From positions 1 through 64,000 of the forward strand of contig SUWB01000005.1 of the NCBI GenBank assembly GCA_015061745.1: a stretch of 64,000 bases of DNA, given 5' to 3'. The translations under genes and the position numbers were made by a program. The notes under the pieces are model-generated. The model was not told the origin of the DNA, did not search any database, and was given only the letters and a program-made list of their open reading frames with translations. The first letter of the stretch is position 1, and each line of letters starts with the position of its first letter. Origin of the DNA: Lentisphaerota bacterium. GTDB lineage: Bacteria; Verrucomicrobiota; Lentisphaeria; Victivallales; Victivallaceae. Shown here in pieces: positions 1-64,000 of the stretch.

Positions 1-120
1 GCTATTGCCTTCTTTCAGATTCCACCTCACAATGGACACCCTTGGCTTTCGCTAACAGTTCCTACTGACAAGGTCTGTATCGGACTTTCACCGACGAGTC
101 AATGCGCGTGCCGCGCATAC
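1..120 (-). mobile_element. Group II intron, 5' end only (cut by window edge)
   Basis: Read on the minus strand from position 120, the sequence begins GTATGCGCGGCACGCGCA and continues with GTGAAAGTCC, GTAGGAACTGTTAGCGAA and CAAGGGTGTCC. I recognise these as the conserved start of domain I of bacterial group II introns that carry a reverse transcriptase. The rest, including any maturase gene, would lie left of the window. The presumed intron 5' end follows directly after the T-run of a terminator hairpin, an insertion site typical of class C introns, although the first bases are not the usual class C start. The identification rests on remembered consensus, not on an alignment. Confidence 0.62.
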
Positions 121-121
121 T

Positions 122-151
122 AAAAAACCTGCCGGAATTTTCCGGCAGGTT
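122..151 (-). terminator. Rho-independent terminator of the RND operon
   Basis: Perfect 12-bp stem (AACCTGCCGGAA with TTCCGGCAGGTT, loop of 2) followed on the minus strand by six T. It lies about 20 bases after the stop codon of the efflux pump gene. Confidence 0.9.
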
Positions 152-172
152 CACTTGACGAAGGAAGATTTA

Positions 173-3100
173 TTATTTCTTCTTCACCCCCATAAACTTT
201 TCACCAATACTCTGGCAAATCACAAACAGGGGCGGAATAAAGACGATTCCGATGATCGTTGCGGCCAACATACCGTAGAAGGTGGTCACACCGATAGCAC
301 GGCGGCTTTCAGAACCGGCACCGGTGGCAATAACCATCGGGAACACGCCGATCACAAAGCTCCAGGCGGTCATAAGCACAGCACGGTAACGCTGTTTGAA
401 ACCTTCCTGAGCAGCTTCTTTGATCTCCATTCCGTTGTCCCGGGCCTGTTTCGAAAATTCAACCATCAGAATGGCACTCTTGCTGGAAAGTCCGATCAGC
501 ATCACCAATCCCAGCTGGGCGTAGATACTCAAGTCCATATTGATGTACTCAACACCGAACAAATTGCCGATCTGGGTGATATACTTCAACCCCATCAAAC
601 CGCCCAGCGTGGCAAAGCTGATGGTCAGCATCACAGGCAGCGGCATTGTCCAGCTTTCATACTGTCCCACAAGGAAAAGATATCCGAACACCGTTGCAAA
701 GAGCAGCAGGTACAAGATCCGTCCTTCATTATCACGTTCCTGACGGGCCATATCAATCCATTCGACCTGATAATCACGACCGAGCTTGGAAGCGACAGAC
801 TTTTCAACCAGGCCCATTACCGATGAAGATGGGGTTCCCGGAACGAGAATCACATTGACCTGAGCCGCCATATACTGATTGAAACGGCTCACAAGACGGG
901 GACCGACGGTGTTGCGCAAAGCGGCAAAGGCACTCAGGGGAACCATTTTGCCCTCGTTGTTTTTCACCAGCAGTGAAGAGAGCGTATTGACAGTGTCACG
1001 GTCACGGCCTTCGGCCTGCAGTTTGACCTTGAAGGAGTAGCCCTGCAGGTTGAAGTCGTTCAGGTAGGCAGAAGCAATGTTGCCCTGAAGCACCGAGAAG
1101 ATCCGGCTGATAGGTACACCCATAGCTTCAGCTTTGGCACGGTCGATGTCGATGAAAAGCTGGGGCGTTGAAGCATCGTAACTGCAGAAGGCGACCCGGA
1201 CACCGGGGAAAGAACGGATATCTGTCACAAGTCTCTGGATCGCCGTTTCCAAATCCTGGGGCGTCTGCTTGCCGGTACACTGGAGCATAAAGCTGATACC
1301 GCCCGTCACACCCAAACCCATAATGGCCGGGGGCTGGAAGACCTGAGCACTGGCAGTGGGGATCGTGGCAAACTGAGCCTGGATCTTTTTCAGGATCTCA
1401 TCAGCTTCAGTTTCTTTGGTGGTACGTTTTTCCCAGTCTTCAAGAACAAAGATGCCCATACCCACGTTTTCACCGGTACCGCCGGTGAAGCTGAAACCGC
1501 TGACAGCGATCACATCTTTGACACCGGGGATCTTGGCGACCTTGCTGAGAACCTCTTTCTGTGTTTCACCGGTACGGGTCAGCGTAGCACCGGGAGGCAG
1601 GTCGATGGTACTCATCAAAGCACCTTTGTCTTCGCCCGGTATGAAGGAGCCGGGGATCCTGTTGTAGAAGAAATAATTGAGGAAGAGCACACCCGCAAAG
1701 AGAATGACCGTAATGATCAGATAGCGGACAAGGAAGCCTGAAATCTTGAGATACCAGTTGCAGCTTTTGTTCAAACAGAAGTTGAACCCCTTGAAAAAAG
1801 GATTGCGGGTGGGTTCAGGCTTGCGCAGAATAATGGCACAGAGAGCAGGACTCAAGGTCAATGCGTTGACCGTGGAAAGACAGAGAGAAACGCACATCGT
1901 CACAGCAAACTGTACATAGATGGTTCCCACCATACCGCCGTAGAAGCCCACAGGCGCATAGATGGCAACGATCACCAACGTGGTTGCGATGACGGCTCCG
2001 GTGATCTGTTTCATACACTTTGAAGCAGCTTCTTTGGGGGGAAGCCCCTCTTTTTCCATAATGCTCATCGTATTTTCCGTTACCACAATGGCATCGTCCA
2101 CCAATGAACCGATAACGAGGATCAGGGCGAACATCGTCAGCACGTTAATGGAAAAGCCCAGAGGAATGAGGAAAATAAATGTACCGATCAAACTTACAGG
2201 AATGGTGATCGTGGGAATCAGGGTCGCACGCCAATCCTGCAGGAAGATGTAAGTGATGATCACCACAAGGATCAAAGTCATCAGCAGAGTCATTGCGATT
2301 TCTGTCAGAGAGACCCGGATATATTTGGTGGGGTCGTAAGCGATATTGTACTTCACACCATTGGGGAAGTTTTTGGACATATCTTTCAGCAAGGCATTGA
2401 CACGGTCGACAACAGCAATAGCATTGGAGTCATCGTTCCGGTAGATCAGCAAAGCCACACTTTCTTCACCGTTGAAAGCACTGTTATTGGAATACTGTTC
2501 AGCACCCAATTCAATCCGGGCGACATCTTTAAGTTTGATCAATTTGCCGCCGGCAGCACTGCGAACGATAATATTGCCGAACTCTTCAACAGTTTTCAGT
2601 CGGCCGAGGGTATTTACTTTGAGCTGCAGAGAATTGTGGCTGTATTCCGTACCCACAGAACCCGCTGCAGCCTGCTGATTTTGTGAACGCACGGCAGCGG
2701 CAACATCCTCAGGGGTGATATTCAATGCAGAAAGTTTCACCGGATCGACCCAGATACGCATTGAATAGTTACGTTCACCCATAATGCTGACTTCACTGAC
2801 ACCGTCCACACGGGCCAAAGCATCCCGGACATTGGTACGGATATAGTTGGAAAGCTGTGTCTGGTTCAGTTCACTGCCGTCAGTGGAAAAGTTATAAAGT
2901 GCCAGAATATCACTGGAACGTTTGAAGTATTTGACACCATTATCTTTAACGATCTGAGGCAGCAGAGGCTCAGCCCGGCTGACTGCATTCTGAACGTTCA
3001 CCAATGCAATATCCGTATTGGTTCCCGACTTGAAAGTAATCGTCAGAATATAGAGACCGGCATCACTTGATGTGGAGGAAAAGTAGAGCAGATCTTCCAG

Positions 3101-3316
3101 ACCGTTCATCTGCTCTTCAATCACCGTTGCAACGGTATTGGCAACTTCTTCAGAACCGGCACCGGTGTAGTTTGCGATCACCACCAGAGAGGGAGGAGCA
3201 ATTTCCGGATATTCGGCAATAGGTGCTTTAAGAAGGCAGAGTCCGCCCAGAAGCACCGTCACAATCGAAACAACGATCGCCAGACGGGGACGATCAATAA
3301 ATACTTGCGAGATCAT
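173..3316 (-). CDS. RND multidrug efflux pump, AcrB/MexB (HAE1) family
   Basis: Inner-membrane proton-driven drug exporter of 1047 residues, the normal family length. The N-terminus (MISQVFIDRPRLAIVVSIVT) is the usual first transmembrane helix, followed by two large periplasmic loops and the second helix bundle. The proton-relay residues are present: Asp-Asp in VDDAIVVTEN near residue 406 and Lys in LSSKSAILMVEF near residue 941. It is last in the order marR, adaptor, pump; 9 bases separate it from the adaptor. No outer-membrane TolC-type gene is present in the window, so the tripartite complex must use one encoded elsewhere. Substrates cannot be read from the sequence. Confidence 0.95.
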   Translation of the reverse strand: MISQVFIDRPRLAIVVSIVTVLLGGLCLLKAPIAEYPEIAPPSLVVIANYTGAGSEEVANTVATVIEEQMNGLEDLLYFSSTSSDAGLYILTITFKSGTNTDIALVNVQNAVSRAEPLLPQIVKDNGVKYFKRSSDILALYNFSTDGSELNQTQLSNYIRTNVRDALARVDGVSEVSIMGERNYSMRIWVDPVKLSALNITPEDVAAAVRSQNQQAAAGSVGTEYSHNSLQLKVNTLGRLKTVEEFGNIIVRSAAGGKLIKLKDVARIELGAEQYSNNSAFNGEESVALLIYRNDDSNAIAVVDRVNALLKDMSKNFPNGVKYNIAYDPTKYIRVSLTEIAMTLLMTLILVVIITYIFLQDWRATLIPTITIPVSLIGTFIFLIPLGFSINVLTMFALILVIGSLVDDAIVVTENTMSIMEKEGLPPKEAASKCMKQITGAVIATTLVIVAIYAPVGFYGGMVGTIYVQFAVTMCVSLCLSTVNALTLSPALCAIILRKPEPTRNPFFKGFNFCLNKSCNWYLKISGFLVRYLIITVILFAGVLFLNYFFYNRIPGSFIPGEDKGALMSTIDLPPGATLTRTGETQKEVLSKVAKIPGVKDVIAVSGFSFTGGTGENVGMGIFVLEDWEKRTTKETEADEILKKIQAQFATIPTASAQVFQPPAIMGLGVTGGISFMLQCTGKQTPQDLETAIQRLVTDIRSFPGVRVAFCSYDASTPQLFIDIDRAKAEAMGVPISRIFSVLQGNIASAYLNDFNLQGYSFKVKLQAEGRDRDTVNTLSSLLVKNNEGKMVPLSAFAALRNTVGPRLVSRFNQYMAAQVNVILVPGTPSSSVMGLVEKSVASKLGRDYQVEWIDMARQERDNEGRILYLLLFATVFGYLFLVGQYESWTMPLPVMLTISFATLGGLMGLKYITQIGNLFGVEYINMDLSIYAQLGLVMLIGLSSKSAILMVEFSKQARDNGMEIKEAAQEGFKQRYRAVLMTAWSFVIGVFPMVIATGAGSESRRAIGVTTFYGMLAATIIGIVFIPPLFVICQSIGEKFMGVKKK

Positions 3317-3325
3317 TTGCAGTTT

Positions 3326-4444
3326 TTACCTTTCTGCTTTGCCAGCAAAAACCGGCTTCACCTGCATTCCGGGGAACATTACTTTGTTGGTACCGCCGGA
3401 AATCACTGTTTCTCCGGCTTTGATCCCCTTGGTGATGAACTGAAAATCCCCCCAGACAGGTCCGGCAGTCACAGGACGGCGGACAGCCCGGTTATCTTTA
3501 TCAAGAACATAGACAAAGGAGCCCTGCTTGCTGTTGAGCACCGCAGACAGAGGAACAGCGATCATCTTGGGAGGATTCTGCAATCCCAAACGGATCGTCA
3601 CCAGACCGCCGGGGATCAGTTTGCCGTCCTTGTTGTCAAAACTGGCACGGATTTCAATGGTATCGGTGCTGGTATCAACACTGTTGCTCATAAAGATGAT
3701 GCGGCCATTGCCGGGATAGGCACTGCCGTCGGCAAGTTCCATATAGGCTTTGCCTTTGGCTTTAAGGGCATCCATACTGCCGAAAAGTTCAAGAAAGTCG
3801 CGGGAACTGATAGAAAAGTCCACATTGACAGGGCTGATGCTCACCACCCGCACCAGCTGAACCCCGGGGGAAACACTGTTGCCGGGGCTCAGAATGACCT
3901 TACCCATACGGCCGTCAAAGGGGGCACAAACTCTGGTATCGCTGAGACTGTCTTCGGCTTTGATGAGTTGAGCTTTATAGTTGTCAAGCCGTGCCAGAGT
4001 GGTGTAGTATACCTTTTGAGCTTCTTCAAAAGTCGTTTCTGAAGTTGCTTTCTGTCCCAGAAGTTTTTTCTGGCGTTCAAAGTTGCTCTTGGCGAATTTG
4101 AGTTCGGCTTCAGTCTGAGCGATCTGAGCCTTGACGGCCTGGACTTCTGCTCTGTAAACAAGGTCGTTGATCTGAATGATCTTCTGACCTTTTTTAACGA
4201 AACTTCCGTGGGGAAGCAGCTGGTCACTGATGGTGCCGCTGACCTTGGCAATAAGCATAGCATCAAGATTGGCCTTGAGCATACCGATGTACTTCCGGGT
4301 CTCATTGTTGGTCTTGAGAATTGCTTTTTCCACCAGAACAGTGGGAACCGGCATAGCAGGAGCAGCAGCTTTGGGTTTTGCCTCAGCACCGCACAGCACA
4401 GCAGTCGCACTCAGAGCAACAGCAAGGGTCAATACTTTTCTCAT
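3326..4444 (-). CDS. RND periplasmic adaptor (membrane fusion protein, AcrA-like)
   Basis: 372-residue adaptor that would link the inner-membrane pump to an outer-membrane channel. It has a Sec-type signal (MRKVLTLAVALSATAVLCGA). Unlike AcrA, the cysteine at residue 19 is not in a good lipobox, so lipidation is doubtful. The order expected for the family is visible: barrel-sandwich half (YIGMLKANLDAMLIAKVSG), coiled-coil hairpin around residues 95-160 (QAVKAQIAQTEAELKFAKSN), second barrel-sandwich half (VCAPFDGRMGKV), then beta-barrel and membrane-proximal domains. It sits between marR and the pump gene with short gaps, one transcription unit. Confidence 0.93.
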   Translation of the reverse strand: MRKVLTLAVALSATAVLCGAEAKPKAAAPAMPVPTVLVEKAILKTNNETRKYIGMLKANLDAMLIAKVSGTISDQLLPHGSFVKKGQKIIQINDLVYRAEVQAVKAQIAQTEAELKFAKSNFERQKKLLGQKATSETTFEEAQKVYYTTLARLDNYKAQLIKAEDSLSDTRVCAPFDGRMGKVILSPGNSVSPGVQLVRVVSISPVNVDFSISSRDFLELFGSMDALKAKGKAYMELADGSAYPGNGRIIFMSNSVDTSTDTIEIRASFDNKDGKLIPGGLVTIRLGLQNPPKMIAVPLSAVLNSKQGSFVYVLDKDNRAVRRPVTAGPVWGDFQFITKGIKAGETVISGGTNKVMFPGMQVKPVFAGKAER

Positions 4445-4465
4445 TTCTTAAATCGTTCTCCTTTT

Positions 4466-4930
4466 TTATTCCATTTCAGGTTTGGTTGAAGTTAAAGTTT
4501 CAAATCCGGAAAGTTTACCGGAAAGTTTTTCAAGCAATTGCTGTTCCGCTTCAGACAGGTCACTGAAAAATTCGGCACAGGCATTATCGAACTCCTGTAT
4601 TCCTCCCCAGGCTGCTTCGGAAAGACGGATCAACACCTGGCGGCGGTCGATTTCAGAAGCCCGGCGTTCAAGGACATTTTTTCTGACCAGCATTTCCACC
4701 ATAACAGAAACGGCACTTGAAGAAAGATTCAATTCTTCGGCAAGAGTTTTGAGTGAAACCCCGGGAGAATCCGGAGTTGTCTGCAAGGCAAGTTCCCGCA
4801 GCAGCCGCTGCTGACTCAGGGTCAAAGAAAAGATGTCCACATCAAAGCCTTTGTCTGCGGAACAGATCAAACGCTCTCTGAAGCGGTCGACCGCTCCAAA
4901 GAAAAAACGTGCTCTGAATGTTTCAGCCAT
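4466..4930 (-). CDS. MarR-family transcriptional regulator
   Basis: 154-residue winged-helix protein. The DNA-binding core is around residues 40-110: recognition region LAEELNLSSSAVSVMVEMLVR followed by the wing with the family hallmark DRRQVLIRLSE. First gene of the efflux operon, 21 bases before the adaptor gene. MarR proteins usually repress their own operon and release DNA on binding phenolic or drug-like ligands. A perfect dyad and a good minus-strand promoter directly upstream fit autorepression, which is inference. Confidence 0.9.
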   Translation of the reverse strand: MAETFRARFFFGAVDRFRERLICSADKGFDVDIFSLTLSQQRLLRELALQTTPDSPGVSLKTLAEELNLSSSAVSVMVEMLVRKNVLERRASEIDRRQVLIRLSEAAWGGIQEFDNACAEFFSDLSEAEQQLLEKLSGKLSGFETLTSTKPEME

Positions 4931-4948
4931 AATCCCTCCGTCTGAAAG

Positions 4949-4963
4949 ATAAATGAAATTTAT
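4949..4963. promoter_or_regulatory. Candidate MarR operator dyad
   Basis: Perfect inverted repeat ATAAAT-GAA-ATTTAT between the -10 box and the start codon of the marR operon, placed where a bound repressor would block transcription. Assigned to MarR by position only. Confidence 0.45.
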
Positions 4964-4965
4964 TT

Positions 4966-4994
4966 AATATAACACAACTTCAAATAATTTGCAA
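4966..4994 (-). promoter_or_regulatory. Promoter of the marR-adaptor-RND operon
   Basis: Minus-strand -35 TTGCAA (4989-4994), 17-bp spacer, -10 TATATT (4966-4971). The match to a sigma-70 type promoter is strong. Confidence 0.65.
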
Positions 4995-5079
4995 GTCCTA
5001 ATTAATTCAAAAACTAAATTTTATTCTTTCCTGACAAGAGTGACCGGGAATTTTTTTCAAAAAACTCTTTACAGCCAGC

Positions 5080-5108
5080 TTGTATTATCTGTTTTACGGT
5101 GGTAAATT
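5080..5108 (+). promoter_or_regulatory. Promoter of the Gfo/Idh/MocA gene
   Basis: -35 TTGTAT (5080-5085), 17-bp spacer ending TTACGGTGG, -10 TAAATT (5103-5108). The TGG before the -10 box makes an extended -10 (TGn). Confidence 0.55.
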
Positions 5109-5171
5109 AGATGTGTGTAAACTTTTCTTTCCGAAAATTCCGGAAAGGATAAAACTTAAGGAAATAAAACT

Positions 5172-6236
5172 ATGAGTGACAAAGTTAGAATCGGTGTTAT
5201 CGGTGTCGGTTCCATCGGCACCGTCCATACCACAAACTACGCCAAGGTTGACAATGCTGAAGTCGTCGCTATGTGCGACATTCTGCCTGACCGTCTGGCC
5301 GAAAAAGCTGCTGCTTTCAACGTTGCCAAAACCTATGCTGACTACAACGATCTTCTGGCAGATCCCGAAATCGACGCTGTGAGCGTCTGCGTCCCCAACG
5401 ATATGCACGCTCCCATCGCCATTGCCGCACTCAATGCCGGCAAACACGTGATGCTTGAAAAACCTATGACTCTTTCTGCTGAACTCGGCAAACAGATCCT
5501 TGCTGCCCGGGATGCTTCCGGCAAAAAGCTGCAGATGGGTATGGTCTATCGTCAGAAACCCGAGGCCCGTCTGCTCAAAGAAATCGTTGACAACGGCCGT
5601 CTGGGCAACATCTATCAGATCCGTGTGAAACTGATCCGCCGCCGTGGTATTCCCGGTTTGGGCGGCTGGTTCACCACCAAAGCCAAATCCGGCGGCGGCG
5701 GTCTGATCGACATTGCCGTTCACTTCCTCGATCTGGTGATGTGGCTTTCCAACAAATGGGAACCCACCAAAGTGAGTGCCAAGACCTATTCCAAGTTCGG
5801 CAGCCCCATCAACGATTACCACTATGTGAGTATGTGGGCAGGTCCTCCGAAAGCCGACGGTGTCTTTGACGTTGATGACTATGCCGCAGGTTTCGTCCGT
5901 TTCGGAGCTGAGACCACCTTGTCCTTTGAAGTGGCCTGGGCCTGCAATGCCAAGGATGAATGTTATGTTGAACTTCTGGGCGACAAAGGCGGTGTCAAAC
6001 TGAACATCGGTTCCGATCCTGTGCTCTGCACCGAAATCGACAACCGTATTGCCGATGTTGCTCTGCAGTATGACAAGAAAGATGAAGCCTTTGCCGATGA
6101 GCTCCGCAAGTTCTGCAATGCTGTTCAGGGCAAGGGTGAAATCCCCGCCACCGGCGAACAGGGTGTGGTCGCTATGAAACTGCTGGATGCTATCTACAAA
6201 TCCAGCGAACTCAACTGCGAAGTTGACGTTCAGTAA
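5172..6236 (+). CDS. Gfo/Idh/MocA-family NAD(P)-dependent oxidoreductase
   Basis: 354-residue cytoplasmic dehydrogenase. The N-terminal Rossmann fold begins GVIGVGSIGTVHT, with the family EKP motif in HVMLEKPMTLSAELG near residue 95. The C-terminal half is the alpha/beta substrate domain. Members oxidise or reduce sugars, inositols and related polyols; the substrate here is unknown. Single-gene unit with its own promoter and terminator. The start follows AAGGAAATAAAACT. A second, more diverged member of the family lies at 34532-35752. Confidence 0.9.
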   Translation: MSDKVRIGVIGVGSIGTVHTTNYAKVDNAEVVAMCDILPDRLAEKAAAFNVAKTYADYNDLLADPEIDAVSVCVPNDMHAPIAIAALNAGKHVMLEKPMTLSAELGKQILAARDASGKKLQMGMVYRQKPEARLLKEIVDNGRLGNIYQIRVKLIRRRGIPGLGGWFTTKAKSGGGGLIDIAVHFLDLVMWLSNKWEPTKVSAKTYSKFGSPINDYHYVSMWAGPPKADGVFDVDDYAAGFVRFGAETTLSFEVAWACNAKDECYVELLGDKGGVKLNIGSDPVLCTEIDNRIADVALQYDKKDEAFADELRKFCNAVQGKGEIPATGEQGVVAMKLLDAIYKSSELNCEVDVQ

Positions 6237-6255
6237 CGATTACTGAAAAAACAGA

Positions 6256-6297
6256 AAGTGCCGTACTTCAATAAAGAGAAGTGCGGCACTTTTTTTA
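6256..6297 (+). terminator. Rho-independent terminator of the oxidoreductase gene
   Basis: AAGTGCCGTACTTC pairs with GAAGTGCGGCACTT (one mismatch, loop of 8), followed by a run of T to 6296. Confidence 0.88.
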
Positions 6298-6308
6298 TCG
6301 GCCATATT

Positions 6309-7205
6309 TTACATAGCAAGGAGCACGATCCCCGTCAAGCAGCAGCTTACTCCCGCTACGGCACAGGGAGAAAGCCGTTCTTTGAACCGTATGGCTGTAA
6401 AAACCAGAAAGGCCGCAATATTTGACCCCAGTGCCACAGGATAACCGATCGCACCGGCTCCGTGAGAAGCCAGAGTCTCCAAACCGGTAAAAAGAGTGAT
6501 TATACCGCAAAGAGAGGTAAAGGTCAGCAAAAGAATACTGATGAGTGTTCCCCTGCCCTTGAAACATTCTTTGTTCCAGAACGGAGAACAGAGAAAAATC
6601 AGAAAGGCTCCCGTGGAATTGATCCCGGCCCGGAAAATCATATTGTCGATCCCGCCGCCCTTCTCGACAATGAAATAGGCGGGCAGATTGAAAGTACACT
6701 GACTTGCTCCAGCCGCAAAAAAAGCAAGGAAAGCATAAAAAAGCCAGATACTTTTCCGGGAGTATTTGGATTTATCTTCCTTTTCCCCGGTTTGTCCGCC
6801 GCACCCCATAAGATACATAGAAACAACCATCGCCGCCAATCCGATTCCCCGCAGGATAGAACAGGACACATTAAAAAAGAGCACTCCCATCAGAAAAGGC
6901 ATAATAAATGCACTTTGCATCATAGCCCAGGTCAGTCCGCTGGGACCTTTTTTCATAGCGACCCTTGCTATGACAAAACAAAGATAGTTCAGTACCCCGG
7001 AAACTGGCAGCACGATCCACGTCACAGGATGTACCGTACTGTTTCCGAAAAAATAAGCAGGAACTGCTATTGCCATCGTAAGGACGGCGGTCATTCCCAA
7101 TATAAAATCCAGACTCAACCCCTTTTTGGCGGAATTGCTGATTACCGCTCCGGGACCGATCCAAATAAGTCCGGTAATGACCAGACAGAAAATACCCCAT
7201 AACAT
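6309..7205 (-). CDS. DMT-superfamily transporter (EamA/RhaT-like)
   Basis: 298-residue integral membrane protein with about ten hydrophobic helices arranged as two similar halves, the layout of drug/metabolite transporters. It starts MLWGIFCLVITGLIWIGPGA. A hydrophilic loop, GGQTGEKEDKSKYSRKS, separates the halves around residue 140. Substrate unknown: EamA-type members move metabolites or amino acids, RhaT-type members sugars. It stands alone, convergent with the preceding oxidoreductase, and ends inside the shared intergenic space. Confidence 0.78.
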   Translation of the reverse strand: MLWGIFCLVITGLIWIGPGAVISNSAKKGLSLDFILGMTAVLTMAIAVPAYFFGNSTVHPVTWIVLPVSGVLNYLCFVIARVAMKKGPSGLTWAMMQSAFIMPFLMGVLFFNVSCSILRGIGLAAMVVSMYLMGCGGQTGEKEDKSKYSRKSIWLFYAFLAFFAAGASQCTFNLPAYFIVEKGGGIDNMIFRAGINSTGAFLIFLCSPFWNKECFKGRGTLISILLLTFTSLCGIITLFTGLETLASHGAGAIGYPVALGSNIAAFLVFTAIRFKERLSPCAVAGVSCCLTGIVLLAM

Positions 7206-7309
7206 AAGTAATGTTTCCTTATTTCAGTATTGTTTAAGATGCAAGGCAAAATATAGCATTTATTGCCATTTTTTCAACTCTTTTCACTGCAAAAATTGCA
7301 CCTTTCATA

Positions 7310-7337
7310 TTGAAAAAACATTTTCTTATGTTATATT
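7310..7337 (+). promoter_or_regulatory. Promoter of the phosphoesterase-SbcCD gene run
   Basis: -35 TTGAAA (7310-7315), 16-bp spacer, -10 TATATT (7332-7337), in a markedly AT-rich stretch before the first gene of the run. Confidence 0.5.
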
Positions 7338-7373
7338 ATCCACAAATGCCTATTTTCAATTGAACTGGAATCA

Positions 7374-9017
7374 ATGAATTTTATGAGTAACTCCTCTGCA
7401 ACTTCCGCTGAAAGAGCTGCCTTTCCTCTTTTAAAAGCAGGAATCATTACCGACACCCATATCAATGAAACAGCTGCCGGATGCCGCAAACTCAAAGGGG
7501 CTCTGAAACTTTTTGCCGCACAAGAGGTGGATCTGATGATCCACTGCGGAGATATCGCCGAAGTCTATAATCCGGAAGCCTACAAACTTTACCGGAAAAT
7601 GATCAATACGCTCTTTCAGCAAAAGAAACCGGAAGAAATTTTTATCAGTGCTTACCACGACTGGACAACTCCTCAGGAAGCAGATGTCTCTTTTCAAGGG
7701 ATGAAAGAAGCTCTTGAGATTCCCCATAATATGCTGGATAAAAAGATTTTCAAAGGATACACCTTTCTGATCATACCGCAGAATGTACCTATGGAAGAAC
7801 TTGAACATCAGATCACAACGGCTCTGGCCGAGAATCCCGGCAAGCCTCTTTTTGTCATAGACCACATCCCCCCTTACGGGATTTTTCACAACACCAAACT
7901 CTGGGGCAGCGTTCCGCGCCTTGAAGTACTGAAAAAATTTCCTTCCGTCATCCACATTTCAGGGCACAGCCACGGTTCTCTTTTGAATGAATCCAACATC
8001 TGGCAAAAAGAATTCACCGCCGTCAATACCGGCTGCCTCAGCACCTGGGGAGGCGACTTTGCCGGAACAGCTCCGAAATCTAAAAAGGTTTCTGAAGCAA
8101 TCGTTATGGAGCTTTTCCCTGAGAAAATCCTTTTCCGCCGTTTCTCTGTTGTCACCGGCAGGGAATATGCTCCCCACACTCCCTGGTGTGTTCCGCTGCC
8201 CTTTGATCCGGAAACAGCCCCCTATTCTCCTGACAGACGCTATAAGGACTCCCCTGAGCCTGTTTTCTCTCCGAAAGCACGTTTGAAAACGGTGTACGAT
8301 AAAAATGCTCCGGAATTTCTGACCCTGCGTTTCCCCGGAGCTGCGCCCGATGTTTTCAAATACCGTATTGTTATTGCACAGAAAAATCAGGCGGGCGTTT
8401 TTAAAGATATTGCTTTAACTGAAGTTGCCGGCAACTTTTATAAAGCGGCCTCTTACAGAAAAAAAGTTTTGGAACTCTGCCTTTCCAAAGCCTACTTTGA
8501 AAGCCGCAAAACCTATCGTTTCTCCGTCGTCCCGGAAAATTTCTTTGGTAAAGAGGGCTCTCCTCTGACTGCTGAATGGACCGCCCCTGTCCTGCTTGCT
8601 TCAGAGATTCTCTTTGAATCCGTCAAACCGATGAATGAACTTCCGTTCCTGACCGAACTGAATGAAGGTGTGCCTGTAAAAAAAGAAGGCTCCTTTTACT
8701 GCCACGACACTTATAACGCCCGTTTGGAACTGCCGCCGGAAATCTGGAAAAAAGTTCCTCCCGGAACAAAACTCCGGTTTATTGTCGACATTCACACGAT
8801 CCAGTTGGACCGTGAAAAACGCTCCTGGACTTTGACACTGCGTGATCCCGTTCCGGTGGATAATTTATCCCCCCGGATCCATACGCCTTACGGAGATTGC
8901 CGCAACAGATACGTTGCGGAATTCACACCGCCGGAAAGCGGAGAGTGTTACCTCCTTGTCCGGGACGGATTACCCAACAAAATCAAATTTGAATACCTGA
9001 AAATCGAAATCATCTGA
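7374..9017 (+). CDS. Calcineurin-like metallophosphoesterase, cytoplasmic paralogue
   Basis: 547 residues: an N-terminal metallophosphoesterase domain (about 20-270) and a C-terminal region of unknown fold rich in beta structure. Metal-site motifs seen: TDTH, CGDIAE, VIDHIPPYG and GHSHG. The third motif, normally GNHD/E, reads SAYHDW, so the metal-bridging Asn is replaced by Tyr. No signal peptide, unlike the next gene, with which it aligns along its whole length (for example AAPWCVPLPFDP against HTPWCVPLPFDP). The start is uncertain: ATG at 7374 or ATG at 7383, both with weak ribosome sites. Substrate unknown. Activity may be altered or lost. Confidence 0.82.
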   Translation: MNFMSNSSATSAERAAFPLLKAGIITDTHINETAAGCRKLKGALKLFAAQEVDLMIHCGDIAEVYNPEAYKLYRKMINTLFQQKKPEEIFISAYHDWTTPQEADVSFQGMKEALEIPHNMLDKKIFKGYTFLIIPQNVPMEELEHQITTALAENPGKPLFVIDHIPPYGIFHNTKLWGSVPRLEVLKKFPSVIHISGHSHGSLLNESNIWQKEFTAVNTGCLSTWGGDFAGTAPKSKKVSEAIVMELFPEKILFRRFSVVTGREYAPHTPWCVPLPFDPETAPYSPDRRYKDSPEPVFSPKARLKTVYDKNAPEFLTLRFPGAAPDVFKYRIVIAQKNQAGVFKDIALTEVAGNFYKAASYRKKVLELCLSKAYFESRKTYRFSVVPENFFGKEGSPLTAEWTAPVLLASEILFESVKPMNELPFLTELNEGVPVKKEGSFYCHDTYNARLELPPEIWKKVPPGTKLRFIVDIHTIQLDREKRSWTLTLRDPVPVDNLSPRIHTPYGDCRNRYVAEFTPPESGECYLLVRDGLPNKIKFEYLKIEII

Positions 9018-9039
9018 AATTTTAAGGAAATATAATTTT

Positions 9040-10731
9040 ATGAATCAAAAAATCCTCTTTATCTTCTCTTTCTTCTTTTTCCTGTCCCTGCTCAGTGCTC
9101 AGGAAAAGCCCATTTTCAAAGCCGGGATCGTTTCCGACACCCACGTCACTCCCCGGGAAGCCAGCTGTATCTGGGTCAAAAAAGCGTGGCAACTTTTTAA
9201 AAAGAAGCAGGTCGATCTGGTCATCAACTGCGGAGATATTGCAGATCATCATTATCCTCAGGGATACCGGCACTACCGCAATGTGATCAACAAACTTTAT
9301 CCGGACAAAAGCAAAAAACCGCTGGAACTTTACGCTTATGCCAATCACGACCGTATCGGCGTGGCCAATATCGATCAAGCCTTTGCCGCTGTCAAAAAGC
9401 ACCTTGAAGTCCCCAACGATCCCTATGATCAGCTGATTGTTAAAGGTTATCCTTTTATCATAGTTCCTCAATTGGTCGATCTGGGGCGTTATGAAAAAAT
9501 GATCCGGCAGGCGATCAAAGCCCACCCCGGGAAACCGGTTTTCGTCGTTGACCACATTCCCCCTTACAGCACCACTTACAACACGATCACCTGGGGTCAC
9601 CGTCCCCGCCGGGAGCTGTTGAATAAATTTCCTCAGGTCGTCAATATTTCCGGCCATACTCACAACACTCTTTTCAATGAACTCTGCATCTGGCAGGGGG
9701 AATTTACTTCAGTCAACGCAGGCTCTCTCCACTACTGGGGCGGAGCTTTGAACGGTACTGTTCCGGAAGGCCGCAAACGTTCCACTGAAGTACTCATTAT
9801 GGAAGTTTTCAAAAACAAGATCCTTTTCCGCCGTTATTCACTTCTGGACGGTTCCGAGTACAACCCGGCTGCCCCCTGGTGTGTGCCGCTGCCTTTCGAT
9901 CCTAAAACCGCCCCCTACAACCCCAAAGTCCGCTTTGCGAACTCCAAAGTTCCCTCATTTCCAGCCAAGGCAAAAATGACGATGATCCCCGATGCCGTCC
10001 CCTTTAACAATGTGACGCTGAAGTTCACCCCTGCGATTCCGGATGTTTTTACATATACTGTAACTCTTGAAAAGCAGAATGCAGCAAAACAGTTTGAAGT
10101 TTTCACTGTCAAAGAAATTTTCAGCGACTTCTATCTTCCCGCCGCCCAAAAGGCCAAAGATATGCAGACCGCCCTTTCAGGCGGCTACTTTGATGGGGGA
10201 GCGACCTACCGGATCTCTCTCACCCCCGTCAATTTTTACGGCAAAAAGGGCAAACCTTTTTCCCTGGTCTGGAAGGCTCCGGCAAAAGTTCAGAACAAAG
10301 TCAGATACGAGTCAAAAAATCCGATGAAAGAGCTCTCTTTTATGTCTGACATCATCGGCGGTTCTCCTGTCCTTCAAAGGAGCGGATTTTATCTTCACAA
10401 CCACTACAATGCCCGGCTGCTTCTGCCTGATTCCGCCTGGCAGAATATTCCCAGGAACACGCCGATGCGTCTGACTATTGATCTGCATACCATTCAGGGA
10501 GCAGGCAAGACCTGGACTCTTACTCTGCGAAACATCAAACCGTCACGCAACGCTCACGCCCGTGTCACCACTGCCCCCGGAAATGTCAAGTGCCGTTATG
10601 TCATCGACTTCCGGATGCAGAACAAAGGATATAAATATGCTCTGCTCATCAGAGAGGCTGATCCCGGACAACTCCGCATCAACTATCTCAAACTTGAACA
10701 ACTTAAAACGGATACAAAAACTGCGAAATGA
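9040..10731 (+). CDS. Secreted calcineurin-like metallophosphoesterase
   Basis: 563 residues with a clear signal peptide (MNQKILFIFSFFFFLSLLSA, cleavage before QEKP). All five metal-site motifs are present: SDTHV, NCGDIAD, YANHDR, VVDHIPPYS and GHTHN. The C-terminal 280 residues match the preceding paralogue and look like an accessory beta domain, possibly Ig or carbohydrate-binding. It follows the first copy by 22 bases and its stop overlaps the next start (ATGA). One paralogue exported and catalytically complete, the other cytoplasmic and altered, suggests divergence after tandem duplication. Substrate unknown. Confidence 0.85.
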   Translation: MNQKILFIFSFFFFLSLLSAQEKPIFKAGIVSDTHVTPREASCIWVKKAWQLFKKKQVDLVINCGDIADHHYPQGYRHYRNVINKLYPDKSKKPLELYAYANHDRIGVANIDQAFAAVKKHLEVPNDPYDQLIVKGYPFIIVPQLVDLGRYEKMIRQAIKAHPGKPVFVVDHIPPYSTTYNTITWGHRPRRELLNKFPQVVNISGHTHNTLFNELCIWQGEFTSVNAGSLHYWGGALNGTVPEGRKRSTEVLIMEVFKNKILFRRYSLLDGSEYNPAAPWCVPLPFDPKTAPYNPKVRFANSKVPSFPAKAKMTMIPDAVPFNNVTLKFTPAIPDVFTYTVTLEKQNAAKQFEVFTVKEIFSDFYLPAAQKAKDMQTALSGGYFDGGATYRISLTPVNFYGKKGKPFSLVWKAPAKVQNKVRYESKNPMKELSFMSDIIGGSPVLQRSGFYLHNHYNARLLLPDSAWQNIPRNTPMRLTIDLHTIQGAGKTWTLTLRNIKPSRNAHARVTTAPGNVKCRYVIDFRMQNKGYKYALLIREADPGQLRINYLKLEQLKTDTKTAK

Positions 10732-11909
10732 AAACTGATGATATTATGAAAATCGCCGGACGCGTAGAATGTGTCCAGCCCTCCCCTCCCCGGGCCGTTT
10801 TTGATCTGGCTTCCACCCTTGACGATGTGGTTGACCTGACTTTGGGCGATCCCGATCTGCCGCCCCCTGAAAATGTCCGGGCCGCCGCCTGCCGTGCTAT
10901 TATGGAAGGCAAAACCCGCTACTCCGCCAACGCAGGATTGAAAGAACTCCGCAAGGCAATCGCTCTTGATGCAGAAAAAAATCTGGGCTTCCCCGTGGAT
11001 CCCGACCGGGAAATCATTGTCACAGTTGGAGCAATGGAAGCAAGTTTTCTTTCACTCTACACCCTTCTTGAGCCGGGGGATGAGGTAGTGATCCACGCTC
11101 CTTACTGGATCAATTACTCTCAGGTGGTACGTTCCCTGGGGGCAACTCCGGTCTTTGTCTACACCCGCCCGGAAGAAAATTTCCAGCTGACCGCCGAAGC
11201 CCTTGAAGCGGTACTGACTCCCCGAACCCGTCTGGTCATACTCAATTCTCCCAATAACCCCACAGGAGCGATCATCCCCCGGGAAACACTGAAAAAAATA
11301 GCCAGTCTGGCACAGGAACGGAACTTTGCGGTACTTTCAGACGAAATTTATGATTCACTGATCTACGACGGGAAAAGTTCAACTTCCATTCTTTCCTTTC
11401 CCGGTATGAGAGAGCGTTCGATCCTGATCAACGGTATGTCAAAACGCTTTGCGATGACAGGCTACCGTTTAGGGTGGGCCATTGGCCCTGCCCCCCTTAT
11501 TGCCCAAATGACCAAGATGCAGGAAAACATCGTTGCCTGCGCTCCCCTGCCCGCCCAGTATGCCGGTATCGAAGCCCTGAGTTCCCGGACTGATTCAAGT
11601 TTCATCCGTCAGGAATTCCAGCGGCGGCGGGATGTGCTTTTCAACGGCATCAATGCCATTCCGGGCCTTGTCTGCAAGCCCATTCCCTCAACCTTTTATG
11701 CAATGGTGGACATCTGCGGTTCAGGTCTTGAAGCGGAAGATTTCGTTTACCGGATGCTCAAAGAGGTCAAAGTTGCCACAGTTTTCGGTCCGGCCTACGG
11801 TGGAGAATTCTATAAAAACTTTATCCGCATTGCTTTCACAATGAAAGAAGAACGCTTGAAAACCGCTCTTGAAAGAATAGCGGACTTTATGGACAGATTG
11901 AAAAAATAA
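10728..11909 (+). CDS. Class I/II pyridoxal-phosphate aminotransferase
   Basis: 393-residue fold-type I aminotransferase, aspartate/aromatic-type length. The PLP lysine is in MSKRFAMTGYRLGW near residue 238, and NSPNNPTGA and the DEIYDSL motif precede it as expected. It transfers an amino group between an amino acid and a 2-oxo acid; the substrates cannot be decided. The start ATG overlaps the stop of the phosphoesterase gene by 4 bases, so translation is probably coupled. The small cofactor-binding and large domains are complete, with no sign of decay. Confidence 0.9.
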   Translation: MKTDDIMKIAGRVECVQPSPPRAVFDLASTLDDVVDLTLGDPDLPPPENVRAAACRAIMEGKTRYSANAGLKELRKAIALDAEKNLGFPVDPDREIIVTVGAMEASFLSLYTLLEPGDEVVIHAPYWINYSQVVRSLGATPVFVYTRPEENFQLTAEALEAVLTPRTRLVILNSPNNPTGAIIPRETLKKIASLAQERNFAVLSDEIYDSLIYDGKSSTSILSFPGMRERSILINGMSKRFAMTGYRLGWAIGPAPLIAQMTKMQENIVACAPLPAQYAGIEALSSRTDSSFIRQEFQRRRDVLFNGINAIPGLVCKPIPSTFYAMVDICGSGLEAEDFVYRMLKEVKVATVFGPAYGGEFYKNFIRIAFTMKEERLKTALERIADFMDRLKK

Positions 11910-11956
11910 AATTTTCTTTTTTTACCGATACAATATAAATTATAAGGATATAAAAA

Positions 11957-12874
11957 ATGTCACTTCCTCCTCTTTCAATCAACCTTTCCCTGCCTGACAA
12001 AAGTGCAATGACCGTCTGCACTTCGCTTGCAGCAGCTCTGGGAGTCAAACGTATATCCATTGACTCCGTCACTCTGAAAAAAGCAGGCGAAGACCCCGAA
12101 CTTGTCAGTTCCATAGTTAAAGCAGCCGACCAGCACAAGATCACCTTTTTCGATGCTCACGCTCCTCACGGTCTGGGGGATTCTCTGGGGAATCCCCTCC
12201 CCGGCGGCCTTGAACACTCAAACGAAGTTATGCTTCAATCTCTGCATACAGCAGCCGATCTGGGCATCAAAGTCCTTACGATGCATACCGCCCGCACCCG
12301 TCTGGTCAACCGTTTCGCTCCTGAAGCAGGTCCCATCCTTGACACCGATCTGCCCGGTGCCGTGGAACGCTCACTGCGGCAGCTGGAAGTTCTTATCCCT
12401 GAAGCGGAAAAACTGGGCATCACCATCGCTTTGGAAAATCTTTTCCTGCCGTCATCTACCGGAACTCATCTTATGTCTATCATCGAAAAGGCCCGTCACG
12501 CCAATCTGGGACTTTGTTATGACTCAGGCCACGCGCTCATTGTGGAAAAAGTCCCGGGCAAAACGCCCGATATGATCGCTGAATGGATCGCCTGGGGCTG
12601 GGACAATGATACGGTGACATTCCAGGACGACCAGCTGGACATTATGCTCAGCGAGGTGGTAACCACTCACTTCCACGACAATGACGGTACCGGCGATCTG
12701 CACCGTCTGCCGGGAACAGGCGTCGCCGACTGGAAACGGATCGCCGAAAGATTGAGACAGGCCCCCCGGCTTCTCTCGGTCCAAAGCGAAGTGGGCAAAG
12801 GTGCCCTTTCTGCCGACATAAAAGACTCCTTCCGCAAATTTGCTGAAGCAGGCTTCACTTTGGACGGCGAATGA
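11957..12874 (+). CDS. Sugar phosphate isomerase/epimerase-like TIM barrel (AP endonuclease 2 fold)
   Basis: 305 residues with the metal-binding layout of the xylose-isomerase-like barrel: TMHTARTR, a Glu in ALENLF near residue 160, the GLCYDSGHA segment, and HFHDNDGTGDLHRLPGTG near residue 235, where His and Asp bind the metal. Members isomerise or epimerise sugars or related hydroxy-acids; the substrate is unknown here. Start after TAAGGATATAAAA. It lies 47 bases after the aminotransferase and 22 before sbcD. Confidence 0.85.
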   Translation: MSLPPLSINLSLPDKSAMTVCTSLAAALGVKRISIDSVTLKKAGEDPELVSSIVKAADQHKITFFDAHAPHGLGDSLGNPLPGGLEHSNEVMLQSLHTAADLGIKVLTMHTARTRLVNRFAPEAGPILDTDLPGAVERSLRQLEVLIPEAEKLGITIALENLFLPSSTGTHLMSIIEKARHANLGLCYDSGHALIVEKVPGKTPDMIAEWIAWGWDNDTVTFQDDQLDIMLSEVVTTHFHDNDGTGDLHRLPGTGVADWKRIAERLRQAPRLLSVQSEVGKGALSADIKDSFRKFAEAGFTLDGE

Positions 12875-12896
12875 TTTGCCGCACAGGAGGGAGACT

Positions 12897-14096
12897 ATGA
12901 AAATATTACATACATCCGACTGGCATCTGGGAGCTGTGCTCCGGCAGGAAAAACGTTATGATGAATTTGACAAATTTCTGGCGTGGTTTCTTGAAATATT
13001 GAAAGAAGAAAAAATTGACGTTCTCCTTATTGCAGGCGATGTGTTTGACACTTCCGCTCCTTCCAACAGGGCAGCGGAGCAATATTACTCATTTCTTGCT
13101 CAAGTCCGGGATACGGGAGTCAAAAAGGTGATCGTTACCGCCGGCAATCACGATTCTGCAAGTTTTCTGGACGCGCCTAAAAGTGTCTTGAAATTTCTAA
13201 AAGTCCACACCATCGGCAAAGCCAATCCTGATTTTCACGATCAGATCATCCCCCTTGAAGAAAACGATTCTGTCTGTGCCGTTGTCTGTGCGGTGCCTTT
13301 TTTGCGTGACCGGGATATCCGCCAGACGATGCCGGGTGAAAATGTTGAAACTCTGGAAAAGAAACGTCGTGAAGCGGTCATCGCTTACTATAAAGGCATC
13401 TGTGCCCGGGCAGCAGAACTTCATCCGGGAGTGCCGCAAATCGTTACGGGACACTTTTTTGCCACCGGCGGCAAAGTTTCAGATTCGCTCTTTACCGGAA
13501 ATCTGTCAAACATCAGTGTTTCAGAACTTCCTGACGGAATCTCTTATCTTGCTTTGGGTCACTTGCACACGCCTCAAAATGTCGGCGGCAAAGAAAATTA
13601 CCGTTATTCAGGCTCTCCGTTGAAAATGAGTTTCGGGGATAATGATGCAAAAAAAGAAATTCTCATCCTGGATACCGGGGCTCTCGAAAAAACACCTCAA
13701 AGCATATCTGTCCCGGAATTCCAGAAAATGGCACATATTGAAGGAGATATGGAACAAATCAAAGCAAAGATCCTTGAACTTGGGACTTCTGCTGAAAGCA
13801 TTTGGCTCAGTGTTTTGAATACAGGGCCCTTTGTGGGCAATCTGCAAGCTGAACTCAATGATTTGTGCAAAAACACTTTGTTGAAAGTCCTCATCTGCCA
13901 GAATCAGGCAAAAAATCCCGTCTCTGCAGTCAGAAGGTCCTCTGCCATCAGAGAGCTGTCCAAAGTGACGCCGGAAACGGTTTTTTGTGACTACCTCAAA
14001 GAAAAAGAGGTTGCAGAGGACACTCAGGTTCAGCTTATTGCCGCATTCCGCCAGATCGTTGCAGAACTTGCAGAAGAAGATGCCAACGCCCAATAA
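12897..14096 (+). CDS. sbcD: Exonuclease SbcCD, nuclease subunit SbcD (Mre11 homologue)
   Basis: 399 residues. I chose the ATG at 12897 because it directly follows GGAGGGAGACT and gives the family start MKILHTSDWHLG; an earlier in-frame ATG at 12840 lies inside the preceding gene. Mre11 nuclease motifs are complete: SDWHLG, AGDVFDT, GNHDS, VTGHFF and GHLHTPQ. With SbcC it forms an ATP-dependent complex that cuts DNA hairpins and removes DNA-end blocks, controlling palindromes. sbcC follows 15 bases later. Confidence 0.96.
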   Translation: MKILHTSDWHLGAVLRQEKRYDEFDKFLAWFLEILKEEKIDVLLIAGDVFDTSAPSNRAAEQYYSFLAQVRDTGVKKVIVTAGNHDSASFLDAPKSVLKFLKVHTIGKANPDFHDQIIPLEENDSVCAVVCAVPFLRDRDIRQTMPGENVETLEKKRREAVIAYYKGICARAAELHPGVPQIVTGHFFATGGKVSDSLFTGNLSNISVSELPDGISYLALGHLHTPQNVGGKENYRYSGSPLKMSFGDNDAKKEILILDTGALEKTPQSISVPEFQKMAHIEGDMEQIKAKILELGTSAESIWLSVLNTGPFVGNLQAELNDLCKNTLLKVLICQNQAKNPVSAVRRSSAIRELSKVTPETVFCDYLKEKEVAEDTQVQLIAAFRQIVAELAEEDANAQ

Positions 14097-14111
14097 AACA
14101 GAGGACTGAAA

Positions 14112-17100
14112 ATGAAAATCAAAAAACTGATCATCGAAAACATCAACAGTCTCTACGGACGTTGGGAAATCAATTTTGAAGATCCCGCTTACAACAATGG
14201 CCTTTTTGCCATTATGGGCCCCACCGGCAGCGGAAAATCCACTATTCTTGATGCTGTCAGTCTGGCTCTTTACGGAGTGACACCGCGTCTGGAATCCAAT
14301 ATACCTATGTTTGAAGTCGTTTCCAAAGGAGCCAACAGCTGTATGGCTTCTCTGGTCTTTGAGGTTAACCAGGTGGACTATACAGCCAATTTTTCTTTTG
14401 GAGCCTACAAAAGATCAAGTAAAAATGCTGTCAAAGGTCAGCTCGACAGAACGAAGCATTACCACACCCTTTCCAGGAACAATACAGAAATCGCTTCAGG
14501 CAGAGAGGTCAGTCAAAAAGTCACAGAGATCACAGGTATGAATCCTGAACAATTTTTCCGGGCTGTACTTTTGGCACAGGGAAAATTTGACGCCTTTCTA
14601 CAAGCAAACTACCAAAAGAAATCGGAAATCCTTGAACAGGTCACCGGTACTGCCATATACACAAAGATAGCCAAAAGGGTCTTCCAGAAATCCAGTTCTG
14701 CCCAGAAAGCCGTTGAGCTGGCCCAAGCCCAGCTGGTTGGGATTCCGCTTATGAGTGAGGAAACAGAAGCTCAAAAACGTCAGGAATTTGCCGAAAAACA
14801 AAAAATAAGTTCTGAACAGCAAAAGCAGCAGGAAGCTCTCAGCAAGATCATTACTGCTTTGGTCTGCCTCAGAGATACAGAAAAAAGACTGCAGGAAAAT
14901 ATCGCTGCCGCCCGGCAGCTTGAGGAAGAAAAAAAGGAATTTGCCCCCCTGCTGTCCAAACTCCGGGCAGGCGAAAAAGCCGCCAGAATAGAAGAAGCGT
15001 TCCAGCAGTTCACCGAATCGACTCAGAAATACAACGAAACACAACAAACTTTGGAGCAGCTCCGTCAGGATAAACCCCTCCTCGAAGCTGCTCAAAAAGA
15101 AAAAAATCAAGCTGCCTCCGCCGCAGAAGAAACTCTGAAACGTATCCTGGCCAATGAAGAAACTCTCAATACTCTGATCACAACAGTCGTTCAGCTGGAC
15201 AACAGTATTCAGCTGCAGACAACAAATCTTGAAACCCAGAAAAAACAGCTGGAATCTGCACAACGGCATCACGATTCCATCGTGACAGAAAAAAACAATC
15301 TGGCCGCTGCACTTACTGCTTTGGCCGCCGAAAAAGAGCAATCTGCAAGTTACCTTGAAACTCATTCCTGCGACAGCAATTTGCAGCAGCTTCAACCTGT
15401 CTGGCAGGAAAAATTAAATAATTATCATACCCGCAGTACTGCCCTGAAAAACAAAGAAAAAGAAATTGCTCAACTCCGTAAAGAACTTGACGATGCCGAA
15501 AAAACAGCGTCCGGCATAAAAAAGGAATTTGATGCCGCCTGTACCGCATACAATAAGGCTGCGGCAGACGAAACAACCCAAAGAACTCTTTTGTCCCAAC
15601 TTCTGGCGGAAACCGGCAAAGAAAAACTGGAAGAAGACAAAGAACGGCTGACGCGGCTTATCGCTATGGCAAGGACGATCCAAAACTTTGCTGATGCCAG
15701 AAAACAATTATCCGACGGAACTCCGTGTCCTCTTTGCGGAAGCCTTGAACATCCTTTTGCATTGGGCAATATCCCCGAAACAAGTGCCGATCAAAAAGCC
15801 CTTGAAGAAGTGGAAAAGAAATTAAAACAATGTGCCGCAGCCGAAGCTGCTGTTGCCGCAGCAGAACTGACAAAAACCCAACAGCAAATTTGCAAAGCCC
15901 AGGCAGAAGGGAAGCTGCAGGCTGCTTTGGACAGGATCGAAGAAAAGAAAAAAGTGGTACAGGCACAAGAAGATGAAAGAAATCGTCTTGCCTCAGAACT
16001 CACACAAAAAGCTCAAGAGCTGCAAGATGAATTAAAGGCTTTTTCATTTTCCTGGAAAGGCGAAAAAAACCTTCCCGCCGACCTTAAGACAAGAATGACC
16101 CAATGGCAGAGTGCCAGTGAAAAATTCAACTCAGCAGACGGCAGACAACAGATTCTTCTTGCTCAAATCGCAGAAGCCGATCGCCGGCTGGCGGATAGCC
16201 TGACAACTGTCGCCAATCAGCAAAACATACTTACAGACACACAAAAAGAACTGAACCGGCTGCGGGAAGACAGACACGCCCTTTTCGGCGATAAAAACTG
16301 CGAACAAGAGCGCAGCAAAGCCCAGCAGGAGTCTTTGAAAGCACGTCAGCAATTCCAGAAACTTGCCAATGCTCTGACTGAAGCAAAAACCCAAGTTGAA
16401 AATTGTGAAAAAGCTCTGGCCGAAACGACACGTTTGCTGACTGAAAGAGAAACGGCACTCAAGAGTGCCGAAAATAGCTACCTGGCCAGATGTCAGGCTG
16501 AAGAAATGACGCCTGAAACTTTTATGGCTTCAAGACTTTCGCCCGAAGAACTGGGCACTCTTTCCCAGACCAACGGAACTTTGGCTGAAAGAGAAAAGAT
16601 TTTTGAGACCCAAAAAGTCCAACTGAACCAGACCCTTGAGGAACTCAAAAAAACAGTTCCTCCCGAAGCCGATGAGAATAAACTCAAAGAGGAGCTTGAA
16701 CAATTACAACAGCAAATCACTGAAATCAGCAAAGCAATAGGTGCCTTGGATGCAGAGTTGAAAAACAACAATATCAACAAAAGCAAAGTTGCCGACTCAC
16801 GCAAAGAATTGGATAAACTGACTCAGGAAGAAAAGTTGTGGGGAGAGCTGGATGCTCTCATCGGCGGTGCCGACGGCCAGAAATTCCGCAGGCTCGCCCA
16901 GCAGATCACAATGGATCAGCTTCTTGAGAAATCCAACGAGATACAACGCCGTATGAATGGCCGTTATGAATTGCTTTCATCTCTTACCGAAGGAAAACTT
17001 GACATTGACGTCATCGACCACTGGCAGGGGGATGAGATCCGTCCTTCCGGCAATCTTTCAGGCGGTGAACGATTCCAGGTATCGCTGGCACTGGCTCTGG

Positions 17101-17354
17101 GATTGAGTTCTATGGCTGACAGCAACATACACATTGATTCCCTGTTTCTGGACGAAGGATTCGGAACTCTTGACCCGGCTTCGCTTCAAACAGCCCTGGA
17201 CACTCTTGCCTCACTTCAAACTGCTCAAGGCAAAAGTATCGGCATTATTTCCCACGTTCAAAGTATCGGAGAAAATTTCGCCTCAGTCATTGAAGTCACT
17301 CCTTCCGGCGGCGGCCGCAGCACTCTTTCCGGCCCTGGCATAACTTCTCACTGA
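14112..17354 (+). CDS. sbcC: Exonuclease SbcCD, ATPase subunit SbcC (Rad50 homologue)
   Basis: 1080 residues, normal for SbcC. Walker A GPTGSGKST lies near residue 36, two long Gln/Glu/Lys-rich coiled coils span about 200-900, and the zinc hook CPLCG lies near residue 539 at their tip. The signature NLSGGERFQVSLALALG and Walker B SLFLDEGFGTLD are at the C-terminus. It binds DNA with SbcD and uses ATP to drive cleavage of hairpins and protein-blocked ends. Last gene of the plus-strand run, followed by a terminator. Confidence 0.96.
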   Translation: MKIKKLIIENINSLYGRWEINFEDPAYNNGLFAIMGPTGSGKSTILDAVSLALYGVTPRLESNIPMFEVVSKGANSCMASLVFEVNQVDYTANFSFGAYKRSSKNAVKGQLDRTKHYHTLSRNNTEIASGREVSQKVTEITGMNPEQFFRAVLLAQGKFDAFLQANYQKKSEILEQVTGTAIYTKIAKRVFQKSSSAQKAVELAQAQLVGIPLMSEETEAQKRQEFAEKQKISSEQQKQQEALSKIITALVCLRDTEKRLQENIAAARQLEEEKKEFAPLLSKLRAGEKAARIEEAFQQFTESTQKYNETQQTLEQLRQDKPLLEAAQKEKNQAASAAEETLKRILANEETLNTLITTVVQLDNSIQLQTTNLETQKKQLESAQRHHDSIVTEKNNLAAALTALAAEKEQSASYLETHSCDSNLQQLQPVWQEKLNNYHTRSTALKNKEKEIAQLRKELDDAEKTASGIKKEFDAACTAYNKAAADETTQRTLLSQLLAETGKEKLEEDKERLTRLIAMARTIQNFADARKQLSDGTPCPLCGSLEHPFALGNIPETSADQKALEEVEKKLKQCAAAEAAVAAAELTKTQQQICKAQAEGKLQAALDRIEEKKKVVQAQEDERNRLASELTQKAQELQDELKAFSFSWKGEKNLPADLKTRMTQWQSASEKFNSADGRQQILLAQIAEADRRLADSLTTVANQQNILTDTQKELNRLREDRHALFGDKNCEQERSKAQQESLKARQQFQKLANALTEAKTQVENCEKALAETTRLLTERETALKSAENSYLARCQAEEMTPETFMASRLSPEELGTLSQTNGTLAEREKIFETQKVQLNQTLEELKKTVPPEADENKLKEELEQLQQQITEISKAIGALDAELKNNNINKSKVADSRKELDKLTQEEKLWGELDALIGGADGQKFRRLAQQITMDQLLEKSNEIQRRMNGRYELLSSLTEGKLDIDVIDHWQGDEIRPSGNLSGGERFQVSLALALGLSSMADSNIHIDSLFLDEGFGTLDPASLQTALDTLASLQTAQGKSIGIISHVQSIGENFASVIEVTPSGGGRSTLSGPGITSH

Positions 17355-17388
17355 GAAGCCATAAAATTCCTGCGGGATAAAATCAAAA

Positions 17389-17430
17389 AGCACCTCAAAA
17401 GTTAAACAAAACCTTTGAGGTGCTCTTTTT
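17389..17430 (+). terminator. Rho-independent terminator after sbcC
   Basis: AGCACCTCAAAAG pairs with CTTTGAGGTGCT, followed by CTTTTT. It lies between the convergent sbcC and MFS genes. The minus-strand side also has a T-rich tail, so it may act both ways. Confidence 0.85.
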
Positions 17431-17507
17431 AGAGAATACAGAAAACCTGATCCGCTGTTTTCAGTGTCAGAAAAAAAAGCTGCCATACAGATAAATCTGC
17501 AGCAGGA

Positions 17508-18767
17508 TCATTTTTTGCCTGACATAATCTTTTTGTACTGGGCTGCGAAATAGGGCTGGCGCATCACTTTGCCGATGACATACATATAACAGGGGATCAG
17601 CAGCAAAGAAAGAAGTGCCGCCGCAATGAAAACCCCTTTGACGCCGGAAAGAAAGATCACTCCGCCGGCAAATACCGTAGACAGCATAATCCCCGTACTG
17701 TTGGCCGTGGTGGAAAAACCGAAAACAGTTCCCCGCTTACGCTTGGGCGTTGCGGCAGAAAGGAGCTTTTGAAGCACGGAATAAGCTCCCCCCGCCGCCA
17801 GATACATCAGCGTACGGCTCACTCCGAATACAGTCAAATTCGTTGAAAACGCCTGAATGATCATCGTTACAACTGTAATGGCAAAAACAGGCACAAGTAT
17901 ATACAAAGGTTTCACCTTGTCAGACAAATAGCCTGTGACGATCCCCGAAAGCAGTGCTCCGACAGCAACAAATCCGCTGACCACTCCTGTCCACAAAGGT
18001 GCTTCCTTGCTTCCCACAATGTTTTCAATCTGCAATGCCAGATAGGGAACTTCAAAGTAACGGACAAATCCCGTCAAGCCCATAAGCACAAGCATCATCC
18101 ACACGGCAGTCGTAAATTCCGGAAGCAGCCCCCCGAAACCCTTGCGGACGTGGTGAACAGCTTTTTGAGCCGCAGGCTTGAAATCTTCACGGGCAAGCAG
18201 CACTATGAAGCCCGCCAGAAAATACAACGCTCCGCAGGCAATAAAGGTGAATTTATATCCGTAATGATGCACAACGATCCCACCGGCCACATTTCCCAGC
18301 ATCGTCCCGCCCCAGATGGCGGTACTTAAAACTCCGAGGGCAAATCCCTGTTTGTCTTCCGGAGTATTTTTCACCAGCAATGTCTGCGAAGCCGCCGTCG
18401 TCCCGGCACAGGCCGCCGAAAGAAAACGCAGCAGCACCAGCACCCAGCCGTTGGGAGAATAAGCCATAAGGGGAAAGAGGATCGCAGTTCCGAATGTTCC
18501 CCGCAGCAGCATAGGCTTCACCCCGAAACGATCCGACAATGCTCCCCAGATAGGACAGAAAAGTGCATAGCCGAAAGTTCCGAAAAAGTAAAACGCGGAC
18601 ATCCAGATTCCCCGGGTCCTTTCATCAATGATCCCCAGTTCATCTTTCAGAAACAGAGGAATAAAGGGCATCATAGCGGCAAATCCCGCCAATACAAGGA
18701 GCTGAGAGCTCCACATCAGAAACAGATTCCATTTCCAATGGCTGGTGTTATCTTGCAAAGAGTTCAT
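17508..18767 (-). CDS. MFS transporter
   Basis: 419 residues with twelve hydrophobic helices in two halves. The N-terminal half carries GALSDRFGVKPMLLRG (the loop 2-3 motif of the family). Its start codon overlaps the stop of the lyase gene by 4 bases (ATGA), so the two are one unit. The partner is an oligosaccharide-lyase-like protein without a signal peptide, so import of an acidic oligosaccharide or uronic acid product is a reasonable inference, not shown by the sequence. Confidence 0.87.
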   Translation of the reverse strand: MNSLQDNTSHWKWNLFLMWSSQLLVLAGFAAMMPFIPLFLKDELGIIDERTRGIWMSAFYFFGTFGYALFCPIWGALSDRFGVKPMLLRGTFGTAILFPLMAYSPNGWVLVLLRFLSAACAGTTAASQTLLVKNTPEDKQGFALGVLSTAIWGGTMLGNVAGGIVVHHYGYKFTFIACGALYFLAGFIVLLAREDFKPAAQKAVHHVRKGFGGLLPEFTTAVWMMLVLMGLTGFVRYFEVPYLALQIENIVGSKEAPLWTGVVSGFVAVGALLSGIVTGYLSDKVKPLYILVPVFAITVVTMIIQAFSTNLTVFGVSRTLMYLAAGGAYSVLQKLLSAATPKRKRGTVFGFSTTANSTGIMLSTVFAGGVIFLSGVKGVFIAAALLSLLLIPCYMYVIGKVMRQPYFAAQYKKIMSGKK

Positions 18768-20572
18768 TTTTCACTAAATCCGATCGTCCAGGAAGCAGAA
18801 TTTTCTGCTTTCACTCTAAGGCGGATTTCCCATAAATCCCCCCACACGTCACTAATTTTTGAGTCAGCCCAGTCAACTTTGACAACTTCTGCCAATTCAA
18901 TGCCGGTACAGGAAAGTTCAACGTCTCCAAGCATCAGCGTATTATCTTTGATAACGCCCGGTTCAACAGGCGTATAGAAACTGACTTCAATATTTTTTGT
19001 TCCCTCAAATGCGGCACTTTCGCTGATGAGGATTTTTTTATTTTCCCATTGAGCAGCCACCTGCCGGAGATATTTTCTGATCCCGGCCTCAGCTTCAAAA
19101 GCCCGTGAAAGATCACATTCAACGGAATTTTCTCCATTGACCAGAGTCCCGGTAAATTCTATGCCGATCCCCTGCAAAGCTCTGTTGAAACACCCGGCAT
19201 TGTGTCCCTTATTACTCAAGTTCCACAAAGTGTAGCGGTATTGGGAAAAACAGGTTTTGCTGTATATCCCCCTGCCCACATCAATGATGACAGGAGCATT
19301 TTTGTGCCACAATGAAAAATGTCCCAAGTCCATATGATTATGGCTTTGTTTGTTATGCCCTCCCTTGAGAGTACAGACCATACCTTTTTCGGGATTTTCC
19401 GGATACTGCCGGGCGATCCAAATCTGCAGATCGGGCCAGAAATCAACGGCATTATGTGAAACCGTCTTTGTTTCAGAAAGATCAGAAGTCAGATTTGCTA
19501 TAACTTCATAAATATTGCCGCAGTCTCTGTTGCCGAGAAGGGCTTTTTTTCCGGAGGTATCGGGTATTCCCAATGCCAAATTGGCCATTTCTTCACTGCC
19601 GACCATAGCGGCATAGGTGAGAAACAATCCTCTGGGGACTCTGGCAAAAAATGACTCCGCATCAGAAAATCCCATAAACCACCCGCCGCACAAATTCATC
19701 CGGGGGATAAAATCGACCATTTTTTTGAGTTTTTCCTCTGCCAGCCAATTATCGAACCCGCCCAGACGTCTTTGCAGGACATTGAGTCCGTTCATCAACA
19801 TTCCCACGGCGACCAGCCAGTAAGAAGGGCCCTCATTGCATCCGCCGTCGGCAGGATACCGGTCATAAAAATTCTTCATAGGCACAATGTGTCCGGCAAG
19901 AAATGCGGACAAACGGGGCAAGTCATCCTGCCACACCTCTATAGCTGCGGAATTAACGGAATAACAGCACCAGACGCTCCAGTTATTAGTACCTTCGTAC
20001 CACCAGAAACTTTCTTTTTCACACACTGCAAGGACACGGTGTTCCACCTCGTAACAGATACGTTTGACTAGGGGCAGATACTCTTTTTCCAGTTCAGGTC
20101 TCAGAAGTTGGAGCACATCAGTAAGAACTTTAGCTGTTTCTGCCGCAAAAAGGTCAACTACCCACTCCTCAGGACCGGGCAAAGCGTATTCTGTCAAACG
20201 CTGATGAGCGGGCAGACACCAGACAGGTTCAGAGAGGATCTGCCACAGAGCGTCTGCAATATCATCAAGGAAACGGCCTTTGTATTCGGCACACTCTGCC
20301 AGAACCAATCCGGTCAGAGCGTGGCGGCGGCGGAAAAAGGGGCGTTCATAATCGATCCGGTTGCCGTTGCGGACAAATTTCATATAGTCCTTGGCACTGA
20401 GGAAAGCTGTTGGTGTTTCCAGTTCCTGTTCGCCGCTGCGGATCAATTCTTCCCGGGTGTCGGCTGAAAGGGATTCCCAGAATCCTCTCTCTCCGGCACG
20501 GGGATAATCAAAAATCCGTTTCCGGCTCTGCAAACGCTGCAATATTTCTTCTGCTGACATAACCTCAGCCAT
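18764..20572 (-). CDS. Heparinase II/III-like protein (polysaccharide/oligosaccharide lyase)
   Basis: 602 residues, no signal peptide. I place the start at the ATG at 20572, 10 bases after AAGGAG; the ATG at 20560 is an alternative. The N-terminal two thirds is an alpha-helical toroid (for example WWYEGTNNWSVWC and GGCNEGPSYW). The C-terminal third has the heparinase II/III beta-sandwich hallmark KQSHNHMDLGHFSLW, with catalytic-type His and nearby Tyr. Enzymes of this class cleave uronic-acid polysaccharides such as alginate or heparin by beta-elimination. Cytoplasmic location and coupling to an MFS importer point to oligosaccharide breakdown after uptake. Confidence 0.82.
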   Translation of the reverse strand: MAEVMSAEEILQRLQSRKRIFDYPRAGERGFWESLSADTREELIRSGEQELETPTAFLSAKDYMKFVRNGNRIDYERPFFRRRHALTGLVLAECAEYKGRFLDDIADALWQILSEPVWCLPAHQRLTEYALPGPEEWVVDLFAAETAKVLTDVLQLLRPELEKEYLPLVKRICYEVEHRVLAVCEKESFWWYEGTNNWSVWCCYSVNSAAIEVWQDDLPRLSAFLAGHIVPMKNFYDRYPADGGCNEGPSYWLVAVGMLMNGLNVLQRRLGGFDNWLAEEKLKKMVDFIPRMNLCGGWFMGFSDAESFFARVPRGLFLTYAAMVGSEEMANLALGIPDTSGKKALLGNRDCGNIYEVIANLTSDLSETKTVSHNAVDFWPDLQIWIARQYPENPEKGMVCTLKGGHNKQSHNHMDLGHFSLWHKNAPVIIDVGRGIYSKTCFSQYRYTLWNLSNKGHNAGCFNRALQGIGIEFTGTLVNGENSVECDLSRAFEAEAGIRKYLRQVAAQWENKKILISESAAFEGTKNIEVSFYTPVEPGVIKDNTLMLGDVELSCTGIELAEVVKVDWADSKISDVWGDLWEIRLRVKAENSASWTIGFSEK

Positions 20573-20643
20573 AGCAAAACAACTCCTTGGTAACAGTAGC
20601 TGCGGGGCGGTCATTTTTAAGGCGGCCCTTACAAAAACAATGT

Positions 20644-20667
20644 CTCAAACATACTATACTGTTTGAG
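20644..20667. promoter_or_regulatory. Dyad around the -10 box of the lyase-MFS operon
   Basis: Perfect inverted repeat CTCAAAC ... GTTTGAG, arms 7 bp and spacing 10, with the minus-strand -10 box in the spacer. Arms bracketing a -10 box are a typical repressor operator; the protein is unknown. Confidence 0.5.
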
Positions 20668-20681
20668 GAAAGATAATGCAA
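20653..20681 (-). promoter_or_regulatory. Promoter of the lyase-MFS operon
   Basis: Minus-strand -35 TTGCAT (20676-20681), 17-bp spacer, -10 TATAGT (20653-20658). Confidence 0.6.
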
Positions 20682-20732
20682 ACATTTCAGAAGCTCACCC
20701 CCTGAAAAAGACCGTTTTTTTCCCGCCGGAAC

Positions 20733-20760
20733 AAAAAACCCCGGAACCCGAAAGTTCCGG
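20733..20760 (-). terminator. Rho-independent terminator of the DUF1501 gene
   Basis: Minus-strand stem CCGGAAC/GTTCCGG with 6-base loop, then GGTTTTTT. It is 21 bases past the stop codon. Confidence 0.8.
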
Positions 20761-20781
20761 AGCATAATCCCCCTCCCCCCG

Positions 20782-22089
20782 TCAGCGATAGATCTCACGC
20801 AGTCTGGTAGACGCCTTGGACTCCAGAATGGGGGATTTCAACCCGATGGGATTGGTGGGGAAAGGCTGGTCGGGATTGACTCCGCAAAGCTCATAGATGC
20901 TGCCCAGCAGATCAGCAGGACTCACAGGACGGGTCGCGGGAAAATCAGTTGTCGCATCTGAAGACCCTACAACTTTACCTCCGGCAAAACCGCCGCCTGC
21001 CACCATTGCACAGAAGCAGCTGCTGTGGTGATTGCGTCCCCCCTGCCACGGAGCGTGCCAGTCGATGCGGGGAGTCCGGCCGAATTCACCTGTCCACCAG
21101 ACGATGGTCTGGTCAAGCAGATTGCGTTCGTGCAGATCTGAAATCAGTGCCGCCACAGCACGGTCCATTTCTGGAGCGATCCGTGAAAGGGATTCAAAAT
21201 GCTTTTTATGGGTATCCCATCCGGAAGCATTGATGGTCACATAGGGGACACCTGCTTCCACCAGACGGCGGGCACAGAGACAGGATTGTCCAAAGCGGTT
21301 CATTCCATAGCGTTCACGCATTGCTTTGGGTTCAAGCGAAAGATTGAAAACATCGGCAGCTTTCCCGAAAAGGATCGTCCTTGCTTCTTCGCCGGACTTG
21401 GCAAACTGCTCAATGGCAGGATAATTTTTGCCTTCCCGGGCAAAAGAATCAAGTTCTTCAAGGAGTTTGAACCTGCGCTGGACTTCTGCCTTGGAAGCTC
21501 CCCCTGCCGGACTGTAACTGTCCACCTGGAACGCAGGACTTTCAGGACGGCCGCCGGTGGAAAAAGGCGAATAACGATCTCCCAGAAATCCGCATTCCGA
21601 GAAGCGTCCTTTATTGGTGGTCAAGGCCACATAAGGGGGCAGATTGTGCTGCACATTGCCTTTATTGAGCATAGCAAGCATCGCTCCGATGGCGGGATAG
21701 GTGATTCCGCCTCCGGGCAGACGGCCCGTCTGCATCAGATAAGTGGCCGACTCGTGCCCCCGGAAAGGATGGGTCATACTGCGGATAATGGAATAGTGAT
21801 TGGCGATCTTGGCAAGTTCCGGCATATATTCGCTGATCCGGATCCCATCCACATTGGTGGGGATATCTCCTTTGCCGCCGTTATAGTCAAAACTGGCCTG
21901 CGGTTTGGGGTCGAAAGCCTCCAGCTGACAGGGGCCGCCCCAGATCCAGATCTCGATAACACTTTTTGCTTTACCGGAAGTACGGTTCTTTTTGGGCAGA
22001 TCCATTCCGGCAAAAGCGGGACTCACCCGGGAAACTGCTCCTAAAGCCCCCATCGTAAGACAAGCCTTGAGAAATTCTCTGCGTTTCAT
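20782..22089 (-). CDS. Tat-exported DUF1501 protein
   Basis: 435 residues starting at the ATG at 22089, which follows GGAGGGTCGTGTT and gives a twin-arginine signal, MKRREFLKACLTMGALGAV. The rest matches DUF1501, an alkaline-phosphatase/sulfatase-like fold common in Planctomycetota, Verrucomicrobiota and Lentisphaerota: IWIWGGPCQLEAFDPKP, MTHPFRGHESATYLM, WWTGEFGRTPRIDW and GGRNHHSSCFCAMVAGGGF. Its biochemical role is not established. In Planctomycetota these genes usually pair with a DUF1549/DUF1553 cytochrome-like gene; no such partner is present here. Own terminator downstream. Confidence 0.88.
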   Translation of the reverse strand: MKRREFLKACLTMGALGAVSRVSPAFAGMDLPKKNRTSGKAKSVIEIWIWGGPCQLEAFDPKPQASFDYNGGKGDIPTNVDGIRISEYMPELAKIANHYSIIRSMTHPFRGHESATYLMQTGRLPGGGITYPAIGAMLAMLNKGNVQHNLPPYVALTTNKGRFSECGFLGDRYSPFSTGGRPESPAFQVDSYSPAGGASKAEVQRRFKLLEELDSFAREGKNYPAIEQFAKSGEEARTILFGKAADVFNLSLEPKAMRERYGMNRFGQSCLCARRLVEAGVPYVTINASGWDTHKKHFESLSRIAPEMDRAVAALISDLHERNLLDQTIVWWTGEFGRTPRIDWHAPWQGGRNHHSSCFCAMVAGGGFAGGKVVGSSDATTDFPATRPVSPADLLGSIYELCGVNPDQPFPTNPIGLKSPILESKASTRLREIYR

Positions 22090-22256
22090 AACACGACCCT
22101 CCAACTTGATTGCAAAAAACTGTTACACATTGAAGATAATTCCACTAAAGCAATTTTGCAAATCAAAATTCAAAAAAAATTCCGTTTTTTATCGTTCCGT
22201 CTCTCTTTTCCCCTGCATTTTTCCCGGAAAACAACACTTTTGCGACCCAACTTCTG

Positions 22257-23258
22257 TTACCAGGTGTCCTTTATTTTTATATCAGTCCGTGCGATCGCCT
22301 GCCAGAAAGTCTGCACATAGTCCCCGGAACGCAAATCCTGAAAAGGAATGCTCCGGAATTCCATCGTCCGCACGTGAGCGTCGATAAAGACCACATTGGC
22401 TGCCTGTCCGTCTTTATGATCCATAACGACATAGTGGGTGCTGGTTTTGGTAAAATAATATTCCGTAAAGGCAGATTTCTCTGACTGGGCGGCATACATT
22501 GTCCGGCTGGGAGTCCGGATTTGCGATATCCTTTTGGGCTGTGAAAGAGAAGTGTTGAGGCCGAATCCGAAAACTTCCGTTTTATTATTGAGCCGCATAT
22601 AATTTTCTTTGGCACTGTATTGAGAGGGACAGATCAGACGGCTGACATAACGCTTGTTGTTATAGATCTTGATACCTCCCAGATAGGTAGGGGAGTCAAC
22701 GCCCAGATAGGGAGCCAGAAAACCTGCTTCGCCGCTGGGGAGATGTGCCACATTTTCGTAAACAAAGCCTTTCCAGGGCGAATGGAAAGCTCCGGGATAA
22801 TAATTGAACGACGGAGTGACCCAGCCGAAATTGTCGGCAATATACTGCTGTTCTGCAAAGCCCAGTTGTTTATAATTTCCGGCACAGAAAACAGTTCTGC
22901 TCCGTTCTCTTGCCTGCTGCAAAGCAGGAAGGAGCATCGCTGCCAGAATGGCGATAATTGCAATTACAACCAGAAGTTCTATCAAGGTGAAAGGAGCCGG
23001 GGAAGGAAGGGAACCCTTTTTGAAAAAAGGTTCTCCCTTCCTTCCCCGGACCCCATCCATCCTTGCCAAAAACTTTTGGCGGATTGCCGTTTTTGCATTT
23101 GCAAAACCGGCAATCCCGCATGGGGCAGAATTGCAATGACAAATATTAAGGCAAGAGGCAAATTTTCGCAAAAAATAAACACATATTTGACAAGTTTTGC
23201 TTACAAGAAGTTCTGTCAGGGGATTACATCCGGATTTTTTACGACAACTCTTTTTCAT
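22257..23258 (-). CDS. Pseudopilin-like protein with in-frame palindromic insert (copy 1)
   Basis: 333 residues from the ATG at 23258 (after AAAAGGAGAATTTTCACT). The type IV prepilin helix [20 protein letters not shown] starts only near residue 90. Ahead of it is a degenerate first copy (NPLTELLV) and a 70-residue segment ([14 protein letters not shown]..., [14 protein letters not shown]...) shared with two other pseudopilin genes in the window. The residue before the second FTLIE is Pro, not the usual Gly. The C-terminal part ([20 protein letters not shown]..., [20 protein letters not shown]) is typical of Lentisphaerota and Planctomycetota secreted pseudopilin-like proteins of unknown function. 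Second gene of an operon with the hydrolase-like gene 19 bases upstream. Confidence 0.82.
22968..23225 (-). repeat. In-frame palindromic element, copy 1, with flanking direct repeats
   Basis: 210-bp insert (22992-23201) between 24-bp direct repeats (23202-23225 and 22968-22991) that each encode the FTLIELLV block, the outer one diverged. Inside are three palindromes: arms at 22997-23015 and 23029-23049 (CCGGGGAAGGAAGGGAACC type, with an inner CCTTTTT/AAAAAGG stem), CCAAAA/TTTTGG at 23066-23079, and GGATTGCCG/CGGCAATCC at 23081-23116. Near-identical copies lie in the pseudopilin genes at 32.9 and 58.3 kb. Confidence 0.85.
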
Positions 23259-23277
23259 AGTGAAAATTCTCCTTTTA

Positions 23278-25023
23278 TTATTTTCCGGAAGAAACAGATT
23301 TGACCACATCTCTTGTCACGTCAAGCATTTTCTCAAAATAGGGCTTGAAATTGTTGATCCTGCCCCACTGAGCAAAAGCAATTCCGATACAATAAGGATC
23401 TTTGGCCGAAAGTTCAATGATAGGCCGGGTCAAAGGTGAAAAGGTGTCGGTGAAGTAGGTGGGGAACTGGACATATTTCATCCCCAGAGAGTTCCAGTGT
23501 TTCATTGAAGCTTGTACACTTTTCAGATTTTTGCTTTGCCAGCGCAGTATGATAATATCTTTAGGCAGTCCGATCCAGCTGTTCCATAAAGCCCCGTCAC
23601 CGCGGACGGCGTAATAGTAGCCTGATTCCCGGCAGTTTCCGGCAGGATCAAACATATCGTTCCACATATAGATCCTGCTGCCGGGAGCGTGTTTTTTGAT
23701 CTCATTGTAGGTAAAAAGGGCCAGATCGTTCAATGCCTGTCCGGCACTTTTCCTGCTTTTGACGCAAGCCGGATCATAGCCGTAACAGCGGTATTCGTCA
23801 ATGGCAATAAGGTATCCTTCGGGATCAACGGTCTTTTTGAACCATTTGATCTGCTGAGCAACGAGTTGTTTCACAACGGGGGAATTCAAACAGATATCCG
23901 GGACTTGTGAGGCTCCGGCCAAGGCGTGGTGGTATGAGGCACGGATCTTATCGCCCTCTTTGATACGGCTTCCGGCAGGAATTGTGATAACGGGAGCCGG
24001 GTGAGTAAAATCAAAACGTCCTTTCCAGCGGTAATGACCGCAGAGAGGATCTTGAACAACTGAAAAGTCTTTACCTTCAGTGTAGCGGACTTTTCCGTCG
24101 GCAGAAGTGACAGACAGAGGCGTGTCGCTTCTCCTGACGATATTGGTGAAAGTGTCGCTGCGTAATTCAATATCGTCGAGCCAGAATTCTCCTGTAACAG
24201 CTCCCCAGCAGCCGATAAAAAGGGTGACTTTTTCCTGATCCAGTGTGTTGAAAGTGAAGGTATATTCTTGCCAATCCTGAGTTGATTTTATGGGTTGGGC
24301 AGCATTGAGTTTTTGAAAACAGAAATAACGGAAGCCGTCACCGGATTTGCCTTTTTTCACGATTCCGACAGGCAGTGCCGCCAACCCGAAAGTGCTGCCG
24401 CCCCCTTTCAGATTGCGGGTTTTCAGCTTCAGAGAAAGCCGGTAGTGCTTGAAGGCCCCGACAGGCAAAGTTCTCTGGAGCCTGATTTGTCCGGGACGTT
24501 TGAAATCAAGGTGAAAATGGACGGAATTTTTGCCTGAGGCACTGACAGTTGAATCAATCGTGATATTTTTGTTCCGATCAGGACGCCAATCTTTGAAGCC
24601 CTCTTCAAAAGAGCTGTTGGTAAAGAAATTTATTCCGCGGATCTTACCGTTGACGACTTTGTATTCCTGTTTCTGAGCAGGCGTACTTTCCACTTCAAAG
24701 GGGACTTCTTCAAGAAACTGACCGTGGGCACATACATAGACGACCACTTTCAACTTATGGGCCCGGAGAATTTTTACAGCTTCCTGTAAATTCTTTTCGT
24801 ATTGTTTGCCTCTTTGCCAGGGATTGCCGAATTTGGCATCAGCAAGATAAACAGTATTGTATCCGGCTTTTTGAGCCCGTTCTGCAAGGGCGGCAATCTT
24901 GGGCAGGGCTTTGGTTTGAGTAAAATTGAAGCCCAGATAAAAGGCTTTTTCGGGGAAGAGTTCGCGCCCTTGAAGCAGGCACGCACAAGCGGTCATTACA
25001 AGTGCCAGAATCTTGATTTTCAT
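23278..25023 (-). CDS. Secreted glycoside-hydrolase-like protein with jelly-roll insert
   Basis: 581 residues with a signal peptide ([21 protein letters not shown]). It starts as a TIM-barrel-like protein ([22 protein letters not shown]..., [25 protein letters not shown]). Around residues 135-310 comes a carbohydrate-binding-type jelly roll ([15 protein letters not shown]..., [15 protein letters not shown]), after which the barrel resumes ([28 protein letters not shown]). IDEYR and WNDMFDP place acidic residues where family 20/67/84-like enzymes carry catalytic ones, but I cannot assign a CAZy family. Co-transcribed with the pseudopilin that follows and divergent from an AraC regulator. Confidence 0.75.
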
Positions 25024-25077
25024 TTTTGCTTTCCTTTTTTTCAGTTTTTTTCAAATGGGTTATTTGCAATCATTCTT

Positions 25078-25115
25078 CAACACTCCTATATTATAACGTG
25101 GAACGGAGGGTGTTG
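25078..25115. promoter_or_regulatory. Imperfect inverted repeat around the promoter
   Basis: CAACACTCC (25078-25086) and GGAGGGTGTTG (25105-25115) bracket the minus-strand -10 box in the gap between the hydrolase-like and AraC genes. Possible operator; assignment uncertain. Confidence 0.35.
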
Positions 25116-25118
25116 CCA
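25090..25118 (-). promoter_or_regulatory. Promoter of the hydrolase-pseudopilin operon
   Basis: Minus-strand -35 TGGCAA (25113-25118), 17-bp spacer, -10 TATAAT (25090-25095, perfect consensus). Confidence 0.55.
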
Positions 25119-25176
25119 TATTTTTTTTGAAAATCTATTCCTGTTTTTTTTATAAAAGTTCCTGTTTTTTTGAAAA

Positions 25177-26046
25177 ATGAAAAAAATTTCCTACGATATC
25201 TTCAACCAGGCACCGGAGATCCGGAGACGTTATGAATCCTTTTTTAAAGACGATCTTCTTCAGTTCACGCCGCCTCTTTTTCCGATCAGCTGCAAAGAGG
25301 TCGAAAGGGCAGACCGGAAAGAGATCAGGCACGTCAACTTTTCAGATTATTGTATCCAATATCTGATTTCAGGCAGCTTCTGGGTGAGCTGGGAGGGCAA
25401 AAAAAAGATAATGTCTCCGGGGGATATTCTGATAGAACCCAGCGGGTCAGGACTTTCTATGGGCAATCTGGAAGGACGGGCCGGAAGAAGGCTTTTTATT
25501 ATTTTCAAAGGGTCCCTGCTCCACGCACTTGCGGCCCGGCTGGGCTTGGACCGTCCGGCAGTCATACGGCCTGCGGAGCCGGAAATTTTTTACCGTCTGA
25601 TGCTGGAAATAAAGAATCTGATGGCGGGGGAATGTCAGCAGCATCTGCCGGAACTGGCCGGAAAAAGTATGGAACTTTTTTCCCGGGCGGCAGAAGAACA
25701 GGGGACATTCAGGCAGTGGCTCCCGGACAAGGCTGCCTGGGGGTTGAATTTTATCCAGATTCATCTGGGGGACAATATTTCCGGAGCTGATGTGGCTTCT
25801 TTTATCGGATTGCCTCTTGCTGTTGCAAATCGGACATTTAAAAAGTATTTCGGCACAACGATCAACGGGGTGCTCTTGAGAGAACGGATGCAGCTTGCCG
25901 TTGAACTTCTGCAGGACACCGGTATGATGATCAAAGAGATTGCAGGCCGCTGCGGCTTCAGAAATGAAAAGTATTTCTCTGATGCTTTCCGTAAAAAATG
26001 GGGTTGTTCCCCAACCTTTTTCCGGGATAACGGTTCCGGCAGATAA
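25177..26046 (+). CDS. AraC-family transcriptional regulator
   Basis: 289 residues. An N-terminal cupin-like sensor region (about 40-140, with CIQYLISGSFWVSWEGKKKI and PGDILIEPSG) is followed by a C-terminal double helix-turn-helix, ending in the AraC signature IKEIAGRCGFRNEKYFSDAF near residue 250. Divergent from the secreted hydrolase-pseudopilin operon, so it likely activates that operon in response to a sugar; this is inference from position. No good AGGAG is seen before ATG 25177 (TTGAAAA only). Confidence 0.88.
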   Translation: MKKISYDIFNQAPEIRRRYESFFKDDLLQFTPPLFPISCKEVERADRKEIRHVNFSDYCIQYLISGSFWVSWEGKKKIMSPGDILIEPSGSGLSMGNLEGRAGRRLFIIFKGSLLHALAARLGLDRPAVIRPAEPEIFYRLMLEIKNLMAGECQQHLPELAGKSMELFSRAAEEQGTFRQWLPDKAAWGLNFIQIHLGDNISGADVASFIGLPLAVANRTFKKYFGTTINGVLLRERMQLAVELLQDTGMMIKEIAGRCGFRNEKYFSDAFRKKWGCSPTFFRDNGSGR

Positions 26047-26095
26047 GAGTTTGAGTAATTTTATATCTTTCTTACGGAAATTCTTGCAACATAAC

Positions 26096-26124
26096 TTGAT
26101 ATTTTGGCATTTCGGTGGTATATT
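26096..26124 (+). promoter_or_regulatory. Promoter of the leucine leader and leuA
   Basis: -35 TTGATA (26096-26101), 17-bp spacer ending CGGTGG, -10 TATATT (26119-26124) with an extended -10 TGG. The expected transcription start is only a few bases before the leader ATG, so the leader may be translated without a usual ribosome site. Confidence 0.65.
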
Positions 26125-26133
26125 TCATAGAAT

Positions 26134-26232
26134 ATGAAAATCTACGGAACAACTTTGCTTAGTGAGCGGCTGCTCCTGCACGGTCTTCGACTGCGCGGCG
26201 CGGCCGTGTCGTCATTGCTGATGATGGTCTGA
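26134..26232 (+). CDS. leuA leader peptide (leucine-rich, attenuation)
   Basis: A 32-codon ORF (ATG 26134, TGA 26230) between the promoter and leuA. It starts MKIYGTTLLSERLLLHGLRL and ends SSLLMMV. Nine of 32 codons are leucine, including runs of two, three and two. Such peptides let a ribosome stalled at Leu codons control transcription or translation of leucine biosynthesis genes. Within and after it are possible alternative stems: CACGG/CCGTG at 26179-26208 and ATCGG/CCGAT at 26242-26262. No terminator with a U-run is evident before leuA, so control could be Rho-dependent or translational. The gene is too short for ordinary gene finders. Confidence 0.75.
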   Translation: MKIYGTTLLSERLLLHGLRLRGAAVSSLLMMV

Positions 26233-26342
26233 GATTCAGACATCGGTTCCGGAAGTTCCGATATACGGTCGCGGTCAATAAAAATTCCCGTCCCCCTGAA
26301 TAAGTGTGATTATTAAATTTTTCATATAAGGATCTGTTCAAG

Positions 26343-28052
26343 ATGAACCCCAAATATACTTATCCCGCTTCCATAGCTATTGAGAACCGCCAGTGGCCCG
26401 ACCGTGTGTTTACCCAGCCCCCTGTTTGGACCTCTGTTGACTTGCGTGACGGCAATCAGGCCTTGCCTGAGCCGATGAATCCCGATCAGAAACTTGAATA
26501 TTTCAATATGCTCAAAAAGATCGGTTTCAAAGAAATTGAAGTTTCCTTTCCTTCCGCCAGTGAAGATGACTTCAACTTTGTCCGCCGTCTTATTGAAGAA
26601 AACCACATCCCCGATGATGTCCGGATCTCTGTTTTGACCCAGGCCCGCAAGCACTTGATCGACAAAACTCTCGAATCCCTCAAAGGCGTTCACCGTGCTA
26701 TTGCCCACTGCTACGTGGCCACCAGCGATCTGCACAACCGCTTTGTTTTCGGCGGCGACCGTCAGAAAGCACTTCAAATGGCCATCGACGGAACAAAAAT
26801 GGTTTGTGACGCCATTGTCGCCAACGGACTTGAAGGGCGTATCGCTTATGAATTTTCACCCGAAGAATTCACCGACAGTGATTTGGATTATGTGGTGGAA
26901 CTCTGCTGTGCCGTCCGGGATGAATGGGCAAAAATGGGTCCCATTTCCAAAGACAACTTCATCCTCAATCTGCCCGCCACAGTGGAACGGCGTCCCCCGA
27001 ACCACTACGCGGATATGATCGAACTTTTCTGCCGGAAATATCCTGATGTGGCCAATACCCGCATCAGTTTGCACTCCCACAACGATCAGGGCTGTGCCGT
27101 TGCCGCTTCTGAGCTGGCGATCCTCGCCGGTGCCGACCGGGTCGAAGGAACTGTTTTCGGCCACGGAGAACGAACCGGAAATTTGGATATTTCCGTCCTC
27201 GCATTGAACTTGGAATCTATGGGCATCGACACGGGGCTTGACTTCAGCAATATGCCTGAAATCGTCCGTACTGTTGAACGCAACTCCGGTATTGAAGTTC
27301 ATCCCCGTCATCCCTATGCCGGTGATCTGGTCTTTACCGCCTTTTCCGGTTCCCATCAGGACGCCATCCGCAAAGGTTTTGAACGCAAAGAAGATATCAA
27401 TACTTTCTTCAGTCAGGGCTGGAAGATGCCTTATCTTCACATCGACCCCGCCGATCTGGGCCGCCAGTATGAACGTTTGATCCGTATCAACAGCCAGTCC
27501 GGCAAGGGCGGCGTTGTCTATGTCCTTGAAAAAGAATACGGCATCTGCCCCCCGAAATCAATGCACCCCGCCATCGGTGCTGCGGTTCAGCACTACGTTG
27601 ATGCCACCGGCGGTGAGATCGACTCCAAAAAACTCCGTGAGATCTTTTATGACAGTTTCGTCAACTGCGAAGGCATTTACCGTATGGAAAATTACAGCCG
27701 CGCTTCCGCAGGCGAACACTCCGGTGCCGGATTTGACTGGTACATCGGTGACGAAAAACTTCAGCTTTCCGGCCAGGGCAACGGATTGCTTTCTGCCGTG
27801 GTACGGGCCTTGAAAGGCTCCGGCAAGATGCCTTTCTTCAAGGTGGAAGATTACGCCGAACATACCCTCGGAACCGATGCAGATGCCCGGGCAATCGCCT
27901 TTGTGGGATTGCGGGTTTCTGAAGAATCCTCTGACCTGGTCTACGGTGCCGGTGAACATACCAATATCGACAAAGCTGTGATCCACGCACTGATCTGTGC
28001 CCTCAACCGTGCCGCCGCAGCCGGAAGACTCGGGGAACCTGTGCTGCAGTAA
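26343..28052 (+). CDS. leuA: 2-isopropylmalate synthase, long (LeuA type 2) form
   Basis: 569 residues. Condenses acetyl-CoA with 2-oxoisovalerate, the first committed step of leucine synthesis. The catalytic barrel starts near residue 30 with SVDLRDGNQAL (metal-binding Asp and catalytic Arg) and has HSHNDQG and GHGERTGN further on. The C-terminal 130 residues form the leucine-binding regulatory domain. Opening motifs such as RQWPDRVFTQPPVW and EIEVSFPSASEDDF match the type 2 form best known from actinobacteria rather than the short LeuA. Start after AAGGATCTGTTCAAG. Preceded by a leucine-rich leader; dacA-like gene 28 bases downstream. Confidence 0.95.
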   Translation: MNPKYTYPASIAIENRQWPDRVFTQPPVWTSVDLRDGNQALPEPMNPDQKLEYFNMLKKIGFKEIEVSFPSASEDDFNFVRRLIEENHIPDDVRISVLTQARKHLIDKTLESLKGVHRAIAHCYVATSDLHNRFVFGGDRQKALQMAIDGTKMVCDAIVANGLEGRIAYEFSPEEFTDSDLDYVVELCCAVRDEWAKMGPISKDNFILNLPATVERRPPNHYADMIELFCRKYPDVANTRISLHSHNDQGCAVAASELAILAGADRVEGTVFGHGERTGNLDISVLALNLESMGIDTGLDFSNMPEIVRTVERNSGIEVHPRHPYAGDLVFTAFSGSHQDAIRKGFERKEDINTFFSQGWKMPYLHIDPADLGRQYERLIRINSQSGKGGVVYVLEKEYGICPPKSMHPAIGAAVQHYVDATGGEIDSKKLREIFYDSFVNCEGIYRMENYSRASAGEHSGAGFDWYIGDEKLQLSGQGNGLLSAVVRALKGSGKMPFFKVEDYAEHTLGTDADARAIAFVGLRVSEESSDLVYGAGEHTNIDKAVIHALICALNRAAAAGRLGEPVLQ

Positions 28053-28080
28053 AAGCTTTTTCAAGGAGAAGGCATAAAAA

Positions 28081-29130
28081 ATGGACGAAGTAGCCAAAAC
28101 CAGAATGAAGGTTTTTTTCAGCCTTGCGGGTATTGTTGCAGCAGTTCACGTGATCCTTGTGATCATCTTTGTTTCCAACGGGAGCAGTTCAACTGACCAA
28201 AAGAGTGAAACTCCTGCCGTCCCGGAAAAAAAAGCAGAAACTCCCCCGCCCCGGAAAGTTGACCGCTACTTCGTCCCTGCCAAATCTCCTCTTTTCGGGC
28301 GTCCCCTGGACTATTCGACAGCTGTCAGAGGCAATCTGCCCGCCAAAGTTGTTCCCGGCAGTGCCGGAGCACGGAGCGGAATCATTGTTGATATGGACAC
28401 CCGGCGTGTGCTGTGGGAAAAGAACTCATCACGCCCTGTTCCGATCGCCAGTATGGCCAAGATGATGACTATGCTGGTTATTATGGAACAATTGGAAAAC
28501 CGTCCGGATATTGATATCAATACTCTTGTTCCGGTCACAAAAACCGCCCGGGATGTGCCCCGGACAGGAGTTCTCTTTCTTGCCCCCGGCGAAAAGTTCA
28601 CCATTCAGGAACTTATGATCGCAACTGCAGTCAAAAGTGCCAATGATGCCGCAACTCTTCTGGCGGAATATGTGGGGGGAAGTGTTCCTTTGTTCGTCAA
28701 TCTGATGAACCGCAAAGCCGCTTCTCTGGGGCTGCGTTCCACGCGTTTCATCAACCCCTGCGGGCTGCCTGAGGGGAAGAACAATTCTCTGGGCAGTGCC
28801 GCAGATATGGTGCTTCTGGGAGAACAATTGTTCCAGTACCCCGTACTTATGCAGTGGTGCAATATAAAGTCCTCCTCCATCCGCAACGGCAAAACCGTTT
28901 TTGTCAACACCAACAAACTGGTCAATCCCCGTTATCCCGGAGTTGACGGTTTGAAAACAGGTTATATCCGTGCCGCAGGCTCCTGTCTGACTTTCAGTGC
29001 ATTAAGAAACGGCCGCCGGATCGTCGGTTGTGTCACAGGATTCAAATCCTCCCGTGACCGTGACCGTTTCTGCCGCAGATTGCTGGACTGGGCTTACAAA
29101 CAGCCGGGAAAAGTGACCGCAAAACGATAA
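28081..29130 (+). CDS. D-alanyl-D-alanine carboxypeptidase (peptidase S11, DacA-type PBP)
   Basis: 349 residues, an N-terminal membrane anchor (FFSLAGIVAAVHVILVIIF), a Pro-rich spacer, then the serine transpeptidase fold. Active-site motifs: SMAK near residue 124, SAN near 186 and KTG near 292 (GLKTGYIRAAGSC). It trims the terminal D-Ala of peptidoglycan stem peptides in the periplasm. The C-terminal PBP5 extension is absent or very short. Follows leuA by 28 bases with its own ribosome site (AAGGAGAAGG) and ends at a strong terminator. Confidence 0.92.
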   Translation: MDEVAKTRMKVFFSLAGIVAAVHVILVIIFVSNGSSSTDQKSETPAVPEKKAETPPPRKVDRYFVPAKSPLFGRPLDYSTAVRGNLPAKVVPGSAGARSGIIVDMDTRRVLWEKNSSRPVPIASMAKMMTMLVIMEQLENRPDIDINTLVPVTKTARDVPRTGVLFLAPGEKFTIQELMIATAVKSANDAATLLAEYVGGSVPLFVNLMNRKAASLGLRSTRFINPCGLPEGKNNSLGSAADMVLLGEQLFQYPVLMQWCNIKSSSIRNGKTVFVNTNKLVNPRYPGVDGLKTGYIRAAGSCLTFSALRNGRRIVGCVTGFKSSRDRDRFCRRLLDWAYKQPGKVTAKR

Positions 29131-29148
29131 TTTCCGGCATAAAAAAGA

Positions 29149-29189
29149 GGCAGCAAATGGAGATTTTTCTTCCGCTTGCTGCCCTTTTT
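29149..29189 (+). terminator. Rho-independent terminator after the carboxypeptidase gene
   Basis: GGCAGCAA (29149-29156) pairs with TTGCTGCC (29176-29183), then CTTTTT. Faces the convergent DUF4838 gene. Confidence 0.87.
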
Positions 29190-29202
29190 CTTGGGGGATT
29201 TT

Positions 29203-32163
29203 TCAGCGTTTGATCTTGAGTATCATATCATCAAGAAGCAATGTACCGCCGGGTTTCTGCAGAAACACAACGATCTGGAACTGAGCAGCCCCTTTGGCGA
29301 CATATTCATCAGTACGGAAACGAAAGGTATAAACGCCCTTTTTTGCCGTCAGGGGGAAGATTTTTGAACTTTTATTGACGATCCAGTTTCCGGCATTGTC
29401 AAAAAATCCCAAAGCAAGATAAGCTCTGCCCCGTCCCCGGACTTTCAGAGTGATCTCAGCTGTTTCATCAGCTTCAAGGGGGAAATAATGCCGGGTATAA
29501 AGCCCCAGATAATTTTTGACATCAGCCTCAAGTTTCAGGGCATTTTTTTCCTTGCTCATCGGCAGATTTCCCGGATTGGCCACCCAGTTCTTAAAATGTC
29601 CTTTACTGTTGGCAAGGGGGATAAATTCCGTATCAAGTTTAACAACTTTCTCCCGGACGCTTTCCCTTTTTCCAAACCGGATCCCGCCAAAACCTGTAAT
29701 ATCTCCAAAAGCTGCTGTAAGAGAAATATTCCAGGCATAAATATGCTTGGCCCCCGGAGTGGAAAATCCGACTTGCATCTGCCGCAATTCACCGGGCTTG
29801 GGCACACCGCCCACGGCGGCAAAAGGCACGGTCACTTCTGAATACCACACACCGTTGACGATCCTGTCCTTGTGCTGCCATACGGGATTCCAGCTGGAAT
29901 TGTGTTTGCGTTTATATTTCTTGGGGTAGATGATACTGTCGTAACAGGAACCGGGAACAGCACTGAAACTGAACTGCCGGATATCCCGGGTGGTAGTAAA
30001 AAAGAGTTCCCAGAGAGCATTGCGCCACAGCCTCATATCATCTCTGCGGAGCTTGGTCTCAGCAAACTGTCCCGTCACAGGAGCACTGAATTTGAAAAGC
30101 AGTGCCTTGCTTGTAAAAGCTGCTTTGAAAGAACTTTTGATTGCAGGAGACCCCTTTTTCACCGGCAGCAGAGTTTGTTCAGGAATCTTTCCCCAAAGAG
30201 GATCATTGAAATCTTTGACCTGAACAAGCTCTATGTTTTTCACTTTCGTTCTGAGGACTGCCGGATCACTGTGAAATGCCCCCCGGAATACCCCATACAT
30301 AAAACCGCCGCTTTTCAAAAGCTCGATATTGTGCCCGTAAAAGGCCTGTCCTTCAAGACGCAACGGCTCTCTTTTACGCCGGGGCAATGAGGCGAGGAAC
30401 TTTTCCCGGGCTTCAATACGGTCGGCAAGTTTGCATCTGTTGGCAAAACTATTGGATTTTTCCATCGCATTTACAGCGTGGCATACGGCGGCACTGAGAC
30501 GCATATACTGATACTCAGTTTTAAGATTTTCCACCATATAATTGCCCTTTCCGGCAGCCCGGACTCCGGCAAAGAAATGCTTGTCCAGTTCACTCATAAC
30601 CTTTTCCGGATAACGCTGATTCCACAATTCAATGGCATACTGGGGCTGAGGGCCGGAAAAATCATCCCCTTTGGCTGGATCATATCCTCCTTCGATCTTC
30701 AAAGGAGCAAGGGGAAACTTTTCCAGCCGTTGATTCATCAGAGTGAAAAATTTATAAAAATGGGGGGCTGCCTGAGCTCCGAAAGCAAACAGACAGTAAT
30801 CAGAAAGTTCCTTTTTGACATCAAGGTCCGGATTTCCTTTAAGTCTGCCCCAGATATAGCCCCACGGCCCCGTCAAGGCAGGAGAACTCCCAAGCCCGCA
30901 GTGGTAAAATGTTGTCACCGCAGAGTTACTGAGCCATCGTGCCTCTCTTTGAAGCAGCGAGAAGGGATTTGCAGGAGAAAAGCCGCAGGCTTTGTAGCTT
31001 CCGAAATAATATGTCCAGGCAACGATCCCCTGAATATTGTATGTTGAAAAACCTTTTATCAGCTCCGGAGTTGCCGGAGCAAGGTCGATAACGACCCCTT
31101 TACCGGGAAATTTCTTAAAACTCCGGGGCAGCTGGTGAGTCGGTTCATAAGCAGCAATAGCCACAGTGATCTCCGGGAACTCTTTTTGGAGTTTTTCTGC
31201 CATATCTCTGTGGAAACACCAGAGTTTCTCTCCCCAGTCAGAAGTATTGTACCACGCCTTGCATCGGTTACAGCTGCATCCTTTGAAGCCGTCTGATTGT
31301 CCCAGTTCAATCACTTTCAATCCGGCAGCCACCCGGGAACGGGCTTCTGCGTAGATCAATTTCTGAACTTCAGGATTGCTCAAGCAATACTGGGGACGGA
31401 CTCCGCCGTCATTGTCGTGAAAATACCTTTTTCCGCCGATCAGGGCAAAATATCCGGGATTGCTTTTATAGTATTTCTTTTGAGGAATGGCAAATGAATG
31501 GTAATGCACCCGGTATTCAGAGGCCGGTTCAAAAAGGAAGTTGTTTGCCACAGAATAAAGCAAGCCCCCCATATCATTGGACTGTATACGGAACCGGGGG
31601 TTGCAACGGTAATTGAAATCGTCCGGAACAGAAATCGTTTTTTGCGGCAGCGTACGGACTCCGTCGTGTTCCCCGTAAGCATTGTACCACACCCCTACAA
31701 AACGGGTGTTGACAAAACGTTCAACAAAAGTGCAGGAAGCTTTCAGAGAACCGTTGACATAATAGACAAAATAATGGGGGAATTTTACTTTTTTGAGGGG
31801 ATTGGCTTCATCTTTGCCGTAAATAAAAATATCTTTTCCTTTGACTGCAATACTGTGTTCCCAAAGGGCAAATTTTCCGGATGAAAGCCCGGCATTTTTC
31901 AAAGCCCGGGTATTTCCCACAAAAATGGCAGGTTTACCGGGAACCATTTTTGACTCTTTCACCACAGAAATCCTTGCTCCGGCAGCCTTGTATACGGCAG
32001 TACTTATGACCTTGCCGCCCAATTCAATATATTTGTCAAGCTGCGGATCACCGCTGCCGTCTGGAACAACGATCTGGTAGTTTGATCGACTGCCTTCCGC
32101 CACAGTCAGAGCGAATCCCGGCAATGCGGCAAATAATATAAAAAACAGCAAAAAACGCTTCAT
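29203..32163 (-). CDS. Secreted DUF4838 protein with C-terminal carbohydrate-binding domains
   Basis: 986 residues; signal peptide MKRFLLFFILFAALPGFALT. N-terminal domain resembling the first domain of GH67/GH20-type enzymes (NYQIVVPDGSGDPQLDKYIE..., KPAIFVGNTRALK). DUF4838 barrel about 200-560 with GLKVIELGQSDGFKGCSC, a CxC...C cluster (CSCNRCKAWYN), and AYEPTHQLP. Then a CBM9-like domain (about 640-830) and a final jelly roll (GRGRAYLALGFFDNAG). Probable glycan-degrading or glycan-binding protein; substrate unknown. ATG preceded by GAAGGAGTTTTTTT. Lies 19 bases after a pseudopilin gene in the same operon. Confidence 0.82.
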   Translation of the reverse strand: MKRFLLFFILFAALPGFALTVAEGSRSNYQIVVPDGSGDPQLDKYIELGGKVISTAVYKAAGARISVVKESKMVPGKPAIFVGNTRALKNAGLSSGKFALWEHSIAVKGKDIFIYGKDEANPLKKVKFPHYFVYYVNGSLKASCTFVERFVNTRFVGVWYNAYGEHDGVRTLPQKTISVPDDFNYRCNPRFRIQSNDMGGLLYSVANNFLFEPASEYRVHYHSFAIPQKKYYKSNPGYFALIGGKRYFHDNDGGVRPQYCLSNPEVQKLIYAEARSRVAAGLKVIELGQSDGFKGCSCNRCKAWYNTSDWGEKLWCFHRDMAEKLQKEFPEITVAIAAYEPTHQLPRSFKKFPGKGVVIDLAPATPELIKGFSTYNIQGIVAWTYYFGSYKACGFSPANPFSLLQREARWLSNSAVTTFYHCGLGSSPALTGPWGYIWGRLKGNPDLDVKKELSDYCLFAFGAQAAPHFYKFFTLMNQRLEKFPLAPLKIEGGYDPAKGDDFSGPQPQYAIELWNQRYPEKVMSELDKHFFAGVRAAGKGNYMVENLKTEYQYMRLSAAVCHAVNAMEKSNSFANRCKLADRIEAREKFLASLPRRKREPLRLEGQAFYGHNIELLKSGGFMYGVFRGAFHSDPAVLRTKVKNIELVQVKDFNDPLWGKIPEQTLLPVKKGSPAIKSSFKAAFTSKALLFKFSAPVTGQFAETKLRRDDMRLWRNALWELFFTTTRDIRQFSFSAVPGSCYDSIIYPKKYKRKHNSSWNPVWQHKDRIVNGVWYSEVTVPFAAVGGVPKPGELRQMQVGFSTPGAKHIYAWNISLTAAFGDITGFGGIRFGKRESVREKVVKLDTEFIPLANSKGHFKNWVANPGNLPMSKEKNALKLEADVKNYLGLYTRHYFPLEADETAEITLKVRGRGRAYLALGFFDNAGNWIVNKSSKIFPLTAKKGVYTFRFRTDEYVAKGAAQFQIVVFLQKPGGTLLLDDMILKIKR

Positions 32164-32182
32164 AAAAAAACTCCTTCGTCTT

Positions 32183-33265
32183 TTACCATTTGTCGTTCCA
32201 CCAGGCAGGATTGCTGGCTGCCCGGGGAGCCCATTTCCAATAAGATGTATTATCAGAAGCTGAAAAGCGTCCTTTCAGGGGAGCTTTATTACGGTCGATC
32301 CGGGTCACGTGAAGATCGTGAAACAGCACATTGGAATAGCCGGGACCATTCATTATGGCACTGCTTCCCATAGCGGGAATGGCATTATCGTCAATGCCCT
32401 GATTGCTGTGAGGAAAGGCGTGTCCATCCTTGGCATTGTAGCCGATAACGCTCAATACGGAAGCTGTTTCACCGAAATAGGCACTCCGGGAGGGACGGGT
32501 CGTCCAAACCTGTTTCCAGAAACCGCCTGCGGCTCCGACGGAGTTGTTCATCATACCGTAACCGTAAAGATAATAGTTGCTGTACCGGACAGTTCCCATA
32601 GTGAACCGCCGTGCCGGACACAGCAGAGGATTGACACGGAATTCATTGGTCTCAGGGGTGACAAAAGCACCGCCGACAGGAGTCTTATTGCTGACACTGA
32701 GGTAAGGATGAAACAAAGAAGTTTCTTCAGTATTGCCATAAGGTCTGCGGCAATTGTCCTCATAGGATAAACCGCTGTTATACACAGGCATCGTAAATCC
32801 ATTGTTGTCATCGCTGTACATAGCACAGGCTTTACCTATCTGATTCATATTACTGACACAAGTTGAGGAGTAAGCCCGTTCTCTTGCCTGCTGCAAAGCA
32901 GGCAAAAGCATAGCCGCAAGAATTGCGATAATGGCAATCACGACAAGAAGTTCTATCAAGGTGAAAGAAGCCGGGGAAGGCAGGAAACCCTTTTTGAAAA
33001 AAGGTTCTCCCTTCCTTCCCCGGGCCCCATCCATCCTTGCCAAAAACTTTTGGTGGATTGCCGTTTTTGCATTTGCAAAACCGACAATCCCGCATTTGGC
33101 AGAATTGCAATGGCAAATATTAAGGCAAGAGGCAGTTTTTCGCAAAACATAAACACATATTTGAGAAGTTTTGCTTACAAGAAGTTCTATCAAGGTGAAA
33201 GAGCTAAGGATATTTTTTTTATTCAAAAAATTTTCAAACGGATCTTTTTCTTCCTTACGATTCAT
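32183..33265 (-). CDS. Pseudopilin-like protein with in-frame palindromic insert (copy 2)
   Basis: About 360 residues from the ATG at 33265 (or the adjacent ATG at 33268), after TTGGAGGTAT. First SFTLIELLV near residue 22, then the 70-residue shared segment ([20 protein letters not shown]...), then the true prepilin helix [20 protein letters not shown] near residue 100. Residue -1 of both is Ser, not Gly. The C-terminal half ([20 protein letters not shown]..., [35 protein letters not shown]) is the usual secreted pseudopilin head of unknown role. First gene of an operon with the DUF4838 gene; divergent from an AraC gene. Confidence 0.82.
32942..33199 (-). repeat. In-frame palindromic element, copy 2, with flanking direct repeats
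   Basis: 210-bp insert (32966-33175) between 24-bp repeats (33176-33199 and 32942-32965) that both encode FTLIELLV. Same length and phase as copies 1 and 3. Several arms carry mismatches relative to copy 1 (for example CCGACAATCC instead of CCGGCAATCC), so the palindromes are partly decayed. Confidence 0.85.
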
Positions 33266-33307
33266 CATATACCTCCAATATTGTTGATATTTCACGCCTC
33301 TGGAGTT

Positions 33308-33336
33308 AATATATCCTGTAAAAGTTTCAAAAACAA
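33308..33336 (-). promoter_or_regulatory. Promoter of the pseudopilin-DUF4838 operon
   Basis: Minus-strand -35 TTGTTT (33331-33336), 17-bp spacer, -10 TATATT (33308-33313). Confidence 0.5.
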
Positions 33337-33347
33337 GAGAAAAAGGT

Positions 33348-33376
33348 TTGACTTTTTCCACAACAAGGTGTATATT
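33348..33376 (+). promoter_or_regulatory. Promoter of the AraC-type gene
   Basis: -35 TTGACT (33348-33353), 17-bp spacer ending AAGGTG, -10 TATATT (33371-33376). Back to back with the pseudopilin-DUF4838 promoter. Confidence 0.6.
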
Positions 33377-33402
33377 TTTCCCCACAACAGGAGAATAATT
33401 TT

Positions 33403-34311
33403 ATGTCTGCCAATAACACAGAGATCTTGCGTAAAATTTACACTGCCAGCTCTTTTGACCTTTATCCTGATATGCCGCCTGACGGTTTTTTTGTAAAACT
33501 TCCGGCACCGGATACCGGTCTGCCGCTTGTGATCGTCCGTTACGGAGAATCAATGCGTTATGACAGCAATTGGTTCAAGCATATCAATTACGGTTATTGT
33601 GCACTTGAAATGATCCTTGAGGGAGAAATGGAATACCTGAGCGACGGAGAACGTCATCTGGTTTCTAATGGAGAGCTCTTTCTCATCGTTCCCGGAAGCA
33701 ATGTACGTTATTGCCGGACTGACCGGTCAAAGGGGATCCGAAAAATCCACTTGATCTTTTGCGGCCCTCTGGCAGGCGTACTTCTTTATATTCTGGGGTT
33801 CAAACAGGATACCCGCATCAAAGTTGATTCTCCGCAGCTGATCGAAAATCAACTCCGTATGATCGGAAGTATTCTTGAGGCCCCTACGCCTGAAGCTATG
33901 CGGCAGGGGTCTGCCGAACTTTACAAACTGCTGTTGGAACTGGCCGCTTTTTCCGATTTCAATCTGCTGCCTGATGAAAAACGCTTGCGTTCACTCATCC
34001 GTTTTCACGATCGGCAAATCAAACTTTCTTTTGCCAACAGCGATCTTGAACAACGTTTGAGCAGAGGACATTCCACGCTCAACAAACTTTATAAAAAACA
34101 CACAGGTCTTCCTCCGCACCGTTATCACCAGCGCAAACGCCTTTCCTTTGCAGCAGAGCTGCTCCGAACAACAACACTGCCGGTCAAAGATATTGCTGCT
34201 GAATGCGGATTTTCAAACAGCAAATACTTTCTTGTTCTTTTCAAAAAAGAGTACGGACTTTCCCCCGGTAAATTCAGAACAGCCCTCCCCCCCAGATCTT
34301 CAGGAAATTAA
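33403..34311 (+). CDS. AraC-family transcriptional regulator
   Basis: 302 residues. N-terminal cupin-like sensor (YGYCALEMILEGEMEYLSDG, LFLIVPGSNVRYCRTDRS), C-terminal double helix-turn-helix with VKDIAAECGFSNSKYFLVLF and ending YGLSPGKFR. The start follows CAGGAGAATAATTTT. Divergent from the pseudopilin-DUF4838 operon, the same arrangement as at 25 kb, so it probably controls that operon; ligand unknown. Confidence 0.88.
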   Translation: MSANNTEILRKIYTASSFDLYPDMPPDGFFVKLPAPDTGLPLVIVRYGESMRYDSNWFKHINYGYCALEMILEGEMEYLSDGERHLVSNGELFLIVPGSNVRYCRTDRSKGIRKIHLIFCGPLAGVLLYILGFKQDTRIKVDSPQLIENQLRMIGSILEAPTPEAMRQGSAELYKLLLELAAFSDFNLLPDEKRLRSLIRFHDRQIKLSFANSDLEQRLSRGHSTLNKLYKKHTGLPPHRYHQRKRLSFAAELLRTTTLPVKDIAAECGFSNSKYFLVLFKKEYGLSPGKFRTALPPRSSGN

Positions 34312-34351
34312 AAAAGTTCTGTTCCCGACAAAGGGCGGTAAAAGACCTTGA

Positions 34352-34458
34352 GGGAGTTGAACCGGGAGGAAAGGCCGAAACGTCGGCTTCGTTGTATTTG
34401 CATTCCCCCCTTGTCCCGGCGTAGTGCCGCTAAAAGATATTGAGAGGGAAAAACTCCC
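34352..34458. other. Nested inverted repeats, possible structured RNA
   Basis: Three complementary pairs nest inside one another: GGGAGTT (34352-34358) with AACTCCC (34452-34458), CCGGGA (34362-34367) with TCCCGG (34414-34419), and GCCGA (34374-34378) with TCGGC (34383-34387). No promoter or known RNA family recognised. It sits between the AraC gene and the convergent dehydrogenase terminator. Confidence 0.35.
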
Positions 34459-34479
34459 CATATAGGTAACAGAGCCATT

Positions 34480-34514
34480 AAAAAAGCCGGAAAGAAATAA
34501 TCTCTTTCCGGCTT
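34480..34514 (-). terminator. Rho-independent terminator of the second Gfo/Idh/MocA gene
   Basis: AAGCCGGAAAGA (34484-34495) pairs perfectly with TCTTTCCGGCTT (34503-34514), followed on the minus strand by a T-run. Confidence 0.87.
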
Positions 34515-34531
34515 GAGGAAATACACACTTT

Positions 34532-35752
34532 TCAGCGGTAAAGTGCCCCTGTGAATCCTTTGTAGTTTTCCACATCAAAAGGAGTTGTTTCAGCGGCATA
34601 GGGGAAATCGGCTTTGGTAATGAGACGGTTTTCTGAATAGCACCGTTTGATCAATTCTTCCATAGGACGGATCACCCGCAAGATACTGCCCTCAGCATCC
34701 ACATTGATGTCAATAAGAGAAGCAGGCAGGTCAACAATAGGAGCAGAATCAAAAACCGCATTGCTGACAAGAGCAGCCTTGGCAGCAAGTTTCACAGTGC
34801 AGATAAAACTGTCGGGGTCAGCGATCCTGTTACGGATGTGTTCCCAGATATTGAGACGCAGTGCCAGAGATTCAGCAGAGGCAAAGCGTTCAATTTCATT
34901 GCCTTCAAGATCGGTAATGACAGTTTCTTTTGATGTGTAGTTGATGATCCCTTTTTCGCATTCGATACAGGAAATAGGACCTTCGGTCTGCGGCACAGCG
35001 TGAGAAGCATAAAAGAGGATCTCTTTACCGTCCCGGGTGAGAATACGCATATTGGCGGTGTCACAGCTGGTAATGGGATTGACTCTGTACATACCGGCTT
35101 CAACCGATTTCACATCGGCAGTATCCTCAAAGGTATTTCCGGCATAAAAGAGCAGCAGATTGAGATAATGAGCCACAGCATTGGTAAAAGGTGAATCCAA
35201 TATGGGATCACCATTGGGCGCGAACAGAGCTCCAGCCCAGCCGTTTCTGCCGTAGTAGGCATTTTTCCGGGGCCACAAGGCATAGCACTTGAGCCGCAGG
35301 GCTTTTCCTAATTTTCCGGAAAGCAGCAATTCCTTGATACGGCGGGTCTCAGGCTGATAGATGTGCTGATAACCGACTGCCACAAACTTTCCGGCCTTCC
35401 GGGCGGCAGCTTCCATTGCTTCAGCATCAGCCACGGTAGGGGCCACCGGTTTTTCCACAAAAACATTGGCTCCGGCCGCAAGGGCGGCTTCTGTCATAGG
35501 ACGATGCAGAGCGATGCCGGTGGGGATACAGCAAATGTCGATCTTGCCTGCCAGTTTGGCAAACATAGAAGGATAATCGGTAAAAATCTCAACATTGAGT
35601 GCTTTTATACGCTCAAGGTTTTCGGGAGAAACCTGATTCTGGTGGATCACTGCGGCAGTAAAGTTAAGTCTGCCTGCTTCGTGTTCACGGAAAAGGTCAT
35701 TGAGATGGGTGACACCGAAACCGGAAACACCGATAACAGCTGCGTTTATCAT
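34532..35752 (-). CDS. Gfo/Idh/MocA-family oxidoreductase
   Basis: 406 residues from the ATG at 35752, after AAGGAGTTTTGTTTTTT. Rossmann start AAVIGVSGFGVTHLNDLF (Gly-rich loop VSGFG, a variant of GxGxxG), and the family EKP in ANVFVEKPVAPTVADAE near residue 95. The C-terminal substrate domain is larger than in the member at 5.2 kb. Probable NAD(P)-dependent sugar or polyol dehydrogenase; substrate unknown. Ends at its own terminator and lies just downstream of the cpaF-like gene, 22 bases apart, so it may be read from the cpaB promoter. Confidence 0.87.
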   Translation of the reverse strand: MINAAVIGVSGFGVTHLNDLFREHEAGRLNFTAAVIHQNQVSPENLERIKALNVEIFTDYPSMFAKLAGKIDICCIPTGIALHRPMTEAALAAGANVFVEKPVAPTVADAEAMEAAARKAGKFVAVGYQHIYQPETRRIKELLLSGKLGKALRLKCYALWPRKNAYYGRNGWAGALFAPNGDPILDSPFTNAVAHYLNLLLFYAGNTFEDTADVKSVEAGMYRVNPITSCDTANMRILTRDGKEILFYASHAVPQTEGPISCIECEKGIINYTSKETVITDLEGNEIERFASAESLALRLNIWEHIRNRIADPDSFICTVKLAAKAALVSNAVFDSAPIVDLPASLIDINVDAEGSILRVIRPMEELIKRCYSENRLITKADFPYAAETTPFDVENYKGFTGALYR

Positions 35753-35774
35753 AAAAAACAAAACTCCTTATATT

Positions 35775-37445
35775 TTAACGTTTTTTAGAAAAAATAGACA
35801 CATCAAGATCCAGCTTTGCCCGTTCGATTTCTTCCATAAATGTGGGCAGACTGCCGGTGGGTTCAAAAACGCCTTCGATCTTGTTTTCGGCGTTCCATCC
35901 GGTTTGACGGAAAGTGAAAATATCCTGCATTGTGATGATATCACCTTCCATTTTTGTAATTTCACTGATATTGACAACCTTGCGGCTGCCGTCCCTTTCG
36001 CGGGTGATCTGCACCACAAGATGAATAGCTGAAGCAATCTGCTCCCGGATTGCCCGCAGCGGAAGATCGAATCCTGCCATAAGCACCAGCGTTTCAAGTC
36101 TGGCCAGAGCATCACGGGGCGAGTTGGCGTGAATAGTAGTCAAACTGCCGTCGTGACCGGTATTCATAGCTTGAAGCATATCCAAAGCCTCTCCGCCGCG
36201 GCACTCACCCACCACAATGCGATCAGGACGCATACGCAAACTGTTGCGTACCAGATCACGGATGGTAATAGCTCCTTTGCCCTCAATATTTGGAGGACGG
36301 GATTCCAAACGGACCAGATGCTCCTGACGGAGCTGCAGTTCGGCAGCATCTTCAATGGTAACGATCCGTTCACGATTGGGCAGAAAGTTGCTCAACACGT
36401 TGAGCAGCGTGGTTTTACCGGAACCGGTACCTCCTGAAATCAGGATATTTTTCCGCACAGCCACACAAGTAGCGAGAAACTTGACCATTTCAGGCGAAAT
36501 AGAACCGAAACGCACCAGGTCTTTAGCCTCAAGTGGCGTCCGGGTAAACTTACGGATGGTAATGGAAGGTCCCACCAGAGAAAGAGGAGGAATGATCGCA
36601 TTCACACGGGAACCGTCCGCCAGACGGGCGTCCACCATAGGTGAACTTTCATCAATACGGCGTCCCAAAGGGGCTACAATACGTTCAATAGCCGAAAGCA
36701 CCTGGTCATCATCAGCAAAAAAGGTATCCGTTTTGTACAAGGTTCCCTTTTTTTCCACAAAGATCTGATTGGGACCGTTGACCATAATTTCAGAAATATC
36801 ATCCATTGCGATCATATTTTCAAGGGGCCCCAAGCCGATGGCTTCGTCAACAAGTTCTTTTTCAATGACAGCCAGAGAAAGTCCCGCAGGGAGTTTTATA
36901 GTGAGCTGCCCCAGGATCTCTTTGGCCATTACTGCCGCCTGCTGCTGCAATTCAGGGCCGGAAACTCCGGAAAGAGCCATTTTTTTGAGATTCAGCCGAA
37001 CAAGGAGTTCCTTGTGAGCCTGTTTTTTGATTTCCTGAACGATGGGACGGTATTGGGCGGGCACACCTGAAATTTCAAGGACAGGGATATCCCCTTTTGA
37101 AATGACTGAAAAATCATCTGCCACAGAGGGGACTCTTTTTTCCTCTTTACGGGAGAGAATCAACTCTGCTTTGCTGACATGGACAACATTGACCGCTTTT
37201 TCAAGCTGCTGTGGCTGATGAGGATAAAGCTGAGTTCCGTCATCAAGAGTTGTGCCATTGCTGCTGCCCATATCCATAATAACAATGGATCTTTCACTGA
37301 TAATCAGCTGAGCGTGGCGGCGGGAAATATCCGGCCGCGGCAGTCTGATGTGACATTCTTCCCCTGAACCGATAAGGTACGTGCCATTGCCGAGTGCGGC
37401 CCCGGCATCGGCAACACCGGGCATACGGACGACAAGATCAACCAT
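35775..37445 (-). CDS. FHA-domain CpaF/TadA-type secretion ATPase
   Basis: 556 residues. Residues about 20-95 are an FHA phosphothreonine-binding domain ([32 protein letters not shown]). The rest is a CpaF/TadA ATPase: N-terminal helical domain, [10 protein letters not shown], Walker [11 protein letters not shown] near residue 338, the Asp box [13 protein letters not shown], and [20 protein letters not shown] (Walker B/His box region). It would drive assembly of a Tad/Flp-type pilus or secretion system at the inner membrane. The fused FHA suggests control by Ser/Thr phosphorylation. Directly follows cpaB (2 bases). No other tad genes are in the window. Confidence 0.9.
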
Positions 37446-37447
37446 TT

Positions 37448-38242
37448 TTACTGAACTCTCCGCCGTTCTTCACGCCGTTTGTTGTATTTGGGGATCTCTT
37501 TTTCGAGAGATTTGAAATTCACGCTTCTGGCTTCGATATCTTTGGAGATTCTTTCGTCCTCAAAGTTACGCAGAGAAAGGGTGAGCCGTCCCTTTTGAGA
37601 AGCAAAAATAACCATTTCAACTTCATCGGGATAGAGCTGCAAAGTCACTGTGGAGTAAGAACGCTGGGTATCGGCATTTTCAGCGAAGTTATTTCCCCAG
37701 CGGTTGCCGACAGCCAGGACCTTGACATTCTGCAATATGGTGATAGTCACAGTGTCAAGAGAGTTGTCCCCCCGCATATCAGGAAAGCGGAAAGTCCCCA
37801 GCACGTCCACATTGTCGTTGGGCTGGATCAGATTATTGACCGAGGAAACAGGATCAACAGGAATACTCACTGCCCGGCACTGATCTTTGACAATGGCGGA
37901 AAACCCATTGCGGAGCGTCACTGGCTTCAAATCAGAATACTGCAAAAGCTGTCCGGGGATCACGGTCACCTCCAACCGCCGTCCGATGACCCGGGCTCTT
38001 TCTTCCCAGGGGATCTCCCGGCTCCGGTTGAAACTGTCTTTTTCACGCCGCACCCGGTGAGGAGCGATATCAGAAACCTTGATCTCCTGTCCTTCCACCA
38101 TACTGGTTTTGACCTGAATCAATATCCGTTCTTCGGAGGTACCGCGGATCTTGGCTTTTTCGTGTTCCAGCTGTTTATAGGTCAGCATAAAGGCGAGCAG
38201 ACCAAAAATAACAGCCAACAGCAGCAGCATTTTCTGACGCAT
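37448..38242 (-). CDS. CpaB-like Flp pilus assembly protein (SAF/RcpC domain)
   Basis: 264 residues. N-terminal membrane helix (MRQKMLLLLAVIFGLLAFML), then an SAF domain (VEGQEIKVSDIAPHRVRREK, RLEVTVIPGQLLQYSDL) and an RcpC/CpaB domain with the hallmark CRAVSIPVDPVSSVNNLIQPNDNVDVLGTF-type segment and TVTITILQNVKVLAVG. Periplasmic partner of the Tad secretin. First gene of a two- or three-gene operon with the FHA ATPase. Confidence 0.88.
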   Translation of the reverse strand: MRQKMLLLLAVIFGLLAFMLTYKQLEHEKAKIRGTSEERILIQVKTSMVEGQEIKVSDIAPHRVRREKDSFNRSREIPWEERARVIGRRLEVTVIPGQLLQYSDLKPVTLRNGFSAIVKDQCRAVSIPVDPVSSVNNLIQPNDNVDVLGTFRFPDMRGDNSLDTVTITILQNVKVLAVGNRWGNNFAENADTQRSYSTVTLQLYPDEVEMVIFASQKGRLTLSLRNFEDERISKDIEARSVNFKSLEKEIPKYNKRREERRRVQ

Positions 38243-38282
38243 AATGAATTTCTCCAGTTTTTCTGTCTATGTACTTCTTTAT

Positions 38283-38311
38283 ACTATAACAACATTCAGC
38301 AAAAATTTCCA
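38283..38311 (-). promoter_or_regulatory. Promoter of the cpaB-cpaF unit
   Basis: Minus-strand -35 TGGAAA (38306-38311), 17-bp spacer, -10 TATAGT (38283-38288). Confidence 0.45.
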
Positions 38312-38415
38312 GTCATAAAAAATTTTTTTTCTGAAAAACACTGTGTTTTTCCGGCTTTTCAATATATGCTCCTCTTTTGCCGGATAAAAAGTTGCAAAAA
38401 TTTTGCAAAAACGAC

Positions 38416-38444
38416 TTGCATTTTGGAACAATTTGGTGTAAATT
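38416..38444 (+). promoter_or_regulatory. Promoter of the mraZ-like gene
   Basis: -35 TTGCAT (38416-38421), 17-bp spacer ending TTTGGTG, -10 TAAATT (38439-38444). Transcription would begin near 38451, which rules against the earlier ATG at 38447. Confidence 0.55.
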
Positions 38445-38482
38445 GGATGCGTGTGGATTATTTTGGAAAAGCAAGAAAAATT

Positions 38483-38956
38483 ATGCTGCCTTTTTGCGGA
38501 CTTGACAACTGCCTGGTCGATGCCAACGGCCGGATACGCCTGACTCAGCGCGTGGTGGAGGACTTCCTGCGGGAAGGAGCCTCTGATGTTGTTATGCACG
38601 GATTGCCGGAAGGCTGCATAATCATTTACCCTGAATCCGTTTGGAAACGAATGCGCGCTTCCGTACTGAATACTCCGGAACAGATCGGCAGCAGTTTTTC
38701 AGTACGCAGTGCGATGCGGCGTTTCGGAGCATTGACCGCTTCAGAAAATATCAGTAAGCAGGGGCGGATCACGCTGCCGGCTCTTTTGCGGCAGCACGCT
38801 AATTTGGATTCAGGAACAGAAGCAGTCGTCGTCGGTGTTGAAATCGGCGTTGAAATTTGGGAAAGCTCCAGATTCTATCAGGAAATGGAATCTGCACGGC
38901 AACGGGAACAATTGAAACGGGAAAGGGAATTTACAAGAGAGGTGGAAGATATTTAA
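38483..38956 (+). CDS. mraZ: MraZ-family DNA-binding protein, outside a dcw cluster
   Basis: 157 residues from the ATG at 38483 (upstream in-frame codons overlap the promoter or run antisense through cpaB). Two AbrB-like repeats typical of MraZ are seen: VDANGRIRLTQ and ISKQGRITLPALLRQHANL, with GCIIIYPESVWKRM and VVVGVEIGVEIWESSRFYQE. MraZ normally is the first gene of the division and wall (dcw) cluster and represses it by binding GGGAG-type repeats; here rsmH, ftsL and ftsI do not follow. Ribosome site weak (GGAAAAGCAAG). A small membrane protein gene begins 2 bases after its stop. Confidence 0.82.
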   Translation: MLPFCGLDNCLVDANGRIRLTQRVVEDFLREGASDVVMHGLPEGCIIIYPESVWKRMRASVLNTPEQIGSSFSVRSAMRRFGALTASENISKQGRITLPALLRQHANLDSGTEAVVVGVEIGVEIWESSRFYQEMESARQREQLKREREFTREVEDI

Positions 38957-38958
38957 CT

Positions 38959-39189
38959 ATGGAAAGGTGTTTGAGAAATATATTTTTGATTCTTTTGCTG
39001 CTTTCTATGCTCCTGCTTCTCGGATCCGGCCGTCAGGCCGATTTGCCTCCGGAACTTTCAGAAGCTGAGCAGGCTGCAGCCGGCTTGAGCCATATCGTTC
39101 CCAAAAGCGAGACCGGTGAATGGCGTACAGCCGCAGCAAAAAATCCTCTTTGGCTGCTGCGAGTAACATCCTCACATATCCCCAAGTAA
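38959..39189 (+). CDS. Small membrane-anchored protein, unknown function
   Basis: 76 residues. A strongly hydrophobic N-terminal helix (FLILLLLSMLLLLGSG) follows MERCLRNI; the rest is a short soluble tail (DLPPELSEAEQAAAGLSHIV...). It starts 2 bases after the mraZ stop, so the two are translated together. FtsL occupies a nearby place in dcw clusters and is also a short single-helix protein, but no coiled coil is visible and I do not claim homology. Confidence 0.6.
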   Translation: MERCLRNIFLILLLLSMLLLLGSGRQADLPPELSEAEQAAAGLSHIVPKSETGEWRTAAAKNPLWLLRVTSSHIPK

Positions 39190-39202
39190 GGAGTTCTGAA
39201 AA

Positions 39203-39227
39203 AAAATGCAAATTTTCTTGCATTTTT
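39203..39227 (+). terminator. Weak A/T-rich terminator after the mraZ unit
   Basis: AAAAATGCAA pairs with TTGCATTTTT across a 5-base loop, ending in T. Low GC, so strength is doubtful. Confidence 0.45.
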
Positions 39228-39239
39228 AGGTGCTTCTAA

Positions 39240-39268
39240 TGGAAAAATTCAAAACCGCAGTGTATATT
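39240..39268 (+). promoter_or_regulatory. Probable promoter of feoAB
   Basis: -10 TATATT (39263-39268) preceded by GCAGTG; weak -35 TGGAAA (39240-39245), 17-bp spacer. The -10 box overlaps a short dyad ATATTAT/ATAATAT (39264-39282). Confidence 0.4.
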
Positions 39269-39313
39269 ATAACGAATAATATGCATCTTGCGGCTTTTTT
39301 TATTGCCGCAAAT

Positions 39314-39329
39314 ATTAGTCTTGACTAAT
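39314..39329. promoter_or_regulatory. Dyad upstream of feoA, candidate metal-regulator operator
   Basis: Perfect inverted repeat ATTAGTC-TT-GACTAAT, 26 bases before the feoA start and downstream of the probable promoter. The size and A/T-flanked form suit a DtxR/MntR- or Fur-type repressor site, but the regulator is not in the window. Confidence 0.45.
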
Positions 39330-39355
39330 TCTTTTGAACTATAAGGACATTTTTG

Positions 39356-39613
39356 ATGAAAGAGACAGCCGTAAAAGAGATGACTCTGGCAGATCTTCCC
39401 GTGGGGAGCACTGCTACGATCGTCAAGATCCTGCCTGAAATGCGGGGACGCAAAAAATTTGCCGACGTGGGATTGGTCGTCGGTTCGGAACTTCTTATAG
39501 AAGCCCACGCACCCCTCGGCGGCCTGATCCGGGTCAAGATCCTGGAAACCAGTATGGCACTTCACAAAGATGATGCTGCCAATATCATTATTGAAAAGGC
39601 CCCTGAAAAATGA
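39356..39613 (+). CDS. feoA: Ferrous iron transport protein FeoA
   Basis: 85 residues from the ATG at 39356 (after ATAAGGACATTTTTG). SH3-like fold typical of FeoA: MTLADLPVGSTATIVKILPE, FADVGLVVGSELLIEAHAPL, GGLIRVKI. Cytoplasmic partner thought to help FeoB take up Fe(II). Its stop overlaps the feoB start by 4 bases (ATGA). Confidence 0.93.
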   Translation: MKETAVKEMTLADLPVGSTATIVKILPEMRGRKKFADVGLVVGSELLIEAHAPLGGLIRVKILETSMALHKDDAANIIIEKAPEK

Positions 39614-41916
39614 AACAGACTTTCCGCGTTCTGCTTGCCGGGAACCCGAACTGCGGCAAGACCAGTATTTTCAATGCCCTCACGGGCACACGTCAGCACG
39701 TTGGCAACTATCCCGGCGTAACTGTCGAAAGCAAATCCGGCCGTTTCTCCATCGGAGAAAGAGAAATCGAACTGATCGACCTGCCGGGGGTTTATTCACT
39801 TTCTTCCAGTTCACCTGAAGAAGAAATCGTTTTCAAAGAGGTCACTGCCCCCCGCATTGACCTGATCATCAATGTGATCGACTCTACGATTCCTCAGCGC
39901 AGTCTCTATCTCACCACCCAGCTGGCAGAGCTTCATATCCCGATGCTGCTGACTTTCAATATGAGCGATGATGCCCGCAAAAAGGGGATGAAATACAATA
40001 TCCCCAAACTCGAAAAATATTTCGGTTCCCCCATCGTCCAGACTGTTGCGTCACAATATGGGGGGATCCAGACACTTTTGAACCGTCTGAATGAAACTCT
40101 TTCCTCTCTTGAGGATCACGGCGTACCGATGCTCTCTTACGGAGCGGATATTGACGATGCCATCAACGCTGTGGCCGAAAAAATTGATTCCCTCAACGTT
40201 GAAAAATTCCGTCACGTTCCTTCCCGCTTCTTTGCCATCAAACTTCTTGAACACGACACTGCCGCTATGCGGATCGAAGAATTCAAGAGTGCCGCCCCTG
40301 TCGTAGAAGAACAGATCAAACACCTCTGGGACAAACACGCCATCAATGCTGACACCTTTATGGCCGACCGCCGCTATGCAATGCTGGCAGGAGCCTGCCG
40401 GGATACCATTTCAATGACTCAGGAACGGCGGCGTGAGATCTCGGACAAGATCGACCTCGTCCTTACCAACCGCTTTTTGGGTCTGCCTATTTTTCTGCTT
40501 ATTATGTATGCGGCCTTCTGGTTCACATTCACCTGTTCAGAACCTCTGATGGAGTGGATCGAAATTCTTTTCGGCTGCCTCAAAGAAGGCATAGGAGCCG
40601 TTTGGTCCCCTGATAAACTGCCCTTTTTCCGTTCAATGGTTATAGACGGCATTATCAGCGGTGTGGGAGGCGTCATTGTTTTTCTGCCCAATATACTCTT
40701 TCTTTTTTTTGCCATTGCCATACTTGAGGATTCAGGCTATATGTCCAGAGCCGCCTTTATTATGGACGGCATTATGCGTACTTTTGGCTTACAGGGCCGT
40801 TCATTTGTGCCGCTTGTGCTGGGTTTCGGCTGTACAGTCCCCGCTATTATGGCTACCCGTACCATTGAATCCGACCGGGACCGTGCGGTCACTATTATGG
40901 TACTTCCTTTGATGAGCTGCAGTGCAAGGCTTCCTATTTATGCACTGCTGATCCCGGCCTTTTTCCCGAAATATCAGGCTCCTGTAATGTTCCTTATCTA
41001 CATCGTCGGAATCCTCGCTGCCCTGACTGCGGCAAGAGTGATGAAATCAACACTGTTCAAAGGGGACGGGGAAGTCTACCTTATGGAACTGCCTCCCTAC
41101 CGGATGCCGACTTTGAAAAGTCTCTGTCTTCATATGTGGGACAGAAGCAAGATGTATCTTCACAAAGCAGGAACCGTGATCCTGGCTGCCAGTATACTGC
41201 TTTACATCTGCAACACTTTCCCTGAAAAGAAACCGGAACAATTCCGCAAGGATTATGCTGCAGAAATTGCCAATCTCCAAAAAGCCAATACTCTGGATGC
41301 GGAAAAACTTGCCGCCGCCGTCAGACTTCCGGGACTGACAACGGAACAAATTACCCAAATCATAGAAACGAAAAAACTTTCTGCCGATCAGCTCAAAGAG
41401 ATCGACCGCAATAAACTTTCCGCGCTGCAGCAAAAGCTCGTTCAAAGTGCTGAAAAGTACAATATTGCCGTTGCAGAACTTGAAAACGCCAGAAAAGCCG
41501 AACTTATGGAATGGACCATTTCCGGCCGGGTCGGCCGTTTTCTTGAACCTTTTATGCGCCCCATCGGCTTTGACTGGTACGTTACCACAGCCACGATCGC
41601 AGCTCTGGCAGCCAAAGAGGTGTTTGTTTCCCAGTTGGGTATTCTTTATTCCCAGGGCGAAACGGATGAAAACTCTCAGAATCTCAGAAACATCCTCATC
41701 AAGACCTATACCCCGTTACAGGCCTTTTGTATGATGCTTTTCTGTCTGCTTTCCATTCCCTGTCTTGCGACTCTTGCCATTATCAGGCGTGAGCTCAATT
41801 CTTGGAAAATGGCAATTATTGAGGGCGTTGCGATGTTTTCAGTGGCTTACATAGCAGCCTTTATCGTCTATCAGGCAGGGACTTTGCTCAACATCGGCAC
41901 CAAACTGCTCAGTTGA
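39610..41916 (+). CDS. feoB: Ferrous iron transport protein FeoB
   Basis: 768 residues. N-terminal G domain: G1 GNPNCGKTS (11-19), G3 DLPG, G4 NMSD. Then the GDI-like helical domain, and the membrane part with two gate regions (for example GFGCTVPAIMATRTI and SCSARLPIYALLIPAFFP). Near residues 540-630 is a charged, Gln/Lys/Glu-rich cytoplasmic insertion before the last membrane helices, a feature also seen in FeoB of Bacteroidota. It moves Fe(II) across the inner membrane. Translationally coupled to feoA. No FeoC. Confidence 0.96.
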   Translation: MKQTFRVLLAGNPNCGKTSIFNALTGTRQHVGNYPGVTVESKSGRFSIGEREIELIDLPGVYSLSSSSPEEEIVFKEVTAPRIDLIINVIDSTIPQRSLYLTTQLAELHIPMLLTFNMSDDARKKGMKYNIPKLEKYFGSPIVQTVASQYGGIQTLLNRLNETLSSLEDHGVPMLSYGADIDDAINAVAEKIDSLNVEKFRHVPSRFFAIKLLEHDTAAMRIEEFKSAAPVVEEQIKHLWDKHAINADTFMADRRYAMLAGACRDTISMTQERRREISDKIDLVLTNRFLGLPIFLLIMYAAFWFTFTCSEPLMEWIEILFGCLKEGIGAVWSPDKLPFFRSMVIDGIISGVGGVIVFLPNILFLFFAIAILEDSGYMSRAAFIMDGIMRTFGLQGRSFVPLVLGFGCTVPAIMATRTIESDRDRAVTIMVLPLMSCSARLPIYALLIPAFFPKYQAPVMFLIYIVGILAALTAARVMKSTLFKGDGEVYLMELPPYRMPTLKSLCLHMWDRSKMYLHKAGTVILAASILLYICNTFPEKKPEQFRKDYAAEIANLQKANTLDAEKLAAAVRLPGLTTEQITQIIETKKLSADQLKEIDRNKLSALQQKLVQSAEKYNIAVAELENARKAELMEWTISGRVGRFLEPFMRPIGFDWYVTTATIAALAAKEVFVSQLGILYSQGETDENSQNLRNILIKTYTPLQAFCMMLFCLLSIPCLATLAIIRRELNSWKMAIIEGVAMFSVAYIAAFIVYQAGTLLNIGTKLLS

Positions 41917-41975
41917 GCCCCCAAAAAAGAAAAATCTTAAGTTCCTCCATCCGGAAACAAAGGAGTTTTCAGCCC

Positions 41976-42929
41976 GTGAAAAAAATGACAATGCGTAAGC
42001 TGGCAGAGCTGTGCGACGTCTCTGTTTCAACAGTTTCCCGGGCACTTTCGGGCAGCGGCAAAGTTGACCGGGAAGTGGCTTTGCGTATCTACAACGAAGC
42101 CAAACACCGGAACTACCGTTTCAACGATGCGCACACCCGTCATTGGGCGTTATTGTGCAAATTTGACGGTGAGGCCGGTTCTTACGAACTTTCGATGCTC
42201 GACGAGCTGACACGCTGCATTCTTGCCCGTGGCGACACGTTTGCCATACTTCCCAAATGCTGTCCTGAACTGATCCGGCGTGATTGGTATGATGGAGTGA
42301 TCGCCGTTTCCTGGCTTACAGATGATGAACTTGCCAAGCTGCGCAACTTCAATGTAGTTCTGGTGAATAATTACTCCATCCACCGTGAGGGGATCTGGAG
42401 CGTCTATTCAGACGACGAATCAATGATCCGTGATGCTGTTGATTACCTTGCGGGCAAGGGGCACAGCCGGATATGTATCTGGAACCGTTATGACATCAAT
42501 ATATTTTCCGACGTTCGGCGTATCAACACATTTCAGCAGGTTATGCGGGAACGCAAATTGAAGCCGTACATTTATTACTGGGACACAATCAGGATCGAAA
42601 CAAATCAAATCGAAAATATGGTTGCCGACGGCATAACAGCCATTCTGCTGCCGGGGGAATTTTCGTTAAAGAACTTGAACGCTCTTTTCAGTATTCCCGT
42701 TATGCGTATTCCGGAGCGATATTCTGTCATCACTTTGGAAAACCGTTATTTTTCCTCCTACAACACCCCTGCCCTGACCACCTTTGAGCAGGATTTTGCA
42801 AAACTGGCCGAAGCAGCACTGGCAACGGCAGAACTACTGAGAAAATCGCCCTCGGGTTCATCCGTCAAAAACCTCAAGATCCCCTACATCTTTCACGAAC
42901 GCCAAAGCGTAGCTTCTTGTGTCCATTGA
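41976..42929 (+). CDS. LacI-family transcriptional regulator
   Basis: 317 residues from GTG at 41976, chosen because it follows AAGGAG by 10 bases; an in-frame TTG at 41913 overlaps the feoB stop and has no ribosome site. N-terminal helix-turn-helix MRKLAELCDVSVSTVSRALSG, then a hinge and a periplasmic-binding-protein-like sensor with weak conservation (WALLCKFDGEAGSYELSMLD, GHSRICIWNRYDINIFSDVR). Ligand, probably a sugar, unknown. No obvious target operon beside it. Confidence 0.85.
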   Translation: MKKMTMRKLAELCDVSVSTVSRALSGSGKVDREVALRIYNEAKHRNYRFNDAHTRHWALLCKFDGEAGSYELSMLDELTRCILARGDTFAILPKCCPELIRRDWYDGVIAVSWLTDDELAKLRNFNVVLVNNYSIHREGIWSVYSDDESMIRDAVDYLAGKGHSRICIWNRYDINIFSDVRRINTFQQVMRERKLKPYIYYWDTIRIETNQIENMVADGITAILLPGEFSLKNLNALFSIPVMRIPERYSVITLENRYFSSYNTPALTTFEQDFAKLAEAALATAELLRKSPSGSSVKNLKIPYIFHERQSVASCVH

Positions 42930-43031
42930 GGGGTACGCTCTTTTTGCGATGCTGCTCTTTACTGTGCAATATATCAACGCAGGCAGCAAAAAAATTTGCG
43001 TCATCACCTTTTCAGTCCTCACGCAAGAAAC

Positions 43032-43050
43032 GCTCCCCGTATCAGGGAGC
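43032..43050 (-). terminator. Stem-loop after the AlgJ-like gene
   Basis: GCTCCC/GGGAGC stem with 7-base loop just past the stop codon; on the minus strand it is followed by GTTTCTTG, a poor T-run. Also flanked by the end of the LacI gene. Confidence 0.4.
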
Positions 43051-43055
43051 TCAAA

Positions 43056-44156
43056 TTATGGATGCAAAGTCATATCCATATAGCCGACGGCACGGGCAAC
43101 ATATTGTATAATACAAATATCCGGAGCGATCTTTTTTATTTCTTTGCGGGATATTCTGCGGCTTTTAATATAGTAAACTTCCTGAAAATACCAGGAAAGA
43201 TATGGCATAAGAGCCTTCCCAAAAGAATCTCTGTACATCACGACCCGTCGTTTGTCTTTGGCTGCTGGATTATGTGTATATAAAATATTATCACCTATCT
43301 TTTTGCTCCTGCCTTTGTATTCAGGAGTCAACAATTTGATTTCAGGATAGTTCTCCGTAATATTAAGGGGACGCAGAGAGAGAGAAATCAAATCGCCCGG
43401 TTCTGGATTTCCGGAACATCCAGTCTTTAAATTTTCCGGTTCCGGCAAGCAGGAGGCAGAATCAAGATGTTTAATGATCTCTCTGGCACCTATATATCCG
43501 GCAACCGGCCCCCAATGAGAATCTGTCCGATAATAAAGAGCGTTACCGAAATGCTTTTTTTCCCGTAGCATTTTTTGCCGTAAATGCAACACAGGTATTT
43601 CGGGAGCATTTTTGTGCATAAAACGTGCAAACTGCAAATCAGGCATCATTGCCGAGGGGATATAACGGCGTTTCTCAGGCAAATATTCGGGATACACCTG
43701 CACCTTGTTGGGTGCAATAACGATCAACGCCTGAATATTATTACTTTGAAGAAAAGCAAAGAGTTCTTTCAGAAAATTCCGGCATCTCCTCAAATTATAT
43801 TGTCTGCTTTTCCTTCTGCCCCGGAATTGTTCTATCGGATCATCCAATTTTGGATTGCGAAGAAACAGGAATCCTTCTTTTCCGGGCAAAACTTTTCCGG
43901 GTGAATCAAGAGAGAGTATGTCTTGTATTTTTCGGCACGCTTTTATTAATACAGGCCGGAACGGGATACGGTCATTATAACATTCCTCCAACTGGGATGC
44001 GATCTTACCGTATTCAAACTTTTGCGGAAATGGCGTCAGGTTGCGTTTTTCCAACTCAGCATTATGCCGGAGCTCAAAAAAATCATCTGCCGCTTGCGGT
44101 AAAAGCAGCAGAGTGAAAAATAAGAAAATAATGGTATAATGGGGTAGATTTTTCAT
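43056..44156 (-). CDS. AlgJ/AlgX-like SGNH O-acetyltransferase
   Basis: 366 residues with an N-terminal membrane anchor or signal (HYTIIFLFFTLLLLPQAAD). SGNH-type catalytic residues: YRTDSHWGPVAGYIGARE near residue 210 (Asp-x-His) and the Ser in MYRDSFGKALMPYL near residue 310. Such proteins take acetyl groups passed across the membrane by an AlgI-type partner and add them to an exopolysaccharide. Lies 2 bases after the MBOAT gene. The coding region looks more AT-rich than its neighbours, possibly acquired. Confidence 0.82.
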   Translation of the reverse strand: MKNLPHYTIIFLFFTLLLLPQAADDFFELRHNAELEKRNLTPFPQKFEYGKIASQLEECYNDRIPFRPVLIKACRKIQDILSLDSPGKVLPGKEGFLFLRNPKLDDPIEQFRGRRKSRQYNLRRCRNFLKELFAFLQSNNIQALIVIAPNKVQVYPEYLPEKRRYIPSAMMPDLQFARFMHKNAPEIPVLHLRQKMLREKKHFGNALYYRTDSHWGPVAGYIGAREIIKHLDSASCLPEPENLKTGCSGNPEPGDLISLSLRPLNITENYPEIKLLTPEYKGRSKKIGDNILYTHNPAAKDKRRVVMYRDSFGKALMPYLSWYFQEVYYIKSRRISRKEIKKIAPDICIIQYVARAVGYMDMTLHP

Positions 44157-44158
44157 TG

Positions 44159-45559
44159 TTAAAATCTGAAGTAAATAAAAGGATTATAAGTATTCCCTGC
44201 AAGGAGTATCAATACAGCTGCGAGTAATAAGGGTTGAACGATATAATCATACCAACGATTTTTCTGCCGTCCGATTTCGTCACGGAAGCATTTGAGTCTT
44301 TGTATCGGCCCGGCGAAAAGTACTGCAATGATAATCAGTACACCTGAGGATGCATTTAAAAAATCCTGCAGCGGCAATCCGGGATTATTCGTAAAAGAGA
44401 AAAGTTTGCAGCAGTATGTATACGCATCGCTTAAATTTTCGGAACGAAAAAATACCCAGCCGATCATAACTGCAGTCAGCGTGTAAATATGGGCCGCTAT
44501 ATTGCATTTCTCCAGCCATTTTTTCAGCCATCGCCGTTCCAATATCAACAGGACGCCGTAATAAACGCCCCATACGGCAAAGTTCAGACCAGCTCCATAC
44601 CAAATACCTGTACAGATAAACACGATCATTATATTAAGATAAGTACGGCTTCCCGACACTTTGCTTCCTCCCAACGGGATATACAAATATTCCTTAAACC
44701 AGCTGGAAAGAGAAATATGCCATCTATGCCAGAAATCTTGAACGCTGCGTGCAATGTATGGTAAATTAAAATTCTCTTTGAATCTGAATCCCAACATTCT
44801 TCCCAAACCGATAGCCATATCTGAATAACCGGAAAAATCAAAATATATCTGCAGAGTGTAGCAAATGATTCCGAGCCAGGCGATCTTGCAATCGAGAGCC
44901 GTCCCAGGAACAAGAAATATATCATCAGCCAGACAAGCCATTTGATTTGCGATCAAAACCTTTTTGGCTAATCCATAAACAAATCTGCGTATCCCGCAAA
45001 CAAAGTCCTCAAGAGAAGTCTTACGATCAGTCAGCTGCTTTTCAATGTCGTGATATTTTACAATCGGACCAGCGATCAATTGTGGAAAAAGCATTACATA
45101 CAGTGAGAGATCGAGGAAATTTTTTTGCGGAACATCTTGCTTTTTGTAGGTATCAGCAAGGTAGCTGATGATCTGAAACGTAAAAAAGGATATTCCCAAC
45201 GGCAGGGCAATATTGGCGAGTCTGAAATTGAAATCAAATATACCGTCAAAAAAACACAATACCGAAGAAGTGTATTTGAAGACAAATAATATACTTAAAT
45301 TAAAAATGACGCCTAAAATAAAAAATTTCTTTCTGACACTGTCCGGAAGTTCCCAACGCAGCTTTTTGACGGCAATAAAATAGTTGACGAGCAAAGAAAA
45401 AAGCAGCAAAAAAACATTATGCGGTTCGCCCCACGCATAAAAAAACAAACTGCTCCCTAAAAGAAAGGAATTCTTCCATTTTATTTTTCTCAAGCAGCTG
45501 TTGACCAGTATAACTGCTGGCAAAAATATCTGTAAAAAAATAAACGAAGTAAAGAGCAT
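44159..45559 (-). CDS. MBOAT-family O-acyltransferase (AlgI-like)
   Basis: 466-residue multi-pass membrane protein with the AlgI layout: LLFSLLVNYFIAV, PLGISFFTFQIISYLADTYK, FDFSGYSDMAIGLGRMLGF, and FWHRWHISLSSWFKEYLYIP. In the second conserved motif, where the family has W-H-G, this protein reads CTGIWYGAGLNFAVW: the conserved His is Tyr (codon TAT). It would pass acetyl groups to the AlgJ-like partner for exopolysaccharide acetylation, but the substitution makes activity uncertain. Start ATG after CAGGAATAAGAT. Confidence 0.85.
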   Translation of the reverse strand: MLFTSFIFLQIFLPAVILVNSCLRKIKWKNSFLLGSSLFFYAWGEPHNVFLLLFSLLVNYFIAVKKLRWELPDSVRKKFFILGVIFNLSILFVFKYTSSVLCFFDGIFDFNFRLANIALPLGISFFTFQIISYLADTYKKQDVPQKNFLDLSLYVMLFPQLIAGPIVKYHDIEKQLTDRKTSLEDFVCGIRRFVYGLAKKVLIANQMACLADDIFLVPGTALDCKIAWLGIICYTLQIYFDFSGYSDMAIGLGRMLGFRFKENFNLPYIARSVQDFWHRWHISLSSWFKEYLYIPLGGSKVSGSRTYLNIMIVFICTGIWYGAGLNFAVWGVYYGVLLILERRWLKKWLEKCNIAAHIYTLTAVMIGWVFFRSENLSDAYTYCCKLFSFTNNPGLPLQDFLNASSGVLIIIAVLFAGPIQRLKCFRDEIGRQKNRWYDYIVQPLLLAAVLILLAGNTYNPFIYFRF

Positions 45560-45791
45560 ATCTTATTCCTGAAAAAACATCTCAACATCTTTTCAATAAT
45601 TTACACCTGAAGTTATTTGTTTTCAAGCCCATACTTAAAATAGCCTAAAATTTTTTTCCTTCCAAGATGTTTCCGCGTCCTCTGGGAAATCTTTTTTCCC
45701 CGAATATCAGGAAAAATATGCTATAAAAGCAATGTCAAAAAAACTCTCTATTCTCCAGGCTCGACATTCCCCGACTTTGCCGCCCCCCAAA
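45560..45791. other. Intergenic stretch between algI-like gene and repeat array
   Basis: 232 bases, A/T-rich, no ORF. Minus-strand TTGACA (near 45739) has no well-spaced -10 box, so the algI promoter is not resolved. I see no further structure that I can support. Confidence 0.4.
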
Positions 45792-46575
45792 TGGTAGTCC
45801 TGTAAGGATTCGACACCGAAGGTGAGCCGGAGCGAAGCGGAGGCAACCTCCCGCCAAAGAATCATTACAGCATTTCCAATGCTGTGAGAAGTAATTTATT
45901 TGAGTATTCCGGAGGAAAATTTATTTTACGCAGGAAAACTCAATAAATTACGGAATGATTCGTTTCACGGGATAGAGGCAAAAAAAATGGTAGTCCTGTA
46001 AGGATTCGACACCGAAGGTGAGCCGGAGCGAAGCGGAGGCAACCTCCCGCCAAAGAATCATTACAGCATTTCCAATGCTGTGAGAAGTAATTTATTTGAG
46101 TATTCCGGAGGAAAATTTATTTTACGCAGGAAAACTCAATAAATTACGGAATGATTCGTTTCACGGGATAGAGGCAAAAAAAATGGTAGTCCTGTAAGGA
46201 TTCGACACCGAAGGTGAGCCGGAGCAAAGCGGAGGCAACCTCCCGCCAAAGAATCATTACAGCATTTCTAATGCTGTGGAAAGTAATTTTGCAAAGATTT
46301 GTGCAGGAAAATTTATTTTACGGAACAAATCATTGAAAAATTACGGAATGATTCGTTTCACGGGATAGAGGCAAAAAAATGGTAGTCCTGTAAGGATTCG
46401 ACACCGAAGGTGAGCCGGAGCGAAGCGGAGGCAACCTCCCCCTAAAGAATCATTACAGCATTTCTAATGCTGTGGAAAGTAATTTTGCAAAGATTTGTGC
46501 AGGAAAATTTATTTTACGGAACAAATCATTGAAAAATTACGGAATGATTCGTTTCACGGGATAGAGGCAAAAAAA
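45792..46575 (-). repeat. tRNA-Gln-linked tandem array, four 196-bp units
   Basis: Units start at 45792, 45988, 46184 and 46380, exactly 196 bp each, ending at the tRNA gene. Each begins (plus strand) with the same 22 bases as the tRNA 3' end including CCA, followed by short hairpins (CACC/GGTG, GGAGG/CCTCC) and a three-stem core. Stems in unit 1: GAATCATT 45859-45866 with AATGATTC 45954-45961; ACAGCATT 45867-45874 with AATGCTGT 45878-45885; 45891-45905 with 45938-45951. Units 1-2 appear identical; 3-4 form a second type. No ORF. Each unit's left flank ends in GAGGCAAAAAAA, except the first, which meets unrelated sequence. Confidence 0.93.
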
Positions 46576-46649
46576 TGGTAGTCCTGTAAGGATTCGAACC
46601 TCAACAAAGTGAACCAGAATCACTTGTGCTACCGTTACACCACAGGACT
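46576..46649 (-). tRNA. tRNA-Gln (anticodon CTG)
   Basis: 74-base cloverleaf on the minus strand with encoded CCA: acceptor AGTCCTG/CAGGACT, D-stem GTG/CAC, anticodon stem AGTGA/TCACT with loop TTCTGGT (anticodon CTG), T-stem TGAGG/CCTTA with loop TTCGAAT, discriminator A. Reads glutamine CAG codons. Its last 22 bases recur in each downstream repeat unit. Confidence 0.93.
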
Positions 46650-46706
46650 ACTTAGACAACCTTCAGGCTTTCGTACTTGAAGCACTCTTGCCTTTCGTTG
46701 TTTCAT

Positions 46707-46735
46707 AATATACATCTAATTTTTTAATTTTTCAA
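46707..46735 (-). promoter_or_regulatory. Promoter of tRNA-Gln
   Basis: Minus-strand -35 TTGAAA (46730-46735), 17-bp A/T-rich spacer, -10 TATATT (46707-46712), about 57 bases before the tRNA. Confidence 0.65.
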
Positions 46736-46797
46736 GCAAACTTTTGAAAAAAAATCAAAAAAAACTTATTTTCAGTTTTTTCCGGCCAATCTCCGTC

Positions 46798-47373
46798 TCA
46801 TTTAGAGTCATTAAGAGCTTTTGTCAACGCCATTTCGAGCAGATCCATTGTCCACCTCACATCAGAATTTGCCCGATGAGCCTGCATTCCCTCTTTGCTT
46901 TCCAGCCGGAAATAGACTCTGAGACTTTGCAGTCTGTAGCTTGGGAGTCCGGGATGCACTTTTCGCATCAGTCTGACAGTATCAATGGTCTTGCCGTCCC
47001 ACAGGGGCAAACCGCAGCGTGCGAGGCTTTCCTGAAGGAATCCCAAGTCGAAGCGGGCATTGTGAGCAGCAAGTGTACTTCCTTTGGCAAATTCAAGGAA
47101 CATCTTTCCCACGGTGCTGAAGTGTGGAGCGTCGATCACCATTTCATCTGTAATGTGATGGACAGCGATCACATCTTTTGGAATGGAGCGGCCCGGATTG
47201 ACAAGGGTGTGAAATTCCTGTTCAGTACCGTCCTGATTGACCCGCAAAGCGGCAAGTTCAACGATGCGGTCCCCGACCGGACTCATTCCGGTGGTTTCCA
47301 CATCAAAGACAGTAAAAGGGCCTAATTCGTACCAGTTCAATCGGCGTATCCTTCCGGGAATTTCAGCCGCCAT
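46798..47373 (-). CDS. DnaQ-like 3'-5' exonuclease (DNA polymerase III epsilon family)
   Basis: Up to 191 residues. DEDDh motifs: FDVETTG (Exo I), AAHNARFDLGFL (Exo II), HRANSDV (Exo III). Single-domain enzyme, probably proofreading or nucleic-acid trimming; not clearly the replicative epsilon. Start uncertain: the ATG at 47373 overlaps galE by 37 bases, while TTG at 47340 overlaps the galE stop (TTGA) and is preceded by GGAAGG, which I slightly favour. Last gene of the dnaA-galE run. Confidence 0.85.
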   Translation of the reverse strand: MAAEIPGRIRRLNWYELGPFTVFDVETTGMSPVGDRIVELAALRVNQDGTEQEFHTLVNPGRSIPKDVIAVHHITDEMVIDAPHFSTVGKMFLEFAKGSTLAAHNARFDLGFLQESLARCGLPLWDGKTIDTVRLMRKVHPGLPSYRLQSLRVYFRLESKEGMQAHRANSDVRWTMDLLEMALTKALNDSK

Positions 47374-48311
47374 TTCCAGGCGGACTCAACAATGGTCTGA
47401 GCATCTTCAAATTTGGGAGCCCAGTTCAATTCCTTTCTTGCCCGGTCGCTGCAGGCAATCAGGCGAGCCGGATCCCCCGCCCGCCGGGGAGCGATTTCAA
47501 AAGGAATCTTTTTCCCGGTGACAGCTTCAGCGGCTTTGATGATTTCAAAGACAGAAAGTCCGTTTCCGGTTCCGAGATTATAGTGACCGCTTTCTTTTGC
47601 GTGCAGGGCCAGTTCGTGAGCCTGAGCCAGATCCCATACGTGGATATAATCCCTTATGCAGCTGCCGTCAGGAGTATCGTAGTCATCGCCAAAAAGCTTC
47701 AGACACTCTCTTTTTCCGGCGGCAGTCTGCAATATAATGGGGATCAGGTGGCTTTCAGGGCGGTGGTCTTCACCGTGGGCTTCAGAAGCCCCCGCAGCGT
47801 TGAAATAACGCAGTGCGGCATAGTTGATCCCGTAAATTTCGTGATACCACTTGAGCACCTTTTCAAAACAGAGCTTGGATTCGCCGTAAGGATTGATGGG
47901 GATCTGCCTGTCATATTCAGAAATAGGTATTCTTTCAGGCTGCCCAAAGGTGGCGGCGGTACTGGAAAAGACGAAGTTTTTGACCTCTCCCTGAACAGCG
48001 GCATCAGCAAGATTGATGGCAGAAGCCAAATTATTGCGGAAATACTTTGAGGGATCAGTCATAGATTCCCCCACCAGGGAAAAGGCTGCGAAATGCATTA
48101 CAGCATCAAACTTGCCTTTCCGGCAGACATCAATGATCTTTTCCCGGTCGGCAAGGTCGCCGTAAATGAATTCAGCCCGGGGATCCACCGCAGAACGGTG
48201 ACCGGTAAACAGGGCGTCGAACACTGTCACTTCATAGCCGTGTTCAAGTAAGTATTCCGTACAGACACTTCCAATGTAGCCGGCACCGCCGGTAACAAGA
48301 ACCTTAGCCAT
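47337..48311 (-). CDS. galE: UDP-glucose 4-epimerase
   Basis: 324-residue extended short-chain dehydrogenase. NAD-binding GGAGYIGS at residues 8-15, catalytic Ser-Ser-Thr (VFSSTAATFG) and Tyr-x-x-x-Lys (NPYGESK), and the sugar-site RYFNAAGA followed by HGEDHRPESHLIP. Interconverts UDP-glucose and UDP-galactose for surface glycans or galactose use. Begins 11 bases after the dnaA stop and is probably co-transcribed with it. Confidence 0.93.
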   Translation of the reverse strand: MAKVLVTGGAGYIGSVCTEYLLEHGYEVTVFDALFTGHRSAVDPRAEFIYGDLADREKIIDVCRKGKFDAVMHFAAFSLVGESMTDPSKYFRNNLASAINLADAAVQGEVKNFVFSSTAATFGQPERIPISEYDRQIPINPYGESKLCFEKVLKWYHEIYGINYAALRYFNAAGASEAHGEDHRPESHLIPIILQTAAGKRECLKLFGDDYDTPDGSCIRDYIHVWDLAQAHELALHAKESGHYNLGTGNGLSVFEIIKAAEAVTGKKIPFEIAPRRAGDPARLIACSDRARKELNWAPKFEDAQTIVESAWKWRLKFPEGYAD

Positions 48312-48322
48312 CTTTTCACCTG

Positions 48323-49906
48323 TTATTTTTGCAGTTTTCGTTTTATCTGAGTGACAGCTCTGCGCATAGTTTCGTCTTTGTCACAAAGCAGTTTTACCTG
48401 TTTTTCAGCGTGCAATATGGTTGCGTGATTACGTCCGAAAGCCGCCCCCACAGCGGTAGAGGAATCTGTTGTCAGCTCTCTGGCGAGCACCATTGCCACC
48501 ATACGGGGTTCAGCGATATTCTTTGTTCTTTTTGAACCGAGCAGATCGGCGATAGTCAGGTTGAAAAACTCTGCCACAGTCCGTTGGATATCTTCGATAC
48601 TGATGGAGCGCGAGGTAATTTCTTCAGCGATCTGAGCGTGAAGCTGTTCTTCGGCATCGGCCACAGAGAGATCCGCTTTTCCGCTCAAAGAAGCGTGGAA
48701 AGAAAGGGTCATAAAAGCACTCTTGAGCCGGCGGACACTGGAACGGATATTGGTTGCCAGAAATTCCAGGACATCATCCGGCAGCCAGGTATTAGTGAGG
48801 ATATTTTTCCGCCACATTCGCAAGATCACCATCCTTGCCTCATATTCGGGCATTCCGATCTGACAGACGACCCCTGATTCAAAACGGGTAGTCAGACGTT
48901 TGTCGATATCAGCAATTTCACAAGGCTGGCGGTCACAGGTCATAACGATCTGCTTTCCCTGACCGATAAGCGTATTGAAAACGCTGAAAAAATCCTCCTG
49001 CATCTGCACTTTTTTCGCCAGCCCGTGAACGTCGTCGATCAAAAGGACATCGGATTCAAGCAGTTGATCCCGGAATTCCACAGTGTTGCGGTGTTCACTC
49101 ATAATGCGGTAAAAGTCGTTGACCAGATCACTGCACGGCACACATCTGACGTTGCATCCGGGACGCATCACAGAGATTTCGTGAGCGATCGCCTGAAGCA
49201 GATGGGTTTTGCCGATACCGTTTGTTCCATAGATAAAGAGGGGATTGTAAAGGTTGCCCGGCTCAGAGGAAACAGCTCTTGCTGCGGTATATGCTCCATT
49301 GTTATCATCACTGACGATGAAGTTTTCAAAGGTGGCAGAATTGGCATTCCACCGGGGGAGAGTTACAGCGACCCCCGGGACCACAGGAGCTGCGGCAGGG
49401 GAAACGTTTTCAACTTCGGGGACAGCGGCGACAGGAGATACAGGAGCGGGAGCTTCCTCTTTTACAGGAGCAGGTTCTTCACTTTCAAAGGAAAAAAGTT
49501 CCGGCTGCTCAGGTTCATCGTTCACAACTTCAGTACACTTTTTTTCGCTGGAAGCAGAGTTCAACGGCCGCAAATTGTTCAAATCAATGGCACAGTATCC
49601 TGTCTCAAAGAGATAGGAATAATCGACCCCTTCGATCTGCAAAAGAGCTTCAGCCAGAAAATCGCCGCAGCAATCCTCTGCCAACTGCCCGAAAAAATCA
49701 TCCGGCACACCGAGCACCAGCACTTTTTTTTCAACGCGTTCTTCAACGCGCAGGGGCAGCATCTTGCTGAACCACTGTACAAAGCTGTTTTCATTTCTTT
49801 GCCGCAACCGTCTGGAAGCGATTTCCCAAACCGCTTCTGCGGTCAAACCGTTGTAAATCATTTTTTCAACCAACAAACTTTCTTTAATTTCTGTACTTCT
49901 TGCCAC
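48323..49906 (-). CDS. dnaA: Chromosomal replication initiator DnaA
   Basis: Up to 527 residues. Domain I (AVWEIASRRLRQRNENSFVQWF), a long acidic Pro/Ala/Glu-rich domain II (about 125-185), AAA+ domain III with Walker A YGTNGIGKTHLL near residue 227 and Walker B VLLIDDVHGL, and domain IV with the DNA-binding signature FGRNHATILHAEK (RNHAT where many have RDHTT). GTG at 49906 and ATG at 49861 are both possible starts; neither has a good ribosome site. It binds oriC and opens the duplex. galE follows. Confidence 0.95.
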   Translation of the reverse strand: MARSTEIKESLLVEKMIYNGLTAEAVWEIASRRLRQRNENSFVQWFSKMLPLRVEERVEKKVLVLGVPDDFFGQLAEDCCGDFLAEALLQIEGVDYSYLFETGYCAIDLNNLRPLNSASSEKKCTEVVNDEPEQPELFSFESEEPAPVKEEAPAPVSPVAAVPEVENVSPAAAPVVPGVAVTLPRWNANSATFENFIVSDDNNGAYTAARAVSSEPGNLYNPLFIYGTNGIGKTHLLQAIAHEISVMRPGCNVRCVPCSDLVNDFYRIMSEHRNTVEFRDQLLESDVLLIDDVHGLAKKVQMQEDFFSVFNTLIGQGKQIVMTCDRQPCEIADIDKRLTTRFESGVVCQIGMPEYEARMVILRMWRKNILTNTWLPDDVLEFLATNIRSSVRRLKSAFMTLSFHASLSGKADLSVADAEEQLHAQIAEEITSRSISIEDIQRTVAEFFNLTIADLLGSKRTKNIAEPRMVAMVLARELTTDSSTAVGAAFGRNHATILHAEKQVKLLCDKDETMRRAVTQIKRKLQK

Positions 49907-50339
49907 ACATCCGACGACCTGAGCACAACGCTGCAGACCAGATTTGTTAACAACTGCCGTCTTTCTAATACGTTAAGGCATTTTTTTCAGTATGCTTTTT
50001 CCCGGAACTGCCGGATAAGGCAAACACCTGTCAATTCGTCATTTATGCCTTTTTAGCCTCAATTTTCGTTTTTGAGAGCCGCTTTGCACTGCCCAAAGCA
50101 CAGCTTTGTTGCGTAACTTTACAAAACTATGCTCAAATCACAAAGTTACAACAAAAAACGCAAAGTTGACAACAACTTATTAACAACTTATTAACAACCC
50201 GCGGCCCGTACTTGCGGGGCGCACTGTATAAAAGATATCCCCCAAATGCCAAAATTTCAAATGGAAAAACAAAACTTTTTTAAAGAAAAAGATGCTTTCA
50301 GCACTTGAAAAAGCGACAAAAGTGTGATACGCACGAGAC
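49907..50339. other. dnaA upstream region, candidate replication origin (oriC)
   Basis: 433-base gap between dnaA and the helicase gene, both on the minus strand. It has two TTATTAACA boxes (50177-50185 and 50188-50196) one helical turn apart, TTGTTAACA at 49944-49952, repeated CAAAGTTACAACA (50141) and CAAAGTTGACAACAA (50161), and A/T-rich tracts. The 9-mers differ from the E. coli DnaA box TTATCCACA at two positions. No ORF. Could instead be the dnaA control region alone. Confidence 0.45.
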
Positions 50340-52376
50340 TCAAATATCTTTCCCGAAAAGTTGTTCGTAAGCCTTGGCAAACATTTCAGCTGCCTGATCC
50401 GCATCCATCGGCTTGATGATTTCTTCCGGCTCTGTTCTGTCAGCAGCATCACCGAGCCTTTCCAAAAAGGGAGAAGGCCTGGAACTTTGAAAAGTTCCTC
50501 TCACCATACGCCTTTTTGCCCGGGAAATATAAAGTTCCCGCTTGGCCCTGGTGATGGCTACATAAAAGAGCCTCAACTCCTCATCAAGAGAATTTTCTTC
50601 CAAAGCCCGGTAATGGGGGAAGATATCGTGCTCCATACCTCCGAGAAAAACGATACCGTATTCAAGGCCTTTACTGGCGTGGATACTGCTCAATGTTACA
50701 GCATCGTGCTCCTCATCCCTGTCTTCGGCGTTACTTTCATCAAGGCGGAGTTTTTCCAGATAGTCAGAGATGGTACATCCGGGATTACGAACCTGAAACT
50801 CACCGGCGTCATTAAGGAATTCGTCAAGATTTTCCAGACGCTTTTCCACATCTTTTGCATCTTTGTAAATTTTTTGCAGTCCGTCAAGGTAGCCCACATC
50901 GTGGAGATAAGTGCTGATAACAGCACTGAGCTGGCAATCCGGCTGAGCCAGCTGCTCTCCTGCTTTTTTGACACATTCATAAAAAGTTCCGGCCCCTTTT
51001 GCCGCGGTATTGGAGATTTTTTTGAGAAACGCCTCATTCCCCAGCAGATCCAACATAGACTCCTGAGTTGCGGCACGCTCTTTTTTCAGAGCAGTCAGAG
51101 CGGTTTCACCGAATCCTCTGGGGGGCGTTCCGATGACCCGGAGCAAACTCTGATCCGCCCGGGGGTTGATCGCCAGCATCAGATAAGCGATGGCATCTTT
51201 GATCTCCCTGCGGGCAAAAAACTGCTGTCCCCCCACCACCCGGTAGGGAATACCTGTCCGGCGGAAATTCAATTCGTAAGCACGGGAAAGTGCATTGGAA
51301 CGGTAGAGCACAGCAAAGTCCTGATAACGCAACTCAGGATTGTCATTTTTTATCTTGAAAATGGCACTTGAAACAAAATCCGCCTCTCCTTCACTGTCTT
51401 CCAATGCGAGTACCTGGGGCTTTTTCCCCTCCCCCAAAGCACTCCAGAGCCGTTTCCTGTGGCGGCGGGAATCGCCGGAATCCAACACGGCATTGGCAGC
51501 ATCGAGAATCATAGAACAGGAACGGTAATTCTGTTCCAGTTTAATGGTCTTTGTCCCTTCAAATATCCGGGGAAAGTCAAGAATGTTGCTCACTTCCGCT
51601 CCGCGCCAGGAGTAAATACTCTGGTCATCATCGCCCACGACGCAAAGATTGGGCTTTTCACCTGCGATCATCTTGATGATAACGAACTGAGCTGTGTTGG
51701 TATCCTGATATTCATCCACCAGCAGATAGCGGTAACGCTCCTGATACTCCTTGAGGATTTCAGGAAAATCCCTGAAAAGCTGATAGACCAGAAGCAGCAT
51801 ATCGTCAAAGTCCACCATATTCTGCTGTTCAAGAAGTTCCTGATAGTGCTCATAAATGCGGGCTGTCTTGGTATCGAAGTCGCTGACACTTTCCCTCTGA
51901 GCCTGCAAAGGGTCAATAAGATGATTTTTCCAATTGCTGATACGGCTGAAAGCTCCGCCGATGGGGAAATTATTGCTTGAAAAGCCCAACGCTCCGCAGG
52001 CTTGCTTGAAAATGCCCTGCTGATCGGATTCATCGGCTATGGTGAAACTTGGCAGATAGCCCAGCTTTGTGATCTTTCTTCTCAGCAGTTTGATACAAAA
52101 ACTGTGAAATGTCCCCAAAGTAACTTTTTTTGCCTGATTCGGGTCCACCATAGATGCCAGCCGTTCCCGCATTTCAGCGGCGGCTTTATTGGTGAAGGTA
52201 AGACCGAGAATATTCTCAGGCATAATACCTTTGCTGAGCATATAAGCGATACGGCAGGTAATGACCCGGGTCTTTCCGGTTCCCGCTCCTGCGAGCACCA
52301 GCACGGGACCGTTGAGTGTCTTTACGGCTTCGGCCTGTTCCGGATTAAGTCCGGCAATGATCTTTTCACTGTCCAT
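50340..52376 (-). CDS. UvrD/PcrA/Rep-type superfamily 1 DNA helicase
   Basis: 678 residues. LNPEQAEAVKTLNGPVLVLA (Q motif region), Walker A AGTGKT at 31-36, TFTNKAAAEM (Ia), LLVDEYQDTN (II), VVGDDDQSIYSWRGAE (III), EQNYRS (IV), HASKGLEYGIVFLGGMEHDI (V) and AITRAKRELYISRA (VI). A 3'-5' helicase for repair or replication restart; motifs do not separate UvrD from PcrA or Rep. The short C-terminal tail (EEIIKPMDADQAAEMFAKAY) lacks a clear PcrA C-terminal domain. Confidence 0.94.
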   Translation of the reverse strand: MDSEKIIAGLNPEQAEAVKTLNGPVLVLAGAGTGKTRVITCRIAYMLSKGIMPENILGLTFTNKAAAEMRERLASMVDPNQAKKVTLGTFHSFCIKLLRRKITKLGYLPSFTIADESDQQGIFKQACGALGFSSNNFPIGGAFSRISNWKNHLIDPLQAQRESVSDFDTKTARIYEHYQELLEQQNMVDFDDMLLLVYQLFRDFPEILKEYQERYRYLLVDEYQDTNTAQFVIIKMIAGEKPNLCVVGDDDQSIYSWRGAEVSNILDFPRIFEGTKTIKLEQNYRSCSMILDAANAVLDSGDSRRHRKRLWSALGEGKKPQVLALEDSEGEADFVSSAIFKIKNDNPELRYQDFAVLYRSNALSRAYELNFRRTGIPYRVVGGQQFFARREIKDAIAYLMLAINPRADQSLLRVIGTPPRGFGETALTALKKERAATQESMLDLLGNEAFLKKISNTAAKGAGTFYECVKKAGEQLAQPDCQLSAVISTYLHDVGYLDGLQKIYKDAKDVEKRLENLDEFLNDAGEFQVRNPGCTISDYLEKLRLDESNAEDRDEEHDAVTLSSIHASKGLEYGIVFLGGMEHDIFPHYRALEENSLDEELRLFYVAITRAKRELYISRAKRRMVRGTFQSSRPSPFLERLGDAADRTEPEEIIKPMDADQAAEMFAKAYEQLFGKDI

Positions 52377-52426
52377 TGATAGAAAAACTCACTTGTAAAG
52401 GGATGATGATGTTATAATGATTACTC

Positions 52427-52454
52427 AATATAGCACAACTCTTGTTTTTTCCAA
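52427..52454 (-). promoter_or_regulatory. Promoter of the helicase gene
   Basis: Minus-strand -35 TTGGAA (52449-52454), 16-bp spacer, -10 TATATT (52427-52432). Confidence 0.45.
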
Positions 52455-52483
52455 ATAAGTGATGCAAAAAAAACAGAAAAAAT

Positions 52484-52512
52484 TTGCAACGTCTCTTGTT
52501 GTATGATATATT
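52484..52512 (+). promoter_or_regulatory. Promoter of the MFS transporter gene
   Basis: -35 TTGCAA (52484-52489), 17-bp spacer, -10 TATATT (52507-52512). Confidence 0.6.
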
Positions 52513-52547
52513 AGAAAGAGTCATCAAGCAACCTGAAAGAAAATCTT

Positions 52548-53840
52548 ATGAGCAATTTTGCAGAAACACTTTCCCCTCAGGAAAGAAAAAAAGGACGGAC
52601 CCTTGCCTATTTCGCCTGTTATTTCGGCTGCATCTCTGAAGTTATGCTTGACAGCAGTGCTATTATTATCGTTTATATTTCTATGCTGGGCGGTTCAAAG
52701 GATATGGTGATGCTTTCTACGGGCTTCTCAGCCATTCTCTGTTTGTTTTTTCTGATCCCCAGTGCCTTTATCGTCAGCCGGATCGGAATGAAAAAGGCAG
52801 CGGTCATCGCCTGTGCCGCAGGTTGTGCCGGTTATCTGCTGATGGCGGCGGCCCCCTTTTTCGGAGCATATCAGCAGGCAGCTGTCATCACGGGCTGTCT
52901 GATCTACTGTGCCCAGCGGAGTTTTTACGGAGCCACCTGGTATCCGATGCTGGATGTCTTTCTGCGGCCCCAGGACAGGGGAAGTTTTTTCGGCTTTATG
53001 CGTTACACCTACACCATTCTTTCGGCGGGGCTGTTTTTCTTCATCGGGAAACTGATGGGGGATAAACCTTCTGTCTTTTTGATGCAGTGCATTGTGGGGA
53101 TCACAGGTCTTCTGATCCTGGGGCGTATGGTCTGTATGCTGCAATTCCCGGAAAATCCGGAAGAAAAGAAATTCAAGCTGGATATAAAAAAGACCCTCGG
53201 GATTTCCCTGCGCAACAGGGATCTCGTCAATTATTCCATATATGTGTGTCTTTTATCACTTGCTTGCACGTCAATGGTTCCTGTGATCCTGCTTTATCTT
53301 AAAAATTATGTTGGGCTGGATGCGGGGCAACTTCAGATTTTTTCAACCGTCGGACTGGCAGGCGGCGTGACGGGCTACTTCTTTTACGGCAGACTGCAAA
53401 AGTTTTTCAAGATCAAGCGTCTGGAATTTATGGTACATTTGACCTACATTATCGTCCCCTTGTGTTTTGCCTTCATCAGCAAGGAGACACCGGGATACAT
53501 TTACATCGCAGGCTGCATCTATTTTCTGAATGCCCTTGCGGGAAGCACCTTTATGTGCAACAATTCCAGTGAACTTCTTGCTCTGGCCCGTCCGGGAAAC
53601 AAAACAATGGCAATGGCTCTGGTGCAGACCTATCAGAATGCAGGTATTTCCATCAGCCGCACAGGGACTTCCCTGATTATGGGAGCCAATCTGCTTGCTC
53701 CCTTGTGGACGTGGGGTCCAAGGGAGTTCAGCAGTTATCATACCTTCTTTATTTTTTACGGTGCCCTGGCGGCCGTATTGCTGCTGCTGCCCGCATTGCC
53801 CGCTGTGATGCCTAAACACCGGGATTACTATCAGCCATAA
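52548..53840 (+). CDS. MFS transporter
   Basis: 430 residues with about twelve hydrophobic helices. SAFIVSRIGMKKAAVIACAA is the loop 2-3 region of the major facilitator fold, and the two halves are separated near residue 215 (KKTLGISLRNRDLVNYS). Substrate unknown; it stands alone behind its own promoter. Its last 29 bases overlap the 3' end of the VWA gene on the other strand. Confidence 0.83.
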   Translation: MSNFAETLSPQERKKGRTLAYFACYFGCISEVMLDSSAIIIVYISMLGGSKDMVMLSTGFSAILCLFFLIPSAFIVSRIGMKKAAVIACAAGCAGYLLMAAAPFFGAYQQAAVITGCLIYCAQRSFYGATWYPMLDVFLRPQDRGSFFGFMRYTYTILSAGLFFFIGKLMGDKPSVFLMQCIVGITGLLILGRMVCMLQFPENPEEKKFKLDIKKTLGISLRNRDLVNYSIYVCLLSLACTSMVPVILLYLKNYVGLDAGQLQIFSTVGLAGGVTGYFFYGRLQKFFKIKRLEFMVHLTYIIVPLCFAFISKETPGYIYIAGCIYFLNALAGSTFMCNNSSELLALARPGNKTMAMALVQTYQNAGISISRTGTSLIMGANLLAPLWTWGPREFSSYHTFFIFYGALAAVLLLLPALPAVMPKHRDYYQP

Positions 53841-55233
53841 GGAGCTTTTTGCCCCAGGGCACTTCCGTATTCTCCGGCAACACCCAGAAAACCGGATAAG
53901 CAGGGGCTTTTTCCGGAAAATCACCTTCCCCGTCAGTGTAGTAAAGCAGGATCCGGGGAGTGATTTTCTGCTGCTTCAGATATTCAAAGACCGGTACGAA
54001 GCTGGTTCCTCCCCCGCCTTTGATCTTCACAGGAGTATGCCGGTAAGGTTTTTCTCTTGAAAAACTCTGTACATCAGTGATCCTTGTATCGCATTGCAGC
54101 AGGGTCAACTGATAATTCTGAAAACTCTGCACAATGGAACCGATCTCGCCGAAAAAGTCTTGAAAATCCTTTTCCTCAATGGAGCCTGACGTATCGACAG
54201 CCACAACGATGTCCAATTTCGGATTCTGCCGGGAAGGCAGATATTGCCCCTGCCAGATAAAACGGCGTGCCGGAGGCAGCCAGTGAGCTTCACCTCCGGA
54301 ACACTGCCCCAGATAACGGCGCAGCAGCTGCAGATAATTGATTCTGCCTGCAGAAAAAAATTCTACAAGGCCCGCCAATTCCCCCGGAAGTGTGCCGTAG
54401 GTCATCTTGTAGTGCTGCCCTGCTTCAATGATCCTCTGCCGCCAGACTTCACGCATAGCCGGATCACATTCGCAGTCAGCCTCGTGATGTTCTTCGCCGT
54501 TGAGTGTTTCACTGCTCTGCCCATTCATTGAAGCCGCTCCCTGAGCGGTATTGTCCCCTGTGGAGTCCTTTTTATCACATTCCCCATTGCCGGAAGCCGT
54601 CTGTGAGGCGGAAGTTTTTCCGTTTTCTCCCTCCCCTCCGGAAATGTTTTGTTCTTTTTCCTGTTCTTTTTGTTTTTCTTCTCCGGGCAGCTGGGGGATC
54701 GAAATCACTCCGGCCGTATAAAGGTGAACATCTGAATCAGGGTGCCTGCCATAACTTCTCTCAGGCAGTTTGGCAATGATTTCTTCCACAGGCAGATGTT
54801 TGGCAAACAGCTCGGCAAAATCCGGTTTCCGTGCCATATTGACCTTTTCGACCTGAAGAAGTTTGTAAACTTCGATGTCGCTTGCCAGATCAAAGCGACC
54901 AGGAGAATATTCCCCTCTGCGGAAAGAGTGACACAATGCCGCCGTCCAGATCGTATGGGCAACGGTGGCCGTCATCGTTACAGGCGGCATAGAACAAACC
55001 CATTCAGGCCGGAAATAGATCACTTTTCCATTGGTGGCAATGGTGTGGATCCTGCTGTCATTCACAGGCACAAAAGGAATCTGTATCCCCAGCCGCCCCA
55101 CAAAGGGGTGCTGCAGGATCAGCTGGGCCCGGGAACTTTCACAAATCTGCAAAGATTTTTCCAGCTGTTTTTTCTCTGTTGCCGAACTCCTTTTTCCGGC
55201 TGTTTTTGCAGTTGTTTTTGCAGTTTTTGCCAT
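53812..55233 (-). CDS. VWA-domain protein (DUF2201 type), partner of MoxR ATPase
   Basis: 473 residues. The N-terminal DUF2201 putative-metallopeptidase region (about 35-190) reads VAHTIWTAALCHSFRRG where an HExxH would be expected, so it is probably not a peptidase. A low-complexity, Glu/Ser/Asn-rich linker (about 190-260) follows. The C-terminal VWA-like domain has a MIDAS motif, DTSGS, near residue 344 and CDTRI further on. MoxR/VWA pairs act as chaperone-like complexes that insert metals or assemble proteins; the client is unknown. Start overlaps the stop of the MoxR gene (TAATG). Confidence 0.85.
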   Translation of the reverse strand: MAKTAKTTAKTAGKRSSATEKKQLEKSLQICESSRAQLILQHPFVGRLGIQIPFVPVNDSRIHTIATNGKVIYFRPEWVCSMPPVTMTATVAHTIWTAALCHSFRRGEYSPGRFDLASDIEVYKLLQVEKVNMARKPDFAELFAKHLPVEEIIAKLPERSYGRHPDSDVHLYTAGVISIPQLPGEEKQKEQEKEQNISGGEGENGKTSASQTASGNGECDKKDSTGDNTAQGAASMNGQSSETLNGEEHHEADCECDPAMREVWRQRIIEAGQHYKMTYGTLPGELAGLVEFFSAGRINYLQLLRRYLGQCSGGEAHWLPPARRFIWQGQYLPSRQNPKLDIVVAVDTSGSIEEKDFQDFFGEIGSIVQSFQNYQLTLLQCDTRITDVQSFSREKPYRHTPVKIKGGGGTSFVPVFEYLKQQKITPRILLYYTDGEGDFPEKAPAYPVFWVLPENTEVPWGKKLLMADSNPGV

Positions 55234-56342
55234 TATGCGGTTCTCCCGCGCATAGCCTTGCCGTGTTTGGCGATCCAGGCCTTGTAGGCAGGATGAGTGA
55301 CCAGAGCCATTGTATCCTGCTTTGCTTGTTTTCCCAGTTCCATAGCATCCAGCATCGCCATAGCGGCGAAGTCGCCCGGCAGTTCCAGAGAAATCCTGAA
55401 AAATCCTGAAAATCTGATTTGTTCGCTGCCGGCCTCCTCATTCCAGACCATACGGCTCAAAGCAGAAGTCAGAGCATAGCGTTTGGCAATATCCCCGGGG
55501 ATACGGATCTCTGCTTCAGGATCAAGCATCATCTTGAGGACAGACTGCATTTCCTGATAGAGATTGAAAAAACTCAATGCATCAAGTCCGGCTGAATTAC
55601 CCACAAGGCCGCAGATCATAGGTTTGAGCAGCTCCTGCGAAGTATCTTCTTTCACCCGGGAAAGAAGAACGCTCACCCGTTCCCAGCTCCGGGGAGTGGG
55701 GAATCCTCTTTCCAGATTCTGAGTATTTTCATTGGTATCGGCAAGGAGTTGGGGTTTGAAACGCATCAAGCCGGTCACAGCTCCGTGGATATTATTGTGC
55801 ATCGCCCATTCGATCCAGCTTTTGGGGTTGTATTCCAGTTCAACGTGGAGAAATCTGTTGGCAAGAGCTGAACTCATCGCAACGGCTGAAGCGTTATCTT
55901 CGATACGGTTACCCGCCGCCACAATAAGCCAGTTGTCCGGCAGGCGGTAGTCATCACCCAGTTTCCGGTCAAGGATCAATTCATACGCCGCAGTCTGAAT
56001 GGTTCTGTCACAGGCTGAAAGTTCGTCCAGAAAAAGAATGCCCCGACTGGATTCTTCTCTGGGGTAAACGGCAGAAATTTTCCAGTGGACACCGTCTTTT
56101 TCAGGTACGGGAAGTCCTTTTATGTCGATTGCTTCCATTTGAGCAAGACGCAAGTCAATAAATGCACAATCGCATTTCTCGGCAACGTGCCGGACAATGG
56201 CACTTTTTCCGGCTCCCGGCGGTCCCCAGATCATAACGGCCGGCAGACGGTCATCGGGGGAACTCCACCTTTCTTCAAGGAGGAATGTGAGCATTTCTTC
56301 CAGATGATTGGCACTGATACGGTTGCTGCTGTCAAGTTCCAT
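55233..56342 (-). CDS. MoxR-type AAA+ ATPase
   Basis: 369 residues. Walker A GPPGAGKS (40-47), Walker B GILFLDELSACDR, sensor 1 region LIVAAGNRIEDNA, and a C-terminal helical lid. Works with the VWA protein encoded next, to which it is translationally coupled. ATG preceded by AAGGAGTCTATCTT. Confidence 0.9.
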   Translation of the reverse strand: MELDSSNRISANHLEEMLTFLLEERWSSPDDRLPAVMIWGPPGAGKSAIVRHVAEKCDCAFIDLRLAQMEAIDIKGLPVPEKDGVHWKISAVYPREESSRGILFLDELSACDRTIQTAAYELILDRKLGDDYRLPDNWLIVAAGNRIEDNASAVAMSSALANRFLHVELEYNPKSWIEWAMHNNIHGAVTGLMRFKPQLLADTNENTQNLERGFPTPRSWERVSVLLSRVKEDTSQELLKPMICGLVGNSAGLDALSFFNLYQEMQSVLKMMLDPEAEIRIPGDIAKRYALTSALSRMVWNEEAGSEQIRFSGFFRISLELPGDFAAMAMLDAMELGKQAKQDTMALVTHPAYKAWIAKHGKAMRGRTA

Positions 56343-56492
56343 AAGATAGACTCCTTATATTTCATTAAATAGCGTTGATACGTTTGACAAAATCGAGGAT
56401 GTGTTCCGTAGGTTTCCCTGAATTGAGATTTGTTTTTTGGTGTTCTATACTCTATATACGTAATATAAGTCCCCGATTTTTCTCCGGAATAC

Positions 56493-56520
56493 TTGAATTT
56501 CAACTTTGAAGCGGTATATT
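56493..56520 (+). promoter_or_regulatory. Promoter of the esterase gene
   Basis: -35 TTGAAT (56493-56498), 16-bp spacer ending GCGG, -10 TATATT (56515-56520). Confidence 0.5.
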
Positions 56521-56530
56521 ATCTTCCAGT

Positions 56531-56657
56531 GCTGTCCCCTTTCAGGAGGACAGCCGTTCCACAGGGGATTTTTGAGTATGTTTTGATCGCCGCCCAAGTT
56601 GCGGTTCATACTGAAAAGGCTCTGTGATCTTATATACCGGCAGGAATTTCCTGCCGG
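56531..56657 (+). promoter_or_regulatory. Structured mRNA leader of the esterase gene
   Basis: Three successive stem-loops in a leader of about 160 bases: GCTGTCC/GGACAGC (56531-56554); AGTATG/CATACT enclosing CCGC/GCGG (56575-56612); CCGGCAGGAA/TTCCTGCCGG (56637-56657, perfect 10-bp arms, one-base centre). None has a T-run. I do not recognise a known riboswitch class. Confidence 0.4.
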
Positions 56658-56689
56658 ACTTCAGTCAACAGGATTTTTGAGGTATAAAA

Positions 56690-57472
56690 ATGAAATGTCC
56701 GTGGGATAAATTCGCACTTCCCGACACAGAGCTCTTTGAGCCCTTCCAAATCATCAACTACGGTAAAGAAAACGATCCTTTCCAAACCCTTTACCTGACT
56801 CTGCCCAAAGGTAAGAAAAATCTGCCTCTGGTGATTTTCTTTCACGGCGGCGGTATGACAGGCGGCGGCAGAGAGTGTCCCGATGCCCTTTTCAGCGGCG
56901 AATACGCTGTCGTTGAACCCCGTTACCGCATTTCTCCCGCAGTCACAGCTCCCGCCCATATGGAAGATGCCGCAGCCGCTATCGCCTGGTGTTTTGAACA
57001 CGCTCAGGAATATGGCTTTGACACATCAAGAGTTTTCGTGGGGGGAATGTCTGCCGGAGCCTATCTGGCGGCCATTACAGTGATGAATCCGGCTTTTCTT
57101 GCTCCTTATAACTTGAGTTACAAATCCTTTGCCGGTCTGGTTCTTATCAGCGGGCAGATGACAACTCATTTCAGAGTCAAAGCTGATCTGGGAAAAAATA
57201 ACGGTCCCTACAATCCTCTGGTGGATGAATATGCACCCTTTTCCTTTCTCTCTGTCGACCTGCCCCCCATTCTGCTGGTCACGGGAGAACCGGGACTTGA
57301 TATGCCCGCCCGTCCGGAAGAAAACGCCTTTTTTGCCGCCAGTCTCAAGGCTATGGGACATCCTTTTGTCCGCTGTTTCAGTTTGCAGGGCCACGGTCAC
57401 GTTCCCGCCTTTTACAGCTGCAATCATCTGGTAACACTTTTTCTCAACGACGTGCTGAATCCCCAGAAATAA
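56690..57472 (+). CDS. Alpha/beta-hydrolase-fold esterase (acetyl-esterase/BD-FAE-like)
   Basis: 260 residues, no signal peptide. Oxyanion-hole motif FFHGGGMTGGG near residue 50, nucleophile elbow VGGMSAGAY near residue 121 (Ser), catalytic His in LQGHGHVPAFY near 240, Asp probably in GEPGLDMPARPEE. Likely removes acyl groups from a small molecule or sugar; substrate unknown. Start after TTGAGGTATAAAA. Single-gene unit with a structured leader and its own terminator. Confidence 0.85.
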   Translation: MKCPWDKFALPDTELFEPFQIINYGKENDPFQTLYLTLPKGKKNLPLVIFFHGGGMTGGGRECPDALFSGEYAVVEPRYRISPAVTAPAHMEDAAAAIAWCFEHAQEYGFDTSRVFVGGMSAGAYLAAITVMNPAFLAPYNLSYKSFAGLVLISGQMTTHFRVKADLGKNNGPYNPLVDEYAPFSFLSVDLPPILLVTGEPGLDMPARPEENAFFAASLKAMGHPFVRCFSLQGHGHVPAFYSCNHLVTLFLNDVLNPQK

Positions 57473-57489
57473 CGACAGCATAAAAAAAA

Positions 57490-57530
57490 CCGGACTCAAA
57501 CATTTGAATGTGCTTGAGTCCGGCTTTTTT
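57490..57530. terminator. Bidirectional terminator between esterase and pseudopilin genes
   Basis: CCGGACTCAA (57490-57499) pairs with TTGAGTCCGG (57514-57523); T-run after it on the plus strand and A-run before it, so it can serve both convergent genes. Confidence 0.9.
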
Positions 57531-57547
57531 ATGCTGAGAAATACAAC

Positions 57548-58507
57548 TTACGGATAGTTGTCCCGGAAAAAGAAATATATATCATGCTTCTTGTAACCGT
57601 CCCACCCTTCAAGGGTGATAATAAGTTTTCCGGCATTCAGAGGGGCAACGTGGCCGTCGGCATAAGCCACATTAGTGGTCTTGTAATCAGGATGCCGATA
57701 GGCGATAAAACGGTTGTTTCCCACACCGCCGCCGCCAAGAACAGTATCTTCTTTGGGAACAGCTCCCCGCTGCCAGGGGCCGCCGATCTCAGCCCAGCTC
57801 ATTCGCTGACTGTGATGTTTGCCGTCAGTGAATTTTTGAAAGTGCGTTCTGTCCTGCACTCTTGTACTTGTATAAGCATTCATTCCATAACTGAAATTGG
57901 GGTTGCCGGCCTTGGTAACAGGACTGTTCAAAGGCATACGCGGATCCCGGCGGCCTTTGGGACAAATCGAAAGAGCCGGCAATACTTTTTCCTCGCCGTC
58001 CTTTTTATAAGGAATGTAGGCAGTCAGCGTACCGGTACCGACAACATCACTGGTAAAAAGATAGTTGGAAGTGTAATAGCCCGTGGGGGCAAAGCCCTGA
58101 TTATCGTCGACATAAGCAAAAAGGATCTTATTCAATTCCATAAGATTGTTCTGGCAATAGGTTGATTGGGCTCTTGCCCGTGCCTGCTGCAAAGCAGGCA
58201 GAAGCATTGCCGCCAGAATAGCGATAATGGCTATCACAACCAGAAGTTCTATCAAGGTGAAAGGAGCCGGGGCAGGAAGGGAACCCTTTTTGAAAAAAGG
58301 TTCTCCCTTCCTTCCCCGGGCCCCATCCATCCTTGCCAAAAACTTTTGATGGATTGCCGTTTTTGCATTTGCAAAATCGACAATCCCGCATTTGGCAGAA
58401 TTGCAATGGCAAATATTAAGGCAAGCACCAATTTTTCGCAAAACATTAATACATATTTGACAAGTTTTGCTTACAAGTAGTTCTATCAAGGTGAAACGCT
58501 TTTTCAT
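57548..58507 (-). CDS. Pseudopilin-like protein with in-frame palindromic insert (copy 3)
   Basis: 319 residues from the ATG at 58507 (after TGAGGGAAAAACT). [12 protein letters not shown] is followed not by the hydrophobic helix but by the shared 70-residue insert ([20 protein letters not shown]...), then a second copy, [20 protein letters not shown], starting near residue 83. If the insert were removed, the protein would begin as a normal prepilin ([18 protein letters not shown]). The C-terminal head contains [16 protein letters not shown] and [20 protein letters not shown]. Last gene of the LamG-DUF4838-LamG operon. Function unknown. Confidence 0.83.
58238..58495 (-). repeat. In-frame palindromic element, copy 3, with flanking direct repeats
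   Basis: 210-bp insert (58262-58471) between 24-bp repeats (58472-58495 and 58238-58261), both encoding FTLIELLV. Same palindromes as copy 1, with a few arm mismatches (GGGGCAGGAAGGG). The inserted protein segment is close to identical to the other two copies. Confidence 0.85.
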
Positions 58508-58545
58508 AGTTTTTCCCTCAGATTCAACCATTTGAGACAATGTTT

Positions 58546-59631
58546 TTATTTTGCAAAAAGCTGGCTCAAAGGAACTTTTGAATCAAAAATCTTTTTGGCT
58601 TCTTCCTTGCTCAAAGGTGCGGCAAAGACACCGAAATCATCCAGCACGCCATTCAGATAACCGCCGTTGACATAACCCATTGTAAACTCTTTGGCAGGTA
58701 CGGAAACTTTGCAAAGTCTCTTGGAGGCAAAAACCTTTTCTCCGTTGACAATGGTGCTGAGAACCATATTGTTTCCTTCTGCATTCCAGTTGAAAACAAA
58801 ATGATACCAGCCGTCTTTTGACTCAGGGAGTTCGTGCATTTTAAGTGCTGTAGAACAAATTTTTTTGTCAGCTCCATAATAAATAAGGTAAAGCTCGTTT
58901 GACCAGTTGGAAATATAGATCCCCTGAGCATCGCTCCCCTGTTTATCGCGGGCTCTCAGCAAAACGTTGGCAGTGGCATACTTGGCACTCTTTTTAAGCC
59001 AGGGTGCCTTGATCCAGCAGCTGATGGCCCCGGACTTGGGATTGTACACAGCGGGATTGACAGTAATCACATCCACAGTACGCATAGGTCCGGGCGTATG
59101 GTAGGTATTGGCATAACCGATGTTCTTGTCAAACATCACCTCTGTCAGTTCCGCCGCCTTGTCGGTGCGGATCTTTACAGAGCCGCTGTCCTCAGCAGGA
59201 ACAACGACGATCTCAGCTTTTTTATACTCTTTACCAGCCTGGAACGTGCCAACGGTTTCACCGTTGAAAGTCACAGTGATCTTGCCTTCGCCCCGGTAGC
59301 GGAATGAAAGAGTACAGGGAATTTTGGGACGGACCGCCGTCAAAGGCAGAGCTGCCATAGAGTCAGCGGGCATAACAAGGGTATTGTTTTTGCCGCTCAA
59401 TTTCACACCGTCCCCCAGAATAACTGCAGAAGGCTTGAAATCGTTGATCGTACGGCGTTCGATCAGCATACCTTTGCCGAATTTACCGGGAACCAGACGG
59501 ATAGAGGAAGAAATGCTTTTCACTCCGGCGGGAGCTTTCATTGTATCAGCATTGAGGCTGTATTTGAGTTCAGCAGCGTGTGCAAAAGGCAGAACTGCTG
59601 CGGCAGAGAGAAACAAAAATGCTTTTTTCAT
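58546..59631 (-). CDS. Secreted LamG/concanavalin-like lectin-domain protein
   Basis: 361 residues; signal [21 protein letters not shown]-terminal beta-rich region ([20 protein letters not shown]) and a C-terminal LamG-like jelly roll ([60 protein letters not shown]). No catalytic residues recognised; probably binds glycan or acts in a surface complex. Clear paralogue of the gene at 62149-63228 (same lengths, shared motifs such as AIRPK/AVRPK and [14 protein letters not shown]). Between the DUF4838 gene and the pseudopilin gene. Confidence 0.8.
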
Positions 59632-59655
59632 ATTTTTTTCCTTTCTATTTGGAGT

Positions 59656-62130
59656 TTACTTGATAATGACTCTTCCAAAACGTTCAGGCCTGTTGAAATC
59701 CCCGAAAGTGGGGCTCCAGCAACTGTATTCGCTGGGCTGAACAGTACGGCGGACCCGGCAGAAATTCATTCCCCAGATATCACCGGCAAAGTCTTTGACT
59801 GCAGTCATTGAAGAAATGGGCAATTTCACCTCGGCACTCCAGAAATCCTTGCCGCGGAAAGTCTTGACCACAGCTTTGGGGTTCCAGACTCCATCTTTCG
59901 TATCTTTGCGGAAAGTTCTGACAGTTCCCAGAGAGTTGAAAGCCAGCTGGTAAACGCCCTTCTGTCCCGCAGGAGCAAAGAAAAGGTCGATGCAGTTTTC
60001 GTTCCACACCTTTGAATCGGCACGGCGGCCGGAATCCAGGATCTTGTCCACCAAAGGTTCTTCGCAGCGGATACCCAGATAAAGGTCTCCTTTATGCCGG
60101 GCAAGATAAAGATCAGCTCCGACTTTGAAAATATCGCCGTTGTCTTTGGCAAAGTGGATCCGCAAAGGTTTGATGTTTTTCCAGAGAGCTTCATCAAGTT
60201 TTCCGTCAACAACAGGAACACTGCTGATGCGGGTGGTGCTTCCGCTTTTACGGGCATTGGCAGCCATCATAAAAGAGAACACATTGGCATCAAAAGGAAT
60301 ACGGAAATTCCGTTCCGTTTTAACAGTATCCGCAGGGGAATTGGAAGGCAGGGCACGCATTTTCTTGAAATATTCTTTGCGCTTGGCAATGAGTTTCAAC
60401 GCTTCAGCAGCAACTTTCACATCAGGCTTGGATGTCTTGACCACCTTTATGGCACGGTCATAAAGAGCCACAGTGACCTGGCAGTATTCGAGGTTGGTAA
60501 TGGACATCTGGATACGGGCCTTCTGTCCCTTGTCTTTGGTGGCAGCGGCGGCAGCTTTCAGTTTCGGCAGCCACTTTTCAGCCAGCCCGGGATAAACATC
60601 GGTAAAGACGCCGGGATAACGGCTGATGTATCCAAGATCCCGGTTTTCCTTGAGTCCCCGATTGGCGAACTTGGAAAGACGGCTTTCGATATCGGCAAAG
60701 TACCCTCTCATAACAGGGGCTCCTGCTTTGCCGTAGCAATCCCGCAAAGTTTCCTCGTAGAATTTCTCTTTGTCTTTGATGCCGCCCCAGGCAAATTTCA
60801 AATAGAAATAGTTGTTCAGAGCGGCCGCACCGTAACTGGTGGAGTTGTTAATGGAAAATCCGGTCACATCGGCAGCATAAAGATTGTCATAAAGCATAGA
60901 AATATTGTTGAACTGACAGCAGGGCAGTTCCAAACCGCCCATACCTTCGGGGAAGGAGTAGAAATAAAGACGGTTCAGAGATTTACGCCAGTTTTTCAAG
61001 TTTTCAAGATGCTTCTTCCGGATATCGGCCCGGTAATAGCTCAAACCGGTGTCGTTGAGGACTTCCATCATCGTCACAGCCGGATGCACTTTGACCTTGC
61101 TGACGCCTTCAGCATAATGAGAATAGGCATACATACCCATTTTCTGATCGGGCAGAACTTTGGTGATGCGTTTTGCCATTTCGTTGACATAGGTCATCAT
61201 ACGGGTGGTCATAATGCGGGAACCGTCAGGACGGACCCCGTCATCAAGGGCCTGACACTTGTCACATTCACACTGTCTGCCGCCGTCGTTGGGAGAAAGA
61301 GAAAGCATAGACTTCACAGGACGTTTTTTGACTTCAGCGATCATATTGGCTGCGAGAACATCAAGGGCTTCAGGATTGGTGGTGCAGATCTGCAAACCGT
61401 GATTGAGAGGATCCATACCGTAACGGCGGCCGCCCACATAGGCAAAGTATTCGGGATGATCCTTGAAATATTTTTCTTTGGGCAAATTGTGACGCCAGTT
61501 GTGCCAGCCGCACCAGGAATCAGCTCTGCCGCTGCGATTGCGGCGGTTGAAAATATAATTCTGTTCGACCTGCTGCTTGGACATTCCCTTGCGGGTCTGA
61601 TAGTTGAGAGCACGGTGAACAAAGCGGGGAGCTCCGGTATAGTTGAGTTCGGGAACGCTCCAATCTTTTCTTTTGGGCACATATTCCCCCAGTTCTCCGG
61701 GGAAAAACCAACGTACACCCAGCTGTTTTTCAAGAAAATCAGAAACACCGTGCCAGGTTCCGGTACGGGCTCCGCTCGCCCAGTGGCAGTTCAGAACGCT
61801 CCCCTTGGTATCGTTACCGGAAATAATAATATCTTTTCCGGAAGTTTTGACAACAAATCCTTCAGGGACAGTCACTTTTTCAAAACCGACCAGAAAAGCG
61901 GGCCGTCCCTTGCGGGCTTCAGCTTTGACCATAGGCAGCTTCGCTCCTGTGGCCTTGAAAATATATTCCTGCAAATCCTTTGCGGCACGCCAGGCAACTT
62001 CCGGATTCGCAGACTTGGGATTGAAAACGATACAGTAATTACTCTTGCTGTTTTTCACAACAGGCAGTGCCGCTCCCGAAAGAACTCCGACAGCCAGACA
62101 ACAGCAAAGGACAAAAAATACTTTTTTCAT
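59656..62130 (-). CDS. Secreted DUF4838 protein with C-terminal CBM9-like domain
   Basis: 824 residues from the ATG at 62130; an in-frame upstream start at 62148 is less likely because MKKVFFVLCCCLAVGVLSGA is a complete signal peptide. N-terminal GH67/GH20-like domain (KDLQEYIFKATGAKLPMVKA), DUF4838 barrel about 210-560 with SLSPNDGGRQCECDKCQALD and YAYSHYAEGVSKVKVHP, then a CBM9-like domain (about 630-824; PVVDGKLDEALWKNIKPL, SKVWNENCIDLFFAP). A tetra-Cys cluster also appears in the paralogue at 29-32 kb. Probable glycan-active or glycan-binding surface protein; the reaction is not established. Flanked by two LamG-like paralogues. Confidence 0.83.
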   Translation of the reverse strand: MKKVFFVLCCCLAVGVLSGAALPVVKNSKSNYCIVFNPKSANPEVAWRAAKDLQEYIFKATGAKLPMVKAEARKGRPAFLVGFEKVTVPEGFVVKTSGKDIIISGNDTKGSVLNCHWASGARTGTWHGVSDFLEKQLGVRWFFPGELGEYVPKRKDWSVPELNYTGAPRFVHRALNYQTRKGMSKQQVEQNYIFNRRNRSGRADSWCGWHNWRHNLPKEKYFKDHPEYFAYVGGRRYGMDPLNHGLQICTTNPEALDVLAANMIAEVKKRPVKSMLSLSPNDGGRQCECDKCQALDDGVRPDGSRIMTTRMMTYVNEMAKRITKVLPDQKMGMYAYSHYAEGVSKVKVHPAVTMMEVLNDTGLSYYRADIRKKHLENLKNWRKSLNRLYFYSFPEGMGGLELPCCQFNNISMLYDNLYAADVTGFSINNSTSYGAAALNNYFYLKFAWGGIKDKEKFYEETLRDCYGKAGAPVMRGYFADIESRLSKFANRGLKENRDLGYISRYPGVFTDVYPGLAEKWLPKLKAAAAATKDKGQKARIQMSITNLEYCQVTVALYDRAIKVVKTSKPDVKVAAEALKLIAKRKEYFKKMRALPSNSPADTVKTERNFRIPFDANVFSFMMAANARKSGSTTRISSVPVVDGKLDEALWKNIKPLRIHFAKDNGDIFKVGADLYLARHKGDLYLGIRCEEPLVDKILDSGRRADSKVWNENCIDLFFAPAGQKGVYQLAFNSLGTVRTFRKDTKDGVWNPKAVVKTFRGKDFWSAEVKLPISSMTAVKDFAGDIWGMNFCRVRRTVQPSEYSCWSPTFGDFNRPERFGRVIIK

Positions 62131-62148
62131 TCTATTCACCATTATCAC

Positions 62149-63228
62149 TTACTTCTTATAGAGTGTGCCCAGAGGAGCCTTGGCGGTAAAAATCTTTTTA
62201 GCTTCAGCCTCACTCAAGGGAGCCGTAAAGAGTCCGAAGTCATCAAGGATACCATTGAGATAGGAACCTGTAACATAACCGACAGTAAAACTTTTGACCT
62301 TTTCAATATCCCGGCAGACACCGTTCTTCTTAAAGACCTTTTCACCGTTGACGATAATGGAAAGATTCATAAAACCTTTTTCAGCTTTCCAGTTGAAAAC
62401 GAAATGATACCAGCCTTCAGAGGCCGCAGGAAGCTCATTAAGTTTCAATCCGCAAGAGACACCCTTGGGAGCTTTACTCTGGGTAATGAGATTTACTCCG
62501 TTTGACCAGACGCAGATATAAAATCTGGGTTTACCATTACTGGTGGCAGTCTTGGCATCACACAAAGCGATAGCGGTGGAATGTTTTGCATCTTTGCGGA
62601 GCCAGGGAGCCTTGATCCAACAGCTGATAGCACCGGATTCGGGGTTGAAAAGTTCAGGCTTCACATCAATGCAGTCCACAGTCCGCATCTTGCCGGGAGC
62701 GTGATAGGTGTTGCTCCAACCGATATTTTTATCAAACATCACCTGTGTCAGTTCCACAGCCTTTTCGGAACGGATACGCAAAGTACCGTTGTCCTCCTCG
62801 GGGATGACAAGGGCCTCGCCTTTTTTGAATTCCTTTCCGGCGGTGAACTCAGCCAGAGTTTTGCCTCCGAATGAAACGGTGATCTTGCCCTCGCCCCGAT
62901 AGAGGAAGGAGAGAGTACTCACCGACTTGGGACGGATCGCTGTCAGAGGCAGAGCAGCATAACCGCCTGCGGGCAGAGTCAAATTATTGTTTTTTCCGGA
63001 CAGTTTTGCTCCGTCGCTCAAGATAAGGTCAGCAGCGGTAAAAAAGTTGATCGTTCTGCGCTCAATGAGCAGAGCCTTCCCGAAACGGCCCGGCACCTGC
63101 CGGATACCGCTTGCGATCTTGATCACTCCCGGAGCTTTACGGCTTTCACCGTCGATGTACAATTTGAGTTCAGCGGCGTGAGCAAAAGCAAATGCGAACA
63201 CCGTTGCCAACAGAAAAGATTTTTTCAT
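62149..63228 (-). CDS. Secreted LamG/concanavalin-like lectin-domain protein
   Basis: 359 residues from the ATG at 63228, which follows AAAAGGAGTCTGTTCT and gives the signal MKKSFLLATVFAFAFAHAAE. Same architecture as the paralogue at 58546-59631: beta-rich N-terminal part and LamG-like C-terminal domain ([60 protein letters not shown]). First of the LamG-DUF4838-LamG-pseudopilin genes. Probably glycan binding; no enzyme motif seen. Confidence 0.8.
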   Translation of the reverse strand: MKKSFLLATVFAFAFAHAAELKLYIDGESRKAPGVIKIASGIRQVPGRFGKALLIERRTINFFTAADLILSDGAKLSGKNNNLTLPAGGYAALPLTAIRPKSVSTLSFLYRGEGKITVSFGGKTLAEFTAGKEFKKGEALVIPEEDNGTLRIRSEKAVELTQVMFDKNIGWSNTYHAPGKMRTVDCIDVKPELFNPESGAISCWIKAPWLRKDAKHSTAIALCDAKTATSNGKPRFYICVWSNGVNLITQSKAPKGVSCGLKLNELPAASEGWYHFVFNWKAEKGFMNLSIIVNGEKVFKKNGVCRDIEKVKSFTVGYVTGSYLNGILDDFGLFTAPLSEAEAKKIFTAKAPLGTLYKK

Positions 63229-63254
63229 AGAACAGACTCCTTTTTGTGTTGTTT

Positions 63255-63752
63255 TCAATCGTCGTATGTATAAAATTTAGCAAGTTGAATTTCGTCGATT
63301 CCCTCAAAGAAATGATCTTTGAGTACGCCTTCTTCAATAAATCCCAGAGACTTGTAATACCTGAGTGCCGTTGTATTGATGTGTGAAGTACAGGTATAAA
63401 CCTTGCGCATACGGTGCTTCTTCCATAACTGCTCAGCTTCCGCAGCCAGAGCCTTGCCGACACCTTTTCCGGCAAAACGCGGATCGACTCCGATACAGTG
63501 CAGTATGCCAAGTCCGAAGCGGACATTGGCTGATATATGCAGAACGCCGATCACTTTGTCGTTTTCCTCGGCAACAAACGTTGCAGTAATCAGCGCAGGA
63601 GTTTCAGTATACACTTTCTTCTCCCATTGAGCAGCACTTTCGCGCTGTTCTTCGCTCCACCGTTCTTTGAAAACCCCCTTAAAGCTTTCAAAAATGATTT
63701 CAGCAGCTCTGGCAGCATCTTTTTTCTCAAAATTGCGCACGATGATCGCCAT
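63255..63752 (-). CDS. GNAT-family N-acetyltransferase
   Basis: 165 residues from the ATG at 63752 (after GAGGCTTGGATTTT; an in-frame TTG at 63761 is an alternative). Acetyl-CoA site VDPRFAGKGVGKALAAEAE (R/Q-x-x-G-x-G/A) near residue 100 and the C-terminal YKSLGFIEEGVLKDHF. Acceptor substrate unknown. Lies 26 bases before the LamG-like gene on the same strand, so it may be the first gene of that operon. Confidence 0.85.
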   Translation of the reverse strand: MAIIVRNFEKKDAARAAEIIFESFKGVFKERWSEEQRESAAQWEKKVYTETPALITATFVAEENDKVIGVLHISANVRFGLGILHCIGVDPRFAGKGVGKALAAEAEQLWKKHRMRKVYTCTSHINTTALRYYKSLGFIEEGVLKDHFFEGIDEIQLAKFYTYDD

Positions 63753-63887
63753 AAAATCCAAGCCTCACATTTTTACTTTCATACTCTCTTGAGATAAGAT
63801 AACACACAAAAGTAAAAATTTCCACCCCTTACAGGTAAAAAAAAGCTTTTTCTGTATATAAAATTAAAATTTTTATTCTTTTAAGAC

Positions 63888-63916
63888 TTGCAATATGCGT
63901 CCGGCTGTTGTATATT
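63888..63916 (+). promoter_or_regulatory. Promoter of the gene at the right edge
   Basis: -35 TTGCAA (63888-63893), 17-bp spacer, -10 TATATT (63911-63916). Confidence 0.6.
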
Positions 63917-63973
63917 TATCACGGAGAATAATGTATTAACACAATTTTCAATAATAGAAGAAGTTGAGCAACT

Positions 63974-64000
63974 ATGTCCAATAATCCGAAACTTACAGTT
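63974..64000 (+). CDS. Start of a gene cut by the window end
   Basis: ATG at 63974 after AGAAGAAGTTGAGCAACT, about 58 bases past a good promoter, encodes MSNNPKLTV and runs off the window. Product unknown. Confidence 0.5.

Follow-up and report, generated by a model that had tools for sequence, protein, structure and literature searches.

Four tandem 196-bp units behind a Lentisphaerota tRNA-Gln gene, probably gene-less mobile elements of the tRNA T-loop, and their likeness to rtT of Escherichia coli

Why should a tRNA gene be followed by several copies of its own 3' end, each carried on a repeat of uniform length? The question is posed by a stretch of 64,000 nucleotides from an uncultured gut bacterium of the Lentisphaerota (contig SUWB01000005.1, positions 1 to 64,000; hereafter the window), in which four head-to-tail units lie directly 3' of tRNA-Gln(CTG). 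They had been described in a sequence-only reading as four 196-bp units downstream of this gene on the minus strand, each repeating the last 22 nucleotides of the tRNA including CCA, and the features below bear out both the coordinates and the tails, the latter in all four units.

46576-46649 (-): tRNA-Gln(CTG), the presumed target gene, intact, with encoded CCA (ARAGORN; RF00005, 60.7 bits)
46380-46575 (-): unit 1, tRNA-proximal, 196 bp, composed of a T-run, a branched palindromic body, a two-hairpin block and the tRNA 3' end
46447-46550 (-): branched fold P1-P2-P3 of unit 1, with the P1 arms (counted by hand) at 46543-46550 and 46447-46454
46394-46436 (-): block of unit 1, GGTT + hairpin A + hairpin B + GTCGAATCC (R1, 50.4 bits, E 1.6e-11)
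46184-46379 (-): unit 2, 196 bp, 98.0% identical to unit 1
46198-46240 (-): block of unit 2 (R1, 48.5 bits)
45988-46183 (-): unit 3, 196 bp, 88% identical to units 1-2
46002-46044 (-): block of unit 3 (R1, 50.4 bits)
45792-45987 (-): unit 4, distal, 196 bp, the same in sequence as unit 3
45806-45848 (-): block of unit 4 (R1, 50.4 bits)
46380-46401, 46184-46205, 45988-46009 and 45792-45813 (-): 22-nt copies of the tRNA-Gln 3' end

The repeats had also been called exact. This holds for their length and fails for their sequence, in that the proximal pair is 87.8–88.3% identical to the distal pair; the difference lies largely in stem P2, where both arms have changed and the pairing is kept. The block of unit 1 is a T-arm-like sequence split within its loop. 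As had been stated, the array is free of open reading frames (none of at least 60 aa between 45559 and 46744), and an Rfam search of 44500-47500 placed the tRNA alone above its threshold. Downstream of the array lies an AT-rich algJ/algI-like pair (43056-45559; GC 41 and 39%, against 47.7% for the window). Apart from this low GC, nothing supports the suggestion that the array is the edge of an island reaching into algIJ.

The array is not the only one in its genome. Three units of ~197 bp stand behind tRNA-Leu(TAA) and end in the tRNA-Leu tail, and three more stand behind tRNA-Thr(CGT) (locus L066). The four tandem copies together with the array at tRNA-Leu(TAA) exclude a chance origin. Beyond this genome, a pattern of the conserved end matched 23 genomes out of 60 related ones, all but one in the same genus, and a reversed control gave no match. 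R1, a covariance model of the two-hairpin block built from 32 sequences that we chose from 65, matched 35 of the 60 at E<=0.01, namely 31 of 34 within the genus (270 matches in these 31) and 4 of 26 outside it; a match outside the genus (genome G040, E 6.6e-5) was tRNA-linked when its locus was inspected. Among named genomes the pattern occurred in 15 stretches, of which 10 belong to Lentisphaerae/Lentisphaeria MAGs, two of these labelled sheep colon and roe deer colon. The other five, in other taxa (L127, L129, L130, L133, L134), were taken as chance, with no tRNA tail after the motif by eye and no tRNA within 3 kb. Viral contigs gave no match to one exact pattern, and phages and plasmids gave partial matches at best (E 0.2 or worse).

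How tightly are the units tied to tRNA genes? R1 was run at a cut-off of E<=0.05 on 96 loci (the window, L009, L066-L125 and L208-L241), which had been fetched for holding the motif, so that the counts are to be read within that choice; many of the further loci overlap with these 96. It found 187 blocks, 160 of them within 1.5 kb 3' of a tRNA; on a rough scale of our own, ~45 tRNAs x 1.5 kb make up ~3% of a 2.5-Mb genome. The 160 blocks belong to 85 tRNA genes with 19 anticodons, as assigned by a script that gave at least one to a neighbouring gene (L095, tRNA-Gly), and 142 lie on the strand of their tRNA. As for the remaining 27, 22 are no more than 552 nt away from the end of a contig. Another four are the far ends of gene-carrying units described below (L208, L104, L097, which begins at a contig end, and L123, whose contig has no tRNA), and the last (L116, E 0.0018) matches weakly. 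Units scattered without any tRNA link had been named as the finding that would speak against the original idea; the counts speak in its favour.

The junction with the tRNA is sharp. The shared tail was measured in the 86 copies that agree with the tRNA over all of their last 14 nt: it is exactly 22 nt in 64, 15–20 nt in 20, and 44 and 57 nt in one each. With 64 of 86 at the same length, the junction falls at T55/C56 behind many different tRNAs. The His and Pro(CGG) units start at other tRNA positions, which resemble the sub-sites that islands are listed as using in the anticodon loop and the T-loop (PMC4383910). Forward units read GGTT-block-CGAATCC, where the block interrupts the loop of a sequence resembling a T-arm. 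After tRNA-Asn and some tRNA-Tyr genes the block is reversed, the order being GGTTCGAC-block-AATCC, and one array (L102) holds both orientations. At tRNA-Leu (L009, 2906-2989), the functional tRNA-Leu(TAA) and the inner copies end in ACTC and the distal copy in ACCA, which is what one would see had the proximal end come with the element; here the element seems to have replaced the encoded CCA. Variants were also seen. A unit behind tRNA-Pro(CGG) in G026 contains nearly all of the tRNA and is therefore predicted as a second tRNA-Pro (L122, 4552-4928); an array behind tRNA-Gly(GCC) goes down to 82-bp units with little beyond the block (L209, 4991-5565); and in some units another REP-like palindrome, of the CCTCC..GGAGG type, sits inside the tRNA-tail copies (L068, L085, L089, L280).

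Do such units move? In genome G009, 148-nt bodies that are 97.3–100% identical stand behind three tRNA-Ser genes whose upstream surroundings are unlike. For a wider comparison 150 units were extracted and the 123 with bodies of 60–260 nt were compared, isoacceptors being counted as other anticodons. Bodies matched beyond their own locus in 112 of the 123. For 67 of these the best match comes from a different genome and follows a tRNA with the same anticodon. The other 45 are best matched behind a tRNA with another anticodon, 29 of them in a different genome and 16 in their own. Across amino acids the likeness reached 94.7% over 114 nt (a Gln unit of G020 and a Gly unit of G001). By eye, tRNA-Gln has no unit in its first 330 nt in several species (e.g. 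G005, G007, G010, G018 and G023). The tRNA-Arg(ACG) site has no unit in G017 but is occupied in G020; in the latter, both tail copies extend to 7 nt past the CCA and the far copy is broken by another palindrome. A flank search for an empty tRNA-Arg(CCG) site matched 3 of 34 genomes, all occupied by units. We would note that empty sites leave the direction undecided, since deletion between direct repeats could also give precise absence.

Some units carry genes. The third unit behind tRNA-Gln in L208 is ~8.4 kb long: it starts with the left half of a normal body, finishes with the right half, including P1, and the block, and has P1 arms at both ends; its far tRNA tail is truncated after CCTTACAG. 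The cargo comprises a pilin-like protein, a GntR/LacI-like regulator and an FAD oxidoreductase, along with GH42 matches that are weak and fall below the Pfam cut-offs. In L104 a C5 methyltransferase (4.4e-47) and a type II restriction enzyme (1.6e-33) lie between tRNA-Arg(TCT) and a block, with no normal body visible. A GH123 gene (1.4e-81) lies between two blocks in L097, an AAA-ATPase/PDDEXK_9 gene precedes a block with a tRNA-Gln tail in L123, where the unit's left end is off the contig, and a partial ORF precedes a block at a contig end in L235. Judged from these five, the small units look like emptied versions of gene-carrying ones.

We therefore regard the array in the window, with a probability of roughly 0.7, as a tandem set of four gene-less mobile elements, non-autonomous and inserting at tRNA T-loops, which are mobilized in trans, with a tyrosine integrase as the likeliest agent. 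This favours the first option of the sequence-only reading, in which a tiny element inserted at the tRNA site-specifically and more than once. What was observed is the anatomy, the matched tails, the sharp junction, the 19 anticodons, the shared bodies, the empty and filled sites and the cargo. The process might run as follows. Movement would be by site-specific recombination at the T-loop; the element would come with a copy of the 3' end that keeps the tRNA gene intact, and the original end would be pushed outward and left at the element's far side. The two-hairpin block and P1, as a terminal inverted repeat, would be recognition sites on folded or palindromic DNA, for an enzyme that acts in trans and would most likely be a tyrosine integrase of the kind found on tRNA islands. 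Tandem copies may come from several insertions in turn, each into the restored site, or from unequal recombination; unequal crossing-over could by itself account for their being tandem. The interrupted far tail in G020 and the truncated one in L208 count against the mobile-element reading.

The folding of the units bears on the first alternative, namely that the array is transcribed as a trailer RNA, or serves the tRNA operon as tandem terminators, and is maintained for an RNA function, with the tail copies as processing or decoy sites. An RNA function has been proposed for the rtT RNA of E. coli, which is annotated as an sRNA, and the Lentisphaerota units, too, lie 3' of the tRNA and usually on its strand. 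They also fold strongly: the folding z-score is below -3 in 101 of 119 distinct bodies of 60–260 nt (40 shuffles each; mean -5.5, eight above -1), a single stem, P1, encloses at least two branches in 93 of 107 bodies of 100–200 nt, and many P2 hairpins look terminator-like by eye. The nature of the pairs, however, points to a constraint at the level of DNA, not RNA. G-T pairs make up 196 of 5269 predicted pairs (3.7%) on the tRNA strand and 189 of 5246 (3.6%) on the other, against 113 of 1269 (8.9%) in 52 tRNAs and 565 of 4147 (13.6%) in shuffles; being rare, and equally so on both strands, they are read as a sign that selection acts on DNA that is folded or palindromic. Of the 252 cells in the block alignment, 21 are changed on both sides, none on one side and 17 are unpaired, although one of five measures, the number of further pair types, was not above shuffles. 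A trailer RNA would also sit uneasily with the reversed blocks behind Asn and some Tyr tRNAs, with a unit of ~8.4 kb with genes and with the empty sites. We consider it improbable.

If the units are mobile, what moves them? No recombinase was found inside any of the units read, and tyrosine recombinases are present in 44 of 45 genomes. Among them, a 440-aa family has a same-strand tRNA or tmRNA upstream in 25 of 30 loci fetched (L293-L322), commonly 105–170 nt off. It occurs across the order with tRNAs of many kinds, with nine matches in the single-contig genome G036, and in G008 and G020 it lies directly after a unit, not inside. At E<=1e-30 it was not found in G000, G006, G011 and G016, which have 10–25 blocks. 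Its link to block number is weak: the one-sided p is 0.040 over 34 genomes, 0.0043 with two short matches taken as absent and 0.12 among genomes at least 85% complete, and completeness itself goes with block number (rho 0.47). A readable far end with a far tRNA fragment was obtained for 1 of 20 longer loci of this family (G052, tRNA-Lys, 18.6 kb), and by eye that end has no block.

Mobilization might instead be due to Cas1 (casposon-like), Y1/REP, Y2/IS91 or serine recombinases, and not to a tyrosine integrase. Casposons are known at tRNA 3' ends with target duplications, and by eye the block resembles paired REP hairpins. Against this, Cas1 is found in 12 of 34 genomes and was not found in the array-rich drafts G001, G006, G011, G016, G017, G021 and G029; Y1 is found in 24 of 45 and not in the drafts G011, G014 and G020; serine recombinases are found in 12 of 34 and not in the drafts G000, G014, G016, G021 and G033; and Y2 gave 0 of 34 in a search whose control gave no signal either. 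In addition, the duplication varies from 15 to 57 nt, unlike a fixed target duplication. As drivers, none of Y1, Cas1, serine recombinase and the 440-aa tyrosine recombinase tracks the arrays. Y1, Cas1 and serine recombinases fit them worse than the 440-aa family does, and this alternative appears unlikely. Two further models were considered and dropped, the IS110 bridge-RNA idea, which the 22-nt tRNA duplication does not fit, and the rolling-circle idea with a GTTC target, for which Y2 was the enzyme sought in the search just described.

Is there a counterpart elsewhere? The sequence-only reading pointed to the rtT repeats of E. coli, and as a statement about anatomy the comparison holds, down to the same T-loop split. 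E. coli K-12 has three 178-bp rtT units (RF00391) behind tyrV and one in the tyrT-tyrV spacer, each built as AAGGTTCG-hairpins-AATCC...CCA, which is the split of the reverse type. In both systems units of ~180–200 bp lie directly 3' of a tRNA, each inspected unit ends in its tRNA 3' end, and copy number and presence vary from strain to strain; in rtT, as in the reverse-type (Asn, Tyr) units of Lentisphaerota, a T-arm-like GGTTCG has its loop split by hairpins before AATCC. Unlike the window units, which hold no ORF of 60 aa, K-12 rtT contains the annotated small gene tpr. The two also differ in sequence: the RtT covariance model, searched against 44500-47500 of the window and five Lentisphaerota loci, matched in E. 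coli only, and the best R1 match in 1.4 kb of K-12 covers 13 nt at E 0.008 (a match to the full model has E 0.016), so that no significant sequence or covariance match joins them. The comparison suggests a shared anatomy, short of proven common descent, and rtT may work like the reverse-oriented form of the Lentisphaerota units.

Matches to rtT occur in 4695 of 5426 E. coli genomes, at 1–14 places per positive genome (median 3; the tRNA was checked for part of the places). Eighteen places are on records labelled E. coli plasmids. Two cases concern the gain or loss of units. First, strain MS8320 is without the spacer unit; aligned to K-12, it shows a 175-nt gap between GGTTCG and AATCC of tRNA-Tyr, whose placement is arbitrary within the repeated tail, and either gain or deletion between 19-nt direct repeats explains its state. 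Second, CKJ_1000_3.1 has an RtT unit behind a tRNA-Pro gene, which we take to be proK, and this unit ends in the tRNA-Pro tail. At least 80% of this stretch is present in 2678 of the 5426 genomes; in two genomes without it that were inspected, what comes after tRNA-Pro is an incomplete copy that lacks the block and the tail. A side observation concerns self-complementarity: rtT units behind tRNA-Tyr and tRNA-Pro (L353, L356) hold a stretch complementary to the 3' part of their own tRNA (GGGGAAGGAT, GAGGAT), and by eye the reverse-type Tyr units of the Lentisphaerota genus do similarly.

The remaining alternative, that a tRNA tail with its flank was duplicated once by chance and then multiplied by slippage or unequal crossing-over with nothing mobile, would suit the identity of units 3 and 4 and the range of rtT places per genome and is very doubtful in view of the same block and related bodies behind 19 anticodons, with tails to match, and of one T-loop base serving as the junction in 64 of 86 copies.

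How do the units, read as mobile elements, compare with known ones? Genomic islands with tyrosine integrases, as described in the Islander survey (PMC4383910), restore the tRNA by an element-borne 3' end, leave a displaced far fragment, use T-loop and anticodon-loop sub-sites and form tandem arrays, and the units share all four traits. They agree with the survey's definition in having an intact tDNA and, downstream of it and oriented alike, a displaced fragment of its 3' end, and depart from it in two respects. First, most are ~0.2 kb and carry neither integrase nor gene, the window array having no ORF of 60 aa. Second, the size of at least 2 kb is reached by the cargo units L097, L104 and L208 alone (~2 to 8.4 kb). 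The survey rejects candidates that lack an integrase ORF or are below 2 kb, so that a class of T-loop units would be invisible to it.

MITEs and CALIN arrays serve as a model for using another element's enzyme in trans (PMC11389934). Like these and other hitchers, the units are short and non-autonomous, have inverted-repeat ends, look internally deleted and occasionally carry cargo. In particular, terminal inverted repeats surround a short non-coding body in the 93 of 107 bodies enclosed by P1 and in the 8.4-kb unit, with the block and tRNA tail outside P1 on the right side. The units differ in being tRNA-linked with a tRNA tail, and no partner transposase and no autonomous partner with the same ends was seen in the loci read or in the exact-pattern scan of viral contigs. 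Casposons, which have Cas1, compare poorly, given its distribution above.

tRNA genes are classic landing sites of genomic islands, and the principle, mobile DNA at tRNA ends, is ordinary. The form is unusual: 0.2-kb, integrase-less, palindromic, tandem, at many tRNAs, sometimes with cargo, and with the anatomy of rtT. More tentatively, and with some doubt on our part, the Lentisphaerota units and rtT might be one old class of T-loop cassettes that crosses phyla, consisting of folded DNA sites that imitate a T-arm whose loop holds at least two hairpins, recombine into the T-loop of almost any tRNA in either orientation with a matching tail, are usually empty and can enclose genes, e.g. for restriction-modification. 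tRNA genes would then be the landing platform of an integron-like cassette system. To our knowledge rtT has no accepted origin, and among the matches listed in an open-access search there was no paper on the Lentisphaerota arrays or on the origin of rtT. The reading proposed here gives rtT a concrete origin hypothesis, testable in E. coli K-12, and places defence genes between the same ends as gene-less repeats.
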